This document shows, in pieces, positions 1-64,000 of a stretch of 64,000 nt of DNA. This DNA is from Burkholderia sp. IMCC1007. GTDB taxonomy: Bacteria; Pseudomonadota; Gammaproteobacteria; Burkholderiales; Burkholderiaceae. Each line of letters begins with the position of its first letter. Within the stretch, counting starts at the first letter, position 1. The stretch spans positions 1 through 64,000 of the forward strand of contig NZ_JAPVQY010000008.1 in NCBI RefSeq assembly GCF_027257875.1, written 5' to 3'. A model generated the notes under the pieces. The model did no database searches, had not been told where the DNA came from, and was given only the letters and a program-made list of their open reading frames with translations. The position numbers and the translations under genes are program-made.

Positions 1-711
1 CTCGCGAAAGCGGGTGCGGCCGTCGCGATCGCCGACCTGAACCAGGACGGCGCAAACGCGGTGGCCGACGAGATCAACAAGGCAGGCGGCAAGGCAATCG
101 GCGTCGCGATGGACGTGACCAACGAAGACGCCGTGAACAGCGGCATCGACAAGGTGGCCGAAGCGTTCGGCTCGGTCGACATCCTTGTATCGAACGCCGG
201 CATCCAGATCGTCAACCCGATCGAGAACTACTCGTTCGCCGACTGGAAGAAGATGCAGGCGATCCACGTCGACGGTGCATTCCTCACGACCAAGGCCGCG
301 CTCAAGCACATGTACAAGGACGATCGCGGCGGCGTCGTGATCTACATGGGTTCGGTGCACTCACACGAGGCGTCGCCGCTGAAGTCGGCGTATGTGACGG
401 CCAAGCACGGCCTGCTCGGTCTTGCCCGCGTGCTGGCGAAGGAAGGCGCGAAGCACAACGTGCGCTCGCACGTGGTGTGTCCGGGCTTCGTGCGCACGCC
501 GCTCGTCGACAAGCAGATTCCGGAGCAGGCGAAGGAACTCGGCATCAGCGAAGAGGAAGTGATCAAGAAGGTGATGCTCGGCAACACGGTCGACGGCGTG
601 TTCACGACGGTGCAGGACGTCGCGCAGACGGTGCTGTTCCTGTCGGCGTTCCCGAGCGCCGCGCTCACCGGCCAGTCGTTCGTCGTCAGCCACGGCTGGT
701 TCATGCAATAA
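1..711 (+). CDS. bdhA: 3-hydroxybutyrate dehydrogenase (5' end outside window)
   Basis: Short-chain dehydrogenase that interconverts 3-hydroxybutyrate and acetoacetate with NAD, in the cytoplasm, during polyhydroxybutyrate turnover. The reading frame is open from base 1, so the first part of the gene, with the glycine-rich nucleotide-binding loop, lies upstream. Visible are the SDR NAG motif (LVSNAG), a catalytic serine in GSVHS and the YVTAK catalytic tyrosine-lysine pair. The end, with [16 protein letters not shown], is typical of the D-beta-hydroxybutyrate dehydrogenase branch. A patatin-like phospholipase follows in the same direction, a pairing I associate with PHB metabolism. The substrate assignment rests on overall similarity to that subfamily and is fairly secure. 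Confidence 0.88.
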
Positions 712-719
712 CGCCCCCG

Positions 720-736
720 CCTCCCTGACAGGGAGG
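720..736 (+). terminator. hairpin after bdhA, weak terminator candidate
   Basis: CCTCCCT and AGGGAGG form a 7-bp stem with a 3-base loop 9 bases after the bdhA stop codon. No T tract follows, so it may be an mRNA-stabilising hairpin instead of a true intrinsic terminator. Confidence 0.35.
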
Positions 737-842
737 CGACTCCCGCATCACCGCTCATTGTCACGATGGAACGTGCAGTGCCGTCGATCGGCGTCACTCC
801 GTTCCGCTCCGCCATCCATGGCGGGATTTCTCGGAGTCACTG

Positions 843-2060
843 ATGAAACCGCACGCGCGTACAGAAAAGCAGGCCGTCGATGCGGCGGACCTGCATCACG
901 AAGCCGGTGCGCCGGCCGCTGCGCGGTCGCTGCCGTACGAAACGATCGCGCTCGTCCTGCAAGGCGGCGGCGCGCTCGGCGCGTATCAGGCCGGCGTGTT
1001 CGAAGGTCTGCACGAGGCCGGCATTCCCCTCGACTGGATCGCCGGCATCTCGATCGGCGCGCTCAACACCGCGCTGATCGCGGGCAATGCGCCCGAACAT
1101 CGCGTCGAACGGCTGCGCGAATTCTGGGAAACGATCTGCCAGCCGGCGTTCTTTCCCGCGATTCCGGCCGCATTCGAATTCGCGCTGTTCAACAGCATCG
1201 ATCAGGTCCGCACGTTCTTCACCGCGTCGCAGGCCGCGAGCGCGATGATGCAGGGCCAGCGAGGGTTCTTCGTGCCGCGCTTCCCGCCGCCGCTGCCGGG
1301 CGTGGCCGATCATCCGGAAAAGATCAGTTGGTACGACACGTCCGCGCTGCGCGCGACGCTGCTCAAGCTGTGCGATTTCGACCGGATCAACTCGGGCGAG
1401 ACGCGCGTGTCGGTCGGCGCGGTCAACGTCGGCACCGGCAACTTCGTGTACTTCGACAATTCGCGCATTCGCCTCGCGCCCGAGCACTTCATCGCGTCCG
1501 GCGCGCTGCCGCCCGCGTTCCCGCCGGTCGAGATCGACGGCGAGTATTACTGGGACGGCGGCGTCGTGTCGAACACGCCGCTGATGGAAGTGCTGCGCGC
1601 CCGGCCGCGCAGCGACACGCTCGCGTTCCAGGTCGATCTGTGGAGCGCACGCGGGCCGCTGCCGCGCACGATGGCCGACGTCGCCGAGCGCACGAAGGAC
1701 GTGCAGTATTCGAGCCGCACGCGTTTCGTCACCGACACGCTGCAGCGCGAACAGCGCTACCGCAACGTGCTGCGCCACGTGCTCGACCAGGTGCCGGAAG
1801 AACAGCGCAAGAACGATCCGTGGTGCGTCGAGGCCGATGCGATGTCGAGCGGGAAGAAGTACAACATCCAGCATCTGATCTATCAGCAGAAAGCGTACGA
1901 GCACCACTACAAGGACTACCAGTTCGGTCTGTCGACGATGCGCGACCACTGGTCCGCGGGTCTCGACGACATCCGCAAGACGCTCGCGGTCAAGGACGGC
2001 CTCGCGCTGCCCACCAACGACGCGGGCTTCATCACGCACGATATTCACCGCCGCCGCTAA
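843..2060 (+). CDS. patatin-like phospholipase with C-terminal DUF3734-type region
   Basis: A 405-residue protein expected to hydrolyse acyl esters with a Ser-Asp dyad. The patatin signature is complete: an oxyanion loop GGGALG at residues 41-46, the nucleophile Ser70 in GISIG, and the catalytic Asp in DGG (WDGGVVSN, near residue 238). The C-terminal 130 residues resemble the DUF3734 extension found on proteobacterial patatins. There is no signal peptide, so it is probably cytoplasmic. The ATG is preceded by GGAG. Its position directly after the hydroxybutyrate dehydrogenase gene suggests a role with PHB granules or storage lipid, but this is inference and the substrate is unknown. Confidence 0.85.
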   Translation: MKPHARTEKQAVDAADLHHEAGAPAAARSLPYETIALVLQGGGALGAYQAGVFEGLHEAGIPLDWIAGISIGALNTALIAGNAPEHRVERLREFWETICQPAFFPAIPAAFEFALFNSIDQVRTFFTASQAASAMMQGQRGFFVPRFPPPLPGVADHPEKISWYDTSALRATLLKLCDFDRINSGETRVSVGAVNVGTGNFVYFDNSRIRLAPEHFIASGALPPAFPPVEIDGEYYWDGGVVSNTPLMEVLRARPRSDTLAFQVDLWSARGPLPRTMADVAERTKDVQYSSRTRFVTDTLQREQRYRNVLRHVLDQVPEEQRKNDPWCVEADAMSSGKKYNIQHLIYQQKAYEHHYKDYQFGLSTMRDHWSAGLDDIRKTLAVKDGLALPTNDAGFITHDIHRRR

Positions 2061-2071
2061 GGCCATGTGCA

Positions 2072-2109
2072 ACGGACCGGCGCGATGCCTGCGCCGGTCC
2101 GTCTTCCTT
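2072..2109 (+). terminator. intrinsic terminator after patatin gene
   Basis: A perfect 12-bp stem (ACGGACCGGCGC paired with GCGCCGGTCCGT) with a 7-base loop, followed by the pyrimidine-rich CTTCCTTT. It lies 11 bp beyond the patatin stop codon and 11 bp before the next start codon, so the downstream gene may be expressed mainly by read-through or from its own promoter. Confidence 0.7.
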
Positions 2110-2120
2110 TACGATCCGAC

Positions 2121-2585
2121 ATGCCGATTTTCATTGCGCTATTCGCGCTCATCGCGCTGGGATGGGGCGCCGTTCACCTGTTTCACGTCATCGCCGCGCA
2201 GTTCGGCCAGCCGGTCGCGATCGCGGCCGCCGTGCTCGCCGCCGCGTTCGTGATCGCGCTGATCGCGTGGTGGATCAAACGCCGCCGCGACATCGCACCG
2301 AACACGAAAGAACAAGGCTGGACTCACATCGTGCATCGCGCGTGGGGCGAGTTGCGCGTGTCCGCGACGCAGGGGCTGCTGTGGCTGTCGCATGACGGCG
2401 CGGACGGCCGCTATACGCTGTCGCAACTCGACGGCTGCGACGCTGAGCCGATCGATGGCCGCTGGCATCTCGTCGTGCGCGTGCGCGACGGCGCGCGCGG
2501 CGAATGGAAACTGCCGATGATGGACAAGCGCGACGCGCAGCGCTGGGCGCGCGTGCTGATGCTCGCGAAGGACAATCGGCTGTAA
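2121..2585 (+). CDS. small membrane protein of unknown function
   Basis: A 154-residue protein I do not recognise. Two hydrophobic segments (about residues 3-22 and 32-51) are followed by a positively charged KRRRD stretch. A soluble C-terminal region of about 100 residues rich in Trp, Arg and Asp is then predicted to be cytoplasmic. An in-frame ATG further upstream (2067) falls inside the terminator hairpin, so the ATG at 2121 is preferred. It follows the patatin gene on the same strand. No catalytic or binding motif is evident. Confidence 0.7.
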   Translation: MPIFIALFALIALGWGAVHLFHVIAAQFGQPVAIAAAVLAAAFVIALIAWWIKRRRDIAPNTKEQGWTHIVHRAWGELRVSATQGLLWLSHDGADGRYTLSQLDGCDAEPIDGRWHLVVRVRDGARGEWKLPMMDKRDAQRWARVLMLAKDNRL

Positions 2586-2624
2586 CGGACTGGGGGCGCG
2601 GGCGGGGCGGCATACGGCTGCGTG

Positions 2625-2669
2625 TGGCGCATGACGGATGGCGCATGATGGACGACGCATGGCGCATGA
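2625..2669. repeat. three direct copies of TGGCGCATGA
   Basis: TGGCGCATGA occurs at 2625-2634, 2639-2648 and 2660-2669 in the gap between the membrane-protein gene and the convergent LysR gene. There is no reading frame of note in this 255-bp gap; the function, if any, is unknown. Confidence 0.45.
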
Positions 2670-2840
2670 CGCTCGGCGAGCCGGAATGCCGCTCGCGCTA
2701 TGCATGCTGCATCCGCCGCGCCGCAACTGCGGCGCCCGTTCCGGCCGACGACACCGCTGTTCTGGCGCCTGCCGACCGCATTCGTCGGCGGCCCCGCTCG
2801 CGCGAAGGCGAGCGAACCCCGCCACGCCCCACCCGCTTCC

Positions 2841-3725
2841 CTATCGCGCGCCGAGCGCCCATAACGCGTCGAGCACATGCTGTGTCGGCCGCTCGACCGG
2901 CCCGGCCCGATGCGCGATGCCCAGTTCGCGCCACAACGCCGGACGCAGCGGCCGCATCACGATCCGCGCGTCGGGCAGCGGGGCGCCCGCCTCATGCGGC
3001 AGCAGCGTCGCGCCGTACCCCGCGGCAACCAGGCTCTTGATCGCATCGTTGTAGTTGAGTTCGATACGCGGCTCGGGCCGATGGCCGCCGAGCGCGAACC
3101 ATTCGGTCGTGAGCCGCGACAGGCGCGTGGTCGCATCGTTGAGGATCAGCGGACGCGCAGCCAGATAGGCCGACGTCACACGCGCCGGGAGCTGCCAGTC
3201 GGCGGGCAGGAAGGCCAGCACCGGGTCGCGCCGCCACGCGCGGATCGACAGCCCCGCGACCGCCGGCTGCGGCAGCGCAACCAGCCCGACGTCGAGCGTG
3301 CCCTGCGCAATGCGCGCCAGTGTGTCGGACGACGTGAGCACCGCGATCTGCACGTCGATGTCCGGATGCTGCTCGCGCAACCGGGCCACCGCCTGCGGCA
3401 GCAGATGCGCGATCGCGCCGGTCGACGCGCCGAGGCGCACTCGTCCGGTCAGCCCCTGCACCTGCCGCTGCACGTCGTCGAGCGTCGACTCGACCTCGGC
3501 CAGCAGACGGCGCGCCCGCTCCACCAGCGCTTCACCGATGGTCGACGGCCGCACGTTGCCGCGCGTGCGGGACAGCAACGGCGCGCCGATGCGGCTCTCG
3601 AGTTCGGCGACGTGAAGACTGACGGTCGGCGGCGCGAGATGAAGCAATTGCGCCGCGGCCACGAAGGATCCCTGGTCGGCGATTGCGACCAGCGTACGCA
3701 GCCGGTCCAGGCTGATCTCGCGCAT
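2841..3725 (-). CDS. LysR-family transcriptional regulator, divergent from argC
   Basis: A 294-residue LysR-type regulator. It has an N-terminal winged helix-turn-helix (residues 1-60, [15 protein letters not shown] and [17 protein letters not shown]) and a C-terminal periplasmic-binding-like effector domain. The start at [10 protein letters not shown] was preferred over an ATG 48 bases upstream because it places the HTH at the usual distance from the N-terminus. It is transcribed away from argC across a 118-bp gap, so argC or an arginine-related signal is the likely target, as is common for divergent LysR pairs. The effector cannot be read from sequence. Confidence 0.88.
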
Positions 3726-3843
3726 TCCCACCTCTCGTTCAGGAAAACTGAATCCGGCAATCAGGAAATTCAACTTTTCCTATTCTAGGCGTTCGACGGA
3801 CGATACGGTTTTCCCGACGTCCGAAGCAAGGAGCGCGACCACC

Positions 3844-4791
3844 ATGAGCTTCCCCACTGTCTACATCGACGGCGATCAAGGCACGACCGGCCTGCAGATC
3901 CACGAGCGCCTGCGCGATCGCACCGACCTGCGGCTCGTCACGCTGCCGAACGCCGAACGCAAGGACCCCGCGCGGCGTGCCGAAGCGATCAACGCGTCCG
4001 ACATCGCGATTCTGTGCCTGCCCGACGCCGCCGCGCGCGAGGCGGTCGGGTTCATCCGGAATCCGGCGGTACGCGTGATCGACGCGAGCTCGGCGCACCG
4101 TACCGACCCGGAATGGGTCTACGGCTTTCCCGAGATGGTCGAGGGGCACGCGCAGAAGATCGCACGCGCACGGCGCGTCACCAATCCGGGCTGCTATCCG
4201 ACGGGCGCGATCGGCCTGCTTCGGCCGCTGCAACAGGCTGGCCTGCTGCCGCGCGACTACCCGGTGAGCATCCACGCCGTGTCCGGTTACTCGGGCGGCG
4301 GACGCAGCGCCGTCGACGCATTCGAATCGAACGGTGCGCCTCGCGCGAAACCGCTGCAGGTCTACGGCCTCGCGCTCGCGCACAAGCACGTGCCGGAAAT
4401 CCAGCTGCATGCCGGGCTCGCACACCGTCCGCTGTTCGTGCCGGCTTATGGCGCCTATCGGCAAGGCATCGTGCTGACCGTGCCGATCGACTTGCGCGTT
4501 CTGCCGCCCGGCACGACCGGTGAGTCGCTGCATGCATGTCTCGCGCACCATTACGCCGACGCGCGTCATGTCGAGGTCACGCCGCTCGCGGACGCGCGCA
4601 CGATCACGCATCTCGATCCCGAGGCGCTGAACGGTACGAACGACCTGCGGCTCAGCGTGTTCGTCAACGACGAGCACGGTCAGGTGCTGCTGTCCGCCGT
4701 GTTCGACAACCTCGGCAAAGGCGCATCCGGCGCGGCCGTGCAGAATCTCGATCTGATGCTCGGTGCGACGAACGTGGCGGAAGCGGCGTAA
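3844..4791 (+). CDS. argC: N-acetyl-gamma-glutamyl-phosphate reductase (short ArgC type)
   Basis: Catalyses the NADPH-dependent reduction of N-acetylglutamyl phosphate to the semialdehyde in arginine biosynthesis, in the cytoplasm. At 315 residues it matches the shorter (type 2) ArgC. It has the N-terminal nucleotide-binding start [14 protein letters not shown] and the catalytic Cys117 in NPGCYPTG, followed by the substrate-binding region. An ATG preceded by GGAG-like bases (CAAGGAGCG) fits the start. The partner is the divergent LysR regulator upstream. Bcc genomes normally carry another argC on chromosome 1, so this may be a second, differently regulated copy (known background, not visible here). 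Confidence 0.9.
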
Positions 4792-4910
4792 GCCGCGTGT
4801 GGACATCGTCGTGGGCGTGGCCGCCGAACAGAGCGGCGACGCCGTCGCATTTGCGGCTCGTGACGCTATCGCGAGCCGTCAAACCGCATCAGCGGATGCG
4901 CGAAACTTGC

Positions 4911-4927
4911 TCCCGTAAAAGCTCACC
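4911..4927 (-). repeat. isolated iteron-like site (RepA-type), minus strand
   Basis: On the minus strand this 17-mer reads GGTGAGCTTTTACGGGA, matching the origin iteron consensus at all conserved positions. It sits between the convergent argC and DmlR-like genes, about 11 kb left of the main array. Confidence 0.65.
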
Positions 4928-4938
4928 TTTGGACGATT

Positions 4939-5862
4939 TCAGCCCGCATCGTCGTTCGCCGCGGCATTCAGACCGGCGAACGTCTCGGCCAGAAAGTCGA
5001 CGCACACGCGCACCTTCGCCGACGCCGCGACGCGTTCCGGATACACGGCCCAGATGTTCGCCGGCTGGTGCGCTTCCGGCAGCACGCGGCGCAGCGCGCC
5101 CTGTTCGATCAGCGGCCCCGCTTCCCAGATCGAACGCAACACGATCCCGCGCCCGGCCAGCGCCCATTGCACGGCCACCTCACCGTGGTTCGTCGACAGC
5201 GCGCCGCCGACCTTCACGGTTGCCGTCTCGCCGCGCAGGTTCAGCCGCCAGACGCCGAACGGATGGTCGCGCTCCTTGATCGCGAGACAGTCGTGCGACG
5301 CGAGATCCGCGAGCGAGCGCGGCGTGCCGCGTCGCGCGAGATAGTCGGGTGACGCGCACAGCACGCGATAGTTCGCCGCAAGGCGGCGCGCGATCAGGTG
5401 ATCGGCGATGTCGTCGCCGATGCGCACGTCGAGGTCGTAGCCTTCGCCCGCGACGTCGACGAGCCGGTCGAACAGATCGAGCCGCACGTTCAGCTGCGGG
5501 TAGCGCGCGGAGAAGTCGAGCAGCGCCGGCGCAACGACATGCCGGCCGAAGCCGAAACTGCTCGAGATGCGCAGCGTGCCGCGCGGCACCGTGCGCGTGG
5601 TGGACACGTCTTCGACGAGATGGTCGACGTCGTCGAGGATCTTCTCGGCGCGCGCGAACACGCGCTCGCCGGCTTCCGTGACCGTCACGCGACGCGTCGA
5701 CCGGTGCAGCAGCCGCGTGCCGAGCTGCGCCTCGAGCAGCGCGATACGCTTGCTGACATACGCAGGCGACACCGCGAGCTGCTCGGCGGCCGCGCTGAAG
5801 CTCGTCAGGCGGACGACCAGGCTGAACACGCGCAGGTCGTCGAGGTTCGGCGATTTGTTCAC
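4939..5862 (-). CDS. LysR-family regulator, DmlR-like
   Basis: A 307-residue LysR regulator of the group that includes E. coli DmlR, activator of the D-malate dehydrogenase gene. The HTH is at residues 4-60 (NLDDLRVFSLVVRLTSFSAA, AYVSKRIALLEAQLG) and the effector domain runs to the C-terminus. I chose the GTG at 5862 because it places the HTH correctly. An in-frame ATG at 5931 would add 23 residues and reach into the promoter. It is divergent from the tartrate/D-malate dehydrogenase gene, the same arrangement as dmlR-dmlA, and probably controls it. Confidence 0.87.
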   Translation of the reverse strand: MNKSPNLDDLRVFSLVVRLTSFSAAAEQLAVSPAYVSKRIALLEAQLGTRLLHRSTRRVTVTEAGERVFARAEKILDDVDHLVEDVSTTRTVPRGTLRISSSFGFGRHVVAPALLDFSARYPQLNVRLDLFDRLVDVAGEGYDLDVRIGDDIADHLIARRLAANYRVLCASPDYLARRGTPRSLADLASHDCLAIKERDHPFGVWRLNLRGETATVKVGGALSTNHGEVAVQWALAGRGIVLRSIWEAGPLIEQGALRRVLPEAHQPANIWAVYPERVAASAKVRVCVDFLAETFAGLNAAANDDAG

Positions 5863-5979
5863 GATTCGTGGAAAGTCGATTAACCTTTCACGCGATTTTA
5901 ATCCGAATGGAAATAAATAAAATGGCGTCATGTGCCGCTGCGCATGCTGCCAGCGGCCCGACCAGCCAAGGAGACTTGC

Positions 5980-7065
5980 ATGAGCGACAGGACCTACAAG
6001 ATTGCCGTGATTCCCGGTGACGGCATCGGCCGTGAAGTGATGCCCGAGGGGCTGCGCGCGCTGGACGCCGTCACGGCGCGTTTCGGCATCCGCTTCGAGT
6101 TCGAGCAGATCGACTGGGCCAGCTGCGAGTACTACGCGCAGCACGGCAAGATGATGCCGGACGACTGGAAGGCGCAGCTGTCGGGCATGGACGCGATCCT
6201 GTTCGGCGCGGTCGGCTGGCCCGCGACGGTGCCCGATCACATTTCGCTGTGGGGCTCGCTGCTGAAATTCCGCCGCGAATTCGACCAGTACATCAACCTG
6301 CGGCCCGCGCGCCTGTTCGATGGCGTGCCGTCGCCGCTCGCCGGCCGCAAGGCGGGCGACATCGACTTCATGATCGTGCGCGAGAACACCGAGGGCGAAT
6401 ATTCGTCGGTCGGCGGCACGATGTTCGAAGGCACCGAGCGCGAAGTGGTGATGCAGCAATCGATCTTCACGCGCCACGGCACCGAGCGCGTGCTGAAGTT
6501 CGCGTTCGATCTCGCGCAGCGCCGCGCGAAGCGCCTGACCGTCGCGACGAAGAGCAACGGCATCGCGATCAGCATGCCGTGGTGGGACGCGCGCGCGGCC
6601 GAGATGGGCGAACGCTATCCCGAGGTCGCCGTCGACAAGCAGCACATCGACATCCTGTGCGCGCGCTTCGTGCTGCAGCCGGACCGCTTCGACGTGGTCG
6701 TTGCATCGAACCTGTTCGGCGACATTCTTTCCGACCTCGGGCCGGCCTGCACGGGCACGATCGGCATCGCGCCGTCGGCGAACCTCAATCCGGACCGCAC
6801 GTTCCCGTCGCTGTTCGAACCGGTGCACGGCTCCGCGCCCGACATCGCGGGCCAGTACGTCGCAAATCCGATCGCGATGATCTGGTCGGCGGCGATGATG
6901 CTCGACTTCCTCGGCAACGGCGCGGGACGCGAGCGCGAAGCGCACGACGCGATCGTCGCGGCGATCGAGGACCTGCTGCGCACCGGGCCGCGCACACGCG
7001 ATCTCGGTGGTCAGGCGGGCACGCGGGAAGTGGGCGAAGCGATCGCGGCGCGGATCGCCGGCTGA
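5980..7065 (+). CDS. ttuC: tartrate dehydrogenase / D-malate dehydrogenase (decarboxylating)
   Basis: A 361-residue NAD- and metal-dependent beta-decarboxylating dehydrogenase of the isocitrate/isopropylmalate dehydrogenase superfamily. The N-terminus IAVIPGDGIGREVMPEGL is the family signature, and IVRENTEGEYSSVGG and SNLFGDILSDLGPA carry substrate- and metal-binding residues. The length and the EYYAQHGKMMPDDW segment place it in the TtuC/DmlA branch acting on tartrate, D-malate or both. The ATG at 5980 has a clear AAGGAG site; an upstream in-frame ATG lacks one. It is divergent from a DmlR-like regulator, which suggests induction by D-malate or tartrate. The exact substrate cannot be settled from sequence. 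Confidence 0.88.
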   Translation: MSDRTYKIAVIPGDGIGREVMPEGLRALDAVTARFGIRFEFEQIDWASCEYYAQHGKMMPDDWKAQLSGMDAILFGAVGWPATVPDHISLWGSLLKFRREFDQYINLRPARLFDGVPSPLAGRKAGDIDFMIVRENTEGEYSSVGGTMFEGTEREVVMQQSIFTRHGTERVLKFAFDLAQRRAKRLTVATKSNGIAISMPWWDARAAEMGERYPEVAVDKQHIDILCARFVLQPDRFDVVVASNLFGDILSDLGPACTGTIGIAPSANLNPDRTFPSLFEPVHGSAPDIAGQYVANPIAMIWSAAMMLDFLGNGAGREREAHDAIVAAIEDLLRTGPRTRDLGGQAGTREVGEAIAARIAG

Positions 7066-7564
7066 TCGAGCGCTGCGGGCAGTGCGCAGCTCGATGGGAA
7101 TCGGTGCATGTCGGGTTCGGCGGTGAGCGACACGACATGCCGCTGCGCACCTGAACCCCATTCGGATGCGTGTGTGTCAATGCATGCGTTTCGCGGTCGT
7201 ACGGTGAGCGACGCGATTCGATGACACGCACGGTTGGGTGCCGCTGGCGCGTCGGCGATGAGGATCGCGTTGAAGTCGAGCGATGAGTTGCATCGGGTGT
7301 CGATACCCACCGATCCAACTTCACCGCGCGCGTTTTACGAATGCGCGTGCATTCGATGCTTCTGTGTGCAATCGCGCGGGCTCACGTGAAGTTCGATACG
7401 TGAAGTTCGATCGGTGAGGTGCAGCGCGTAAAACGCCACACCGCACGCACAGAAAGCGCGTTCTCCCGAAAACCCTCACCTCAACGCAGCGCCCCCGTAT
7501 TTCCTCACCTTTGAACACAGGCGTCGCGCTCGACGTACGATCGGGCGCGACGTTATCGTGTTCG
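7066..7564. other. gene-free stretch with two iteron-like sites and a short repeat
   Basis: I see no credible gene here. It contains two minus-strand iteron-like 17-mers: GGTGAGGGTTTTCGGGA at 7464-7480 and a weaker one, GGTGAGGAAATACGGGG, at 7493-7509. There is also a 15-bp direct repeat around GTGAAGTTCGAT (7385-7396 and 7400-7411). The iteron pair is about 8 kb left of the main origin array. Confidence 0.55.
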
Positions 7565-8044
7565 TCACAGCCCGAGATCGGACAGACCGGGATGATCGTC
7601 CGGGCGACGACCGAGCGGCCAGTGGTACAAACGATCCGCTTCACGGATCGGCAGATCGTTGATGCTCGCATGGCGATGCGCCATCAGTCCGTTTTCGTCG
7701 AACTCCCAGTTTTCGTTTCCGTATGAACGGAACCAGTTGCCGGCATCGTCGTGCCATTCGTACGCGAATCGCACCGCGATGCGATTGCCGCCGAACGCCC
7801 ACAGCTCCTTGATCAGCCGATAGTCGAGCTCGCGCGTCCATTTCCGCTGCAGCAGGCCGACGATCTCGTCGCGGCCCGTCACGAACTCCGCGCGATTGCG
7901 CCAGCGGCTTTGCGGCGTATAGGCGAGCGACACGCGCTGCGGATCGCGCGTGTTCCATGCATCCTCCGCGGCGCGCACTTTCTGGCGCGCCGTTTCGAGC
8001 GTGAAGGGCGGAACGGGCGGACGAACTTCCGGGGAAGCGGACAT
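7565..8044 (-). CDS. SnoaL-like nuclear transport factor 2 family protein (DUF1348 type)
   Basis: A 159-residue cytoplasmic protein of the NTF2-like fold. Features of the DUF1348 group are [14 protein letters not shown]-like text near residues 20-35, [20 protein letters not shown], the [20 protein letters not shown] strand pair and [12 protein letters not shown]. The biochemical role of this group is not established to my knowledge. The start at MSASPEV has an AGGAG site 7 bases upstream. It lies just downstream of the TetR gene on the same strand (54-bp gap), so both may be one repressible unit. Confidence 0.85.
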
Positions 8045-8098
8045 GGGATGCTCCTGTTCAAGGTTCTGGCCGCGCACGAGCGTGGCCGTCGGGACGAA

Positions 8099-8713
8099 CT
8101 ACTTCGATGATCGGGAAACCGTGTCGAGCAGCAGCTCGGCGGCGGCGCGCGCGTCGCGCGCGGCGTTTGCATCGCCGCTGACGAGGGCCACGCCGATCGC
8201 GCCGTCGATCAATACCAGCCATTGACGCGCGAGACGGGCAAACCCGCGACGCTCGATCCCGGCTTCGTCGGCATACGCGTCGAACCGCTCGCGCACGAAC
8301 GCCAGCAAGCGCTCCTTGTGGATGCGCGCGACGACCCGCACCGGATCGTCGGCGTCGGCAATCTCGCCGGACGCGTTCAGGAATGCGCAGCCGTGAAAGT
8401 CGGGTTGCGCAAACCAGTCGCGCAGTACGTCGAACATGCCGAGCAGGTGCGCGCGTGGAGATTTGCCGCGCGCGAGCGTCGCGTCGACGAACCAGCGCAT
8501 CCAGCGCTCGTCGCGACGTTCGAGTGCGGCGACGACCAGCGCCTCTTTCGATTCGAAATACGAATAAAAGCTCTTTCGCGCCGCGCCGGACCGCTTCACG
8601 ATCGCATCGACGCCCGTCGCGTGGATCCCGCCCGAGTAGATCAGCGCCTCGGCCGCATCGAGCAGCCGGTCGCGAACGGCCGGTTCGCCGGAGAGTGCAT
8701 TGGGTGTGTTCAT
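8099..8713 (-). CDS. TetR-family transcriptional repressor
   Basis: A 204-residue regulator with an N-terminal TetR HTH (residues 14-60: LLDAAEALIYSGGIHATGVDAIVKRSGAARKS, then YSYFESKEALV). The C-terminal ligand-binding domain contains a conserved FHGCAFLNASGE segment. It is the first gene of a likely two-gene unit with the SnoaL-like gene. A perfect 14-bp palindrome lies 12-25 bases upstream of its ATG and is the probable autorepression site. The ligand is unknown; the FHGCAFLNA feature is common in TetR proteins linked to oxidoreductase or stress genes. Confidence 0.88.
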   Translation of the reverse strand: MNTPNALSGEPAVRDRLLDAAEALIYSGGIHATGVDAIVKRSGAARKSFYSYFESKEALVVAALERRDERWMRWFVDATLARGKSPRAHLLGMFDVLRDWFAQPDFHGCAFLNASGEIADADDPVRVVARIHKERLLAFVRERFDAYADEAGIERRGFARLARQWLVLIDGAIGVALVSGDANAARDARAAAELLLDTVSRSSK

Positions 8714-8724
8714 GCGTTTACGGT

Positions 8725-8738
8725 AGAACGATCGTTCT
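8725..8738. promoter_or_regulatory. palindromic operator of the TetR gene
   Basis: AGAACGATCGTTCT is a perfect 14-bp palindrome whose inner edge is 12 bases before the TetR start codon. It therefore overlaps the likely promoter or leader. The ACGATCGT core is typical of TetR operators. Confidence 0.75.
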
Positions 8739-9383
8739 CCGCCGTCAATGTTCGCGTGAAAAAGCCCTGTCGGTGAGAGGGCCGAACGTCGCGTGCTTCC
8801 AGTGGGCAAGTGGCGTCTTGCGGGCGGAGTTCGGCGCATGTTTGGATGTCCGCGACTCGAACCGCGATGGTTCAACGGTGAGCAGATCGAATAGCGGGCG
8901 GCGCACCGATCGGTGCGGCGTAGCCGAATGGTGAGTTCTTTCCGGTTGTTCACTTCACGCTCAAGGTTGTCATGGGAACATGGCTGAACCTCGGCCCGCG
9001 AGTCATTCCGCAACGGGCATCTATTCAATCGCGCGCTGTGAATGCGCGCCGGCAAAAAATCGAACGGTAAGAAGAAAGACGCGCGCCGAATGCGCGTGAC
9101 AGAAGGGCGACCCTGATGGGTGAGATGCATGCGTGATTGCATGTCACCGAAGCGGTCCGAGGAATCGTAGTGTTCGTCGTCGCATCGCAGCCGGGAAGCT
9201 GCGTGTAGCCGCTGAATTCAACGTCCACGTGTGCCGCGAAAGCGCGATCGAGCCGCCATTCGGCACGCAAACACAGCTCCCGAATATTCTCACCTTACGC
9301 GTTCGTCGAAGCCGATCGACGTCGACGAACGTTCCAAACACCAGCGGGGCAGCCGGAAAACAGGCCGACGGCCCCGCCGGCGC
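8739..9383. other. intergenic stretch with one iteron-like site
   Basis: About 640 bp with no credible gene on either strand. At 9278-9294 the minus strand reads GGTGAGAATATTCGGGA, an iteron-like site 6.4 kb left of the main array. The remainder shows no repeat or structure I can support. Confidence 0.55.
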
Positions 9384-10412
9384 TCAGACGGTCCAGTCGA
9401 GAATCACCTTGCCGCTTTCGCCGGACAGCATCGCATCGAAGCCTTTCTCGAAATCGTCGGCAGCGAAGCGGTGCGTGATGATCGGCGACAAATCGAGGCC
9501 GCTTTGCAGCATCGCGACCATCTTGTACCAGGTCTCGAACATCTCGCGGCCGTAGATGCCCTTGATCTCGAGGCCCTTGAAGATCACCTGGTTCCAGTCG
9601 ATCGCCGTCTGCGCGGGCGGAATGCCGAGCAGCGCGACCTTGCCGCCGTGATTCATCGCCTCGAGCATGCTCGTAAACGCGCTCGGCACGCCGGACATCT
9701 CGAGACCGACGTCGAAGCCTTCCGTCATCCGCAGGTCGGCCATCACGTCGCGCAGCGACTCGCGTGCGACGTTGACCGCGCGCGTCGCGCCCATCTTGCG
9801 TGCGAGTTCGAGGCGGTAGTCGTTGATGTCGGTGATCACGACGTTGCGCGCCCCGACATGCTTCGCGATCGCCACAGCCATGATGCCGATCGGGCCTGCG
9901 CCGGTGATCAGCACGTCCTCGCCGACGAGGTTGAACGACAGCGCCGTATGCGTCGCGTTGCCGAACGGATCGAAGATCGACGCGAGATCGTCGGAGATCT
10001 CGGGCGGAATCTTGAACGCGTTGAACGCGGGAATCGCCAGATACTCGGCGAATGCGCCTTCGCGGTTCACGCCGACGCCCACCGTGTTGCGGCACAGATG
10101 GCGGCGCCCGGCGCGACAGTTGCGGCAGAAACCGCAGGTGATGTGACCTTCGCCGGATACGCGATCGCCGATCGCGAAGCCGCGCACTTCCTGCCCCATC
10201 TCGACGATCTCGCCGACGTATTCGTGTCCGACGTGCATCGGCACGGGAATCGTCTTCTGCGCCCAGTCGTCCCACTTCCAGATATGGATGTCGGTGCCGC
10301 AGATCGCCGTGCGGCGAATCTTGATCAGCACGTCGTTGTGTCCGACTTCGGGGCGCTTCACACGCGTGAGCGTGAGGCCCGGGCCGCGTTCGAGCTTTGC
10401 CAGTGCTTTCAT
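9384..10412 (-). CDS. tdh: L-threonine 3-dehydrogenase
   Basis: A 342-residue zinc alcohol-dehydrogenase-family enzyme that oxidises L-threonine to 2-amino-3-ketobutyrate with NAD. Visible are the catalytic zinc region [15 protein letters not shown], the structural zinc cysteines in [15 protein letters not shown], the GHEYVGEI motif and the Rossmann GAGPIGIMA. The length equals that of E. coli Tdh. It is downstream of kbl with a 13-bp gap on the same strand, so the two enzymes convert threonine to glycine and acetyl-CoA as one operon. The divergent XRE-cupin regulator is the likely controller. Confidence 0.95.
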
Positions 10413-10425
10413 GATCGCGCCTCCG

Positions 10426-11625
<1,200 letters not shown>

Positions 11626-11786
11626 CGCAAAGCTCCTGACAGGGTTTCGCAATCCGTTCCGTGCCACTCGTGGCGGCAGCGCAACGGCCTGCTGCTGTTA
11701 TAGTCGGTCGTTCGGTTGACCGCATTTATCCTATATTCCGAACTAGAATTCGAAATACCGAACAACTCTAAGCGAACGGAAACCAA

Positions 11787-12398
11787 ATGGCAAGTTCCTC
11801 CGGGTCGCGGCGCACGCGTGCCGACGCCGCACCGCAGCAGCCGGCCGCGACGCCGCCGCGTGTCGGCGAGCAGATCCAGCGCCTGCGCAACGAGCGCAAG
11901 CTCACGCTCGACGACCTGTCGCGCGCGGCCGGCGTATCGAAGTCGATGCTCTCCGAGATCGAGCGCGACAAGGCCAACCCGACGATCGCGGTGGCTTGGC
12001 GGCTCACGAACGCGCTCGGCATCACGCTCGACGAACTGTTCTCGCAACCGAAAGCGCCCGAGACGATCCGTGTGGACGGCCCGCACGACATTCCGACGCT
12101 GGCTGGCCACGACGGCCGCTACCAGTTGCGCGTGTGGGGCCCGATCGACCTGGCCGGCAAATTCGAGTGGTACGAACTGACGCTGCCGGGCGGCGGCGCG
12201 CTCGTATCGAACGCACACGAACCCGGCACGCGCGAACACCTGACCGTGCTGCAGGGCGCGATGGAAATCGAAGCCGCCGACGCGAGCCGCCGCCTGAAAG
12301 CGGGCGACACCGCCCGCTATCCGGCCGACACGCCGCACGCCATCCGCAACCCCGGCAAGGCCGAGGCGCGCGCACTACTGATCGTGATTCATCGCTGA
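11787..12398 (+). CDS. XRE-family regulator with C-terminal cupin domain
   Basis: A 203-residue regulator with two domains. A Cro/C1-type HTH spans about residues 26-82 (GEQIQRLRNERKLTLDDLSRAAGVSKSML). A cupin small-molecule domain occupies about 110-203 and includes HEPGTREHLTVLQG and YPADTPHAIRNPG. This architecture is common for amino-acid-responsive regulators. It is divergent from kbl-tdh over a 161-bp gap that contains an AT-rich imperfect inverted repeat (near 11738-11756). I infer that it controls threonine degradation; the effector is not evident. Confidence 0.88.
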   Translation: MASSSGSRRTRADAAPQQPAATPPRVGEQIQRLRNERKLTLDDLSRAAGVSKSMLSEIERDKANPTIAVAWRLTNALGITLDELFSQPKAPETIRVDGPHDIPTLAGHDGRYQLRVWGPIDLAGKFEWYELTLPGGGALVSNAHEPGTREHLTVLQGAMEIEAADASRRLKAGDTARYPADTPHAIRNPGKAEARALLIVIHR

Positions 12399-12426
12399 CG
12401 ATGCGTATAGCTGGCCGAATGGCCAG

Positions 12427-12456
12427 TTGCGGAAAATACTGTATGTTTGTACAGTA
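12427..12456 (+). promoter_or_regulatory. SOS (LexA) box overlapping a promoter
   Basis: At 12437-12456 the 20-mer TACTGTATGTTTGTACAGTA has perfect TACTGT and ACAGTA arms around an 8-base spacer. It matches the gammaproteobacterial and betaproteobacterial LexA consensus CTGT-N8-ACAG with both flanking TA pairs. It overlaps a plausible sigma-70 promoter (TTGCGG at 12427, 17-base spacer, TACAGT at 12450). The next gene on the plus strand starts at 12527, 70 bases downstream. Confidence 0.8.
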
Positions 12457-12526
12457 TACGGACATTCCGCCATGCATGGCCGGGTCGGCGCACCGAGGCG
12501 CCTGCTTCGGCCGACAGGAGCCTGCG

Positions 12527-12904
12527 ATGACAGAAGAACAAGATTTGGCCGCGCTCAGCTTCAAGGCTGCCGCGCACGACCTCGAACTGATCGTCCGCCA
12601 TATTGCCGGGCGCTACATCCGCCAGCGCGTCCCGCTGTCGTGGCGTCTGCTGCACGCCATCGAAGCCGAGGCGCTGGCCGATCTCGGCTTTGCCAGCCGG
12701 CATGAAGCCGCTATGCGCCAGTTGTTCGAGCGCCCGTCGGACATGACCTTTCCCGAAACGGACGATCCGATCGATTTCGGCCGATCGAACGCACTCCCAG
12801 CCGTGTTCTCGTTCGCGGTGCTCGCCTATGAAGCAGCGGCAGCGTCGCAGAACGCGTCGCCGCGCGAGCGCGCGCCCCGTCCGTCGAAGGCTTGGGGCGA
12901 CTGA
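12527..12904 (+). CDS. hypothetical protein, first gene behind the SOS box
   Basis: A 125-residue, mostly helical, soluble protein I do not recognise. It has an acidic N-terminus, a central helical section with LELIVRHIAGRYIRQRVPLS and HAIEAEALADLGFAS, and a hydrophilic Ala/Arg/Pro-rich tail. The ATG has a CAGGAG site. No signal peptide or membrane segment is visible. It lies between a LexA box and the recombinase-like gene on the same strand (106-bp gap), so the two may be co-expressed in the SOS response. No function can be assigned. Confidence 0.72.
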   Translation: MTEEQDLAALSFKAAAHDLELIVRHIAGRYIRQRVPLSWRLLHAIEAEALADLGFASRHEAAMRQLFERPSDMTFPETDDPIDFGRSNALPAVFSFAVLAYEAAAASQNASPRERAPRPSKAWGD

Positions 12905-13010
12905 CGCCACGCCCGGGCCGTCCAGCGCGGCGGCCTGCTCCAGCATCCTGCTTACTGCCCGAGACGTTGCGGAAAGGGCTACCATACACGCAACTAACGG
13001 AATAAATAAC

Positions 13011-14024
13011 ATGTCTCTTCCCACGCCCCCCGACATCCCCGCACGGCCTGAAGAAAAGGACCTGTTCGACCGCGGCGCGTCCGACTGGATCGTCTCGCCC
13101 GAAACCGCGTTCGACGCATGGCTTGCCATGCAGGACTACCGTCGTTCATCGGCCGACGTCTATCGCGCGCAATGGGGCGCGTTTCTCACCTGGCTGCGTG
13201 CTCATCAGAAGAACCTCGCCACCGTCGATACCGCGTCGATCGCTCACTTCGTCGGTGAGCTTCCGATCCGGAAAACGCAACGAATGCGCTATTTGAGATT
13301 GATCGAGCGCGTGCTCGACCATATCCGGCGCACCGAGTTCGCATCGACCAACCCTGCCCGCTTCATTGCTCAGGATGGCGAAGCGACTTGGCGAAAGGCC
13401 CGTGACAACGAGCCGACCGGTTTCCTGACACCGACTGAACGCGCGAAGTTGCTCGCTTACCTGTTTTCGCCAATCGGCGTGTCCGGTTCCGCGTACTGGA
13501 AGGAGCGGCGTGATCGCGCGCTCGTTGCCGCGTTTCTCGGCGCTGGCGTGAAAACCGGCGAAGCGCGTGCACTTACGATTAGTTGCATCAATACCAGCGG
13601 CACATCGTTGCAGATCCAGTCGACGCATCCCGATTTCGCGCGCGAAACCCATCTCGCATCGTTCGCGATCGCGTTGCTGGAAGCATGGCTCGTGGAACGC
13701 AAGCGTCAGGAAATTCCGGGCGAACTCGTGTTCCCCGCATCGCATGCCGGCCGGCCGATGCACAAGGCAACGATGCTGCGCGCGATCGACGCGATCGTCG
13801 AATCCGCCGGGCTCACGTCGTCGCGCACTGCGCGCGCGAGTCCGCAAACGCTGCGCAACACCTACGCGGCCGAACTGTTCGAACACGACGTGCCGCCCGA
13901 GCGGGTCGGCAAATGGCTCGGTTTCATGCGCCCGATCTCGTCGAACCGCCTGCATCGCGCGTGGAAAAACTGGCGCGATGATCTCGCCAACGGTGATGCG
14001 TCCGACCAGGACGAAACTCACTGA
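13011..14024 (+). CDS. tyrosine-recombinase-fold protein lacking catalytic residues
   Basis: A 337-residue protein with an N-terminal SAM-like core-binding domain (about 33-115) and a C-terminal region that aligns with the XerC/XerD catalytic domain. The key residues are changed. The box I arginine is Lys181 (GAGVKTGEARAL). The box II H-x-x-R pair reads Gln279-Thr-Leu-Arg282. The following His/Trp position is Asn283 and LGH is LGF (Phe305). The nucleophilic tyrosine position, nine residues on, is Leu314, and no tyrosine occurs after Tyr285. Known family chemistry would therefore not work; DNA binding could remain. It sits 1.7 kb left of the iteron array, next to the KfrA-like gene. Confidence 0.82.
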   Translation: MSLPTPPDIPARPEEKDLFDRGASDWIVSPETAFDAWLAMQDYRRSSADVYRAQWGAFLTWLRAHQKNLATVDTASIAHFVGELPIRKTQRMRYLRLIERVLDHIRRTEFASTNPARFIAQDGEATWRKARDNEPTGFLTPTERAKLLAYLFSPIGVSGSAYWKERRDRALVAAFLGAGVKTGEARALTISCINTSGTSLQIQSTHPDFARETHLASFAIALLEAWLVERKRQEIPGELVFPASHAGRPMHKATMLRAIDAIVESAGLTSSRTARASPQTLRNTYAAELFEHDVPPERVGKWLGFMRPISSNRLHRAWKNWRDDLANGDASDQDETH

Positions 14025-14095
14025 TTCGGAAGCGGCTGCTCACGCGACATGATGCGTGAGCGGCCTTGTGTGGCGCCGCCTCACCGTTTTGCGGC

Positions 14096-14136
14096 TCCCG
14101 AAAAACCTCACCTCAAGCTTCCCGGACAATCTCACC
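14096..14136 (-). repeat. pair of inverted iteron-like sites
   Basis: Minus-strand 17-mers at 14096-14112 (GGTGAGGTTTTTCGGGA, a perfect consensus copy) and 14120-14136 (GGTGAGATTGTCCGGGA, two changes) lie 24 bp apart. They occupy the gap between the convergent recombinase-like and KfrA-like genes, and their orientation is opposite to that of the main array. Confidence 0.75.
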
Positions 14137-14163
14137 TGTGACACCGCGCCGGCGATCGGCGGC

Positions 14164-15363
14164 TCAGCTGCGCGCAAAGCGCGCGACAGCCTCGAATCGG
14201 GAAGGCCATGGCCCCGACGCATGTTCACATTCCGGGCACGACACTTCGAAGCCGTCGTCGCCACGTGACAACTCCGGCTCTCCGTCGCAATGCGGGCACT
14301 CGTTCGGGACCGGTATCTCGTGATCCAGCGACGTCCCGATCGCGGAAAACGCGTCTGCGTCGAGCTGGCCGGCATCGGCCAGCCGCCGAATCAGCGCCGA
14401 GATCTCCGGACTCATGCCGCGGCTCGCGCGCAGCGTGTTCGCCTCGCGCGTCGCGCGTTCCAGTTCGTCGCTCTGGGTGCGCAACTGCTCTTCGAGCCGG
14501 TCCGCACGGGCCTTGGCCGAACTCAGTTGCTGAAGAAAATCGAATTCTTTGCGTTGCACGTCGCGCAGGCCGCTCTGGTACGTCGAAGCCATGCTGCGCA
14601 GCGAATCGAGTTCGACCAGCATCGGTTTGACGCGGCGCTCGGCTTCGGCCACCGCGTCCTTGATCTGCTGCGCATAGTGTTCGGTGCGCTGCTGCAATTC
14701 GGCTTGCAACGTATCGATGCGATCGCGTAACGCAGCGTTCTGCGTCTGTTCGGCGTCGACGCGGCTGGCCATGGCAGCCAGTTCCTTCTCCAGTCGGGCG
14801 ACTGTGGTGAGCAGCGTCGCTTCGTTTGCCGAACCGTGCGTCGATTGCGACGCGAGTTGCACTTCGAGTTCGGTCACGCGTGCTTGCAGCTGGTCGTTGC
14901 GGGTTTCGCTGCGGGCCAGCGCGCCTTCGAGCGTTTCCTGGCGAACGGTGGCGTCGCGCAGGCGCTGCTCCGCGTCGGTCACGGCTGCACGAATCTGTTC
15001 ACGGTCGCCGTCGAGGCTTTCCCGGGCGGCTTTCAACGCTTCTTCATAGAGCGCACCAAGCAACGCGGCCGCCTTTTCCTCCACAGCTTTCGGAATCGCC
15101 GCGCCGTCGAGCCTGACCTTGGACGCGGAGCGGATGCGCTCCCAGAAGTGATCGATGTCCTTCGGAATGTCGCTGGCGCTGCCCGTCTGGGTCAGATCCC
15201 GGACATTGGCGGCCGACGGCCGAATGCCGAGATCGAAGAACAGACGCTTGCACGCATGCAGCGACAATTCCTGACGTCGAGCGCCGCTCGCGCGCAGCGA
15301 TTCGAGTTCTTCCCGGATGGCGTGACGGATTTCATCCAGCGTCATGGCGTGGCTCACAGACAT
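14164..15363 (-). CDS. KfrA-like DNA-binding coiled-coil protein with C-terminal zinc ribbon
   Basis: A 399-residue protein. Residues 1-115 resemble the KfrA N-terminal DNA-binding domain of plasmid proteins (MTLDEIRHAIREELESLRASG, LFFDLGIRPSAANVRDLT). Residues about 120-325 are a long heptad-rich coiled coil. The C-terminus has a CPHC ... CPEC zinc-ribbon pair, which I do not know from classical KfrA. KfrA proteins autoregulate and contribute to plasmid stability and nucleoid structure (known family). An ATG at 15345 is an alternative start. The gene reads away from the iteron array, and its promoter region forms the left edge of the origin. Confidence 0.82.
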   Translation of the reverse strand: MSVSHAMTLDEIRHAIREELESLRASGARRQELSLHACKRLFFDLGIRPSAANVRDLTQTGSASDIPKDIDHFWERIRSASKVRLDGAAIPKAVEEKAAALLGALYEEALKAARESLDGDREQIRAAVTDAEQRLRDATVRQETLEGALARSETRNDQLQARVTELEVQLASQSTHGSANEATLLTTVARLEKELAAMASRVDAEQTQNAALRDRIDTLQAELQQRTEHYAQQIKDAVAEAERRVKPMLVELDSLRSMASTYQSGLRDVQRKEFDFLQQLSSAKARADRLEEQLRTQSDELERATREANTLRASRGMSPEISALIRRLADAGQLDADAFSAIGTSLDHEIPVPNECPHCDGEPELSRGDDGFEVSCPECEHASGPWPSRFEAVARFARS

Positions 15364-15384
15364 TGAGATGTTGCGATCATAACG

Positions 15385-15404
15385 AAATACGTATTTTTTG
15401 ATAC
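15385..15404. promoter_or_regulatory. palindromic operator candidate before the KfrA-like gene
   Basis: AAATACGTATTT (15385-15396) is a perfect 12-bp palindrome and overlaps TTTTTGATAC (15395-15404). The latter motif recurs inside the iteron array at 16491-16500, where a GTATC inverted arm also lies upstream (16472-16476). The site is in the AT-rich leader of the KfrA-like gene and is a reasonable autoregulatory site. Confidence 0.5.
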
Positions 15405-16805
15405 TTTTTTTCGTCGACCGTCGCGAATTTACGTCGCTTCGCACAGAAATCGGGTCTGTGAGGCGATTCACGCGAGTGGCGCTTCAAATCCCGTGAAACA
15501 AAGCGAAGAATGGCTGTCAAGTCATTGTATTACAAGCGTTTTCATGCACGCCTCCAAAAAGGGCATTTGTTTCACATGACAGCCGACATCGCAGCCTGTG
15601 GGTGTTCAGGGGTTGGTGTGTCTGTGGAAAACTCGGGAACGAAGGTCTTGAGAGTATTAGAAGTAAACACCCTTGAACCCTTAGTTAAAAACGTTAACGC
15701 CACGGCACAGCCTTATCCAGCAAGGCTTTCCGGCCGACAAGGTGAAGTTTTACGGGACCCAAGGTGATCTTTTGCGGGAGCAGAAGTGATGGGGTTCGGG
15801 GAGCTGCGTGAGCCGATGCAGGAAAGGTCGTGAGCGGATTCGGGATCACAGTCAAACACGCGTTTTTTCAAAGGTGAGGCTTTTCGGGGCCATACAGCCA
15901 CAGAACCCGCGCTGTGCCTGCGTGCACAGATTTCTGCCTGTGCAGACATAGGTGAGATTTTGCGGGACCTTCTTCGCGCCCTGATTCTGCCCATCTTTTA
16001 GGCGTTTTTCCCGAAAGGTGAGGTTTCACGGGACTCACAGCAGATTTGCTGTGAGGATTTCCGGGAACCGGCCGCCATTTTGCACAGAAAAGCGCGCTGC
16101 GGGGCCTGTGATGCCCGAAAGGTGAGGCTTTTCGGGACGCAAATCCGGGGTTTCCTGCCCGCATCCCGCTGAGGTGAGGTTTTTCGGGAGCTAGATCACA
16201 GCCGGAGATCATGCTCACAGGTGAGGATTTTCGGGAGTCCAATTTGCCCGGAAATTGGTCAAAGGTGAGCCTTTTCAGGACCTGTGACCCGAGTAATTCG
16301 CTGAAAAGCCCGCCAGGACTGGCCGAAATCCGATTTTCGCTGTGCCACTTTTTGGCACAGGTGAGGTTTTTCAGGAGTCGGCACACAGCTGTCGCACTCG
16401 CTTCGAGGCCGGAAAGGTGAGGCTTTTCGGGGGGAGATCGTCCAATGCAGCCGAACGCCAGTTGCGCCTAAGTATCGGATGCGATTGAGATTTTTGATAC
16501 CGCGCCAGTTACGGTGAGATTTTTCGGGAGTCGCTTTTGCGTCCGTTGCAGCGCCGTTTTTTTCAATAAGGTGAGGCTTTTCGGGAGGTCTTGCCGGCTA
16601 GTCCCGCGCGTGTCGGGGATTCGTCGACGAGCGGGTCACAGGATTACGGTTCGCTTGGGTGAGGATTTTCGGGACCGAACGTATTCTGTGCGCTGTACAA
16701 TGCGCGCCCGGGCCTGTGAAGCGGACCCGCTTCACGCTCCGGAGCCGCTTTTCGGGTTGTGTTTCCGTATGCCGCGCGTGATCGCGATCCGCCGGCCAGC
16801 CGCGC

Positions 16806-16821
16806 CTGTACATGCATACAG
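16806..16821. promoter_or_regulatory. second LexA-box-like sequence, inside the origin
   Basis: CTGT-N8-ACAG with exact half-sites (CTGT ACATGCAT ACAG) lies in the largest gap of the iteron array. The outer flanks are C and G in place of the preferred TA pairs, so it is weaker than the box at 12437. A chance match is possible. Confidence 0.4.
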
Positions 16822-16892
16822 GCCTGCACAGGGCCCTCGCAGCGATGCCGTGCGATGCAGCGGAGACGCTGTGACCGATGCACGTCGGAGGA

Positions 16893-16908
16893 GTCGTAAA
16901 ATTACGAC
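16893..16908. promoter_or_regulatory. inverted repeat upstream of iteron 16
   Basis: GTCGTAAAATTACGAC is a 16-bp inverted repeat with one central mismatch, 10 bp left of the iteron at 16918 and about 260 bp before repA. Its position fits an operator for repA autoregulation, but nothing else supports this. Confidence 0.4.
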
Positions 16909-17166
16909 AAATCTAAAGGTGAGGTGATACGGGAGCCGGTTCCGCACGTGTCGCGCACAGGCAAAAATCTGTGAACCGGCGCATCCCGCGACACGTCTGG
17001 AAGAGTCCGGAACGCCCGGATTTCGGACCGGTGAGCGTTTTCGGGAGGCCGTTGGGGTGAGTGCCGCTTTGCACGCGCGCTTCACCGGCTATGGTGAGTA
17101 TGTCGTTCTGGACGCACATCACCACAGGCGCTATCCTTCCGGGAAACTTCTCCTCCGACCCGACGC

Positions 17167-18531
17167 ATGGCCACGAAGCGCGCCAAGAAAACCGATGTGG
17201 ATGTGGTGAGTGCCAGTTCAGCCGAATTGCGTAAGGCCGTCGAGGCGATCGCAATTCAGCCGAAGAGCGGCAAGATCACGCTCCTTACCCGCAAGCTGTT
17301 CAACGTCCTGCTCGCCGTCGCGCAGCAGGCCGACGACTCGGGCGATACCTATCGCGCGCTGCTGTCGGACATCGTCGCCAACTCCGCCTTCGATTCGAAC
17401 GACACCGCACTGGTGAAGGAACACCTGCGCCGCATGGTGTCGGTCCAGGTCGAATGGAGCACGGGCACGTCGAGCCAGAAGCCGGGCCGCAAGTGGGGCA
17501 TTTCGACGCTGATTGCCGATGCCGAAATTCTCGAGGATCCGGCCACCCGCCGCGTGTGGGTCGAATTCTCGTTCGCACCGAAGATCAAGAAGAAGCTGCT
17601 GGACCCGGTGCAATACGCGCGCCTGAGCCTGCAGTTCCAGAGCCAGCTGCGCAGCAGCGCGGGTCTCGCGCTGTACGAAATCTGCGTGCGCTATCTGACG
17701 AACCCAAGCCATCTGACGATGCGCGAACCGTGGGAATGGTGGCGTCCGATTCTGTCGGGCACGCCGGATACTGAAGCCGGCGACGAGGCGAAGCGCGAGT
17801 ACAAGTACTTCAAGCGCGACTATCTGCGCCCGGCGATCGCCGAGGTCAACGCAGTCACCAACATCTTCGTCGAGCTGATCGAGCATCGTGAAGGGCGGCG
17901 GGTCGCGGAGATCCAGTTCCGCGTGACCGAACGCAAGCAGCCGATGCTCGCGCTCGACGAGCATCCGAACGTGTTCGACAGCACGCTGGTCGACCGGATG
18001 GTGAAGCTCGGGATCCCGCTCAAGGAAGCGCAGACGCTCTACGCGGACAGCGAGGAAAACCGGATCCGCGCGGCGCTGCAGATGACCGAGCAGCGGATGC
18101 GCAGCACGACGCTGCCGCCGGTGCGCAGCGCGCCGGCGTTGTTCAAGGATGCGCTGAAGAAGGGTTATGCGCCGCCGGTGGAGTCCGTCGATGCGCTGCC
18201 GGCCGGCACGCCGTCGGCGAAGGTCGTCGCGCCGCAGCCGGACGATTTGAAAGCGCGTCTGCTGAGCGAATTCGCGGCGTTCCGCCGCAAGGAAGCGAAG
18301 GTGCTCTACGAGGAGCAGGGCGACGCCGAGCGCGAAGTGGCGCTCGAGTCGTTCGAGTCGGAGGTGTTGCCGACGATGGGCTCGCACCTGCGTGACGACT
18401 GGCGCAAGCGCGGCCTCGAGTCCAAGCTGGCCGAGACGGCATTTTTCGACTGGCTGGCCCAGAAGACCTGGGGCGAGCCGACCGACGGCGACCTGCTGTC
18501 GTTCACCCTGAATCAATCGCGGGCCGCCTGA
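17167..18531 (+). CDS. repA: replication initiator protein of the Rep_3 family
   Basis: A 454-residue initiator that should bind the upstream iterons and open the origin. Residues about 40-265 match the twin winged-helix Rep_3 fold (LLTRKLFNVLLAVAQQ, FSFAPKIKKKLLDP, LRSSAGLALYEICVRYLTN, YKYFKRDYLRPAIAEVN). The C-terminal 190 residues are a charged extension of the kind found on Burkholderia secondary-chromosome and megaplasmid initiators. Classical Rep_3 proteins are nearer 250-350 residues. The ATG follows a CTCCTCC-rich leader with no strong ribosome site, consistent with low expression. It converges with parB. Confidence 0.92.
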   Translation: MATKRAKKTDVDVVSASSAELRKAVEAIAIQPKSGKITLLTRKLFNVLLAVAQQADDSGDTYRALLSDIVANSAFDSNDTALVKEHLRRMVSVQVEWSTGTSSQKPGRKWGISTLIADAEILEDPATRRVWVEFSFAPKIKKKLLDPVQYARLSLQFQSQLRSSAGLALYEICVRYLTNPSHLTMREPWEWWRPILSGTPDTEAGDEAKREYKYFKRDYLRPAIAEVNAVTNIFVELIEHREGRRVAEIQFRVTERKQPMLALDEHPNVFDSTLVDRMVKLGIPLKEAQTLYADSEENRIRAALQMTEQRMRSTTLPPVRSAPALFKDALKKGYAPPVESVDALPAGTPSAKVVAPQPDDLKARLLSEFAAFRRKEAKVLYEEQGDAEREVALESFESEVLPTMGSHLRDDWRKRGLESKLAETAFFDWLAQKTWGEPTDGDLLSFTLNQSRAA

Positions 18532-18566
18532 GGCCCGCTCAGGCCCACTGACGGGCCGCCCGCCGG

Positions 18567-18584
18567 CCGCCGCCTAAGCGGCGG
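18567..18584. terminator. hairpin between convergent repA and parB
   Basis: CCGCCGC and GCGGCGG form a 7-bp GC stem around CTAA in the 89-bp gap between the two convergent stop codons. It has no T tract; a bidirectional stop signal is plausible. Confidence 0.45.
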
Positions 18585-18620
18585 GTCCGGCGGATCTCCA
18601 GGCCGCACCGGCCGCTTCCG

Positions 18621-19682
18621 TCACTCCGACAACAGCATCCGTTCGAGCTGCTCGAGGATCGCGTCGCGCTTTTCCTTCGGAAGCCCGCGCAGGCGCAGTT
18701 CGATGCGGTCTTCGCCATACGACTTCAGGTCGCCGACCGACTTGCCGCCGAGCTTGATCTCGAGACGTTGCGCATAGCGCTGCCGCCCCGCCGGCTTCGG
18801 CGTCTCTTGTGCCGCGACACGGCCCTTGACGATGTCCGACACCTGACGCGTGCTGAGGTCGTCCGACACGATCTTGTTGATCAGTCGCAGCGTGGCCTCG
18901 GTGCCGCGCGCATTGTGATAACGGCCGACCTGATACGCCATGTTCGAACCGAAGCGATCGGGACGCGCGACCATCTCCTGCATGACCGCTTCCGGCAGCT
19001 TGCCGATCGACAGCGCAACGGCGACCGTCGACTCGTCGAGGCCAAGATGTTCGGACAGCTCCTTCTGGCTCTGGAAATGTTTGTCGTCGAGGAACCGGCG
19101 CCACACGACGGCGTTATCGAAGACCGTCTGCGAATCGCGTTGCACGTTCAGGTCGTACCCGAGCTTGTAGCTCTGGATACCGATCGGCACGTCGATGACG
19201 ATCGCCTTCACCGATTCCTTGTTCGCTTCCTTCAGTGCGCGTACGCGGCGGCCGCCGTCGCTGACGAAATATGTGCCCGGATTGTCGTAGTCCGGAATCA
19301 CGTGAATCGCCTGCTGTTGCCCTTGCTTCGCGAGGTTGACCGCGAGCTCGGCGATCGACGATTTCAGATAGAAGTGCCGCGGGTTGAACGGGCTATGCTT
19401 GATCGTCTTCAGCGGCAGCTCGATCACCTGGCCAGGTGCATAGCGGTTCTCGAGACGCCACGCGCGATATTGCGCCGACTCGTCGGTCGACGGATCGAGC
19501 AGGACTTCCGGCACGGGCGGCGGCGCGATGTCCTTTTTCGCGGACTTCGTCGGGGCCGGCGTGGCCGTCTCGGACTTGACGATGCCGTCGATGGCATTCA
19601 GGCGGTCAAGCGCAGTGCGCTTCTCGCTCGTCGTGATATCCGGGCGCGCTTGGAATCCTTTTGCAAATTGGGAGGGCTTCAT
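18621..19682 (-). CDS. parB: chromosome partition protein ParB
   Basis: A 353-residue centromere-binding protein. The ParB/sulfiredoxin-like CTPase domain is at about residues 60-180 (box GGRRVRALKEA, and NPRHFYLKSSIAELAVNLAKQGQ-like text before it). The HTH follows (SQKELSEHLGLDESTVAVALSIGKLPEA), then a linker and a C-terminal dimerisation segment ending MLLSE. It should load on the TTTATGCGCATAAA sites and recruit ParA. It is translated after parA on the same strand; the 23-bp gap between them contains one of those sites, which would allow autoregulation. Confidence 0.95.
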   Translation of the reverse strand: MKPSQFAKGFQARPDITTSEKRTALDRLNAIDGIVKSETATPAPTKSAKKDIAPPPVPEVLLDPSTDESAQYRAWRLENRYAPGQVIELPLKTIKHSPFNPRHFYLKSSIAELAVNLAKQGQQQAIHVIPDYDNPGTYFVSDGGRRVRALKEANKESVKAIVIDVPIGIQSYKLGYDLNVQRDSQTVFDNAVVWRRFLDDKHFQSQKELSEHLGLDESTVAVALSIGKLPEAVMQEMVARPDRFGSNMAYQVGRYHNARGTEATLRLINKIVSDDLSTRQVSDIVKGRVAAQETPKPAGRQRYAQRLEIKLGGKSVGDLKSYGEDRIELRLRGLPKEKRDAILEQLERMLLSE

Positions 19683-19690
19683 GTGACTCC

Positions 19691-19704
19691 TTTATGCGCA
19701 TAAA
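19691..19704. promoter_or_regulatory. parS site in the parA-parB gap
   Basis: A perfect copy of the 14-bp palindrome TTTATGCGCATAAA, located between the parA stop and the parB start. The family of Burkholderia secondary-chromosome centromeres uses short palindromes of this form; I recall this one for chromosome 2. Confidence 0.88.
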
Positions 19705-19705
19705 G

Positions 19706-20368
19706 TCAGGGCAGCATGGCGACGATTTCGTCGGCACATGCGCGAATTTCCGCAGCGGCCAGCTTGGCGCCGCGATCGTTCATCTGCAGCACGGTCTGAC
19801 CGAGCGCCATCGCCTGCTTGTACGCTTCCCGGGTCGGGATTTGCGTTTTCAACAGCGGGAAGCCGAGATCCTCGAGTGCGCGCTTGAGCTCGCGCGTCAG
19901 CATCCGTTTCTCTTCGGTCTTGTTCAGCAGGAACACGGCGCGGAGGTCTTCATTCATCACTTGCGCCTGCTGGATCAGCTTGACCAACCCGACGCTCGAC
20001 CAGTAATCGGCCGGCGACGACGAAGTCGGGATCACGGCAATCGACGCGGCCAGCAGCACGACGCCCGATACTTTCTCGGTGATCGACGGCGGGCAATCGA
20101 CGACGATGATGTCGTAGTCGTTGATGAACTTCTTGATCTCGCGATGGATCTGGCCGCCGGCTTCGGCAAGGTTGACGACCGGGAAAGGAATGCCGGCGTC
20201 GCTGTCGCCAGACGCGCTCGACCAGTGAATCAGTGTGTTTTGACCGTCAGCGTCGATGACGAGGACGCGCTTCCCTTTCTCGTGGAATGCCGCGCCGAGG
20301 TGCATGGCAATCGTGCTTTTGCCGACGCCACCTTTTTGTTGAGTGACTGCAATGATTTCTGCGGCCAA
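19706..20368 (-). CDS. parA: partition ATPase ParA
   Basis: A 220-residue Walker-type ATPase that positions ParB-parS complexes over the nucleoid. The deviant Walker A is KGGVGKST near residue 13, Walker A' is VVDCPPS, and there is a VIPTSSSPADYWS switch region. The size is that of the short (type Ib-like) ParA, without an N-terminal HTH, so operon repression would fall to ParB or another factor. It is the first gene of the parAB operon, reading toward repA. The region upstream holds five more parS copies. Confidence 0.95.
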   Translation of the reverse strand: MAAEIIAVTQQKGGVGKSTIAMHLGAAFHEKGKRVLVIDADGQNTLIHWSSASGDSDAGIPFPVVNLAEAGGQIHREIKKFINDYDIIVVDCPPSITEKVSGVVLLAASIAVIPTSSSPADYWSSVGLVKLIQQAQVMNEDLRAVFLLNKTEEKRMLTRELKRALEDLGFPLLKTQIPTREAYKQAMALGQTVLQMNDRGAKLAAAEIRACADEIVAMLP

Positions 20369-20468
20369 TTTCCACTCCTGTTTTTGGTCGTTGGAATTCT
20401 ACAGGACGATATTTATATTTCAATGAAATTGTCGTTCACCAACTACGCGTTAGCCATTCGGGCTATCG

Positions 20469-20484
20469 GTTTATGCGCATAAAC
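20469..20484. promoter_or_regulatory. parS site
   Basis: GTTTATGCGCATAAAC, a 16-bp perfect palindrome about 100 bp upstream of the parA start. Confidence 0.88.
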
Positions 20485-20665
20485 GAGACGGCCAATATCG
20501 AGTGGCTGAGGCGCCGCAGTTGTGCGGCTAGGGACGATCGATGAGTGGCTGGATAGTGGATCGGCAGACGGGTCGATTTCATGTCGCAGATGCCAGTCGC
20601 TCGCTGCGATGTGGAGGCACCTGCCCTCTCGCTTGTTCAGGAGGTCTGCTTCCTTCGAGGGGGGA

Positions 20666-20681
20666 GTTTGTGCGCATAAAC
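20666..20681. promoter_or_regulatory. parS site, one mismatch
   Basis: GTTTGTGCGCATAAAC differs from the full palindrome by one base in the left arm. Confidence 0.75.
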
Positions 20682-20770
20682 TTCGGAGCGTGCGGCGGCT
20701 ATTCGCCGGTGGGAGCAGCGTTCGACCTTCGCCTGGACAGGTGCGTCCTCTCTCGTGGACTGCCGAATTG

Positions 20771-20941
20771 CTCGGGATGCTCGGGATGCTCGGGATGCTC
20801 GGGATGCTCGGGATGCTCGGGATGCTCGGGATGCTCGGGATGCTCGGAACGCTCGGAACGCTCGGAACGCTCGGAACGCTCGGAACGCTCGGAACGCTCG
20901 GAACGCTCGGAACGCTCGGAACGCTCGGGACGCTCGGGATA
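20771..20941 (+). repeat. 9-bp tandem repeat block (two variants)
   Basis: Eight copies of CTCGGGATG (20771-20842) run directly into nine copies of CTCGGAACG (20843-20923). One CTCGGGACG and a final partial CTCGGGAT(A) follow. The unit length is constant at 9 bp and the change of variant is abrupt. The block sits between two parS sites. It is a likely variable-number repeat generated by slippage; the frame-preserving 3n length creates artefactual open frames. Confidence 0.93.
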
Positions 20942-20971
20942 GCGCGGCCGCTGCGTATAGGTCCCCTCGGT

Positions 20972-20987
20972 GTTTATGCGCATAAAC
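20972..20987. promoter_or_regulatory. parS site
   Basis: GTTTATGCGCATAAAC, a perfect 16-bp palindrome just right of the 9-bp tandem repeat block. Confidence 0.88.
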
Positions 20988-21146
20988 GCGTCGAAGATGG
21001 CGATTGCAACGGGCTGACGACGAGTACATGGGGCGACGAGCGTTGCCGCTCGGAATGCTATCGAGCCCTGCCCCGCTGACTGCTGCAGGACGCAAGTGCA
21101 GGCCGAGCGGAGAGATGGCCACTAGACCTGCTCGCATGCGCGGAGC

Positions 21147-21160
21147 TTTATGCGCATAAA
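21147..21160. promoter_or_regulatory. parS site
   Basis: TTTATGCGCATAAA core intact; the outer pair is C/T in place of G/C. Confidence 0.82.
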
Positions 21161-21180
21161 TTCAATGAGGCGGCGCGCTC

Positions 21181-21582
21181 GGCCATCGTCATGCATCGAC
21201 TCGATGCTGGCCGGTGGCCGTATCCGTCAGGTGTGCCGCAGGCCTGCCAAGACCGTGCGCGCCGCGTTCGACTGGAAATCGGCGATGAACCAGTTTGCTA
21301 TCCTGTTCGGCGAGCGATTTATGCAGGCTCGTAGATAACCTGTTGTTCAACCGCCTCACCCACAAAAATGCGGACAGGTTCGGCCATCGTCATGCATCGA
21401 CACGATGCTGGCCGGTGACCGTATCCGTCAGGTGCACCGCCGCCCTGCCATACCGTGCGGGCTGCGTGCGACTGGAAATCAGCGATGAACCAGTTCGCTA
21501 TCCTGTTCGGTGAACGATTCACGCAGGCGTGTGGATAACGCGTCGTTTAATCCCCTCACCCACAAAAATGCGGACAGATTCG
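21181..21582 (+). repeat. diverged tandem duplication, period 201 bp
   Basis: Two consecutive copies begin at GGCCATCGTCATGCATCGAC (21181 and, after C, 21382). Both run through GATGCTGGCCGGTG, GACTGGAAATC, GATGAACCAGTT, GCTATCCTGTTCGG and CTCACCCACAAAAATGCGGA. By eye they are 80-90 percent identical. No coding content is evident. The right copy has a perfect DnaA box where the left copy has GTAGATAAC. Confidence 0.88.
21530..21538 (-). promoter_or_regulatory. DnaA box
   Basis: The minus strand reads TTATCCACA, the perfect DnaA box consensus, within the right copy of the 201-bp duplication. Confidence 0.6.
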
Positions 21583-21699
21583 CCAGATGCGTTCGCGAAC
21601 CTGTCCGCTTTGCTGCGCTCGGTACGTCACCGGGTGGCCATTGTTGGCCAAGTCGCTTCTCCGGCCGCGAGCGTCGTGATGCTCGACGGCGCAACACGC

Positions 21700-21714
21700 T
21701 TTATGCGCATAAAC
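21700..21714. promoter_or_regulatory. parS site
   Basis: TTTATGCGCATAAAC, core intact, the copy most distant from parA at about 190 bp before the arsC-like gene. Confidence 0.82.
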
Positions 21715-21903
21715 GTTTCAACCACCTTCGCTCGGACGTGTTCCGGCGACATACTCCTCCGCCCGCCGGATCTACCCCCCTCGCAATCTCGTTCCCGCCT
21801 CGCCGAATCCAACACGCTCGCAATTTCGTCGCTGCCCCGAGCCGCCGAAATACCCGCAATCAGACTGGCTACAATACTGACCTCTACCATCCAGGCCTGA
21901 AAG

Positions 21904-22260
21904 ATGATCACGATCTATCACAACCCCCGATGCTCGAAGTCACGCGAGACTCTCGCGCTCGTAGATACACTGAACACGACCGGCACCCAAGTGAACGTAG
22001 TCGAGTACCTGAAGACGCCGCCGACCGTCGAGGAACTTGCAGTGCTGCATCGTCAGCTGGGCCGTCCGGTGCGCGATATGCTTCGCGATGGCGAGGAGCC
22101 GTACAAGACGCTGGATCTGGCTCGCGCGGATCTCACCGATGCCCAGGCATACGAAGCGATTGCCGCTCATCCGATTCTGCTGCAGCGTCCGATCGTCGTG
22201 TATCGAGGCAAGGCCGCCATCGGGCGACCGCCTGAATCGGTGCGCACACTGTTCGAATAA
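21904..22260 (+). CDS. arsC: ArsC/YfgD-family glutaredoxin-dependent reductase
   Basis: A 118-residue thioredoxin-fold protein of the ArsC family. The catalytic cysteine is Cys10 in NPRCSKSRE, and the C-terminal QRPIVVYRGKAAIGRPPE carries the family's conserved arginine region. The length is right for the short ArsC/YfgD group, which includes true glutaredoxin-coupled arsenate reductases and members of uncertain substrate. No arsR or arsB neighbour is present, so a dedicated arsenic operon is not supported. It is the first gene to the right of the centromere region. Confidence 0.85.
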   Translation: MITIYHNPRCSKSRETLALVDTLNTTGTQVNVVEYLKTPPTVEELAVLHRQLGRPVRDMLRDGEEPYKTLDLARADLTDAQAYEAIAAHPILLQRPIVVYRGKAAIGRPPESVRTLFE

Positions 22261-22539
22261 TTATTGTTCGCCGTATTTTTCTGGTCACATCAGCCCGGCG
22301 CACGAGCACCGGGTTGATTGGGAAGATCGCTCTCCGCGACTACCGCGCAGCGACACCAGCGACACGACGCTTGGAAAGCGCACCGGGTCGGCGGGCCAAA
22401 TCGCGCACCGCCGACACCTCTCCATACCGTCCTTCCCGCCGCACGGAAACCGCAGCCGCCAGCAAAACAACGCACAGATACAACGGCCGAGCGCAACCGA
22501 TTACCCGAGTACATTCGCAGACCGCCGCCACCGCCCACA

Positions 22540-22712
22540 TCACGCAGCCACGCCACGCAGCCCACGCCACGCAGCCCACGCAGCCCACGCCACGCAGCCC
22601 ACATCACGCAGCCCACATCACGCAGCCCACATCACGCAGCCCACATCACGCAGCCCACATCACGCAGCCCACATCACCGCAGCCCACATCACCGCAGCCC
22701 ACATCACCGCAT
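22540..22712 (+). repeat. 14-15 bp tandem repeats
   Basis: An irregular start with CCACGCAG units leads into copies of the 14-mer CGCAGCCCACATCA. Near the right end the unit becomes 15 bp by addition of a C (CCGCAGCCCACATCA). The block fills part of the 564-bp gap between arsC and the anti-sigma-like gene, which otherwise contains nothing I can support. Confidence 0.85.
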
Positions 22713-22824
22713 GCCGTGCAAATCACACCAGCAGCGTAAAAGCAGCGATCACCACACCAACACCAACAGCAACACCACCATCGTCAACGCCCCCCACATC
22801 ACCGGCCGCAACGACATCCCCCCT

Positions 22825-23031
22825 CTAACCACCCCCCGCCGTGTCCTCCCCCTCCCTTCCCGCCGCCGCCTGCGCAGCAGCCCTCAGCATCCCGATCTGT
22901 CCGCGATAAGCCCTGCATCCGCTACAAATCGGCAAATGCACACGCACCTGCATCCGCTCGTGCGGCGTCAAACGCCGGTCGAGCGCATCCGACAGCAGTC
23001 GCGTCACGTCAGTACATTTCCCCGGCAGCAT
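22825..23031 (-). CDS. small zinc-finger protein, putative anti-sigma factor
   Basis: A 68-residue protein with the HxxxCxxC zinc motif of the anti-sigma zf-HC2 family (HLPICSGC, about residues 32-39) and a short Ala/Gly-rich tail. It has no membrane segment, so it would be a soluble zinc-binding anti-sigma of the ChrR or RsrA kind, or a bare zinc-finger partner. Its start codon overlaps the end of the sigma-factor gene by 23 bases, indicating translational coupling. The signal it senses is unknown. Confidence 0.82.
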   Translation of the reverse strand: MLPGKCTDVTRLLSDALDRRLTPHERMQVRVHLPICSGCRAYRGQIGMLRAAAQAAAGREGEDTAGGG

Positions 23032-23608
23032 CTTCGGTCGTCAGTCCTTTTTCGCTGAGGCAGGTGCGCAGGCGCGTGCGCGCCCGGTACAGCAGCACGC
23101 TGCAATGATTGGTCGTCAACGTCAGTTCGCTGCAGATGTCGTCGACCGCGACATCGAGGAATTCGCGCATCATGAACACGCGTCCGATTTGCTCGGGAAG
23201 ATGGTCGAGGCAGACCTGGAACAGCGTCCAGAACTGCTGTTGCTGCAACAGCGTCTCGGGGCGCGGCCACGGTCGCGGCTTCGTATGCGCGGCCCAGTGC
23301 CCGTTTTCCTTGAACAATTCGCGATCGAGCACAGCTTCGCCATCGAGTTCGGCATCGAGCGCGGACAGGCTCACCATCCGCTGCCGTGCGCGCAGGACGT
23401 CGATCAGCTTGTTGCGCAGGATGCCGAACACCCAGGTCTTGTGCGCGGACCGTCCCGCAAATTCCCCGGCGTGCGACCACGCGGCGGTCAGTGCTTCCTG
23501 CACGGCATCTTCGGCCGCGTCGGCGTCGCGGAGCTGAAGTCGCGCGAAGCGCAGCAGGTCATGCCGCAGTTGGGCCAGATAAGCAGGGTCGTCGTACGCG
23601 GACGGCAT
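23009..23608 (-). CDS. ECF-type RNA polymerase sigma factor
   Basis: A 199-residue extracytoplasmic-function sigma factor. Region 2 is at about residues 12-80 (DLLRFARLQLRDADAAEDAVQEALTAAW and TWVFGILRNKLIDVLRARQR). Region 4 is at about 130-190 (LDHLPEQIGRVFMMREF, LTTNHCSVLLYRARTRLR). A roughly 40-residue Trp/Pro-rich linker joins them. It is co-transcribed with the zinc-finger gene. The AT-poor 367-bp region upstream carries two DnaA-box-like motifs and the divergent FMN reductase promoter. Confidence 0.9.
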   Translation of the reverse strand: MPSAYDDPAYLAQLRHDLLRFARLQLRDADAAEDAVQEALTAAWSHAGEFAGRSAHKTWVFGILRNKLIDVLRARQRMVSLSALDAELDGEAVLDRELFKENGHWAAHTKPRPWPRPETLLQQQQFWTLFQVCLDHLPEQIGRVFMMREFLDVAVDDICSELTLTTNHCSVLLYRARTRLRTCLSEKGLTTEDAAGEMY

Positions 23609-23975
23609 GGCGGGTCGGAAGCCTCACGAAGCGAGCGCGAATACGCCACCGGGCGGGCGCGTCGCAGTGCGAGCAGCTTACTGGGCGCCACGTCGGCCCG
23701 CAACGCATGTTCCGTCGCGAATTCACGAACGCGGCCGGTGCGCTGCGCTATGCTTGCCGGAACCCAGCGTCGCGTGCAGCGAAGTCGCGACGCGGCCGAT
23801 TTGTAACATCAGACGATAATGACCAAGTTATCCACAATTTCTGTGGAAAACCTTGTGGAAAGTCGGCCCAGTCGCCCCGTGGGACGGCTCGCGGGCTGGC
23901 TTGCCTATAAACAGACCTTTGTCGTCTGTCCAGCATCAATCGATCCGATTCCTCACTCACCGGAAGGAGAATGCC
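23609..23975. other. intergenic stretch with a DnaA box
   Basis: No gene is seen. Between 23828 and 23862 lie TTATCCACA (23828-23836), a perfect DnaA box, and two further TGTGGAAA motifs. It is a small cluster of DnaA-type sites 7 kb from the iteron array, in the promoter region of the FMN reductase gene. A role in replication or in DnaA-dependent transcription are both possible. Confidence 0.5.
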
Positions 23976-24530
23976 ATGCCCTATCGTGTAGCGGTCGTCG
24001 TCGGCAGCCTGCGCCGCGGTTCCTGGAACCGCGCGCTCGCGCATGCCGTGGTTTCGCTCGCCCCCGCCGACTTCTCGTTCGAATTCGTCGAGATCGGCGA
24101 ACTGCCGCTGTACAGCCAAGACTACGACGCCGACTTTCCGGAAGTCGCGCAGCGCTTCAAGCAGTCGATCGAAGCCGCGGATGCGCTGCTGTTCGTCACG
24201 CCGGAGTACAACCGGTCGATTCCGGGCGTGCTGAAGAATGCGCTGGATTGGGGCTCGCGTCCGTGGGGCCACAACTCGTGGTCGGGCAAGCCGGCTGCGG
24301 TGCTCGGCACGTCGCCGGGCGCGGTGGGCACGGCGCTCGCGCAACAGCACCTGCGCAACGTGCTCGCGTATCTCGATGTGAAGACGCTCGGCCAGCCCGA
24401 AATGTTCATCAAGCACGACCCGGCCCGCATCGACGATCAAGGCCAGATCGTCAGCGAGGACACGCGCAAGTTCCTGCAGGGCTTCGTCGATCGCTACGTC
24501 GGCTGGGTCCGCTTGCTGAAGGCGGCCTGA
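23976..24530 (+). CDS. NADPH-dependent FMN reductase
   Basis: A 184-residue flavodoxin-fold protein of the NADPH:FMN reductase/chromate reductase group. The FMN phosphate loop is at GSLRRGSWNRALA (residues 10-22), TPEYNRSIPGVLKNALDWGSR is the family signature and GTSPGAVGTALAQ follows. It likely reduces FMN or quinones in the cytoplasm. The start has a strong GGAAGGAG site. It is divergent from the ECF sigma gene, so regulation by that sigma is conceivable but unproven. Confidence 0.9.
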   Translation: MPYRVAVVVGSLRRGSWNRALAHAVVSLAPADFSFEFVEIGELPLYSQDYDADFPEVAQRFKQSIEAADALLFVTPEYNRSIPGVLKNALDWGSRPWGHNSWSGKPAAVLGTSPGAVGTALAQQHLRNVLAYLDVKTLGQPEMFIKHDPARIDDQGQIVSEDTRKFLQGFVDRYVGWVRLLKAA

Positions 24531-24576
24531 GCACCGCCTCCTTCACGCTGCCGGTGCCTGACTCGCGCGCCGCGGT

Positions 24577-26817
24577 TCAGGTGCCGGTATGCCGCGCATC
24601 GCGCGCTTCGCGAATCCCGAGCAGGATCTCGTCGAGCAGCGCGATGTCGAACGGCTTCGACAGCACGCGCACGTTGACGGTGCGCGTGCGGTCGAGTTCT
24701 TCCGCATAACCGGTGACCAGGATCACGGGCAGCTTCCCCGGCCGCTTGTCGATGGCCTCGGCGAGATCGATGCCGTTCAGCCGGCCCGGCATGTGGATAT
24801 CGGAGATCACGAGGTCGAACGCATCGTTCGCGGCCGCGCCTTCGATCAGGCGCAACGCGTCGTCGGCGGTGGGCGCATAGGTCACGCGGTGCCCGAGCAG
24901 CGTGAGCAGCGCTTCGGTGCCGGCGGCGACTTCGCCGTTGTCTTCCACGAGCAGCACGTGCAGCCCGGCGAGCGCGCTGCTATCGTGAGCGACGGGCTGC
25001 GGCCGCGCGACGATGTCCTCGATGCGCGCGCGCGGCAGGTACAGGCGTACCGACGTCCCGGCGCCAACCGCGCTGTCGATCGTCGCCAGGCCGCCGGAAC
25101 GTTCGCAGAACGCGAACACCTGCGGCAACCCGAGCCCCGTTCCCATCCCCTGCCCCTTCGTCGTGAACAGCGGCTCGAACGCCCGCGCGAGCACGTCGGG
25201 CGCCATGCCCGAACCCGTATCGTCGAGCGAGATCTGCACGAAATCGCCGGTCAGCGGAAAGCCGTCCTCACGGCGCAGCGTGACGTTGCGCGCGCCGACC
25301 GTGAAGCGTCCACCGGTCACCATCGCATCGCGCGCGTTGACCGCGAGGTTGATCACGGCGAGCTCGAGCTCCGCGACGTCGACGCGGATCGGCCAGACGC
25401 CGGGCTCGATCGCGACGACCAGCAACGACTTCGAACTGAGCGACGTCTTCAGCAGTTCGCGGCACGTGCCGAGCCATTGACCGACGTCGATCGTCTCGTT
25501 GTGCAGCGGCTGCTTGCGTGCGACGCCGAGGAGCTGGCGCGTGAGCGACTGGCCGTTCTTCAGCGCGCGTTCGATCGCGCCGAGCTCCTTGTCGAGATGC
25601 TGGACGCCGCGGCGCCGCACGATCTGCACGTTGCTCGAGATGATCATCAGCAGGTTGTTGAAGTCGTGCGCGACGCTGCCGACCAGATTGCCGAGCGCCT
25701 GCATCTTGCGCGACTGCCGGTACGCCGATTCGATCGAGCGCCGCATCGACGCTTCCGCCTGCCAGCGGTCCCACGCCTGCTCTTCCGCCTTCAGCCGCTT
25801 CAGCGACAGCCAGATCACCGACCATAGCGCGATCGACGGCGCGAACATCGAGATGAACAGCACGCTCAGGTGTTCGTACCATTCGCGCCAGATTGCCGAG
25901 GTGCGGTATGCGCAGGTCACGTACACGGGATAGCTGCCGACCTGGCGGTACGCGACGATCTCGCTGCTGCCGTCACGGCGCACGCGCACCACGCCCGCCC
26001 GCGGGTCACTGCGCGGGTTGCCGAAGGTCGCGCGAAGGTCGGTGTGCGCGAGCACCGGCGGCGGCGGGTACGACGCGATCACCGCGCCGTCGGAGCGCGC
26101 GAGCGCCATCGTCATCGGCGTGCTCGCACCGCCGAGCAGGTCGCGGTAGAACGCGTTGAAATACGACGACTTCAGCGCGATCGACACCATTCCGGCGAAC
26201 GAACCGTCGGTGTGGCGTCGCGCGACGCCGGTGTTGAACACGGGGATGTTCTCGAGCTTGAGCGGCCCCATCATCAGCCGCGAGATGTGTTCGATCACCT
26301 TGCCGTCGCGGATGCCGGCGAAATCGTCGCGGTTCGCGATCGACGCATACGGCGCCGGATAGTACAGGCTGTTCGCGAGCAGCATCCCGCTCGCGCCGAA
26401 GATCGAGACGGCCGCGACCTGCGGATAGCCGCCGCCGATCGTGTTCAGCGCATCGTGAATGTCGGACTCCTCGTGGCGCACGGTGGCGTCGTCCATGTCC
26501 TGCACGAGGTCGACGATGCGCGCATCGAGGCTTTCGGTCAGGTCGAACACCTTGAGCGCGTGCTCCTCGGCGACGCGCACGGTGCGCATCGTCACGTCGC
26601 TCGCCGCGGCTTCGCGCGCCTTCAGGTCGTTGTACGCCATGACCGACACGTAGATGCACGGCAGCACGATCGCCGCGACGAGCAGCACGATCAGCGTGAC
26701 CCGCCGGACCGCGAAATCGTGCTCGGGTGCACCGGATGCATAGCTGCCGTCGTCGTGCCAGTCGTCGGTGGGCGCAGAGGCGGATGTGCGGGAGTCGGCA
26801 GGCCGTTGGGACGTCAT
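24577..26817 (-). CDS. hybrid sensor histidine kinase with Cache-type sensor and receiver domain
   Basis: A 746-residue membrane kinase. It has a cytoplasmic N-terminus and TM1 at about residues 40-60 (VTLIVLLVAAIVLPCIYVSV). A periplasmic double-Cache-like sensor follows, then TM2 near 320-340. The HisKA segment has the phospho-acceptor His in VAHDFNNLL. HATPase follows (NLAVNARDAM, DDTGSGM, GTGLGLPQ), then a C-terminal receiver with phospho-Asp in DLVISDIHM and the lysine in LSKPF. Two start codons are possible (26817 or 26850); neither has a strong ribosome site. It converges on the FMN reductase gene and diverges from the response-regulator operon, which may be its output. Confidence 0.88.
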   Translation of the reverse strand: MTSQRPADSRTSASAPTDDWHDDGSYASGAPEHDFAVRRVTLIVLLVAAIVLPCIYVSVMAYNDLKAREAAASDVTMRTVRVAEEHALKVFDLTESLDARIVDLVQDMDDATVRHEESDIHDALNTIGGGYPQVAAVSIFGASGMLLANSLYYPAPYASIANRDDFAGIRDGKVIEHISRLMMGPLKLENIPVFNTGVARRHTDGSFAGMVSIALKSSYFNAFYRDLLGGASTPMTMALARSDGAVIASYPPPPVLAHTDLRATFGNPRSDPRAGVVRVRRDGSSEIVAYRQVGSYPVYVTCAYRTSAIWREWYEHLSVLFISMFAPSIALWSVIWLSLKRLKAEEQAWDRWQAEASMRRSIESAYRQSRKMQALGNLVGSVAHDFNNLLMIISSNVQIVRRRGVQHLDKELGAIERALKNGQSLTRQLLGVARKQPLHNETIDVGQWLGTCRELLKTSLSSKSLLVVAIEPGVWPIRVDVAELELAVINLAVNARDAMVTGGRFTVGARNVTLRREDGFPLTGDFVQISLDDTGSGMAPDVLARAFEPLFTTKGQGMGTGLGLPQVFAFCERSGGLATIDSAVGAGTSVRLYLPRARIEDIVARPQPVAHDSSALAGLHVLLVEDNGEVAAGTEALLTLLGHRVTYAPTADDALRLIEGAAANDAFDLVISDIHMPGRLNGIDLAEAIDKRPGKLPVILVTGYAEELDRTRTVNVRVLSKPFDIALLDEILLGIREARDARHTGT

Positions 26818-27283
26818 CAAAGGAAGCGGGTAAAGCAAAGTTGCATGCAATCATAAACGACTTGCGCGCGCCCACTGTGTCGCAGCACGCATACTGGACC
26901 TGTCGGTTCCTACAGGGTGCAAATGAAAGATTGAAAACGCGACGAATCCGGCAGCGCAAACGTACACAAAGAAAAATTCTGCGTACTTATCTTTAAAACG
27001 GGCGTGGCTGTTTTCCGAATGTCGGGCGATCGGATCGATTTTGTCCGAAATGGTGAAAATGGCGAGTTGCACCGGCCCCGATTTACTCAGAGAATCGCGC
27101 GTTGCTTTCCCTATGACAGATATATGCGCCCGCCGGCATTTGGCGCGCGGTGCGTCGCGTGTTCGTGCGCGGCGCCCGCGCGCGGCCGCACGGCGGTGCC
27201 CGCGCCTGATTGCATCACGGCTCAAGAAAGGCGCCGTGCGGCCGTTAACGCGAGAGAGACCATTCCGTATACCGCTTCGCGCC
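26818..27283. other. divergent promoter region
   Basis: 466 bp between the hybrid kinase and the response-regulator operon. An AT-rich patch at 26940-26995 likely holds promoters. I see no gene, terminator or strong operator. Confidence 0.4.
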
Positions 27284-27652
27284 ATGCCTTTGCCGATTGT
27301 GATTGCCGACGATTCCTTGCTCGCTCGCAAACTTCTGACAAAGGCGCTGCCGGGAGACTGGGACGTCGACGTCGCGTATGCGGCGAATGGTCGCGAGGCG
27401 CTGGCGCTCTATCGTGACGGCAAAGCTTCCGTGATGTTTCTGGACCTGACGATGCCCGACATGACGGGCTATCAGGTTCTGGAGACACTGCGCCACGAGG
27501 ATCTGAACACGTTCGTGATCGTGGTATCCGCCGATATCCAGCCGCAGGCGCAAGCTCGCGTGCGCGAGCTGGGCGCGATCGCATTCGTTGCCAAGCCCGT
27601 GACGTCGGAGGCATTGCTGCCCATTCTCAAGGAGTATGGGTTGTATGCCTGA
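27284..27652 (+). CDS. single-domain response regulator (CheY-like)
   Basis: A 122-residue stand-alone receiver. The acidic pair is in IADDSLLARK, the phospho-acceptor Asp is in FLDLTMPDMTGYQ, the switch Ser is in VVSADIQ and the conserved Lys is in VAKPV. It has no output domain, so it would act by protein contact, like CheY. It is the first gene of a tightly packed three-gene operon with a CheC-like phosphatase (8-base overlap), which suggests that the phosphatase acts on this receiver. Longer in-frame starts upstream show no conserved sequence. Confidence 0.9.
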   Translation: MPLPIVIADDSLLARKLLTKALPGDWDVDVAYAANGREALALYRDGKASVMFLDLTMPDMTGYQVLETLRHEDLNTFVIVVSADIQPQAQARVRELGAIAFVAKPVTSEALLPILKEYGLYA

Positions 27653-28271
27653 ATCGGTATTCACGGCGGAGCAACGCGACGCGTTGCAGGAAATCGCCAA
27701 CCTCGCGATGGGCCGCGCCGCGGCGCGCCTCGCGCTGTTGCTCGGGCATTTCATCGAGCTGTCGGTACCGCGCGTGCGCGTCGTGAAGGCCGCCGACGCG
27801 GGCGCCGCGCTGCGCGAGATGACCGGCATTCACGACAACGTGACGGCCGTGCGCCAGGGATTTCGTTCCGACATCAAGGGCGAGGCGCTCGTGCTGTGCC
27901 GAAGCGCAGGCGTCGCGCGGCTGATGTCGCTGATGGATCGGACGTTCGGCGCCGGCGTGTACGGCGGCATGGCGACCCAGGACGAGCTCGTGTTCGACGT
28001 CGCCAACGTGCTGATGAGCGCATGCGTCGCGTCGATCCTCGACGAGCTCGGCCGCAAGCCCGTGTTCTTCCCGCCGGGGCTGCTCGGCGCGAACGTGTCG
28101 TTCGACGACGTGTTCCAGCCGAACGCGCTCGCCTGGAATGTCGCGCTGCTGCTCGAAGTGAACTTCGGGCTCGAGGATCGCGCGTTTCGCGCACATTTCG
28201 TGATGCTGATGGCCGAGGATTCGATCCGGTTGATGGGCGACGCGCTCGACGCGTTGCTGTCCGCGCTATGA
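27645..28271 (+). CDS. CheC-family phosphatase
   Basis: A 208-residue CheC/CheX/FliY-type protein predicted to dephosphorylate a CheY-like receiver. The family active-site pattern [DS]-x3-E-x2-N-x22-P is met exactly in the first half (D-ALQ-E-IA-N, then 22 residues to Pro). The second half carries a degenerate version (E-LVF-D-VA-N) with the downstream proline retained. Standard CheC has two active copies. It overlaps the response-regulator gene by 8 bases and the cyclase gene by 4, so translation is coupled. No other che or fli gene is nearby, pointing to a role outside flagellar chemotaxis. Confidence 0.87.
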   Translation: MPESVFTAEQRDALQEIANLAMGRAAARLALLLGHFIELSVPRVRVVKAADAGAALREMTGIHDNVTAVRQGFRSDIKGEALVLCRSAGVARLMSLMDRTFGAGVYGGMATQDELVFDVANVLMSACVASILDELGRKPVFFPPGLLGANVSFDDVFQPNALAWNVALLLEVNFGLEDRAFRAHFVMLMAEDSIRLMGDALDALLSAL

Positions 28272-29218
28272 CCGCCGCCACCACCACCACCGCTGCGTCG
28301 CTGAGCGACCTCGTGATCGAGCGGGTCGGCTTCGGCCTGTTCGTGCTCGATCGCTCGATGACCGTGCTGATGTGGAATCGCTTCATGCAGGACCACAGCG
28401 GCATCGCAGCCGACGACGTGATCGGCCGCAACCTGTTCGACCGCTTCCCCGACCTGCCGCGCGCATGGCTCGAACGCAAGCTCGAGAGCGTGTTCCAGCT
28501 CGGCAGTTTCGCGTTCAGCTCGTGGGAGCAGCGGCCTTACCTGTTTCGCTTCGAGCACGACCGGCCGATCACGGGCGGCGTCGACTACATGCAGCAGGAC
28601 TGCACGTTCATGCCGCTCACGCGCGGCCGCGAAGTCGAAGCCGTGTGCGTGACGATCTCGGACGTCACGCACGTGAGCGTGATGCAGCGTGAGCGCGAGG
28701 AAGCGGTTGCGAAGCTGCGCGAACACGCGAATCGCGACGGCCTCACCGGCATCGCGAACCGGCGTTTCTTCGAGGCGCGGCTCGGCGACGAGTTCGCGCG
28801 CTGGCAGCGCTACGGCGGCGACCTGTCGGTGCTGCTGTTCGATCTCGACCACTTCAAGACGATCAACGACCGGTTCGGGCACGCGGTCGGCGATGCGGTG
28901 TTGCGCGAGACGGCGCGCCGCGTCGCGTCGATCGTGCGCTCACAGGACACGTTCGGCCGCTTCGGCGGCGAGGAATTCGCGCTGCTGCTGCCGTGTACCA
29001 ATCTCGACGACGCGATGCGGGTGGCCGACAAGGTGCGCGATGCGATCGGCAGCACGCCGGTCGATGCGGAAGGCGTCAGCGTGCCGGTGACGGCGAGCGT
29101 CGGCGTCGCCTACGCGACGGCGGGCGCGCCCGCGAGCGACGCGCTCGTCAACGAGGCCGACACCGCGCTCTATCGCGCGAAGCGGCTCGGGCGCGACCGG
29201 TCGATCGCCTACGCGTGA
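28268..29218 (+). CDS. PAS-GGDEF diguanylate cyclase
   Basis: A 316-residue soluble protein that should make cyclic di-GMP. A PAS-like domain occupies about residues 15-140 (ERVGFGLFVLDRSMTVLMWN, FDRFPDLP). A linker helix follows, then a GGDEF domain from about 155, with active site FGRFGGEEFALL and an intact inhibitory I-site RSQD five residues before it. It is the third gene of the receiver-CheC-cyclase operon (ATGA overlap). I infer that the receiver or its phosphatase tunes the cyclase. Confidence 0.92.
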   Translation: MTAATTTTAASLSDLVIERVGFGLFVLDRSMTVLMWNRFMQDHSGIAADDVIGRNLFDRFPDLPRAWLERKLESVFQLGSFAFSSWEQRPYLFRFEHDRPITGGVDYMQQDCTFMPLTRGREVEAVCVTISDVTHVSVMQREREEAVAKLREHANRDGLTGIANRRFFEARLGDEFARWQRYGGDLSVLLFDLDHFKTINDRFGHAVGDAVLRETARRVASIVRSQDTFGRFGGEEFALLLPCTNLDDAMRVADKVRDAIGSTPVDAEGVSVPVTASVGVAYATAGAPASDALVNEADTALYRAKRLGRDRSIAYA

Positions 29219-29264
29219 GCGTCGCGCCGCCGCTTCGTGACGGCGGCGGCGGCGGTCGCGTCGC

Positions 29265-30149
29265 TCAGCTTTTCGCGATATCGGCCAGCACGCCGGCCAG
29301 CACCGCCGGCTGCGACACGAACGGCGAGTGGCTGCTGTCGAGCTGGTGCACGTGGGTCGGGTTGCCGGGCACGAACGCGTCGGCTTCGTCGATGAAGCGC
29401 TGCTGCAGCGCGGGCAGGATCACGCGATCCTGCAGGCACTTGATGTAGTGACGGTCGATCGCGCCCCAGCGCGCGGCGGTCGTCGGGATCGCTGTCGCGA
29501 ACGGTGCGGCCGGTACGTCGCAGGTCATCAGGTTCGCCACCGCTTCGAAGTCGGCCTGCGGCACGTCGTCGTACAGCGCGCGCTTGACCGTCTCGCGATA
29601 CGCGGCGTCGCCGCTGCGCGGATCGATCCGCAGCGCACCCGCGACGCGCGGGCTCGCGAGCATCAGCGGGCCGAGCATCTCGCCCTTGTTTTCCGGTGCG
29701 CGCACGTAGTCGAGGCCCGGCACGCCGGACGCGGGCATGAACGCCGCGAGATAGACGACTTTCGCGATCTTCTCCGGCGCGCGCTCCGCCGCGGCCGTGA
29801 TCGCGAGGCCGCCCATGCTGTGGCCGACCACGACGACCTTGCCGTGGCCGAGCGCGTAAGCGTCGTCGACGGCCTGCATCACCTGCGACGCGTAGTCGTC
29901 GAGCGTCGTGTTCGCGACCGGCGACGGCTCGGCGCCGAACGCGTCCTTGTCGAGCGGCCGTTCGAGATAGGACGCGGGAAAGCGCGCATTGATGCCGTGC
30001 GCCGGCAGGTCGCGCGCGATCGACAGATAGCCGCGCGCGGCCAGTGCGGCCGCGACGTGCGCGTAGCACCACGCACCGTGCCACGCGCCGTGCACGAGCA
30101 CGAAAACGGGATGGCCGGACTGCGGGGTGGCGGTAACGTTCGTCTCCAT
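29265..30149 (-). CDS. alpha/beta hydrolase
   Basis: A 294-residue hydrolase with a classic fold. The oxyanion motif is LVHGAWHGAWCY near residue 18, the nucleophile Ser is in VVVGHSMGGLA, and the catalytic His is in LDSSHSPF near the C-terminus. The long cap between residues 125 and 235 resembles the esterase/hydroxynitrile-lyase-like branch of the superfamily. No signal peptide is seen. It stands alone, convergent with the cyclase operon. The substrate is unknown. Confidence 0.87.
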   Translation of the reverse strand: METNVTATPQSGHPVFVLVHGAWHGAWCYAHVAAALAARGYLSIARDLPAHGINARFPASYLERPLDKDAFGAEPSPVANTTLDDYASQVMQAVDDAYALGHGKVVVVGHSMGGLAITAAAERAPEKIAKVVYLAAFMPASGVPGLDYVRAPENKGEMLGPLMLASPRVAGALRIDPRSGDAAYRETVKRALYDDVPQADFEAVANLMTCDVPAAPFATAIPTTAARWGAIDRHYIKCLQDRVILPALQQRFIDEADAFVPGNPTHVHQLDSSHSPFVSQPAVLAGVLADIAKS

Positions 30150-30352
30150 GGTGTCGGTCTTTTTTGAGAAAGACGTTCATCTTAGACGATGCGGCGCGCG
30201 TTCAAGCATCCACGCGGCGACCGATGCCGCGCGCATTCGCACCGGGTGTCGCGATGGGGCCCTTTTGTCTCGTACAGGCCACATCTCGTCCGGATCTGGT
30301 TTGATTTTGTATGGAAGCGCGTTAATTTGACGCTTTGTTCACGATTGCGCCC

Positions 30353-30685
30353 ATGAACGTCGACTACCTCTTCTATCGGAAGCCGGACAAGCCGGGCCCC
30401 TATTCGCTCGACGACCTGGGCGACATCGCGCCGCCGATCGGGCCGAGCGACGCGGTGCGCGCGGGGATCGCGCGCGTGTTCGAACAGATCGACTGGCACG
30501 AGTCGCCCGACGTGCCGGGCGCCTGGTTCGGCACGGGCGGCCCGTCGTTCCAGTTCACGGCGGAGTCCGACGGGCACGTGACCAGCTTCATGGGGTCGCG
30601 CCTCGAACGCCGCTCGATGCTGCAGCTGACCCGGGAAATGGGGCTCATCGCGCTCGATCTGCAGCGCGACATCGTCTACGGCTGA
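30353..30685 (+). CDS. conserved hypothetical protein upstream of the hopanoid genes
   Basis: A 110-residue soluble protein I do not recognise. It begins MNVDYLFYRKPDKPGPYSLD, is acidic in the middle, and ends with an amphipathic helix (SMLQLTREMGLIALDLQRD). There is no signal sequence or known motif. The ATG at 30353 was preferred to one six codons upstream because it starts the conserved-looking text. It is 236 bp before hpnD on the same strand, with a probable promoter in between. Confidence 0.7.
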   Translation: MNVDYLFYRKPDKPGPYSLDDLGDIAPPIGPSDAVRAGIARVFEQIDWHESPDVPGAWFGTGGPSFQFTAESDGHVTSFMGSRLERRSMLQLTREMGLIALDLQRDIVYG

Positions 30686-30921
30686 CGGGCGGCGCGACGC
30701 CGTTCGCCGCCGCGCCCCGCCCAGCCGGCCCGGCGCTGGTCCAGGGCGGCGCTCCAGCCGTGGCGCGGGTCCGCCATCGAAGTTCAAAGATTGCTATACT
30801 TTCGGCCAATTCCGGCTTCCGGCCGGTAATTTGTGCCTGTCTGCGTCGATCGTTCGCATATCTCGCACGCATTTGACGCCCTGACCAACCCAGCCGGGCA
30901 TGGCTTCTTCAATCGCCCCGC

Positions 30922-31794
30922 GTGGGGGTCTCCGTGGAGCTCGTCTTGGCCGTTTCCAATCTCGTCGTGGACGAACAAGAAACCGACGCCGCTGCCGTCA
31001 CATCGGGCAGTTCTTTCTATTTGGCAATGCGCATCCTGCCGGCCGTGCAGCGTGACGCAATGTTCCAGGTCTACGCGTTCTGCCGCGCGGTCGACGACAT
31101 CGCCGACAGCGACCTGCCGCGCGCCGAGCGCAACGCGGGCCTCGATCGCTGGCGCGCGGACATCGACGCATGCTTCGCCGGCCGGCCGCCGCGTCATCTG
31201 GTGGCGCTCGAGCGCGAGATCCGCGCGTTCAACCTGCAGCGCGACGACTTCCACGCGATGATCGACGGGATGGCGATGGACGCCGCCGAAGACATCTGCG
31301 CGCCCGACGAGCCGACCCTCGACCTGTTCTGCGATCGCGTCGCGAGCGCGGCCGGCCGTCTGTCGGTGAGGATTTTCGGGATCCCGGAAGCGGAAGGGAT
31401 CACGCTGTCGCACCACCTCGGCCGCGCGCTGCAACTGACCAACATCCTGCGCGACATCGACGACGACGCTGCAATCAACCGCTGCTACCTGCCGCGCGAA
31501 CTGCTCGCGCGCGAAGGCATCGCGATCACCGATCCGGCGACGATCGTGCGCGATCCGGCGCTGCCGCGCGTGTGCGCGACGCTCGTCGAGCGCGCCATCG
31601 AGCACTTCCGCCAGGCCGACGCGGTGATGGACACCTGCACGCGCGCACAGGTGAAGGCGCCGCGCATCATGTCGGGCGCGTATCGCTGCATTCTCGACGC
31701 CGCGATCGCGCGCGGCTTCGCCGCTCCGCGCGCGCCGCTGCGCAAGCCGAAGGCGCGCATGCTGATGATCGCCGCGCGCTACGCGCTGTTCTGA
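30922..31794 (+). CDS. hpnD: presqualene diphosphate synthase
   Basis: A 290-residue head-to-head prenyl synthase that condenses two farnesyl diphosphates to presqualene diphosphate, the first committed hopanoid step. Both Asp-rich motifs are visible (RAVDDIADSDLP and TNILRDIDDDA). Also present are SFYLAMRILP, the YAFCR segment and the second-motif partner NRCYLP. The start is a GTG at 30922 or a GTG four codons later; no ATG fits. It leads the hpnD-hpnE-shc-hpnG operon with gaps of 4-15 bp. Its frame contains a full iteron-like 17-mer (31365-31381). No hpnC gene, whose product acts on the next intermediate, is next to it. Confidence 0.92.
   Translation: MGVSVELVLAVSNLVVDEQETDAAAVTSGSSFYLAMRILPAVQRDAMFQVYAFCRAVDDIADSDLPRAERNAGLDRWRADIDACFAGRPPRHLVALEREIRAFNLQRDDFHAMIDGMAMDAAEDICAPDEPTLDLFCDRVASAAGRLSVRIFGIPEAEGITLSHHLGRALQLTNILRDIDDDAAINRCYLPRELLAREGIAITDPATIVRDPALPRVCATLVERAIEHFRQADAVMDTCTRAQVKAPRIMSGAYRCILDAAIARGFAAPRAPLRKPKARMLMIAARYALF
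31365..31381 (+). repeat. iteron-like site inside hpnD
   Basis: GGTGAGGATTTTCGGGA is identical to origin iterons at 16220 and 16658. It encodes S-V-R-I-F-G-I within hpnD, using AGG for arginine, a codon rarely used in this GC-rich genome. It is 14-15 kb right of the array and in the same orientation. Confidence 0.78.
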
Positions 31795-31798
31795 GCCG

Positions 31799-33052
31799 AT
31801 GCCCAGAACCGTCCACGTGATCGGTGCAGGACTCGCGGGCCTGTCGGCCGCCGTCGAGCTGCAACGCCGCGGGCGGCGCATCGTGCTGCACGACGCGCAT
31901 GCGCACGCGGGCGGCCGCTGCCGCTCGTGGTTCGACGGGACGCTGAACACGACGCTCGACAGCGGGCTGCATCAGGTTTTCGCGGGGCAACCCGCGATGC
32001 AGCGCTACCTGCGCGCGATCGGCGCGGCCGATCAGCTCGCGGGGCCCGCGCTGTCTGAATTCGCGATGGTCGACGTCGCGTCGCAGCAGCGCTGGACGCT
32101 GCGCTTCGGCAACGGACGCTGGCCGTCCTGGCTGTTCGACGCGGCATCGCGCGTGCCGGGTACGACACCGCTCGATTACCTCGCGCTCGCGCCGCTCGCG
32201 TTCGCGCGCATGGGCCGCTCGCTCGCACAGACGATGCGATGCGACGGCGTGCTGTGGGAACGTTGGCTGAGGCCGTTTTTTCTCGGTGCGCTGAACGTCG
32301 AGCCGCGCCACGCGAGCGCCGAGCTCGCGCGCGCGGCGCTGTGCGGCGCGTTCGCCGCGGGCGGCCCCGGCTGCCGTCCGCTCGTCGCGCGTCACGGGCT
32401 GGGCAGCGCGTTCGTCGAACCGGCGCTGCGGATGCTGCAGCATGGCGGCGCGCAGATCCGCTTGAACTCGCGGCTCGACGCGCTCGAGTTCGGCGCGCAC
32501 GGCAATGCGCTCGACGCGGTGGCGATCGGCGGCGAGCGCATCGATCTCGCGCCGGGCGACGCGGTCGTGCTGGCCGTGCCGCCCGAGGTCGCGCAGCCGC
32601 TCGTACCGGATCTGACCGCGCCCGACACGTTCGGCGCGGTCGTGACCGCCTATTTCGCGGTCGACGCGCCGGCCGGCAGCCCGTTGCAGACGAGCGTCGT
32701 CAACGGCGTGGTCGACGCGATGCGTACCGGCGGCGGCCCGCTCGCGGCGACGATCCGGGACGCGAGCCGCTGGCTCGAGATGCCGCGCGACGAACTCGCG
32801 CGGCGCATCTGGGAAGACGTCGCGCGCGTGAGCGGCGCGAACGCGGACACCCTGCCCGCGTGGCAGCTCGTGGTCGAGCCGCGCGCGGGTTTTGCGGCGG
32901 TGCCGTCGCAGGAAATGAAACGTCCGGCCGTGCGAACGCGCTGGACCAATCTCGTGCTGGCAGGCGACTGGATTGCCACCGGCCTGCCCGCCACGATCGA
33001 GGGCGCGATCCGTTCCGGCCAGCTGGCCGCGGACGTGCTCCAGACACAGTAA
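31799..33052 (+). CDS. hpnE: hydroxysqualene/squalene-associated FAD-dependent desaturase
   Basis: A 417-residue FAD-dependent amine-oxidase-fold enzyme that makes squalene by reduction of hydroxysqualene in the HpnCDE route. The dinucleotide motif is VIGAGLAGLSAAVELQRRG at residues 7-25, followed by AGGRCRSWFD. The C-terminal FAD segment is LAGDWIATGLPATIEGAIRSG. The start is 4 bp after the hpnD stop. The function as HpnE follows from its place between hpnD and shc and from its motifs. Confidence 0.92.
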   Translation: MPRTVHVIGAGLAGLSAAVELQRRGRRIVLHDAHAHAGGRCRSWFDGTLNTTLDSGLHQVFAGQPAMQRYLRAIGAADQLAGPALSEFAMVDVASQQRWTLRFGNGRWPSWLFDAASRVPGTTPLDYLALAPLAFARMGRSLAQTMRCDGVLWERWLRPFFLGALNVEPRHASAELARAALCGAFAAGGPGCRPLVARHGLGSAFVEPALRMLQHGGAQIRLNSRLDALEFGAHGNALDAVAIGGERIDLAPGDAVVLAVPPEVAQPLVPDLTAPDTFGAVVTAYFAVDAPAGSPLQTSVVNGVVDAMRTGGGPLAATIRDASRWLEMPRDELARRIWEDVARVSGANADTLPAWQLVVEPRAGFAAVPSQEMKRPAVRTRWTNLVLAGDWIATGLPATIEGAIRSGQLAADVLQTQ

Positions 33053-33067
33053 GCAACAGAGGGACCG

Positions 33068-35041
33068 ATGAACGATCTCACCGAAATGGCTACCCTGTCC
33101 GCCGGCACCACGCCGGCCGGGCTCGACGCGGCCGTCGCCAGCGCAACCGACGCGCTGCTGGCCGCACAGAAACCGGACGGACACTGGGTCTACGAACTCG
33201 AGGCCGATTCGACGATTCCGGCCGAATACGTGCTGCTCGTCCACTATCTCGGCGAGACGCCGAACCTCGAGCTCGAACAGAAGATCGGCAAGTATCTGCG
33301 CCGCATCCAGCAGGCCGACGGCGGCTGGCCGCTGTTCACCGACGGCGCGCCGAACATCAGCGCGAGCGTGAAGGCGTATTTCGCGCTGAAGGTGATCGGC
33401 GACGACGAAAACGCCGAGCACATGCAGCGCGCGCGCCGTGCGATCCATGCGATGGGCGGCGCCGAGATGTCGAACGTGTTCACGCGCATCCAGCTCGCGC
33501 TGTACGGTGCGATTCCGTGGCGCGCGGTGCCGATGATGCCGGTCGAGATCATGCTGCTGCCGCAGTGGTTCCCGTTCCACCTGTCGAAGGTGTCGTACTG
33601 GGCGCGCACGGTGATCGTGCCGCTGCTGGTGCTGAACGCGAAGCGCCCGCTCGCGAAGAATCCGCGCGGCGTGCGTATCGACGAGCTGTTCATCGACCCG
33701 CCCGTCAACGCCGGGCTGCTGCCGCGCCAGGGCCACCAGAGCCCCGGCTGGTTCGCGTTCTTCCGCGTGGTCGACCATGCGCTGCGCGCGGTCGACGGGC
33801 TGTTCCCCAGCTACACGCGCGAGCGTGCGATCCGCCAGGCCGTGTCGTTCGTCGACGAGCGCCTGAACGGCGAGGACGGCCTCGGCGCGATCTATCCGGC
33901 GATGGCCAACGCGGTGATGATGTACGACGTGCTCGGCTATGCGGAAGATCATCCGAATCGCGCGATCGCGCGCAAGTCGGTCGAGAAGCTGCTCGTCGTG
34001 CACGAGGACGAAGCGTATTGCCAGCCGTGCCTGTCGCCGGTGTGGGACACGTCGCTCGCCGCGCATGCGCTGCTCGAAACCGGGGACGCGCGCGCCGAGG
34101 ATGCGGTGATGCGCGGCCTCGACTGGCTGCGCCCGCTGCAGATCCTCGACGTGCGCGGCGACTGGATCTCGCGCCGGCCGCACGTGCGGCCGGGCGGCTG
34201 GGCATTCCAGTACGCGAACGCGCACTATCCGGACGTCGACGACACGGCCGTGGTCGTGATGGCGATGGACCGCGCGCAGAAGCTCCGGCACACCGACACG
34301 TATCGCGACTCGATGGCGCGCGCGCGCGAATGGGTCGTCGGCATGCAGAGCAGCGACGGCGGCTGGGGCGCGTTCGAACCGGAAAACACGCAGTACTACC
34401 TGAACAACATCCCGTTCTCCGATCACGGTGCACTGCTCGATCCGCCGACGGCCGACGTGTCGGGCCGCTGCCTGTCGATGCTGTCGCAGCTCGGCGAGAC
34501 GCCGCTGAACAGCGAGCCGGCCCGCCGCGCGCTCGACTACATGCTGAAGGAACAGGAGCCGGACGGCAGCTGGTACGGCCGCTGGGGGATGAACTACGTG
34601 TACGGCACGTGGACGGCCCTGTGCTCGCTGAACGCGGCCGGCCTGACGCCGGACGATCCGCGCATGAAGCGCGGCGCGCAGTGGCTGCTGTCGATCCAGA
34701 ACAAGGACGGCGGCTGGGGCGAGGACGGCGACAGTTACAAGCTGAACTACCGCGGTTACGAGCAGGCGCCGAGCACGGCGTCGCAGACGGCCTGGGCGCT
34801 GCTCGGCCTGATGGCGGCCGGCGAGGTGAACAACCCGGCCGTGGCGCGCGGCGTCGACTACCTGATCGCCCAGCAGAACGACGAAGGTCTGTGGGACGAA
34901 ACGCGCTTCACGGCGACGGGCTTCCCGCGCGTGTTCTACCTGCGCTATCACGGCTATCGCAAGTTCTTCCCGCTGTGGGCGCTCGCACGCTATCGCAACC
35001 TGAAGCGCGCGAACGCGACGCGCGTGACGGTCGGGATCTGA
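33068..35041 (+). CDS. shc: squalene-hopene cyclase
   Basis: A 657-residue membrane-associated triterpene cyclase that converts squalene to hopene. The catalytic DXDD motif is DVDD (in PDVDDTAVVV). Repeated QW motifs include DGGWPLFTDG, DGGWGAFEPENTQYY, DGSWYGRWGMNY and DGGWGEDGD. The length is typical for the family. It is the third gene of the operon, and hpnG starts 4 bp after its stop. Hopanoids order the outer membrane and in Burkholderia contribute to resistance to low pH and polymyxin (established knowledge). Confidence 0.97.
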   Translation: MNDLTEMATLSAGTTPAGLDAAVASATDALLAAQKPDGHWVYELEADSTIPAEYVLLVHYLGETPNLELEQKIGKYLRRIQQADGGWPLFTDGAPNISASVKAYFALKVIGDDENAEHMQRARRAIHAMGGAEMSNVFTRIQLALYGAIPWRAVPMMPVEIMLLPQWFPFHLSKVSYWARTVIVPLLVLNAKRPLAKNPRGVRIDELFIDPPVNAGLLPRQGHQSPGWFAFFRVVDHALRAVDGLFPSYTRERAIRQAVSFVDERLNGEDGLGAIYPAMANAVMMYDVLGYAEDHPNRAIARKSVEKLLVVHEDEAYCQPCLSPVWDTSLAAHALLETGDARAEDAVMRGLDWLRPLQILDVRGDWISRRPHVRPGGWAFQYANAHYPDVDDTAVVVMAMDRAQKLRHTDTYRDSMARAREWVVGMQSSDGGWGAFEPENTQYYLNNIPFSDHGALLDPPTADVSGRCLSMLSQLGETPLNSEPARRALDYMLKEQEPDGSWYGRWGMNYVYGTWTALCSLNAAGLTPDDPRMKRGAQWLLSIQNKDGGWGEDGDSYKLNYRGYEQAPSTASQTAWALLGLMAAGEVNNPAVARGVDYLIAQQNDEGLWDETRFTATGFPRVFYLRYHGYRKFFPLWALARYRNLKRANATRVTVGI

Positions 35042-35045
35042 CGGC

Positions 35046-35753
35046 GTGGCAGCGACGCAGCTCAACGGCACGTTGCCCGTCATCGCCGTCACGGGGATGG
35101 CGTTCGAGGCGCGCATCGCGCGCGGCCATGGCGTCGACGCGGTGTTCGCCGCGCGGGCCGACCGGCTCGAGCGCGCGCTGGCCGAAGCGACGGCACGCGG
35201 TTGCGCGGGTATCGTCAGCTTCGGCACGGCGGGCGGGCTCGCGCCCGATCTGGCGCCCGGCGCGCTCGTGATCGCGGATGCGGTCGACGGGCCGTTCGGC
35301 CGCGTGCAGACGGACACCGGCTGGAGCGCGCGGCTCGTCGCGGCGCTGCACGACACGCCGGTGTGGGCGCGCGTCACGCGCGGCACGATGGCGGCCGTCG
35401 GCGCGCCGGTGATCAGCGAGCAGGACAAGACGTCGCTGCACCATGCGAAGGGTGCGCTCGCGGTCGACATGGAATCGCACATCGCGGCCGCGTTCGCCGC
35501 GGCGCGCGGCGTGCCGTTCGCGGTGTGCCGCGCGATCGTCGATCCGGCGTGGCGCACGCTGCCGCGCGCGGCGACGGCCGGCCTGCGCGACGACGGCACC
35601 ACGGCCATCCTGCCGATCCTGCGCGAACTGCTGAAGCAGCCGTCGCAGCTCGGCGCGCTGCTGCAGGTCGCGAGCGACGCGCGTGCGGCACGCACGACGC
35701 TGATCCAGGCGCGGCACGCGTTCGAGCGTGCGGGCGCATTGCGGATCGTCTGA
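35046..35753 (+). CDS. hpnG: adenosylhopane nucleosidase/phosphorylase
   Basis: A 235-residue phosphorylase-superfamily protein that releases adenine from adenosylhopane to give ribosylhopane in extended hopanoid synthesis. The N-terminal IAVTGMAFEARIA, the glycine-rich IVSFGTAGGLAPDLAPG and the purine-site VDMESHIAAAFAAA match HpnG. The start is a GTG at 35046, 4 bp after the shc stop, and it is the last gene of the operon. The partner radical-SAM enzyme HpnH is not in this window. Confidence 0.92.
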   Translation: MAATQLNGTLPVIAVTGMAFEARIARGHGVDAVFAARADRLERALAEATARGCAGIVSFGTAGGLAPDLAPGALVIADAVDGPFGRVQTDTGWSARLVAALHDTPVWARVTRGTMAAVGAPVISEQDKTSLHHAKGALAVDMESHIAAAFAAARGVPFAVCRAIVDPAWRTLPRAATAGLRDDGTTAILPILRELLKQPSQLGALLQVASDARAARTTLIQARHAFERAGALRIV

Positions 35754-35805
35754 GCGGCGTTCGCCGCTTCTCCCCTTCCCCGTTCTTTTCGGATACGCAA
35801 AACAA

Positions 35806-35828
35806 GAGCGCTGCATGATGCAGCGCTC
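35806..35828 (-). terminator. intrinsic terminator of the hpnN-mlaA operon
   Basis: GAGCGCTGCA and its exact complement form a 10-bp stem with a 3-base loop. On the minus strand it is followed by TTGTTTTG. It lies between the convergent hpnG and mlaA stop codons. Confidence 0.75.
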
Positions 35829-35857
35829 GTGGTCCTGCTCGTGCGTGCCGTGCCGCG

Positions 35858-36838
35858 TTACTGCACGGCAGGACTGCTCGCGGGCAGCGTCGGCATTGCC
35901 GGCGCGATCGGCGCGCCGTTGGAGGCAGGCGCCGTCGTCGCCCCGACCGGTGCGGCCGCAGACGCCGCGGCGGGTGCGGCAGGTGCGCTCGCGGGCGCTG
36001 CGCTGTCCGCGCCCGGATCGTCGTACTGCGGCAAGCCCGGCGCGGCACCCGATGCGCCCGGATCCTCGTAGTTCGGCAGCCCCGGCACGGCCGGCGCGGC
36101 CGCCGGCACCGCGCCCGATTCGCCGGGCTCGGTGTAGTTCGGCGCCGCGGCCGATGCCGACTGGCCGTGATACGTCAGCGACTTGCGCTGCTGCAGGTAC
36201 GCATCGCGGACGAACGAATACGGATCGAGCGCCGCCTGCTTCAGCAGGTCGGTCGCGCCGAGCAGGTCCGAACGCGCGCTGATGAACTGCGCGATATACA
36301 TCGGGTTGCGCACGGCCGGCTCGATGTAGTTCAGCAGGTTGAAGCGCACGTCCACCGCGCGGCCGACGCCGTCGCGGACGGTGCTCGGCCCGAACACGGG
36401 CAGCACGACGTACGGGCCGGACGGCATGCCCCAGCGCGCCATCGTCAGCCCGAAATCCTGGTGATGCTTCGGCAGCCCGGCAGGCGTCGCGATGTCGATC
36501 AGGCCGGCGACGCCGAACACCGAGTTCATCGCCACGCGCATCAGATCCTGCGTCGCATCGGTAATGCGCAACTGCAACAGGTTGTTCGCCATGTTGCCGA
36601 GATCGCCGAGGTTCGAGAAGAAGTTGCTGATCGCGGTGCGCACCGGTGTCGGCGTGACCTTCTGGTAACCCCTCGCGATCGGCTGCGCGATGTTCGTGTC
36701 GACCGTGTCGTTGAACTTGTACATCGCCCGGTTCATCGGCTCGAGCGGGTCGTTGGGGTTGCGGTTCGGGCCCGTCGCGCAGCCGCTCAGCACTGCGCTG
36801 GCAGCGATGGTCGCCGCAATGATTCGCACCTTATTCAT
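35858..36838 (-). CDS. mlaA: MlaA/VacJ-family outer-membrane lipoprotein with repeat tail
   Basis: A 326-residue lipoprotein with a signal peptide and lipobox LSGC (Cys20). The MlaA domain runs from about 30 to 235 ([52 protein letters not shown]). A low-complexity tail has three related units ([36 protein letters not shown]) followed by Ala/Pro. MlaA removes phospholipids from the outer leaflet for retrograde transport. Its start overlaps the hpnN stop by 8 bases, tying it to hopanoid export. The tail is absent from the E. coli protein (about 250 residues). Confidence 0.9.
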
Positions 36839-39464
36839 TGTTTCCTTGCAATTGGTTCTTGGCGCGTTTGACGCGCGGTTTGCCCATCAGGACGGGCTGA
36901 AACACCACGGCGCCGATCAGGGTGCAGGTCAGTGCGAGCGCAAGCAGCTTGCCCATGCTCGACGTACCCGGATGATGCGACAGCCACAGGCTGCCGAAGG
37001 CGGTTGCCGTCGTCGCGGCGCTGAACAGCACCGCGTGCGTGAGGCTCGAATGCAGCAGGCCCGTCTGGCCCGCGCGCCACGCCATCACGAAATACACCTT
37101 GAACGCGACGCCGACGCCGAGCATCAGCGGCAGCGCGATGATGTTCGCGAAGTTGAGCGACATGCCGAGCACGACGCACATCTCGAGCGTCACGAGGCCC
37201 GACACGAGCAGCGGTATCAGCGTGCGCAGCACGTCGCCGAAACGGCGCAGCGTGACCCACAGCAGGATCGTGATCGAAATGATCGACCACAGTGCCGCAT
37301 GCAGGAACGCGTTGATGATCGTGTTGGCCGAATGCAGGATCGAGATCGGGCCGCCAGTCGCGCCCGGCTCCGCCGCCTTCACCGCTTCCGCGAAGCGACG
37401 CAGCATCGTGTCGTCGTTCGGGTCGACGCCCTTCGGCACCTTCGGCGAGATCTGCACGAGCGCGTGGCCGTCCGGCGCGACCCAGTCGCGCACGAGCTGC
37501 GGCGGCAGCGATGCGCGCGTGACGTCCTGCGGTTGCAGCAGCGTCGCGAGCTGGTTCAGCGCGATGCGCAGCGTGTCGGAGAACGCGCGCTCGGCACGGT
37601 CGCGCGTCGCGCTGTCGGCGGCCGCGAGCTTCGCGAGCGATGCCGACAGGTGTTGCGCGGCGGCGGCGCCCGGGCCCGGGTGATCTTCCGCCGCGTAGCT
37701 CAGCAGATCCGACGTGCGCTTGAGCGCGGCGACGCGCTGTGCGTCCGTTGCGGGTGGCGCGGCCGGCTGCGTGAGCGCGGGCAGCAGGTCGCTCGCGGCG
37801 GCGGCGATCGCGGCGCGCTTGGCCGGCTGGTCGGGCGGGATGAAGGTCGACAGCGTCGTCGTGCGGCCGACTTCCGGCAGCGCATCGAGACGCTTCGCGG
37901 CGGCGTCGGCATCGGTGAGCGACGGCGCGAGCAGCGTGACGTCGTTGACGGCCGCTTCGGGCGAATCCTTCAGCGCGAGCAGCGTCGCCATCGATTCGCT
38001 GTGCGGATCTTTCAGGTGCAACGGATTGAAGTCGAAATGCAGGAACATGAGCAGCGGCAGTGCGCCGATCACGACCGCGAGCGTGCCGATCAGGATCGGC
38101 TTGCGATGGCGATCGAGGAAATCGTCGACGGGGGCGAGCCACGGGAAGCCCGGCGTCTTCGATTCGCCCGGCGGCGCGAACAGGCGCAGCAGCGCGGGCA
38201 GCAGCGTGAGCGTCGTCAGCAGTGCGACCAACATCCCGACGCCCGCGATCAGCCCGAGCTCCGACACGCCGCGATAGGCCGTGGGGATGAACGAGAAGAA
38301 GCTCGCCGCGACCGCCGCGGTGGCGAGTGCGAGCGGCATGCCCATCGAGTGCGCGGCGCCGATCAGCGCGTGATCGATGCGTTGGTCGCGGAAGCGTTCC
38401 TCGCGGTATTTCACGCCGTACTGGATCGAGAAATCGACGCCGAGGCCGACGAACAGCACCATGAACGCGACCGAGATCATGTTCAGCGAGCCGACCATCG
38501 CGAGGCCGAGCGCGGCAGTCACGACGAGGCCGACGAACAGCGTGACGAGCACCGAGCCGATCATCCGTTTCGAGCGCAGCGCGAGCCACAGGATGCCGAG
38601 CACGACGAGCAGCGTGAGCACGCCGTTGAGCGCCGCGCCGTCTTCCACCGACGCGAATTCGTCGTCGGCGAGCGGCTGCTCGCCAGTCAGGCGCACCACC
38701 GCGCCGTAGCGTTGCTCGAGGCCGAGCGATTTCGCGGTGTCGCGGATCACCTCGGTCGTTTCGGCGCCCGCCTTCAGCGCGCCGTAGTTGACCACCGGCT
38801 GCACGGTGACGAATGCGTACGCCGGTTGCCGCGCGGCGTCGCTGTCGACCAGCGCGCGCCACGAGAACGCGGCCGGCTTGCCCGCCAGCACGTCGTCGAC
38901 CGTGGCCGCGCTGCGTGCGAGCAGCTTGGCCATCGCCGGCAGCTTCACCTGGCCGGTCAACAGCGGCTGGCCAAGCGTGGTGGACAGCGTGGTCGCGAGG
39001 CCGGTCAGGCTCGGGTTCTTCGCGAGTTCGTTGACGAGCGGACGCGCGCTCGCGAGCTGCGCCGTCGTGTCCGAGACTTCCTGCTGCGACAGGAACAGCA
39101 GCCCGTTGTGCTCGAAGAACGGGCCGCCGCCCGGTTCGGCGACCTGGCCGATGCGCCCGGCGTCGGCCTGCTTCTGCAGTGCATCGGTGAGTGCGTGCGC
39201 GGCGGCCGTCGCGAACTCGGGCGCGGGCGCCTCAACCACCGCGAGGATCGTGCCGTTGCGCTGCGGGAACGCCTTGTCGACGGCGTGGCTGAGCGCGGCC
39301 CATTGCGGCTCGGCATCGACGAGCTTGCTGATGTCGGTATTGATCTTGAAGTGCTGCGCGACATAGACGCCGCTGCACGCGGCGATGATGAACGACAGCA
39401 CGACGACCCAGACGGGCCGACGTACCGACCATGCAACGAGTCGAACGATGAGAGAGGTCACCAT
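36831..39464 (-). CDS. hpnN: hopanoid transporter of the MMPL/RND family
   Basis: An 877-residue RND-superfamily transporter that moves hopanoids to the outer membrane. It has TM1 at about residues 15-35 ([20 protein letters not shown]), a large periplasmic loop, five TMs around 280-440 ([40 protein letters not shown]), a second loop and a C-terminal TM set from about 720. The [11 protein letters not shown] motif carries the proton-relay Asp. The ATG at MVTSLIVRL was chosen over one 17 codons upstream. It is the first gene of hpnN-mlaA and is divergent from hpnM. Confidence 0.92.
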
Positions 39465-39790
39465 GTGCGGTGCGGTGGGGCTGGGAAGGACAAAGGAACG
39501 AGTATACCGGCGCAACGTGACGGCGGTCGCGACGTTGCGGCTTTATGGGGCGGGAAGGATATTTGCTCCAGCGCTCAGGAATCGGTGCGGACGGGCCGGT
39601 GATTCGTATGAGGATATTTTCACGATCGGCCGGGATCGCGCTGCGGCGGGCACTGTGACAAAAGGGGCTCAAAGGTAACAGTCGATCACTGCCCCGCAGG
39701 CCGGCGTCGGGGCCGCTATACTTCGACCCACCGGCCGATGCAATCGACGCGATCTGCCGGCCGTTTTTTTCTCATCGAGTGCGATATCGT
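39465..39790. other. divergent promoter region between hpnN and hpnM
   Basis: 326 bp with no gene. It must contain the promoters for hpnN-mlaA (left) and hpnM (right). No conspicuous palindrome or repeat was found. Confidence 0.4.
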
Positions 39791-40387
39791 ATGAAACGTC
39801 ATCTGTTTGCTTTTGTCGCGGCGGCCGCCGTGTCGGTCTCCGCTTTCGCGCAGAGCGCGCCGGTCGACGTCGTGCGCAATGCGGTCGAAGGTACCGTCAG
39901 CGCGATGAAGGCCGATCCGTCCGCGCGCGGCGGCGATATGGCGAAGGTCACGCAAGTCGTCGAGCAGCGCTTCCTGCCGGCGACCAATTTCGAGCGCACG
40001 ACCCGCATCGCCGTGGGCGATGCATGGAAACAGGCGACGCCGCAACAGCAGCAGGAGCTGTACAAGCAGTTCAAGCTGCTGATGACCCGCACCTATGCCG
40101 CGTCGCTCGCGCAGCTCGGCAACCAGGATGCGAAGTTCTCGTTCAAGGCGGGCGGTGCGTCCGGTGCCGATGCGCTGGTGCAGTCGACGGTGACCACGCC
40201 GGGCGACAGCCAGTCGGTCGGCTACCGGCTCGGCAAGGTCGGCAACGACTGGAAGATTTATGACATCGACATGTCGGGTGCGTGGCTGATCCAGGTCTAC
40301 CAGGGCCAGTTCAAGGGCCAGCTCGCGTCGGGCGGGATCGACGGGCTTATTACGTATCTGCAGAAGCACAATTCGCGGACGAATTGA
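39791..40387 (+). CDS. hpnM: MlaC/HpnM-family periplasmic lipid-binding protein
   Basis: A 198-residue secreted protein with a signal peptide (MKRHLFAFVAAAAVSVSAFA, cleavage before QS). The Tol-Tol-Ttg2 fold of MlaC and HpnM follows (VEQRFLPATNFERTTRIAVGDAWKQAT, FKLLMTRTYAASLAQ, YRLGKVGNDWKIYDIDMSGAWLIQVYQ). It would carry phospholipid or hopanoid across the periplasm. The divergent position next to hpnN supports the HpnM label. The start has only a weak ribosome site. Confidence 0.9.
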   Translation: MKRHLFAFVAAAAVSVSAFAQSAPVDVVRNAVEGTVSAMKADPSARGGDMAKVTQVVEQRFLPATNFERTTRIAVGDAWKQATPQQQQELYKQFKLLMTRTYAASLAQLGNQDAKFSFKAGGASGADALVQSTVTTPGDSQSVGYRLGKVGNDWKIYDIDMSGAWLIQVYQGQFKGQLASGGIDGLITYLQKHNSRTN

Positions 40388-40412
40388 GGTCCGTTTTTCC
40401 GTATGCATGAAG

Positions 40413-40434
40413 GGCGCCCGCGGGGCGCCTTTTT
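40413..40434 (+). terminator. intrinsic terminator after hpnM
   Basis: GGCGCCC and GGGCGCC form a 7-bp stem with a 3-base loop followed by TTTTT, 25 bp after the hpnM stop. Confidence 0.85.
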
Positions 40435-40458
40435 CGTCGGCGCGCCCCGAACGCCGCC

Positions 40459-41103
40459 CTACCGCCGCCGATGCTCGACCGCGAACTTGATCAGTTCCGC
40501 CTGCCCTTCGATGTCGAGCTTGCGCTTCAGGTTGAGCCGGTGCGTCTCGACCGTGCGCACCGACAGCCCCGTCTGCTGCGCGATCTGCTTGCTCGACAAT
40601 CCCTCGGCCAACGCGTCGAGGATGTCGCGTTCGCGCGGCGTCAGCCGGTCCAGCGGCGACGCGGCCGCGCTCGCGTGGATCATCCGCACCGCGAGCCCTT
40701 CGCTGAAGAACGTCTGCCCGGCCAGCACCGCGCCGATCGCGCGCACGATCTCGCTCGCGGGCGAATCCTTCAGCAGGTAACCGCTCGCGCCGGCGCGCAC
40801 GGCCTGCGTCACGTACTCGATGTTGTCGTGCATCGACAGCATCAGCACGCGAATCCCCGGAAAGCGTTCGTGGAACACGCCGGCGAGCGTGATGCCGTTC
40901 ATGCCGTTCATCCCGACGTCCATCAGTGCGAGATCGGGCTCGAGTGACGCGGCGAGCGCGAGCGCTTCGTCGGCATTGCCGGCCTCGCCGACCACGGACA
41001 GATCGGCCGCTTCGAGCCGCATCCGCAAGCCGTCGCGCACCAGCGGGTGATCGTCGACGAGCAGCAGGCGGGCGGCGGGCCGGGCGGTATCGGGGGCGCT
41101 CAT
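40459..41103 (-). CDS. NarL/FixJ-family response regulator
   Basis: A 214-residue response regulator. The receiver has the acidic pair in LLLVDDHPLVRDGL, phospho-Asp in LALMDVGMNG and Lys in YLLKDSP. A LuxR-type HTH is at about residues 148-205 (LTPRERDILDALAEGLSSKQIAQ, TVETHRLNLKRKL). It is 29 bp downstream of a HisKA_3 kinase gene on the same strand, its evident partner. The ATG at 41103 has a GGAG site upstream. Confidence 0.92.
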   Translation of the reverse strand: MSAPDTARPAARLLLVDDHPLVRDGLRMRLEAADLSVVGEAGNADEALALAASLEPDLALMDVGMNGMNGITLAGVFHERFPGIRVLMLSMHDNIEYVTQAVRAGASGYLLKDSPASEIVRAIGAVLAGQTFFSEGLAVRMIHASAAASPLDRLTPRERDILDALAEGLSSKQIAQQTGLSVRTVETHRLNLKRKLDIEGQAELIKFAVEHRRR

Positions 41104-41132
41104 AGGCAAAGTCTCCGGTTATGGGCGCGTCG

Positions 41133-42512
41133 TCAGGCGGCGCGCAGCGGCACGCGCGCGGCCACGACGGTGTGGCCGACCTGCGACGTGATCGTCAACG
41201 TGCCGCCGAGCGCATCGAGGCGCTCCCGCATGTTGCGCAGGCCGATGCCGCGGCGCGCATCGGTCTGCGACCGTTCGGCGTCGAAGCCGCAGCCGTTGTC
41301 GGCGATGGTGAGCGTGACGGAGTGCGCGCTGACGTCGAGCGTGACGGCCGCGCGCGACGCGTGCGCATGATGCACGATGTTGCTGAGCGCTTCCTGCGCG
41401 ATCCGGAACAGCGCGGTGTTGACGGCGGCGGGCAACGGCCGCGCGCCGCTGTGCGCGACCTGCGTATAGCCGATGTCGATCCCGCTTTCGGCGCCGAATT
41501 CGCGCACGAGCTGTTCGAGCGCGGCGGCGAGGCCGAGATCGTCGAGCATCGCCGGCCGCAGCGCATGCGAGATGCGCCGCACTTCGCGCAGCGTGTCGCC
41601 GAGGCGCCCGACGCCCGACGCGAGCGCCTGCTCGGCTTCGGGCACGCGCGTTGCGCCGCGCTCGAAGCGCGCGAGCGCGGATTCGAGCATCAGCTTCGCG
41701 GACACCATCATCTGGCTGATCCCGTCATGCAGCTCGCGCGACAGCCGCTCGCGCTCCTGCTCCTGCGATTCGACGACACGCTGCGCGAGCTGCTTGAGCT
41801 TCGCATCGGCACTGCGCGACTCGCTGACGTTGAGCACCAGCGCGCACACCGCGATCGCCGCGGCGCCGGTCAGCGCGATCGCGGTGAGCCAGCTCATCGT
41901 GCGCTCGATGTTGGCGGACGCACGCGCGTCGATACGCTGCAGCGCGGTGTCGACGTCGTCGAGATAGATGCCGGTGCCGACCATCCAGCCCCACCGTTCG
42001 AGCGCGACGACGTAGCCGAGCTTCGGCGCGGCCTTGCCCGTGGACGGCCGCTGCCACGTGTAGCGCACGAAGCCGCCGCCGTGCGATGCGGCGCCGATCA
42101 GCTGCTGGATCGTCAGCGCGCCCTTGGGATCACGCATCGACCAGAAGTTGTGACCCACGCGCTCGGGCTCGCGCGGATGCATCAGCGAATTGCCGTGCAG
42201 GTCGTACACGAAGAAGTAGCCGTCGGGGCCGAAATCCATCTTCTGCAGCATTGCGAGCGCCTGCGTGCGCAGCAGCGCGTCGTCGCGCGCGTTGCGGCCG
42301 CTCGCGTCGTAGAGCGGCATGATCGCGCTGGTCGCGAGCTCGACGTAGTGCTTGAGCTCGACTTCCTTGCTCGACAGGTACGCGGCCTGGATCGTCGCGT
42401 GCTGCGTGCGCGCGAGCGACGTCGCCTGCTGGCGCACGCCGAAGCCGATGCCGGCGATCGCGAGCAGGAACGGCACGATGGCCAGAAGGAAGATCTTTGC
42501 CTTGAGTCTCAT
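41133..42512 (-). CDS. Cache-domain sensor histidine kinase (HisKA_3)
   Basis: A 459-residue membrane kinase. It has TM1 at about residues 6-26 (IFLLAIVPFLLAIAGIGFGV) and a periplasmic single Cache domain with DGYFFVYDLHGNSLMHP and RWGWMVGTGIYLDDVD. TM2 is near 206-228, followed by a dimerisation/phospho-acceptor helix (ERLSRELHDGISQMM, His in LHD). A C-terminal HATPase follows (DNGCGFDAE, GIGLRNMRERL). The Cache sequence resembles small-carboxylate sensors. It pairs with the NarL-type regulator immediately downstream. The ligand and targets are unknown. Confidence 0.9.
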   Translation of the reverse strand: MRLKAKIFLLAIVPFLLAIAGIGFGVRQQATSLARTQHATIQAAYLSSKEVELKHYVELATSAIMPLYDASGRNARDDALLRTQALAMLQKMDFGPDGYFFVYDLHGNSLMHPREPERVGHNFWSMRDPKGALTIQQLIGAASHGGGFVRYTWQRPSTGKAAPKLGYVVALERWGWMVGTGIYLDDVDTALQRIDARASANIERTMSWLTAIALTGAAAIAVCALVLNVSESRSADAKLKQLAQRVVESQEQERERLSRELHDGISQMMVSAKLMLESALARFERGATRVPEAEQALASGVGRLGDTLREVRRISHALRPAMLDDLGLAAALEQLVREFGAESGIDIGYTQVAHSGARPLPAAVNTALFRIAQEALSNIVHHAHASRAAVTLDVSAHSVTLTIADNGCGFDAERSQTDARRGIGLRNMRERLDALGGTLTITSQVGHTVVAARVPLRAA

Positions 42513-42632
42513 GGTGGTGTGAAGCGGGGCGCGGGCCGGCGGGCGCGTGTGTCGCGCGGCGGCTCGGCGAGCCGACATTGTCGGCGATTTCGCGCGCGGA
42601 CGGCGGCGGCCGCGCGGCAGCGCGGCCGATGC

Positions 42633-42697
42633 TCAGGCCCGGTATTCAGGCCCGGTATTCAGGCCAGACACTCAGGCCAGGCACTCAGGCCCGACGC
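42633..42697 (+). repeat. five tandem copies of a 13-bp unit
   Basis: TCAGGCC followed by six variable bases repeats with a 13-bp period at 42633, 42646, 42659, 42672 and 42685. The first two units are identical (TCAGGCCCGGTAT). The last copy contains the stop codon of the adjacent cyclase gene on the minus strand. Confidence 0.85.
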
Positions 42698-44268
42698 GCC
42701 TCGGGTTCGACGCTCGCGGGGTTCTGCACGACGATCTGGTTGCGTCCGCGCTCCTTCGCGCGGTACAGCGCGTCGTCGGCGAGCTTCAGCGCGGCCTGGA
42801 TGCTGTCGTCGCGTTCCGGATAGCAGGTTGTCACGCCGATGCTCGCGGTCAGGCGGCCGGACGTGTCCGCATCGTGCCGGATGCCGAGATCGAGAATGCC
42901 CTTGCGGATCGTCTCGGCGATCGACACGGCGCCGTTCGTGTCGACGTCAGGCAGCACCACGACGAACTCTTCGCCGCCGTAGCGGGCCGCGTAGTCGGCC
43001 GGCCGGCGCAGGCATCCGGCGATGCAGCGGCCGACCGCCGACAGCGCGTCGTCGCCGGCCTGGTGGCCCTGCGTGTCGTTGTAGCGCTTGAAGTGATCGA
43101 CGTCGACGAACAGCAGCGACAGCGCGTGCTGCGAGCGCGCGGCACGGCGCCATTCGCGCGCGAGCGTGACGTCGAGCATCCGGCGGTTGTCGAGCCCGGT
43201 CAGGCCGTCGGTGCGCGCGAGCGCCTCCAGCTCGGCTTCCGCGCGGTGACGCTTGCGCAACTGCACGTCGAGCAGCAGCGACAGGCCGACGAAGCCGAGC
43301 GCGAGCACGGCCATCGCGGAGCCGATCGGAATGGCGCGGTCATACCACGCGGCGTAGGTGTCGGCTTCCGAGCGCGCGACCATGATGATCAGCGGCAGGT
43401 GCTCGAGGTGCCGGAACACGTACAGGCGCCGCACGCCGTCGATCGTCGCGGTATCGGCGAAGCTGCCCTCGCTCGCAGTCATGAAATGCCGGAACGTGCT
43501 GGCCTTGCTGATATTGCGGCCGACGATCGACGGATCGTACGGCTTCCGTGCGAGCATCAGGCCGTCCGTGTTGATCAGCGCGACGGAGCCGCGATCGCCG
43601 AGCGCCAGGCGCGAGAACAGATTCTGGAAATATTCGAGCCGGATCGACATCACGGCAACCCCACCGAACGAGCCGTCGGGCCGCGTGATCCGGCGGCTGA
43701 GCGCGATGCTCGGCGAGCCGTCGCGCAGCCGCGAATGGTACGGGGGGCTGACGTACAGGCCGACGTCCGGATGATCGCGCTGCACGGTGAAATACGGCTC
43801 GTGGCTGAAGTTGGCCTTGCGCGGCACGTCGCTCACGCCGTCGACTTCGATGTCGCCCTTCGCATTCAGCACGTAGATACCGCCGAGGTACTTGGCCGTT
43901 GTCGCGCGGTCGAACAGCACCTGGCGGCGCAGCGCCATCGGCAGCGCTACGATCGTCGGGTCGTTCGCGCCATCGACGACCGCCTGCAGCGACAGCGAAT
44001 AGATCTCGATGTTGCGTTCGATGTCCCACGACGCCATCAGCGCGAGGTTCTGCTGCATGCTGCGCGAGCGGTCGCGCGCGTCGATGCGGCCTTCGTACAG
44101 CACGATGGTGCACAGAAGCATCAGGAGCAGCGCGATCAGCAGCCCGGAATAGAAGATCAGGTGCGGCAGCAGGAGCCGGCGCAGCCGAGCGGCGGTACGG
44201 CCTGACAGGCCGGGTTCGCCGGGCATTGCGTAGTCGGTTTCTGCCATGGTCCGAGGATCGAGTGGCAT
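42685..44268 (-). CDS. membrane diguanylate cyclase with double-Cache sensor
   Basis: A 527-residue protein. It has TM1 at about residues 33-55 (LLLPHLIFYSGLLIALLLML) and a periplasmic dCache_1 sensor (DPTIVALPMALRRQ, GYV-like LGGIYVLNAKGDIEVDG, SPPYHSRLRDGSPSIALSRRI). TM2 is near 308-330, followed by a GGDEF domain with active site YAARYGGEEFVVVLP and I-site RPAD. It is predicted to make cyclic di-GMP in response to a periplasmic ligand. An alternative start is seven codons in (44247). It lies upstream of the Cache kinase pair on the same strand but with a gap of about 170 bp. Confidence 0.92.
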   Translation of the reverse strand: MPLDPRTMAETDYAMPGEPGLSGRTAARLRRLLLPHLIFYSGLLIALLLMLLCTIVLYEGRIDARDRSRSMQQNLALMASWDIERNIEIYSLSLQAVVDGANDPTIVALPMALRRQVLFDRATTAKYLGGIYVLNAKGDIEVDGVSDVPRKANFSHEPYFTVQRDHPDVGLYVSPPYHSRLRDGSPSIALSRRITRPDGSFGGVAVMSIRLEYFQNLFSRLALGDRGSVALINTDGLMLARKPYDPSIVGRNISKASTFRHFMTASEGSFADTATIDGVRRLYVFRHLEHLPLIIMVARSEADTYAAWYDRAIPIGSAMAVLALGFVGLSLLLDVQLRKRHRAEAELEALARTDGLTGLDNRRMLDVTLAREWRRAARSQHALSLLFVDVDHFKRYNDTQGHQAGDDALSAVGRCIAGCLRRPADYAARYGGEEFVVVLPDVDTNGAVSIAETIRKGILDLGIRHDADTSGRLTASIGVTTCYPERDDSIQAALKLADDALYRAKERGRNQIVVQNPASVEPEARRA

Positions 44269-44786
44269 CGTCGCTGGCGGCGGCCGATGCGATTGTTCGT
44301 ATGGTTCGCCGGCGGCGATCCAGTGCGCGGGCTCCTGCGGATTTCGCCGGACCGACCGGGAAAGCGCGCCGATTATCGCTAAATTGCGGGCCGGATAAGC
44401 TGCTTAATTCCCCCGTTCACCGGCAAGATTTGCCGCGATTCGATGATCCGACGAATCGAGCGGCGCGAATTGGTCCGAGTATAGCGCGGGCATTCGTGTG
44501 CGCGGAAAATGTTGCGCCCGCTTGATCCGGATCAAATTGCCGGACCGTCCGATACTTGCGGATAACCCTCAAAGCATTGCAGTGCAAGGGCCGCGCGGCT
44601 CGTGCGGCCCGCTCGCCGATTTTCACGCTTTAACTCTGATGAATGGGCCAGCGAACTCGTTCGATATGTGCCGATTATCGTTTTCAGCGACTGCATGAAC
44701 CTGATATGAAAAACGGGCGGCCGTGACGGCCGCCCGTTTCGTTAAGCCCGCATGCGGGAAGTCCCGCATGCGCGGGCTTAACCGCC
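44269..44786. other. intergenic stretch with the glcB terminator
   Basis: 518 bp containing the cyclase promoter side and, at its right end, a strong minus-strand hairpin. Otherwise I see no gene; the middle (44480-44700) is relatively AT-rich. Confidence 0.45.
44708..44786 (-). terminator. double hairpin terminator of glcB
   Basis: On the minus strand a stem built from TTAAGCCCGC...GCGGGCTTAA (44742-44780) is followed by ACGGGCGGCCG/CGGCCGCCCGT (44713-44737) and TTTTTC. This is a classical strong intrinsic terminator directly after glcB. Confidence 0.88.
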
Positions 44787-46952
44787 TTACGGTTGCGCCT
44801 TGAACGCGAGCCGGAACCGATGCAGCAGCGGCTCGGTGTAGCCGCTCGGCTGCGACGTGCCCTGCAGCACCAGCGCGCACGCGGCCTTGAACGCGGTCGA
44901 CTGGTCGTAGCCGGGCGCCATCGGCCGATAGTTCGGATCACCCGCGTTCTGCTGGTCGACGACGCGTGCCATCCGCTTCAGCACGTCGAGCACGAACGCC
45001 TCGGTGATCACGCCGTGACGCAGCCAGTTCGCGATGTGCTGGCTCGAGATGCGCAGCGTTGCGCGGTCTTCCATCAGGCCGACGTCATGGATGTCGGGCA
45101 CCTTCGAGCAGCCGACGCCCTGTTCGACCCAGCGCACGACGTAACCGAGAATGCCCTGCGCGTTGTTCTCGACTTCGCTCAGGATCTCGGCCTCGCTCCA
45201 CGCGGCGCGCTCGACGACCGGCACGGTCAGCAGCCCTTCGAGCAGCACGTCGCGCTCGCTCGCGTACGGCGTCTTCTCGAGTTCCTGCTGGACGGCTTGC
45301 ACGTCGACCAGGTGGTAGTGCAGCGCGTGCAGCGTCGCGGCGGTCGGCGACGGCACCCAGGCGGTGTTCGCGCCGGCGCGCGGATGCGCGATCTTCTGCT
45401 CGAGCATCGCGTGCATCAGGTCCGGCATCGCCCACATGCCCTTGCCGATCTGCGCGCGGCCGCGCAGGCCGGCCGACAGGCCCGCGAGCACGTTGTTGCG
45501 CTCGTATGCCTGGATCCACGCCGACGACTTCATCTCGCCCTTGCGGATCATCGGGCCCGCTTCCATCGCGGTGTGCATCTCGTCGCCGGTGCGGTCGAGG
45601 AAGCCGGTGTTGATGAACGCAACGCGGCCGGCGGCCGCCGCGATGCACGCGGCGAGGTTCACGCTGGTGCGGCGCTCCTCGTCCATGATGCCCATCTTCA
45701 GCGTGTTGCGCGGCAGGCCGTACAGATCCTCGATGCGCGCGAACAGCGTGTCGGCGAACGCGACTTCGGCGGGGCCGTGCATCTTCGGCTTCACGATGTA
45801 GATCGAGCCCGTGCGCGAGTTGCGCTTGGCCTTCAGGTCGTGCAGCGCGCACAGCGTGGTGACGACGCCGTCGAGGATCCCTTCCGGAATCTCGTTGCCG
45901 TCGCGGTCGAGCACCGCGCCGATCGTCATCAGGTGGCCGACGTTGCGCACGAACAGCAGCGAGCGGCCATGCAGCGACAGCGTTCCGCCGGCGGGCGTCG
46001 TGTATTCGCGATCGGCGTTCAGGCGGCGCGTAAACGTCTTGCCGCCCTTCGCGACTTCCTCGGCGAGCGTGCCCTGCATCAGGCCGAGCCAGTTGCGGTA
46101 GAGCTGGACCTTGTCGTCGGCGTCGACGGCCGCGACGGAATCCTCGCAGTCGATGATCGTGCTGACCGCGGCTTCGAGCACGACGTCCTTCACGTTCGCG
46201 GGATCGGCGCGACCGATGGGCGTCGATGCGTCGATCTGGATCTCGAGGTGCAGGCCGTTGTGCTTCAGCAGGATCGCGGACGGCGCGCCGGCCGCGCCCT
46301 GGTAGCCGACGCACTGCGCCGGCTGCGCGAGGTGCACGACGCCCTTCGCGGTCTCGACCGCGAGCTGGCCGTCCTGCACGCGGTAGCGCAGCGCGTCGCG
46401 GTGCGAGCCGCTCGCGAGCGGCGCCGCGTTGTCGAGCACGTTGCGCGCGTAGTCGATCACGCGTTGCCCGCGCGTCGGGTTGTACGCCGACGTGCGTTCG
46501 GCGCCGCCGTCTTCGGGCAGCGCATCGGTGCCGTACAGCGCGTCGTACAGGCTGCCCCAGCGCGCGTTCGCGGCGTTCAGCGCATAGCGCGCGTTCGACA
46601 GCGGCACGACGAGCTGCGGGCCGGCCTGCGTGGCGATCTCGCTGTCGACGTTCGCGGTGGCTGCCGCGACGTTCGGCGGGACCGGCACGAGGTAGCCGAT
46701 CGTTTCGAGGAACGCGCGAAACGCGGCATGGTCGCGCACCGGGCCCGGGTTCGCGCGATGCCACACGTCGAGCTCGTGTTGCAGACGGTCGCGTTCCGCG
46801 AGCAGTTCGCGGTTGCGCGGCGCGAGGTCGTGCACCAGCGCTGAAAAACCGCTCCAGAACGCGGCCTTGTCGATGCCGGTGCCCGGCAGTGCTTCGTTTT
46901 CAATGAACTGGCTGAGCGCTGGCGCGACTTGCAGTCCTGCTTGGTCGATCAT
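44787..46952 (-). CDS. glcB: malate synthase G
   Basis: A 721-residue monomeric malate synthase that condenses glyoxylate with acetyl-CoA. The length and sequence match family G. The N-terminal segment is [16 protein letters not shown]. The barrel segments are [43 protein letters not shown] and [14 protein letters not shown], which contain the catalytic Arg/Asp region. The start MIDQAGL has a GGGAGGAA site. It is the last gene of the glycolate cluster and uses the glyoxylate made by GlcDEF. A 291-bp inverted-repeat element separates it from glcG. Confidence 0.96.
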
Positions 46953-46992
46953 CGTGATTCCTCCCGGGAACGAAAAACGCGCGCGTTGGCTG

Positions 46993-47283
46993 TAGGGCCT
47001 GTTCACGCTAATAACGGGCTTGCGCTGGCCCCCGGAAGGGCCGAGCGCAAGGATTGCGACGAAGCGAATACTCGACGTATTCGCGAGGAGCATGACGCGG
47101 CGATCGGCCCTTCCGGGGGCCAGCCCCACGAACGATTTTCTCCAAACAGGGGAACGTGCCTTTCCGCCCGCATGGCGGCGTCGTTCGTCGTTGCAATAGC
47201 TACGGCTATTGCGCCTCCTCTCTCCTTGCCCTGCGGGCGGAAAGGCACGTTCGCAAGCCCGTTATTAGCGTGAACAGGCCCTA
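46993..47283. mobile_element. MITE-like element with 30-bp perfect inverted ends and TA flanks
   Basis: Perfect 30-bp terminal inverted repeats lie at 46995-47024 and 47252-47281 (outer end GGGCCTGTTCACGCTAATAA), bordered on both sides by TA. Inside are nested hairpins: CTGGCCCCCGGAAGGGCCG near 47025 with its partner near 47113, GAATACTCGACGTATTC, GCAATAGCTACGGCTATTGC, and CCTTTCCGCCCGC near 47159 with its partner near 47231. No transposase is encoded. TA duplication and terminal repeats fit a non-autonomous IS630/mariner-type element (inference). The right TA supplies part of the glcG stop codon. Confidence 0.85.
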
Positions 47284-47685
47284 GGCCACGACGCTTTGTG
47301 TGCCGGCGCGGGCGATCTGCGCGTCCTGCTCGGACTTTACGCCAGACACGCCGATTGCGCCCGCAATGCGGCCGTCCACCGTGACCGGCACGCCGCCTTC
47401 GAGCAGCCCCGTCAGCGGCGCGCTCAAAAACGCTGTGCGGCCACCGTTGATCATATCCTCATACGCCTTCGTCTCGCGACGGCCCAGCGCCGCCGCGCGC
47501 GCCTTGTCCTGCGCGATGTACGTGCTGGCGGCCGACGCGCCGTCCAGGCGCGCGAACGCCAGCAGGTGGCCGCCGTCGTCGACGATGGCGATCGACACGG
47601 CCCAGCCGTGGCGCTCGGCCTCCGCGCGGGCCGCGACGAGCATGCGTTCGACGTCGGCGAGTTCGAGTTCGGGTTTCGTTTTCAT
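47281..47685 (-). CDS. glcG: GlcG/HbpS-family heme-degrading-domain protein
   Basis: A 134-residue GlcG/HbpS-fold protein (SIAIVDDGGHLLAFARLDGA, GRIAGAIGVSGVKSEQD). Such proteins accompany glycolate oxidase operons; their biochemical role is unclear. It ends QSVVA, and its TAG stop codon overlaps the right end of the inserted element, so the original C-terminus may have differed by a few residues. It lies 22 bp after glcF on the same strand. The family is usually 130-160 residues, so any loss is small. Confidence 0.88.
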   Translation of the reverse strand: MKTKPELELADVERMLVAARAEAERHGWAVSIAIVDDGGHLLAFARLDGASAASTYIAQDKARAAALGRRETKAYEDMINGGRTAFLSAPLTGLLEGGVPVTVDGRIAGAIGVSGVKSEQDAQIARAGTQSVVA

Positions 47686-47707
47686 GGAAGTCCTCCGGAA
47701 TCAGCGG

Positions 47708-48928
47708 TCAGTTGACGAGTCGGTTGTCGACGAGCTCGATCCAGTGACGCACGGGCGTGCGGCCCGCGCCGTTCAGGTGAGTCTGGCAGCCGATATTGGC
47801 CGTGACAATCAGGTCCGGCCGTGCGGCTTCGAGCGCGTCGAGCTTGTTGTCGCGCAGTTTCGTCGCGAGTTCGGGTTGCGTCAGCGAATAGGTGCCGGCG
47901 GAGCCGCAGCACAGATGGCCGTCGGCGACATTCGTCAGATCGAAGCCGAGCCGCGTCAGGATGCTTTCCACCGCGCCGCCGAGCTTTTGCGCGTGCTGCA
48001 GCGTGCACGGGCAATGGACCGCGACGCGGCGCGGCGCGGTATCGGCGAGCGCGTCGAGCGGCTCGGCCGCGATCACTTCGGCAAGATCGCGTGCGAGCGC
48101 GCTGACGCGCCGCGCCTTGTCCGCATAGACGGGGTCGGAGCGCAGCAGGTCGCCGTATTCCTTCACGAACGCGCCGCAGCCGCTCGCCGTCAGCACGATC
48201 GCTTCCGCCCCCGCCTCGACCGCCGGCCACCACGCGTCGATGTTGCGGCGTGCGCGGGCGAGGCCGGCGTCCTGTGCGTTCAGGTGATATTCGGTCGCGC
48301 CGCAGCAGCCGGCTTCGCGCGCGGGCGTGACGCTGATGCCGAGCCGGTCGAGCACGCGCGCGGCGGCCGCGTTGGTGTTCGGCGACAGCGACGGCTGCAC
48401 GCAGCCTTCCAGCATCAGCACGCGCCGCGCGTGACGCAGCGGCGGGCGCGGCGCGGCCGCGGGCACGGCGGCCGGGATCTTGTCCTGCAGCGTGCCGGGC
48501 AACAGCGGGCGCAGCGCGCGGCCGGCTTTCAGCAGCGCGGCGAAGGTGGCCGGCCTCGGCACGACGTGGCGCAGGCCCACGCGCAGCAGGCGCTCGCGCG
48601 CCGGGCGGCGTGCGCGCTTCTCCGCTTCCGCGCGGCCGATGTCGAGCAGCGTGTGATAGCGCACGCCGGACGGGCACGTCGTTTCGCAGTTGCGGCAGCT
48701 CAGGCAGCGGTCGAGATGCTGCTGCGTGCGTTCGCCGCACGGCTCGCCTTCGAGCATCTGCTTGATCAGGTAGATGCGTCCGCGCGGCCCGTCGAGCTCG
48801 TTGCCGAGCACCTGGTAGGTCGGGCAGGTCGCATTGCAGAAGCCGCAGTGCACGCATGCGCGCAGGATCGCTTCCGCTTCGTCGGCCCGGTCGAGGGCCT
48901 TGCTTGCTTCGCTGAGATTGGTTTGCAT
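47708..48928 (-). CDS. glcF: glycolate oxidase iron-sulfur subunit
   Basis: A 406-residue subunit of membrane-associated glycolate oxidase. It has two 4Fe-4S motifs (CVHCGFCNATCP near residue 26 and CLSCRNCETTCP near 77). Two CCG-type cysteine-rich domains follow (GCCGATEYHL, and LCCGSAGTYSL near the C-terminus). It passes electrons from the flavin subunits GlcD and GlcE to the quinone pool. The start at MQTNLSEASK agrees with homologues. It lies 22 bp after glcE. Confidence 0.95.
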   Translation of the reverse strand: MQTNLSEASKALDRADEAEAILRACVHCGFCNATCPTYQVLGNELDGPRGRIYLIKQMLEGEPCGERTQQHLDRCLSCRNCETTCPSGVRYHTLLDIGRAEAEKRARRPARERLLRVGLRHVVPRPATFAALLKAGRALRPLLPGTLQDKIPAAVPAAAPRPPLRHARRVLMLEGCVQPSLSPNTNAAAARVLDRLGISVTPAREAGCCGATEYHLNAQDAGLARARRNIDAWWPAVEAGAEAIVLTASGCGAFVKEYGDLLRSDPVYADKARRVSALARDLAEVIAAEPLDALADTAPRRVAVHCPCTLQHAQKLGGAVESILTRLGFDLTNVADGHLCCGSAGTYSLTQPELATKLRDNKLDALEAARPDLIVTANIGCQTHLNGAGRTPVRHWIELVDNRLVN

Positions 48929-48950
48929 CGCGGTTCGGATTCGGGTGGCG

Positions 48951-50027
48951 TCAGACGTCCGCGTACAGGCGGCCGGGATTGAAAATCGCATGCGGGTCGA
49001 GCTGGGCCTTCAACTGCCGATGCACGCGCAACAGCGCGGCCGGCAGCGGCTGGAACGGCTCCGGTGTGACGCCGGGCGTGCAGCAGGTTGCGTGGCCGCC
49101 CCACTGCGCGGCGAACCGCTGCACGTCGGCCGGTGCGGCATCGCTCTTCAGCCAGCGCTGCGCGCCGCCCCAGTCGACCAGCTGCGCGCCGGGCAGCGCG
49201 TCGAGCGGCGCGGCGGCCGGCACCGACACGCGCCACAGTGGGCGCGGATCGTCGAAGAACGGCAGCGACAGGTCGCGCAGCCGCGCCCAGAACCCGTCGT
49301 CGCGATCGTCCATCCGCTCGCCGCCGATCGTGTCGCGCGCGGCCTTCACCGAGCCCTCGCCGCCTTCGATCCGCACGCGCAGCACGCCGTCCGCGTGGCA
49401 GGCGCCGGCGAGCGGCAGCCCGGCGCGCCGCCATCCGGCGATGCGTTGCACCGCTTCGGCCGCCGTGAGCGGCAACGCGAGATCACCGGTCGAGCGCGGT
49501 TTCGGCAGCACCTTCAGCGACACCTCGGTCACGACGCCGAGACAACCGAAACTGCCGGCGAGCAACCGCGACACGTCGTAGCCCGCGACGTTCTTCATCA
49601 CCTCGCCGCCGAAGCGCAGGTGTTTCGCGTGGCCGGTGATCACGCGGCAGCCGAGCACGAAATCGCGCACCGCGCCGGCCCACGGGCGGCGCGGCCCCGA
49701 CAGCCCGGCCGCGAACATCCCGCCGACGGTCGCTGCGGCGCCGAACGACGGCGGCTCGCACGGCAGCATCTGGCCGGCCGCGTCGAGCATCGCTTCGAGC
49801 TCGGCGAGCGGCGTGCCCGCGCGGGCGGTGATCACGAGTTCGGTCGGGTCGTACGCGACGATGCCGCGGTGCGTGCGCACGTCGAGCGTGCGGCCTTCGA
49901 CGGTGCGGCCGACGAAGGCCTTCGTGCCTGCGCCGCGAATGTGCAGCGGCTGGCGATCGTGGATGGCGGCGTCGACCTGTGCGACGAGCGCCGCGCTGTC
50001 GTCGATCGATTCGATGTCGCGTCGCAT
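48951..50027 (-). CDS. glcE: glycolate oxidase FAD-binding subunit GlcE
   Basis: A 358-residue FAD-binding_4 protein, shorter than GlcD and without its full C-terminal oxidase domain, as usual for GlcE. Residues 28-160 contain the FAD fold (LHIRGAGTKAFVG, ATVGGMFAAGLSGPRRPWAGAVRDFVLG, GGEVMKNVAGYDVSRLLAGSFG). The C-terminus LDPHAIFNPGRLYADV is typical. Its ATG overlaps the glcD stop (ATGA), indicating coupling and fixed stoichiometry. Confidence 0.95.
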   Translation of the reverse strand: MRRDIESIDDSAALVAQVDAAIHDRQPLHIRGAGTKAFVGRTVEGRTLDVRTHRGIVAYDPTELVITARAGTPLAELEAMLDAAGQMLPCEPPSFGAAATVGGMFAAGLSGPRRPWAGAVRDFVLGCRVITGHAKHLRFGGEVMKNVAGYDVSRLLAGSFGCLGVVTEVSLKVLPKPRSTGDLALPLTAAEAVQRIAGWRRAGLPLAGACHADGVLRVRIEGGEGSVKAARDTIGGERMDDRDDGFWARLRDLSLPFFDDPRPLWRVSVPAAAPLDALPGAQLVDWGGAQRWLKSDAAPADVQRFAAQWGGHATCCTPGVTPEPFQPLPAALLRVHRQLKAQLDPHAIFNPGRLYADV

Positions 50028-51526
50028 CAGAAGCGCTCCAGTTCGGGAAACGGCAGCTTGCCGTGATGGACGTGCATCGCGCCGAATTCGGCGCAGCGAT
50101 GCAGCGTCGGGATGTTCTTGCCGGGATTGAGCAGGCGCTGCGGATCGAACGCGGCCTTCACCGCGTGGAAGAACGTGATTTCGTCCGCGTTGAACTGCAC
50201 GCACATCTGGTTGATCTTCTCGCGCCCGACGCCGTGTTCGCCGGTGATGCTGCCGCCCACCGCGACGCACAGCTCGAGGATCTTGCCGCCGAGCGCTTCC
50301 GCGCGGTCGAGCTCGCCCGGCCGGTTCGCATCGAACAGGATCAGCGGATGCATGTTGCCGTCGCCCGCGTGGAACACGTTCGCGACCGGCAGCGCGTATT
50401 CGGCCGACAGCGCGGCGATGCCTTCGAGCACGCGCGGCAGCTCGCGACGCGGAATCGTGCCGTCCATGCAGTAGTAGTCGGGCGACATGCGGCCGACCGC
50501 GGGGAACGCGTTCTTGCGGCCGGCCCAGAAGCGCTGGCGCTCGGCTTCGTCGCGCGCGACGCGGATCTCCGACGCGCCGGCATCGCGCAGCAGCGCGGCG
50601 ACGCGTTCGGCATCTTCTTCGACATCGCTCGCGCTGCCGTCGAGTTCGCACAGCAGGATCGCCTGCGCGTCGACCGGGTAGCCGGCGTGGATGAAGTCCT
50701 CGGCCGCGCGGATCGCGAGGTTGTCCATCATCTCGAGCCCGCCGGGAATCACGCCCGCGCCGATGATGCGCGCGACCGCCCCGCCCGCTTCGGCCACGTC
50801 GTCGAAGCTCGCCATCAGCACCTTCACGCTCGGCGGCTTCGGCAGCAGCTTCACGGTCACTTCGGTGACGATGCCGAGCATCCCTTCCGACCCGGTGAAC
50901 AACGCGAGCAGATCGAAGCCCGGTGCGTCGAGCGCGTCGGCGCCGAGCGTCAGCGTGTCGCCGTCGATCGTCACGATCTCGACCTTCAGGATGTTGTGCA
51001 CCGTGAGCCCGTATTTCAGGCAATGCACGCCGCCCGCGTTTTCGGCGACGTTGCCGCCGATCGAACACGCGATCTGCGACGACGGATCGGGCGCGTAGTA
51101 GAGGCCGTACGGCGCGGCCGCCTGCGAGATCGCGAGGTTGCGCACGCCGGGCTGCACGCGCGCGATGCCGGCATCGGCGTCGATGTCGAGAATCCGGTTG
51201 AACTTCGCCATCACGAGCAGGATGCCCTTTTCGAGCGGCATCGCGCCGCCCGACAGCCCGGTGCCCGCGCCGCGCGCGACCACCGGCACGCCGTGCGCGG
51301 CCGCGACGCGCAGCACCGCGCGCACCTGCTCGACCGTGTCGGGCAGCACGACCGCGAGCGGCACCGTGCGGTATGCGGCGAGGCCGTCGCATTCGAATGG
51401 CTTGAGCGCCTCGCGTTCATGCAGCACGTCGAGGCCGGGCGCCGCCGCGCGCAGCGCGGCGACGAGCGTGTCGCGGTCGACCGTCGCCAGCGGGCCGTCG
51501 ATCCGTTCGTCGTAGGCGAAACTCAT
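50027..51526 (-). CDS. glcD: glycolate oxidase catalytic subunit GlcD
   Basis: A 499-residue flavoprotein that oxidises glycolate (and often D-lactate) to glyoxylate. The FAD-binding_4 domain has PVVARGAGTGLSGGAMP (about 85-100) and SIGGNVAENAGGVHCLKYG. The FAD-oxidase C domain has NVFHAGDGNMHP and GSITGEHGVGREK. It is the first gene of the operon. A TGGT-N3-ACCA operator lies about 105 bases upstream of its start. The order glcD-E-F-G-(element)-B matches glycolate regulons. Confidence 0.96.
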   Translation of the reverse strand: MSFAYDERIDGPLATVDRDTLVAALRAAAPGLDVLHEREALKPFECDGLAAYRTVPLAVVLPDTVEQVRAVLRVAAAHGVPVVARGAGTGLSGGAMPLEKGILLVMAKFNRILDIDADAGIARVQPGVRNLAISQAAAPYGLYYAPDPSSQIACSIGGNVAENAGGVHCLKYGLTVHNILKVEIVTIDGDTLTLGADALDAPGFDLLALFTGSEGMLGIVTEVTVKLLPKPPSVKVLMASFDDVAEAGGAVARIIGAGVIPGGLEMMDNLAIRAAEDFIHAGYPVDAQAILLCELDGSASDVEEDAERVAALLRDAGASEIRVARDEAERQRFWAGRKNAFPAVGRMSPDYYCMDGTIPRRELPRVLEGIAALSAEYALPVANVFHAGDGNMHPLILFDANRPGELDRAEALGGKILELCVAVGGSITGEHGVGREKINQMCVQFNADEITFFHAVKAAFDPQRLLNPGKNIPTLHRCAEFGAMHVHHGKLPFPELERF

Positions 51527-51629
51527 CGTGTGTCTCCGTCTCCACCATGCAGGCGCCGCGCGGTAGGCGGCGCGCCGGATGGAACGCATTCTTGGCGGGA
51601 CGTGCGGGCGTGTCCAGACGTCACGCGAG

Positions 51630-51640
51630 TGGTCATACCA
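51630..51640. promoter_or_regulatory. FadR/GntR-type operator (glcD side)
   Basis: TGGTCATACCA, a perfect TGGT-N3-ACCA palindrome, the consensus for FadR-subfamily regulators, in the 222-bp divergent gap. Confidence 0.82.
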
Positions 51641-51735
51641 GTTTTTGCAGGGGCGTCAACCAGCAGCTATCGATTAGGTCTAAAAACCCAACCATGACAA
51701 GGCTTTGTGCGAAAATCCCCGATATTCTTCCGAGG

Positions 51736-51746
51736 TGGTCATACCA
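51736..51746. promoter_or_regulatory. FadR/GntR-type operator overlapping the regulator start
   Basis: A second identical TGGTCATACCA ends two bases before the regulator's ATG, over its ribosome-binding region. Occupancy there would give autorepression. The two copies share one further 3' base (G) and lie 106 bp apart, about ten helical turns. Confidence 0.82.
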
Positions 51747-51748
51747 GC

Positions 51749-52519
51749 ATGGAAATGCACGATCGACAGGCCCCCGCGCGCAATGTGGCCGACGTCGTCG
51801 CCGAGCGGATCGAGCAGCTGATCGTCGACGGCGTGCTGAAGGCAGGCCAGGCGCTGCCGTCCGAGCGGCGGCTGACCGAGAAGCTCGGCGTGTCACGCAC
51901 GGCTGTGCGCGAAGGGATGAAGCTGCTGCGCGCGCGCGGGATCATCGATACGACGCACGGCAAGGGCTCGTTCGTCGCGAGCCTGACCCCGCAACGCGAA
52001 GTCTCTCCGATGATGCATCTGCTCGGTTCGCAGCCGCGCACGCTGTACGACCTGTTCGAGGTACGCGGAATGCTCGAGACGGAAGCCGCGCGGCTCGCCG
52101 CGCTGCGCGGCACGCCGGCCGATTTCATCCTGATCCGGCGCCGTTACGAGGAAATGACGGCGGCGGACACGCAGGATCTCGATCCGGCCGCGCGCGCGAA
52201 GCTCGACCATGCGTTCCACCTCGCGATCTGCGAGGCATCGCACAACCCGGTGCTCGTCAATACGCTGCAATCGTTGACCGATCTGCTGCTCAGTTCCGTG
52301 TTCGCGTCGGTGAACAACCTCTATCACCGCGAGCCGTTGAAGAAGCAGATCGACCGCCAGCATGCGCGGCTTTACAACGCGGTGACCGGGCGCTTGCCCG
52401 ACCAGGCGCGCAAGGCCGCGAGCGAGCATATTCGCCAGTGCGTCGACTACCTGCGCGAGATCGAACAGGAGGAACAGCGGCTCGTGCGCTCGACGCTGCG
52501 GCTCGAAGGATGGACTTGA
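51749..52519 (+). CDS. glcC: FadR-subfamily GntR regulator of the glycolate operon
   Basis: A 256-residue regulator. The winged HTH is at residues 15-80 (QALPSERRLTEKLGVSRTAVREGMKLLRARGII). The FCD effector domain follows, with metal/ligand histidines (DHAFHLAICEASHN, RQHARLYNAV). It is close to GlcC/PdhR/LldR regulators that sense glycolate, pyruvate or lactate. Divergence from glcDEFG and two TGGTCATACCA sites make GlcC the best guess, though an LldR-like response is possible. The start codon lies almost on the second operator, with no room for a normal ribosome site. Confidence 0.88.
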   Translation: MEMHDRQAPARNVADVVAERIEQLIVDGVLKAGQALPSERRLTEKLGVSRTAVREGMKLLRARGIIDTTHGKGSFVASLTPQREVSPMMHLLGSQPRTLYDLFEVRGMLETEAARLAALRGTPADFILIRRRYEEMTAADTQDLDPAARAKLDHAFHLAICEASHNPVLVNTLQSLTDLLLSSVFASVNNLYHREPLKKQIDRQHARLYNAVTGRLPDQARKAASEHIRQCVDYLREIEQEEQRLVRSTLRLEGWT

Positions 52520-52717
52520 GGCGAGCGCACGCTGGAGCGGACGCCGTCGCCATGACGTTCGTCACGGAAATCGTCGTCCCGGTGCGGCCTGAGGAGCGAA
52601 TATGTCACAATGTGACCCATTCGATGCGTGGCCCGACACGACCCGTTTCGCCTTCGCGCGACACGTGCTTTGGCGGTCGACCGTGACGCGCCGCCGATCC
52701 TTGAAGGAGGACGCTGC

Positions 52718-54202
52718 ATGTCGATTCCGATGCGTGGCGACGGGCCCGAGGCCCGCGCCGTCCAGATCCTGCATCGCCCTGTCTGCGACCTGCTCGGCTG
52801 TGCATGGCCGATCGTGCTCGCGGGCATGGGCGGCGTTGCGCGGGCCGAGCTCGCGAGTGCGGTGAGTGCCGCCGGTGGCTTCGGTTTTCTCGGGATGGTG
52901 CGCGAGCCCGTCGCGTTGATCCGGCGCGAGGTCGGGTTGGTTCGCGCGGCGACCGAGCGGCCGTTCGGCGTGAACCTGATTCCCGCATCGACACCGCCTG
53001 AACTGCTCGATGCACAGCTCGACGCGTGCATCGAATTGCGCGTGCCCGTGGTTGCGCTGTTCTGGGACGTGATGCCGGGCGTCGTGCGGCGTCTGCGCGA
53101 TGCGGGCGTGCGCGTGGTACATCAGGTCGGGTCGCTCGACGATGCGCGCGCGGCGGAGGCGGCCGGTGCACAGGCGCTGATCGTGCAGGGGCACGAGGCT
53201 GGCGGTCATGTGCGTGGCGATCGGCCGCTGGCCGAGTTGCTGCCTGACGTGGTTCGTACGACGCGGTTGCCGGTGCTCGCGGCGGGCGGCATCGTCGATG
53301 GTGCCGACGTGGCCGCTGCGATGGCGCTCGGCGCGCAGGGCGCGGTGATGGGTACCGCGTTCATCGCAACGCATGAATCGTTCGCGCATGCGTATCACCA
53401 GCAGCGGATCGTCGACGCGCATGAAGGCGACGCACTGCTGACCGACATCTTCCATATCAACTGGCCGCGCGGTGCACGCGTTCGTGTGTTGCCGTCGAGC
53501 GTCACGCGCGGCGAGCGCGGCGATCCGTTCGGCGACGCGCGCGTCGTGATCGGCGACGAGGAAGGGCGGCCGATCTATCTGTTCAGCACCGACTCGCCGC
53601 TGCGTACGATGACGGGCGATTTCGAAGCGATGGCGCTGTATGCGGGTACCGGGGCCGGGCGGATCGATGCGATCGAATCGGCCGGCGCCGTGCTGCGCCG
53701 TATCGTGCTCGATGCGGCGGCGATCGTCGAGAACGGGGCGGTGACGACTGCACCGGCAGCTGCGTCCGACGAGAATCGGGCGGCGTTGCTTGCGGCGCTA
53801 GATGAATTGCTGGAGGCGGAGCGCGCGGGGGCTCGGGTTGCGTCGGAGACGGCGGCAGAGGTCACGGAGGATGCCGAACTGCATCGGTTGATCGCGCATA
53901 TTCGGCAGGACGAAGCACACTGGTGCAGCGTGCTCGTCGATGCGATCCGCACGCTTGGCGCGACGCCTACGCGGGCGACCGGTTCGTTTTATGAAAAGGC
54001 GATGGCGATCGACGATCTGGCCGAGCGGATGGCGTTTCTGAATCGAGGACAGAGGTGGGTCGTGCGCAAGCTGCAGACGCTGCTGCCGACGCTTGCCGAC
54101 CCGGATATTCATCACGCGCTGTCGCTGATGCTGGTCGCGCATGAGAAGAATATCGGGTCGGTGGACATGCGGTTGCGGGAGCAGCGGGCGGGCGGGGTGT
54201 AA
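52718..54202 (+). CDS. nitronate monooxygenase fused to a ferritin-like C-terminal domain
   Basis: A 494-residue two-part protein. Residues 15-330 are a nitronate monooxygenase/2-nitropropane dioxygenase TIM barrel (GCAWPIVLAGMGGVARAELASAVSAAGG, ALIVQGHEAGGHVRG with the catalytic-region His, LAAGGIVDGADVAAAMALGAQGAVMGTAF). Residues about 365-490 are an all-helical segment with spaced Glu/His (LLEAERAG, RQDEAHW, MLVAHEKNI) resembling the DUF6306/ferritin-like proteins. The ATG has a perfect AAGGAGG site. FMN-dependent oxidation of alkyl nitronates is the family reaction; the role of the extra domain is unknown. Confidence 0.87.
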   Translation: MSIPMRGDGPEARAVQILHRPVCDLLGCAWPIVLAGMGGVARAELASAVSAAGGFGFLGMVREPVALIRREVGLVRAATERPFGVNLIPASTPPELLDAQLDACIELRVPVVALFWDVMPGVVRRLRDAGVRVVHQVGSLDDARAAEAAGAQALIVQGHEAGGHVRGDRPLAELLPDVVRTTRLPVLAAGGIVDGADVAAAMALGAQGAVMGTAFIATHESFAHAYHQQRIVDAHEGDALLTDIFHINWPRGARVRVLPSSVTRGERGDPFGDARVVIGDEEGRPIYLFSTDSPLRTMTGDFEAMALYAGTGAGRIDAIESAGAVLRRIVLDAAAIVENGAVTTAPAAASDENRAALLAALDELLEAERAGARVASETAAEVTEDAELHRLIAHIRQDEAHWCSVLVDAIRTLGATPTRATGSFYEKAMAIDDLAERMAFLNRGQRWVVRKLQTLLPTLADPDIHHALSLMLVAHEKNIGSVDMRLREQRAGGV

Positions 54203-54282
54203 GCGTATGGGGAAGTCGCGGCTGGAAACCGTGTTGGCCGGTTCAGCGGCGATCATTGCCGATCGCGTCCGACGGGCGGCAC

Positions 54283-54978
54283 TCAAGCCCGGCGCGAATC
54301 CTCATCGTGCTCGGAATCGGCGGCCCGCAGTAGCTCCGCCACGGAATTCAGAATGACGGCGGTCACGCCCCAGATATCGTATTCCTGATCCGCCCAGTAC
54401 CACGCGCCGGCGCGCTCGCCATCCGTGTATTGCCGCGGCAGGGCGGAATTCAACAGCGTGGCGAGCGGCAATTCGAAGATCTCTTCGACCTCGGCCGGCG
54501 CCGCCGCCCATGCGGCCGTGGCAGACACGAGGCCGATCACCGGGACGATGGCGTGATTACGCTTCCGTGTCTTATGGATCGGCAGACACCCGACCAATCG
54601 GACAGCGTTCGGGTCGAGGCAGATCTCCTCGAAGCTCTCGCGCAGTGCCGTGCATCCCACGTCGTGATCCGACTCCATCGGGCGGCCGCCGGGGAAGCTC
54701 ACATGCGAGGAATATTCGCTCAGGTTCGACGAGCGCTTGGTGAGCAGAACCGTCGGCGCTGGGCGTAGCACGACGGGCACCAGCACGGCCGAAAGTTTCC
54801 ACACGCCGCTAATGTCGTCGAACGATTCCTTTATCGCAGACCAGCTCGTCGAACCCGGAAGCCGGAAACGCTCCACGCCTCGCACGATGGACTCGACGAG
54901 AACGTGCGTTGCGCCGGTGTCCGGCAGCGACGCGGGTTGTTCGTCATCGGTATTCAGGGCGCCTTGGTCGGTTTTCAC
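54283..54978 (-). CDS. Nudix hydrolase, CoA-diphosphatase-like
   Basis: A 231-residue Nudix protein of the NudL/CoA pyrophosphatase type. It has the upstream SAVLVPVVLRP and LLTKRSSNLSEYSSHVSFPGGR, then the Nudix box with LRESFEEI. In that box the usual Gly after EE-hydrophobic is Cys (EEICL). The GTG at 54978 is preferred as start because GGAGGAGG lies 4-5 bases upstream; the frame stays open 46 codons further, without a ribosome site. It probably hydrolyses a nucleoside-diphosphate-linked substrate such as CoA. It is convergent with the nitronate monooxygenase gene. Confidence 0.85.
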   Translation of the reverse strand: MKTDQGALNTDDEQPASLPDTGATHVLVESIVRGVERFRLPGSTSWSAIKESFDDISGVWKLSAVLVPVVLRPAPTVLLTKRSSNLSEYSSHVSFPGGRPMESDHDVGCTALRESFEEICLDPNAVRLVGCLPIHKTRKRNHAIVPVIGLVSATAAWAAAPAEVEEIFELPLATLLNSALPRQYTDGERAGAWYWADQEYDIWGVTAVILNSVAELLRAADSEHDEDSRRA

Positions 54979-55210
54979 GTCCTCCTCCTGTATGGATGCA
55001 GCGGAAATACCTCGATGCGGTTGTTCCTGTTCAGCGAGCGCGTCGATGCTGGCGCGATCACGATACCGTATTTTGCGAAATGTCCGCGGCGTTCGAGGTC
55101 GACCGGAAGCCGGCATCGGGTTCGGCTTGAGTGAACGGAAAATCCGGTATCACGGACATGCCTGCGGCGACGAGCACCTCGTCATTCCCAGCTACTCCGT
55201 TCAGAGCCCG

Positions 55211-55238
55211 AAAAGCAAAAACCCGCCTTCCGGGCGGG
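55211..55238 (-). terminator. intrinsic terminator on the minus strand
   Basis: On the minus strand CCCGCC/GGCGGG form a stem with a 5-base loop followed by TTTTTGCTTTT. The only upstream gene on that strand is the GntR gene ending at 55481, so the terminator lies 240 bp past its stop, with a LacI remnant in between. Confidence 0.78.
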
Positions 55239-55460
55239 CGCTCGGGTATCGCCCGCATCGGGCCGCGCGGGCGCTGGCGGAAGGGCGCGCGCCGACGGTC
55301 GCGCTGATGGTGTCGAGCATCGCGAACCGGTTCTATCCGCATCGGACTCGCGGTCGAGCGCGCAGTGCGCCGCAACGGGCAGTTTTTGATCATCCGCAAT
55401 ACGAATGAAGATCCGTTGCAGGGGCGCGCGTATCTCGACCAGATCGCCGGGGCAAGAGAG
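55239..55460 (+). pseudogene. LacI-family regulator remnant with frameshift
   Basis: The plus strand from 55239 encodes ALGYRPHRAARALAEGRAP, TVALMVSSIANRFYP, which is the hinge-helix and start of the effector domain of LacI regulators. Near 55337 the similarity moves to another frame (RIGLAVERAVRRNGQF, LIIRNTNEDPLQGRAYLDQ), then stops. The N-terminal HTH and most of the C-terminal domain are missing. This is a decayed fragment lying between the Nudix and GntR genes. The upstream part (54979-55210) shows nothing I can support. Confidence 0.8.
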
Positions 55461-55480
55461 GACTCCGTCGCCCGCTCGCC

Positions 55481-56122
55481 TCACCCGCCTTCGACGAGCC
55501 CCATCACGATCCGTCGCGCCGATTCGAGATGGGACACGGTCATCGCCCGCGCGCCGCGTGCATTGCGTGCCCGGCACGCTTGCAGGATCTCTTCATGCTC
55601 GACCTGGAACGACGGCGTATCCGCAAGCAGCGTCGTCTGCAGGCGTTCGTACCGCTCGACCTGGCCGCGCAGTTCCGCGATCGCCTGCAACAGCCGCGCG
55701 TTGCCGCAGCACGAATACAGCAGCGCATGGAATTCGCGATTGAGCTCGCCTTGCCGGCGCGGCACGCCGGATTCGCCGAGCAGCCGATGCACGAGTTCGG
55801 CGCGTGCCAGCGTCTCGTCGTCGAGCCGCTTCACGCTCCGGTAGATCGCATCGCCTTCGAGCAGCGCGCGCATGTCGTAGATTTCCTGCACGTCGGACGC
55901 ATCGAGCATGCGCACCACCGCGCCGCGATTGCGGAAGATGTCCAGCAGCCCTTCGCGTTCCAGGCGCTGGATCGCTTCGCGCATCGGAATCCGGCTGATC
56001 CCGAAACGCTCGGCAAGGTCGCGCTCGACGAGCCGTTCGCCTGCCTGCAACTCGCCGTTGATGATCATTTCCCGCAGCGATGCGGCCACCGCGTCCGCCG
56101 TGGAATCGAGTCTGGCTTCCAT
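55481..56122 (-). CDS. GntR-family regulator with FCD domain
   Basis: A 213-residue regulator. The winged HTH is at about residues 8-70 (GERLVERDLAERFGISRIPMREAIQRLEREGLL) and the FCD ligand domain is at about 78-205 (IYDMRALLEGDAIY, REFHALLYSCCGNARL, VEHEEILQACRARN). It is divergent from the OsmC gene, and TGGTATACCA lies 28 bp before its ATG. The ligand is unknown; FCD-domain GntR proteins usually respond to small carboxylates. Confidence 0.9.
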   Translation of the reverse strand: MEARLDSTADAVAASLREMIINGELQAGERLVERDLAERFGISRIPMREAIQRLEREGLLDIFRNRGAVVRMLDASDVQEIYDMRALLEGDAIYRSVKRLDDETLARAELVHRLLGESGVPRRQGELNREFHALLYSCCGNARLLQAIAELRGQVERYERLQTTLLADTPSFQVEHEEILQACRARNARGARAMTVSHLESARRIVMGLVEGG

Positions 56123-56149
56123 GCCTCTGGGCTCCTGAGTTTGGAATAA

Positions 56150-56159
56150 TGGTATACCA
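56150..56159. promoter_or_regulatory. GntR operator candidate
   Basis: TGGTATACCA, a perfect 10-bp palindrome with the TGGT/ACCA arms of FadR-type operators, between the divergent GntR and OsmC genes. It probably controls both. Confidence 0.75.
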
Positions 56160-56216
56160 AACGTGATTCCAGTGCCACAATGTCGGCCTCACGTTCCGAT
56201 AGCAGAGGAGAGCGAG

Positions 56217-56693
56217 ATGGCGCATGGCGAACACAAGTACCGCGTGGCAGTGGAGTGGGTCGGCAACCGCGGAACCGGCACGTCGGGGTATCGCGAATAT
56301 GGCCGCGATCATGTGATCCGCGCGGGTTCGAAGCCGGATATTCCCGGTTCGTCGGACGCCGCGTTTCGCGGCGATGCGGCGCGCTGGAACCCGGAGGATC
56401 TGCTGCTGGCGTCGGCTTCGGCGTGCCACAAGCTCTGGTATCTGCATCTGTGCTCGGATGCCGGGATCCGCGTGCTCGCGTACGTCGACGACGCCGAAGG
56501 CACGATGCTCGACAGCGCCGAACCAGGGCGCTTCACCGAAATCGTGCTGCACCCGCGCGTGACGATTCGCGCCGGCGACGATCGCGCGCTGGCGGAGCAA
56601 CTGCATCGTGCGGCGCATGCGAAGTGCTACGTGGCGAACTCCGTCAATTTCCCGATCCGGTGCGAGCCGGTGATCGAGTTCGCCGCGGGGTGA
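56217..56693 (+). CDS. OsmC-family protein
   Basis: A 158-residue OsmC/Ohr-fold protein. One redox cysteine is in SASACHKLWYLHL and the second is in HAKCYVANSVNFP; RWNPEDLLLAS is the conserved strand-helix joint. This subgroup (YVDDAEGTMLD) is related to OsmC peroxidases, but its physiological substrate is not established. The start has a GAGGAG site. The divergent GntR regulator with its TGGTATACCA site likely controls it. Confidence 0.88.
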   Translation: MAHGEHKYRVAVEWVGNRGTGTSGYREYGRDHVIRAGSKPDIPGSSDAAFRGDAARWNPEDLLLASASACHKLWYLHLCSDAGIRVLAYVDDAEGTMLDSAEPGRFTEIVLHPRVTIRAGDDRALAEQLHRAAHAKCYVANSVNFPIRCEPVIEFAAG

Positions 56694-56843
56694 CGCACGC
56701 CAGGAGTCGACGTTGAAGCTCTTGTCCGAAGACGGAAGGCTCGCGGCACCCTGGGTGTAACCGGCGCACCGGGTCGACGCGGCCGGCGTGCCGTTCGGTT
56801 CCACCGGCACGCGCGCCGCACGGGCGGCCGTTCCCGAGCATCG

Positions 56844-57794
56844 TTACAGCGCGACCCCGTACACGTCGCGCGCGGCCGCGCGGATCGCGTCGGCCATCAC
56901 CGCGACGGCCGGCGAATGCAGCCGGTCGGTGCGCGTGATGATCCCGAAATCGTCCATCCGGCAATCCATCTCCAGCGGCAGCACGGTGACGATCCCGTGT
57001 CGCGCGTAGTACAGCGCGACGTCCTCCGCGAGCACCGCGATCATGTCGCTCTGCTCGATCAATTGCGTGATGAACAGCAGCGCGGCCGTCTCGACGACGT
57101 TCGCCGGCGGCGCGAGGCTCGCGCGCTGGAACACCAGCTCGAAGCGATGGCGCAGCACGCTGCCGGCCGGCGGCATCACCCATGCGGCGCGCTGCACGTC
57201 GGCCAGCGACAGCGGCGCCTGCGCGAGCAGCGGATGGCCGGGCCGCACGACCGCGGCGACCGGTTCGCCGGTCAGCGGCTCGTAGCGCAGATGCAGCTTG
57301 TCGTGTTCGGCCGACAGCCGGCCGAGCACGATATCGAGCTTGTCCTGGGCCAGATGTTCGAGCAGCGCGTTGCTGGTGTCGATCTCGACGGACACGCGCA
57401 CGTTCGCATGCGTGCCCTTCACGGCCGCGACGGCCGGCGGCACGAGCCGCAGCCCCGGCGACGTGATCGCCCCCACCGCCACATGGCCGAGATGGCCGGC
57501 CTTCAGCGCGGCCAGCTCCTCGCGCGCCTGGTCGAGGCTGCCGAGCGCCGCGCGCGCGTGGCGGATCAGCGCGTCGCCGTACAGCGTCGGCCGCATCCCG
57601 CGCGGCAGCCGTTCGAACAGCACCGCGCCGATGGATTCCTCCAGCTCGCGCAGCAGCTTCGACGCGGCCGGCTGCGTCATGTTCAGCGCGGCCGCCGCGC
57701 GATGAATGCTGCCTTCGTCGGCGAGCGCGACGACCAGCAGCAACTGGCGCGTCTTCAGGCGGCTGCGGTTTCCCCACGGGCTGGCTTCGGTCAT
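56844..57794 (-). CDS. LysR-family regulator, GbpR-like
   Basis: A 316-residue LysR regulator. The HTH is at about residues 12-70 (LKTRQLLLVVALADEGSIH, MTQPAASKLLRELEESIG). The effector domain resembles GbpR, which controls sugar-binding protein genes in Azospirillum and Agrobacterium. It is divergent from the sugar-acid dehydratase gene across 114 bp that contain an AT-rich CGATATCG-type repeat. It is likely to regulate the adjacent sugar oxidation genes in response to L-arabinose or a related sugar. Confidence 0.88.
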   Translation of the reverse strand: MTEASPWGNRSRLKTRQLLLVVALADEGSIHRAAAALNMTQPAASKLLRELEESIGAVLFERLPRGMRPTLYGDALIRHARAALGSLDQAREELAALKAGHLGHVAVGAITSPGLRLVPPAVAAVKGTHANVRVSVEIDTSNALLEHLAQDKLDIVLGRLSAEHDKLHLRYEPLTGEPVAAVVRPGHPLLAQAPLSLADVQRAAWVMPPAGSVLRHRFELVFQRASLAPPANVVETAALLFITQLIEQSDMIAVLAEDVALYYARHGIVTVLPLEMDCRMDDFGIITRTDRLHSPAVAVMADAIRAAARDVYGVAL

Positions 57795-57805
57795 CGTACG
57801 GGTTT

Positions 57806-57832
57806 ATATCGATATCGGAATCGATATCGTAA
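57806..57832. promoter_or_regulatory. operator candidate between LysR and dehydratase genes
   Basis: The segment contains ATCGATATCG twice (57808-57817 as TATCGATATCGG-type text and 57820-57829), forming overlapping palindromes. It is in an otherwise GC-rich gap, 12 bases upstream of the LysR start. This is consistent with a LysR binding region. Confidence 0.55.
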
Positions 57833-57908
57833 TCGCCTAAAACGTCATTAGCGAGTTATCAAAATTCTCCCTAGACTGCGTCGGTATCCCGTCACCACAG
57901 GACTGACG

Positions 57909-59660
57909 ATGTCGGCAACAAAACCCAGGCTGCGCTCCGCCCAATGGTTCGGCACGAACGACAAGAACGGCTTCATGTACCGGAGCTGGATGAAGAACCA
58001 GGGCATCCCCGATCACGAATTCGACGGTCGGCCCATCATCGGCATCTGCAATACGTGGTCCGAACTGACGCCGTGCAACGCGCACTTCCGCAAGCTCGCC
58101 GAGCACGTGAAGCGCGGGATCTCCGAGGCGGGCGGCTTCCCGGTCGAGTTCCCGGTGTTCTCGAACGGCGAATCGAACCTGCGGCCCTCGGCGATGCTCA
58201 CGCGCAATCTTGCATCGATGGACGTCGAGGAAGCGATCCGCGGCAACCCAATCGACGCGGTCGTGCTGCTCGCCGGCTGCGACAAGACGACGCCCGCGCT
58301 GCTGATGGGCGCCGCGAGCTGCGACGTGCCGGCGATCGTCGTGTCGGGCGGCCCGATGCTGAACGGCAAGCTCGAGGGCAAGAACATCGGCTCGGGCACG
58401 GCCGTGTGGCAACTGCACGAAGCGCTGAAGGCCGGCGAGATCGACCTGCATCACTTCCTGTCCGCCGAAGCCGGCATGTCGCGCTCGGCCGGCACCTGCA
58501 ACACGATGGGCACCGCGTCGACGATGGCGTGCATGGCCGAGGCGCTCGGCGTCGCGCTGCCGCACAACGCGGCGATTCCCGCCGTCGATTCGCGTCGCTA
58601 CGTGCTCGCGCACATGTCAGGAATCCGTATCGTCGAGATGGCGCTCGAAGGGCTCGCGTTGTCGAAGGTGCTGACGCGCGCCGCGTTCGAGAACGCGATC
58701 CGCGCGAACGCGGCGATCGGCGGCTCGACCAATGCGGTGATCCACCTGAAGGCGATCGCGGGGCGCATCGGTGTGCCGCTCGAACTGGAAGACTGGATGC
58801 GCATCGGCCGCGACACGCCGACGATCGTCGATTTGATGCCGTCCGGGCGCTTCCTGATGGAGGAGTTCTATTACGCGGGCGGCCTGCCGGCCGTGCTGCG
58901 CCGGCTCGGCGAAGGCGGCCTGCTGCCGCACCCCGACGCGCTGACGGTGAACGGCAAGTCGCTGTGGGACAACGTGCGCGAAGCGCCGAACTACGACGAC
59001 GAGGTGATCCGCCCGCTCGACCGGCCGCTGATCGCAGACGGCGGGATCTGCATCCTGCGCGGCAATCTCGCGCCGCGCGGCGCGGTGCTCAAGCCGTCGG
59101 CGGCGAGCCCCGAACTGCTCAAGCATCGCGGCCGCGCGGTGGTGTTCGAGAACCTCGAACACTACAAGGCGACGATCAACGACGAAGCGCTCGACGTCGA
59201 TGCCAGCTCGGTGCTCGTGCTGAAGAACTGCGGGCCGCGCGGGTATCCGGGGATGGCCGAGGTCGGCAACATGGGGCTGCCGCCGAAGCTGCTGCGCCAG
59301 GGCGTGAAGGACATGGTGCGGATTTCCGACGCGCGGATGAGCGGCACCGCGTACGGCACGGTCGTGCTGCATGTCGCGCCGGAAGCGGCTGCCGGCGGCC
59401 CGCTCGCCGCGGTGCGCAACGGCGACTGGATCGAACTCGACTGCGAGGCCGGCACGCTGCATCTCGACATTTCGGATGACGAACTGCAGCGCCGCCTGTC
59501 GGACGTCGATCCGAATGCGGCACCGGGCGTGGCCGGACAGTTGGGCAAGGGCGGTTATGCGCGACTGTATATCGATCACGTGCTGCAGGCCGACGAGGGG
59601 TGCGACCTCGACTTCCTGGTCGGCACGCGTGGCGCGGAGGTGCCGAGCCATTCGCATTGA
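57909..59660 (+). CDS. IlvD/Edd-family sugar-acid dehydratase, probably L-arabonate dehydratase
   Basis: A 583-residue Fe-S dehydratase. The three cluster-region cysteines are in WSELTPCNAHF, LLAGCDKTTPALLMGA and AGTCNTMGTASTM, and IGGSTNAVIHL is the conserved barrel motif. The length and the NGFMYRSWMKNQG start fit the sugar-acid branch (L-arabonate, D-xylonate, D-fuconate) better than IlvD. With the KDA-type lyase/dehydratase and sugar dehydrogenase downstream it would dehydrate L-arabonate to 2-keto-3-deoxy-L-arabonate. The exact sugar is inferred from context. Confidence 0.88.
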   Translation: MSATKPRLRSAQWFGTNDKNGFMYRSWMKNQGIPDHEFDGRPIIGICNTWSELTPCNAHFRKLAEHVKRGISEAGGFPVEFPVFSNGESNLRPSAMLTRNLASMDVEEAIRGNPIDAVVLLAGCDKTTPALLMGAASCDVPAIVVSGGPMLNGKLEGKNIGSGTAVWQLHEALKAGEIDLHHFLSAEAGMSRSAGTCNTMGTASTMACMAEALGVALPHNAAIPAVDSRRYVLAHMSGIRIVEMALEGLALSKVLTRAAFENAIRANAAIGGSTNAVIHLKAIAGRIGVPLELEDWMRIGRDTPTIVDLMPSGRFLMEEFYYAGGLPAVLRRLGEGGLLPHPDALTVNGKSLWDNVREAPNYDDEVIRPLDRPLIADGGICILRGNLAPRGAVLKPSAASPELLKHRGRAVVFENLEHYKATINDEALDVDASSVLVLKNCGPRGYPGMAEVGNMGLPPKLLRQGVKDMVRISDARMSGTAYGTVVLHVAPEAAAGGPLAAVRNGDWIELDCEAGTLHLDISDDELQRRLSDVDPNAAPGVAGQLGKGGYARLYIDHVLQADEGCDLDFLVGTRGAEVPSHSH

Positions 59661-59844
59661 GCGGCAGGCACGGGCATACGGAAAAGGACTGCGGCGGGGC
59701 CTGAGGGAAACACAGCGACGCGCCGGATGTGATCGGGCGCGAAGGAAGAGAGTTGCGCAAGCGTTCACGTGCAGATGATGGCCGACCGCGACGCATGGGC
59801 CGACGCAAGCGCGCAAGCGCCAACGTGGGCTGACAGGAGACAAG

Positions 59845-61203
59845 ATGACGACGCAGTACACGCCCGCGCACGCCGCGGCGGACCAGTCCGATTCACCGGC
59901 AGCCGTCGACGAACGGCAATTGACCCGCCTGCTCACGCGCAAGCTCGTGCCGTTCCTCGCGCTGATCTATGTGGTCGCGTACGTCGACCGTACCGTCGTC
60001 GGCTTCGCGAAGCTCCACATGAACGCGGCGGTCGGCCTCGGCGATGCCGCATACGGGCTCGGCGCGGGACTCTTCTTCATCGGCTACTTCCTGTGCGAGG
60101 TGCCGAGCAACCTCGCGCTCGGACGCTTCGGCGCACGCGTGTGGTTCGCGCGCATCCTCGCGACCTGGGGCGTGATCACGATGGCGATGGCGCTCGTGCA
60201 GGGGCCGACCAGCTTCTACGTGCTGCGCTTCCTGCTCGGCGCGGCCGAAGCCGGCCTCTATCCCGGCATCCTGTACTTCCTCACGCAATGGTTCCCGATG
60301 CGAGACCGCGCCCGCGTGATCGGTCTGCTCGTGCTCGCGCAGCCGCTCGCCGGCATCGTGACCGGGCCGCTCGCCGGATGGCTGCTGTCGACGCACGGGT
60401 GGTTCGGCCTGTCGGACTGGCAGACGCTGTTCGTCGTCAGCGGCTTGCCGGCCGTGCTGCTCGCGTTGCCGACGCTGCGGCTGCTGCCCGAATCGCCCGC
60501 GCATGCGCGCTGGCTGAACGACGACGAACGCCGCTGGATCGCGCGGCAGCTCGCCGCCGACCGCGACGCCTATCGCCCCGATTCGCACCGCAATCCGCTC
60601 GCCGCGTTGCGCGACCGCCGCGTGCTGCTGCTCGCCGCGCTGTTCCTGCCGTTTCCGCTGTGCATCTACGGGCTGTCGCTGTGGCTGCCGACGATCATCC
60701 ATGCGTTCGGCACCGGCGATGCGGCGACCGGCCTGCTGTCCGCCGTGCCGTACCTGTTCGCGGTGGTCGGCCTGCTCGTCGTGCCGCGCCATTCGGACCG
60801 CAAGCGCGAGCGCTACTGGCACATCGTCGTCGTGTCGGCGGCGGCCGCCGTGACGATGGCCGCGAGCGCATGGGTGCAGCAACCGGCGCTGCAATTCATG
60901 TTCATCTGCTTCACCGCGTTTTCGCTGTATTCGATCCAGGCCGTCGTGTGGGCGCTGCCCGGCGAATTCCTGGCCGGCACGAGCGCCGCGGTCGGCATCG
61001 CCGCGATCAATTCGCTTGCGAATCTCGGCGGCTACTTCGGGCCGTACGGGATCGGGCTGATCAAGGCGTCGACCGGCAGCCTCGCGGCCGGCCTGTACTT
61101 TCTCGCGGCGACGCTGCTGTTCGCGGTGCTGATGACGTTCGTGGTCCGGGCTGCGCTGCGCACGCCCGAGCCGGCCGCGGGCGCATTCGCCCGCGAATCC
61201 TGA
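59845..61203 (+). CDS. MFS transporter of the anion:cation symporter type
   Basis: A 452-residue major facilitator protein with about 12 membrane segments. The first helix is KLVPFLALIYVVAYVDRTVVG, the ACS-family hallmark, and ERRWIARQLAADRDAY is in the central loop. ACS members carry organic acids and sugar acids such as galactonate. Its place between two enzymes of the sugar-acid pathway suggests uptake of the aldonate. The ATG has an AGGAGA-like site (ACAGGAGACAAG). Confidence 0.9.
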   Translation: MTTQYTPAHAAADQSDSPAAVDERQLTRLLTRKLVPFLALIYVVAYVDRTVVGFAKLHMNAAVGLGDAAYGLGAGLFFIGYFLCEVPSNLALGRFGARVWFARILATWGVITMAMALVQGPTSFYVLRFLLGAAEAGLYPGILYFLTQWFPMRDRARVIGLLVLAQPLAGIVTGPLAGWLLSTHGWFGLSDWQTLFVVSGLPAVLLALPTLRLLPESPAHARWLNDDERRWIARQLAADRDAYRPDSHRNPLAALRDRRVLLLAALFLPFPLCIYGLSLWLPTIIHAFGTGDAATGLLSAVPYLFAVVGLLVVPRHSDRKRERYWHIVVVSAAAAVTMAASAWVQQPALQFMFICFTAFSLYSIQAVVWALPGEFLAGTSAAVGIAAINSLANLGGYFGPYGIGLIKASTGSLAAGLYFLAATLLFAVLMTFVVRAALRTPEPAAGAFARES

Positions 61204-61252
61204 ACGCCTTGTTTTCCGGCTGAACGCCGATTCGACTGACGCAGGACCCACC

Positions 61253-62182
61253 ATGACATCGAGCAGCACACCGCGCTATCGCGGCATCTTTCCCGTCGTC
61301 CCGACGACGTTTTCCGATACCGGCGAGCTCGACCTCGCGAGTCAGAAGCGCGCGGTCGATTTCATGATCGACGCGGGCTCGGACGGGCTGTGCATCCTCG
61401 CGAACTTCTCCGAGCAGTTCGCGATCACCGACGACGAACGCGACGTGCTCACGCGCACGATCCTCGAACACGTCGCGGGCCGCGTGCCGGTGATCGTCAC
61501 GACGTCGCACTACAGCACGCAGGTCTGCGCGGCGCGCAGCCTGCGCGCGCAGCAGCTCGGCGCGGCGATGGTGATGACGATGCCGCCGTATCACGGCGCG
61601 ACGTTCCGCGTGCCGGAAGCGCAGATCTTCGACTTCTTCGCGCGCGTGTCGGATGCGATCGACATCCCGATCATGATCCAGGACGCGCCGGCGAGCGGCA
61701 CGCCGCTGTCCGCGCCGTTCCTCGCGCGGATGGCCCGCGAGATCGAACAGGTTGCGTACTTCAAGATCGAGACGCCAGGCGCGGCGAACAAGCTGCGCGA
61801 GTTGATCCGGCTCGGCGGCGATGCGATCGAGGGGCCGTGGGACGGCGAGGAGGCGATCACGCTGCTCGCCGATCTGCATGCTGGCGCGACCGGCGCGATG
61901 ACGGGCGGCGGCTTCCCGGACGGCATCCGGCCGATCCTCGAAGCATGGCGCGAAGGCCGTCACGACGATGCGTTCGCGCATTACCAGACGTGGCTGCCGC
62001 TGATCAATCACGAGAACCGCCAGTCCGGGATCCTCACCGCGAAGGCGCTGATGCGCGAAGGCGGCGTGATCGCGTGCGAGCGGCCGCGGCATCCGATGCC
62101 GGAACTGCACCCGGACACGCGCGCGGAATTGCTCGCGATCGCGCGCCGGCTCGATCCGCTCGTGCTGCGCTGGGCGCGCTGA
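61253..62182 (+). CDS. 2-keto-3-deoxy-sugar-acid dehydratase (DapA/NanA superfamily)
   Basis: A 309-residue class I aldolase-fold enzyme. The Schiff-base lysine is in VAYFKIETPG and the catalytic tyrosine region is in MPPYHGAT. The sequence (GIFPVVPTTFSDTGELDLASQ, GLCILANFSEQFA) is close to L-2-keto-3-deoxyarabonate dehydratase, which forms alpha-ketoglutarate semialdehyde in the non-phosphorylative arabinose pathway. It is co-directional, with gaps of 49 and 24 bp to its neighbours. Confidence 0.87.
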   Translation: MTSSSTPRYRGIFPVVPTTFSDTGELDLASQKRAVDFMIDAGSDGLCILANFSEQFAITDDERDVLTRTILEHVAGRVPVIVTTSHYSTQVCAARSLRAQQLGAAMVMTMPPYHGATFRVPEAQIFDFFARVSDAIDIPIMIQDAPASGTPLSAPFLARMAREIEQVAYFKIETPGAANKLRELIRLGGDAIEGPWDGEEAITLLADLHAGATGAMTGGGFPDGIRPILEAWREGRHDDAFAHYQTWLPLINHENRQSGILTAKALMREGGVIACERPRHPMPELHPDTRAELLAIARRLDPLVLRWAR

Positions 62183-63136
<954 letters not shown>

Positions 63137-63217
63137 CGCAGTGACGGCACGCGCCACCGCGAGCGCGACCCGCCACGACGGATGTTGAAGACCCAAGCCA
63201 ATACAAGGAGACACCGC

Positions 63218-64000
63218 ATGAACCGCACGAATCAGACGATCCGCCGCCACACCCTGCGCGCGCTGCTGGCCGCGCTTTGCATCGCGCCGCTCGGGATGAC
63301 GGGCGCCGCGCACGCCGATGCGCCGCTGAAGATCGGCTTCCTGGTGAAGATGCCCGAGCAGGCATGGTTCATCAACGAGCAGAACGCCGCGTCCGCGCTC
63401 GGCCAGAAGGAGAACTTCTCGGTCGTGAAGATCGGCACGCCGGACGGCGAGAAGGTGCTCGCCGCGATCGACAACCTCGGCTCGCAAGGCGCGCAGGGCT
63501 TCGTGATCTGCGCGCCCGACGTGCGCCTCGGGCCGGCGATCGCGTCGCGCGCGAAGCGCTACAACATGAAGTTCGTGACGGTGGACGACCAGCTCGTCGA
63601 CTCGACCGGCAAGCCGCTGCCGAACGTGCCGCACCTCGGGATGTCGGCGACCAAGATCGGCAACCAGGTCGGTCAGGCGATCGCCGACGAGATGAAGCGG
63701 CGCGGCTGGAAGCCAGAGGAAGTCGGCGCGCTGCGCATCACCAACAACGAACTGCCGACCGCGAAGCTGCGCACCGACGGCGCGACGCAGGCGCTGCTCG
63801 CGAACGGCTTCCGCAAGGACAACATCTTCGACGCGCCGCAGAAGACGACCGACGACGAAGGCGGCTTCAGCGCGGCCGCGCCCGTGCTCGCGCGTCATCC
63901 GAACATCAAGAAGTGGGTGGTCTACGCGCTGAACGAGGAGACCGTGCTCGGCGCGGTGCGCGCGACCGAACAGCTGCACATCCCGGCGGCAGACGTGATC
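63218..64000 (+). CDS. araF: sugar ABC transporter substrate-binding protein (3' end outside window)
   Basis: The first 261 residues of a periplasmic sugar-binding protein. The N-terminal signal peptide ends near GAAHADAPLK, and the mature start IGFLVKMPEQAWFINEQ is characteristic of arabinose-binding protein AraF. The ligand-domain text FVTVDDQLVDSTG and NNELPTAKLRTDGA agrees. The reading frame runs off the window. It follows the sugar dehydrogenase gene by 81 bp with an AAGGAG site, and is expected to be followed by araG/araH-type genes. This supports L-arabinose as the pathway substrate. Confidence 0.9.
   Translation, partial: MNRTNQTIRRHTLRALLAALCIAPLGMTGAAHADAPLKIGFLVKMPEQAWFINEQNAASALGQKENFSVVKIGTPDGEKVLAAIDNLGSQGAQGFVICAPDVRLGPAIASRAKRYNMKFVTVDDQLVDSTGKPLPNVPHLGMSATKIGNQVGQAIADEMKRRGWKPEEVGALRITNNELPTAKLRTDGATQALLANGFRKDNIFDAPQKTTDDEGGFSAAAPVLARHPNIKKWVVYALNEETVLGAVRATEQLHIPAADVI

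Follow-up and report, generated by a model that had tools for sequence, protein, structure and literature searches.

Results

A gene pair between a LexA box and a secondary-chromosome origin

Within the window, which is the whole 64,000-nucleotide stretch of DNA that was analysed, two reverse-strand genes that we take from their translations, without a family search, to be tdh and kbl are followed on the forward strand by a gene for an HTH-cupin regulator, a LexA box, and the genes for a DUF2471 protein and a tyrosine-recombinase homologue. Beyond the recombinase gene, the order continues with a KfrA_N-family gene on the reverse strand, iterons, the RepA gene on the forward strand, and the ParB and ParA genes on the reverse strand (Table 1). 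The replicon is a Burkholderia secondary chromosome, and the closest named locus among the matches listed is that of B. anthina, at 99% over the recombinase. Using an iteron consensus from the available part of a paper that describes the chromosome-2 (c2) origin and its iterons (PMC4948915), 22 matches with up to 3 mismatches were found, compared with 0.09 expected. The two outlying iterons lie just after the stop codon of the recombinase gene in the orientation opposite to the main array, and further lone iteron-like sites occur at 4912, 7465, 9279, and 31364. Together, the iterons, Rep3 initiator, ParB, and ParA bear out the initial annotation, which had placed the gene pair beside a chromosome origin.

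Table 1 Features of the locus, in window coordinates.
Feature	Position	Strand	Evidence or remark
Probable -35 hexamer TTGCGG	12427..12432	+	17 nt before the -10
LexA box TACTGTATGTTTGTACAGTA	12437..12456	.	Right arm TACAGT (12450-12455) is the probable -10
DUF2471 protein, 125 aa, mostly helical	12527..12904	+	PF10616, E=4.7e-52
Tyrosine-recombinase homologue, 337 aa, predicted to be catalytically dead	13011..14024	+	PF00589, E=1.3e-15
Two outlying chromosome-2 iterons	14097..14137	+	0 and 3 mismatches to the c2 iteron core
KfrA_N-family protein	14164..15363	-	PF11740, E=3.6e-20; convergent with the operon; start codon uncertain
Main iteron array, secondary-chromosome origin	15740..17045	-	16 matches within 3 mismatches
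RepA initiator (Rep3)	17167..18531	+	PF01051, E=3.6e-12
ParB	18621..19682	-	TIGR00180, above its cut-off; PF02195
ParA	19706..20368	-	NF041546, E=1.2e-66, above its cut-off

Related loci were compared in a set of 84 rows, consisting of the best 80 of 134 relatives, the window, and three further loci, which holds 83 distinct proteins and covers Burkholderia, Paraburkholderia, Trinickia, and Caballeronia. The DUF2471 gene is present in all 84 rows. Among the best 80 of 134 relatives, tdh, kbl, the HTH-cupin gene, and the KfrA gene occur in 80/80 loci and the RepA gene in 77, with the other three (L049, L057, and L080) being short loci. A search of four proteins with PADLOC profiles of anti-phage defence systems gave no match at E up to 0.01. 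A small protein encoded at 7565-8077, ~4.5 kb from the DUF2471 gene, resembles one encoded directly beside a DUF2471 gene (L111:1003-1482) in G007, which belongs to a taxonomic family other than that of the window; judged by eye, both are presumably SnoaL/DUF1348-like.

A conserved LexA box overlaps the probable promoter

The box upstream of the DUF2471 gene is a perfect TACTGT-N8-ACAGTA palindrome. It is the sole match with up to 2 mismatches in the 64 kb, where 0.12 are expected and 12 of 100 shuffled sequences had one, and it is one of three perfect boxes in the 8.57-Mb assembly. Sites with up to 1 mismatch number 11 in the assembly, compared with 5 for a reversed control. Nine of these 11 sites had their loci examined, and three of the nine precede genes that we recognised by eye and take to be recA, uvrA, and a radical-SAM gene like the splB of PMC3323433, from which we conclude that the motif is the LexA motif of this genome. 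The initial annotation had described a near-ideal LexA box on the promoter of the gene pair, and its conservation next to secondary-chromosome origins is now evident: the core CTGTN8ACAG is found in 84/84 loci (best 80 of 134 relatives, the window, and three more) and in 4/4 loci read from a further genus, g153, in each case before an orthologue. In 2.2-kb stretches from the 80 database loci (best 80 of 134), there are 80 copies of the core and two of the control GACAN8TGTC.

An upstream alignment of 81 loci contains two conserved blocks in surroundings that mostly drift, namely the box and GTTGC at 12426-12430, which is kept in 78-80 of the 81 loci per column while the bases around it are mostly variable. 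The box lies over the inferred -10 and the promoter spacer, and LexA bound there would be expected to cover the promoter core. A stricter sigma-70 promoter scan reported nothing at the candidate -35 and -10. No terminator-like site was seen in 12300-14200, so the DUF2471 and recombinase genes of the window are likely to share a single transcript.

The spacer within the box is likewise strongly conserved across the 81 aligned loci, as might be expected if the palindrome were the operator of another regulator, such as the HTH-cupin protein or the recombinase homologue itself, rather than of LexA. However, the same motif stands before what we take to be recA and uvrA in this genome, and it recurs with other spacer sequences in front of a variety of DUF2471 and imu loci, making another regulator very improbable. 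Elsewhere in the genome, further near-perfect LexA boxes precede unassigned open reading frames at the centres of their loci (a 215-residue frame in L100, and two adjacent boxes in L103/L104), and these frames are possibly further SOS genes.

The recombinase homologue has lost the catalytic residues under purifying selection

The recombinase homologue is encoded by an intact open reading frame and scores 58 bits against PF00589 (cut-off 27.1), but falls below the equivalog NCBIfam cut-offs for XerC and XerD (51.3 vs 329.6 bits for XerD, and 42.3 vs 335.15). Residues 27-277 of its predicted structure align with XerA, XerH, XerD, Cre, and MrpR, and this structural check thus agrees with a recombinase fold. 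Active tyrosine recombinases carry the catalytic set R-K-H-R-H/W-Y. In the window protein, Lys181 falls in the alignment column of the XerD box I Arg, Gln279 and Asn283 occupy box II with Arg282 kept, Phe305 is found in the LG(H) motif, and the hairpin Lys is missing, so that the substitutions described in the initial annotation (Lys in box I, Gln and Asn in box II, and Phe in LGH) are all present. Its statement that no tyrosine follows Tyr285 holds for the window copy, where either Leu314 or His315 may occupy the nucleophile column, but not for the family, as Tyr315 is found in 27/84 homologues (best 80 of 134 relatives plus four).

Across the same 84 rows, Lys181 and Phe305, the latter in place of His/Trp, are invariant, as is Arg282, and the hairpin stretch has no Lys in 82. 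His279 occurs in 12/84 rows and coincides with Tyr315 in a single one (L063). Three relatives (L009, L011, and L014) keep a Tyr at 314 without the box II His or the second His/Trp. The retained Arg282 and the scattered Tyr315 and His279 could be taken to mean that the protein still recombines DNA, by an altered chemistry or as the inactive subunit of a heteromer. This idea is hard to reconcile with the loss of the box I Arg and the second His/Trp in 84/84 rows and of the hairpin Lys in 82/84, and with a Tyr and His that vary among homologues and are both missing from the window copy; we regard it as highly unlikely.

The full catalytic set is absent from all 84 rows (best 80 of 134 relatives plus four), and the median dN/dS is 0.068 for the recombinase gene and 0.084 for the DUF2471 gene. 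With values of 0.07-0.08, neither is a pseudogene. Homologues that kept R-H-R-H-Y would have marked the window copy as merely decayed, and instead the set is lost throughout a family under strong purifying selection. A recombinase fold lacking the catalytic set is also what characterises MrpR-like proteins. The recombinase homologue is probably, as judged from its sequence, a non-catalytic DNA-binding helper. Its frame is broken in a few genomes, and recombinase matches occur in 191/299 genomes at E up to 1e-8, a count that pools close and distant kin. A plasmid family of recombinase homologues (L118, L116, L119, and others) from Cupriavidus, Pandoraea, Pseudomonas, and other genera also has Lys for the box I Arg, with RN in box II, and has neither DUF2471 nor a LexA box.

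The box follows DUF2471

The DUF2471 protein scores 175.3 bits against the PF10616 profile (curated cut-off 25). Its AlphaFold model has a mean pLDDT of 81.5, and structure comparison with this model gave no convincing match. Matches to DUF2471 occur in 168/299 genomes of the window's taxonomic family (E up to 0.01). Within the window's genus, 41 genomes have a DUF2471 match and 41 a recombinase match, and the genus does not appear among the unmatched rows listed in either 299-genome search.

We also considered 48 further DUF2471 loci, a group made up of paralogues and more distant members in which many are orthologous copies from Pandoraea. With a box defined as 8/8 core bases and up to 2/4 flank mismatches, or 7/8 core bases and no flank mismatch, a box lies no more than 400 bp upstream in 31 of the 48 loci and at 526 bp, behind another small gene, in four more; the background outside these upstream stretches is 4 boxes in 126,236 bp. 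The remaining 13 loci have no box within 700 bp, and among these only L251 is seen directly after dnaE2. Plasmid loci L128, L129, and L134 lack a box across about 12 kb. On other plasmids (L123, L125, L126, L127, L133, and L135), DUF2471 lies downstream of imuB-dnaE2 or imuA-imuB-dnaE2, and a box precedes imuA in 5/5 of the DUF2471 operons with the front scanned (L125, L126, L127, L133, and L135), that of L125 carrying 3 flank mismatches. A second, divergent DUF2471-like gene of the genome that the window comes from (L113:1354-1836) falls just under the Pfam cut-off and is also LexA-boxed.

Recombinase relatives without DUF2471 behave differently. Among 27 such loci, representing 25 distinct places and 276,761 bp, none has an upstream box, and the sole box in this sequence lies downstream of the gene. 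A DUF2471 profile that found 8/8 positive controls detected nothing above chance in these 27 loci (best E 0.08). By sequence, the box tracks DUF2471 and not the recombinase. In the Caballeronia locus L075, extra DNA separates the HTH-cupin gene from the box, which stays directly before DUF2471, while an opposite-strand open reading frame of 525 codons (L075:3013-4985) parts DUF2471 from the recombinase gene, so that the latter is no longer directly behind the SOS promoter.

The pairing itself recurs. DUF2471 followed by a recombinase homologue is found on pBC25416, pBVIE02, a B. vietnamiensis plasmid, G409, and G354, and in G571 an imuA homologue lies between the two, bringing the pair to six plasmid-type loci. 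The five complete plasmid-type recombinases form a separate clade (support 100/99) from the origin-linked clade (91/99); these five carry Thr in place of the box I Arg and lack a Tyr at the aligned positions. Since the backbone of the tree lacks resolution, a single ancient pairing with losses is as possible as two origins. On the other hand, g153 has DUF2471 in 11 genomes and a recombinase match (E up to 1e-8) in none, and in the 4/11 loci read the order tdh-kbl-HTH-cupin-box-DUF2471-KfrA-RepA-ParB is kept with the recombinase missing. Because the recombinase is missing in g153, uncoupled in L075, and broken in frame in a few genomes, any partnership between the two would not be obligatory.

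These observations suit a reading in which only DUF2471 matters for the SOS response and the recombinase homologue is a domesticated neighbour, merely co-transcribed and with an unrelated DNA-binding job. The box follows DUF2471, the recombinase is missing from g153 and uncoupled in L075, and covariation beyond shared phylogeny is weak for DUF2471 and the recombinase (0.165) compared with the recombinase and KfrA (0.42). Against this, a dead recombinase of a second clade accompanies DUF2471 on six plasmid-type loci, a pattern not easily put down to chance adjacency. We consider the domesticated-neighbour reading possible, if on balance doubtful.

Adjacency to the origin is weak evidence for origin control

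The initial annotation had further suggested that the recombinase homologue serves origin control. In such a scheme, a damage-induced dead recombinase would bind the chromosome-2 origin and hold back or adjust initiation. Synteny with KfrA (80/80) and RepA (77/80; both for the best 80 of 134 relatives), purifying selection on the recombinase, and the two iterons directly behind its stop codon fit this scheme, as does a recombinase relative that lies ~6 kb from distant ParA/ParB homologues (L204). Some conserved origin blocks are also weaker or absent in the recombinase-less g153, with the block at 15650-15671 found in 1/4 loci and those at 15832, 17112, and 17118 in 0/4. However, the 15650 block has a diverged counterpart in g153, and only 58-62% of non-Burkholderia loci keep the 15832 and 17112-17118 blocks; the origin-block comparison yielded no clear recombinase-specific footprint. 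The wider region at 15650-15705, an AT-rich non-coding block (GAGAGTATTAGAAGTAAACACCCTTGAACCC...GTTAAAAACGTTAACGCC) between KfrA and the iterons that is conserved in most loci, is perhaps an origin element.

Several findings count against origin control. The g153 loci retain the same origin module without the recombinase. Recombinase relatives without DUF2471 have no upstream box and are, with L204 as one possible exception, away from origins: none of their loci has a RepA or KfrA of the window's type, and the relatives read elsewhere, L204 aside, have no RepA, KfrA, ParA, or ParB homologue in 10-18 kb. DUF2471 is elsewhere boxed or part of mutagenesis operons. Finally, adjacency to the origin is common to kbl and tdh and outlives recombinase loss, and is therefore weak evidence for origin control; it looks like inherited gene order more than function. 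We consider origin control unlikely.

Discussion

The best explanation of the locus, to which we assign a probability of roughly 0.6, is a LexA-controlled operon in which DUF2471 represents an SOS effector family of Burkholderiales and the recombinase homologue is its non-catalytic DNA-binding partner. In this model, DNA damage would inactivate LexA and allow transcription of the two-gene operon. The first product, DUF2471, would be the primary SOS effector and most likely functions in tolerating damage or in replication at the time of damage, because the family is repeatedly LexA-boxed or found inside imuA-imuB-dnaE2 operons; the company of ImuA, ImuB, and DnaE2 points to damage tolerance over initiation control. 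The second product would retain a recombinase fold that does not cut DNA, and is most likely a DNA-binding partner with a targeting or regulatory role. The model draws on sequence features, namely the box with its place and conservation, the catalytic loss under purifying selection, the box following DUF2471, and the adjacency of DUF2471 to dead recombinases of two clades. From these features we infer LexA binding and induction, DNA binding by the recombinase homologue, the partnership, and the link to damage tolerance. More tentatively, and at somewhat less than even odds, a Burkholderiales-wide DUF2471 SOS family may work with repurposed dead recombinases as a module, triggered by damage, that directs a replication or translesion function to DNA. 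Secondary chromosomes and megaplasmids would carry this module, and it would have become fixed next to the chromosome-2 origin.

With the LexA-controlled operon, a Pfam family whose function is unknown would become a testable family of the SOS regulon, and a widespread one (168/299 genomes). The operon also provides a non-phage setting in which the recombinase fold survives without its chemistry. If the partnership is true, it would constitute a damage-response module characteristic of bacteria that have secondary chromosomes, and would connect the mutagenesis operons found on plasmids with the biology of chromosome 2.

The earlier remark that no system of this kind has been described was too strong. 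MrpR (YopR), the master repressor of the Bacillus prophage SPbeta, is an example of a recombinase fold that became a repressor (PMC10516654). As described in the available part of that paper, MrpR is a DNA-binding protein that has lost most catalytic residues, and its prophage is inducible by mitomycin C. MrpR acts alone in SPbeta and, by analogy, offers a precedent for the recombinase homologue as a DNA-binding partner. However, MrpR keeps the hairpin Lys and the Tyr, both of which the window protein lacks, and is a Gram-positive phage repressor, whereas the window gene is chromosomal, origin-side, and LexA-boxed, with DNA binding predicted for its product. The SroF-Sar repressor-antirepressor pair of phage phi3T (PDB 9rgl and 9rd5) also combines a recombinase-fold protein with a partner protein. 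By its example, the recombinase fold could act as a repressor that SOS-made DUF2471 releases as an antirepressor. From the part of the SroF-Sar record considered, there is no sign of kinship between DUF2471 and Sar, and the window genes stand on one SOS promoter; we think a repressor-antirepressor pair improbable.

A LexA-boxed hypothetical gene has a precedent in a 2012 study that predicted the hypothetical genes hypA and hypB to be LexA-regulated in beta-proteobacteria with several chromosomes, with hypB exclusive to Burkholderia (PMC3323433). Going by the available part of that study, hypB may be DUF2471. The words "recombinase" and "origin of replication" do not occur in its main text, nor do "recombinase" and "integrase" in the main text of the c2 origin paper (PMC4948915). 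XerC and XerD share the two-domain fold and are the best NCBIfam matches of the window recombinase, but the window protein lacks the catalytic set and the genome's own XerD scores above the cut-off. The imuA-imuB-dnaE2 SOS mutagenesis operons resemble the window operon in their LexA box, and have DUF2471 as a downstream member on several plasmids, although the window operon has no polymerase genes. Open-licence literature yielded no mention of DUF2471, nor of its SOS link, its pairing with dead recombinases, or the absence in g153. Compared with these known systems, three features appear to be new, as read from the sequences: the link of DUF2471 to the SOS response across its family, the dead recombinases from two clades with which it is paired, and the natural absence of the recombinase in g153.
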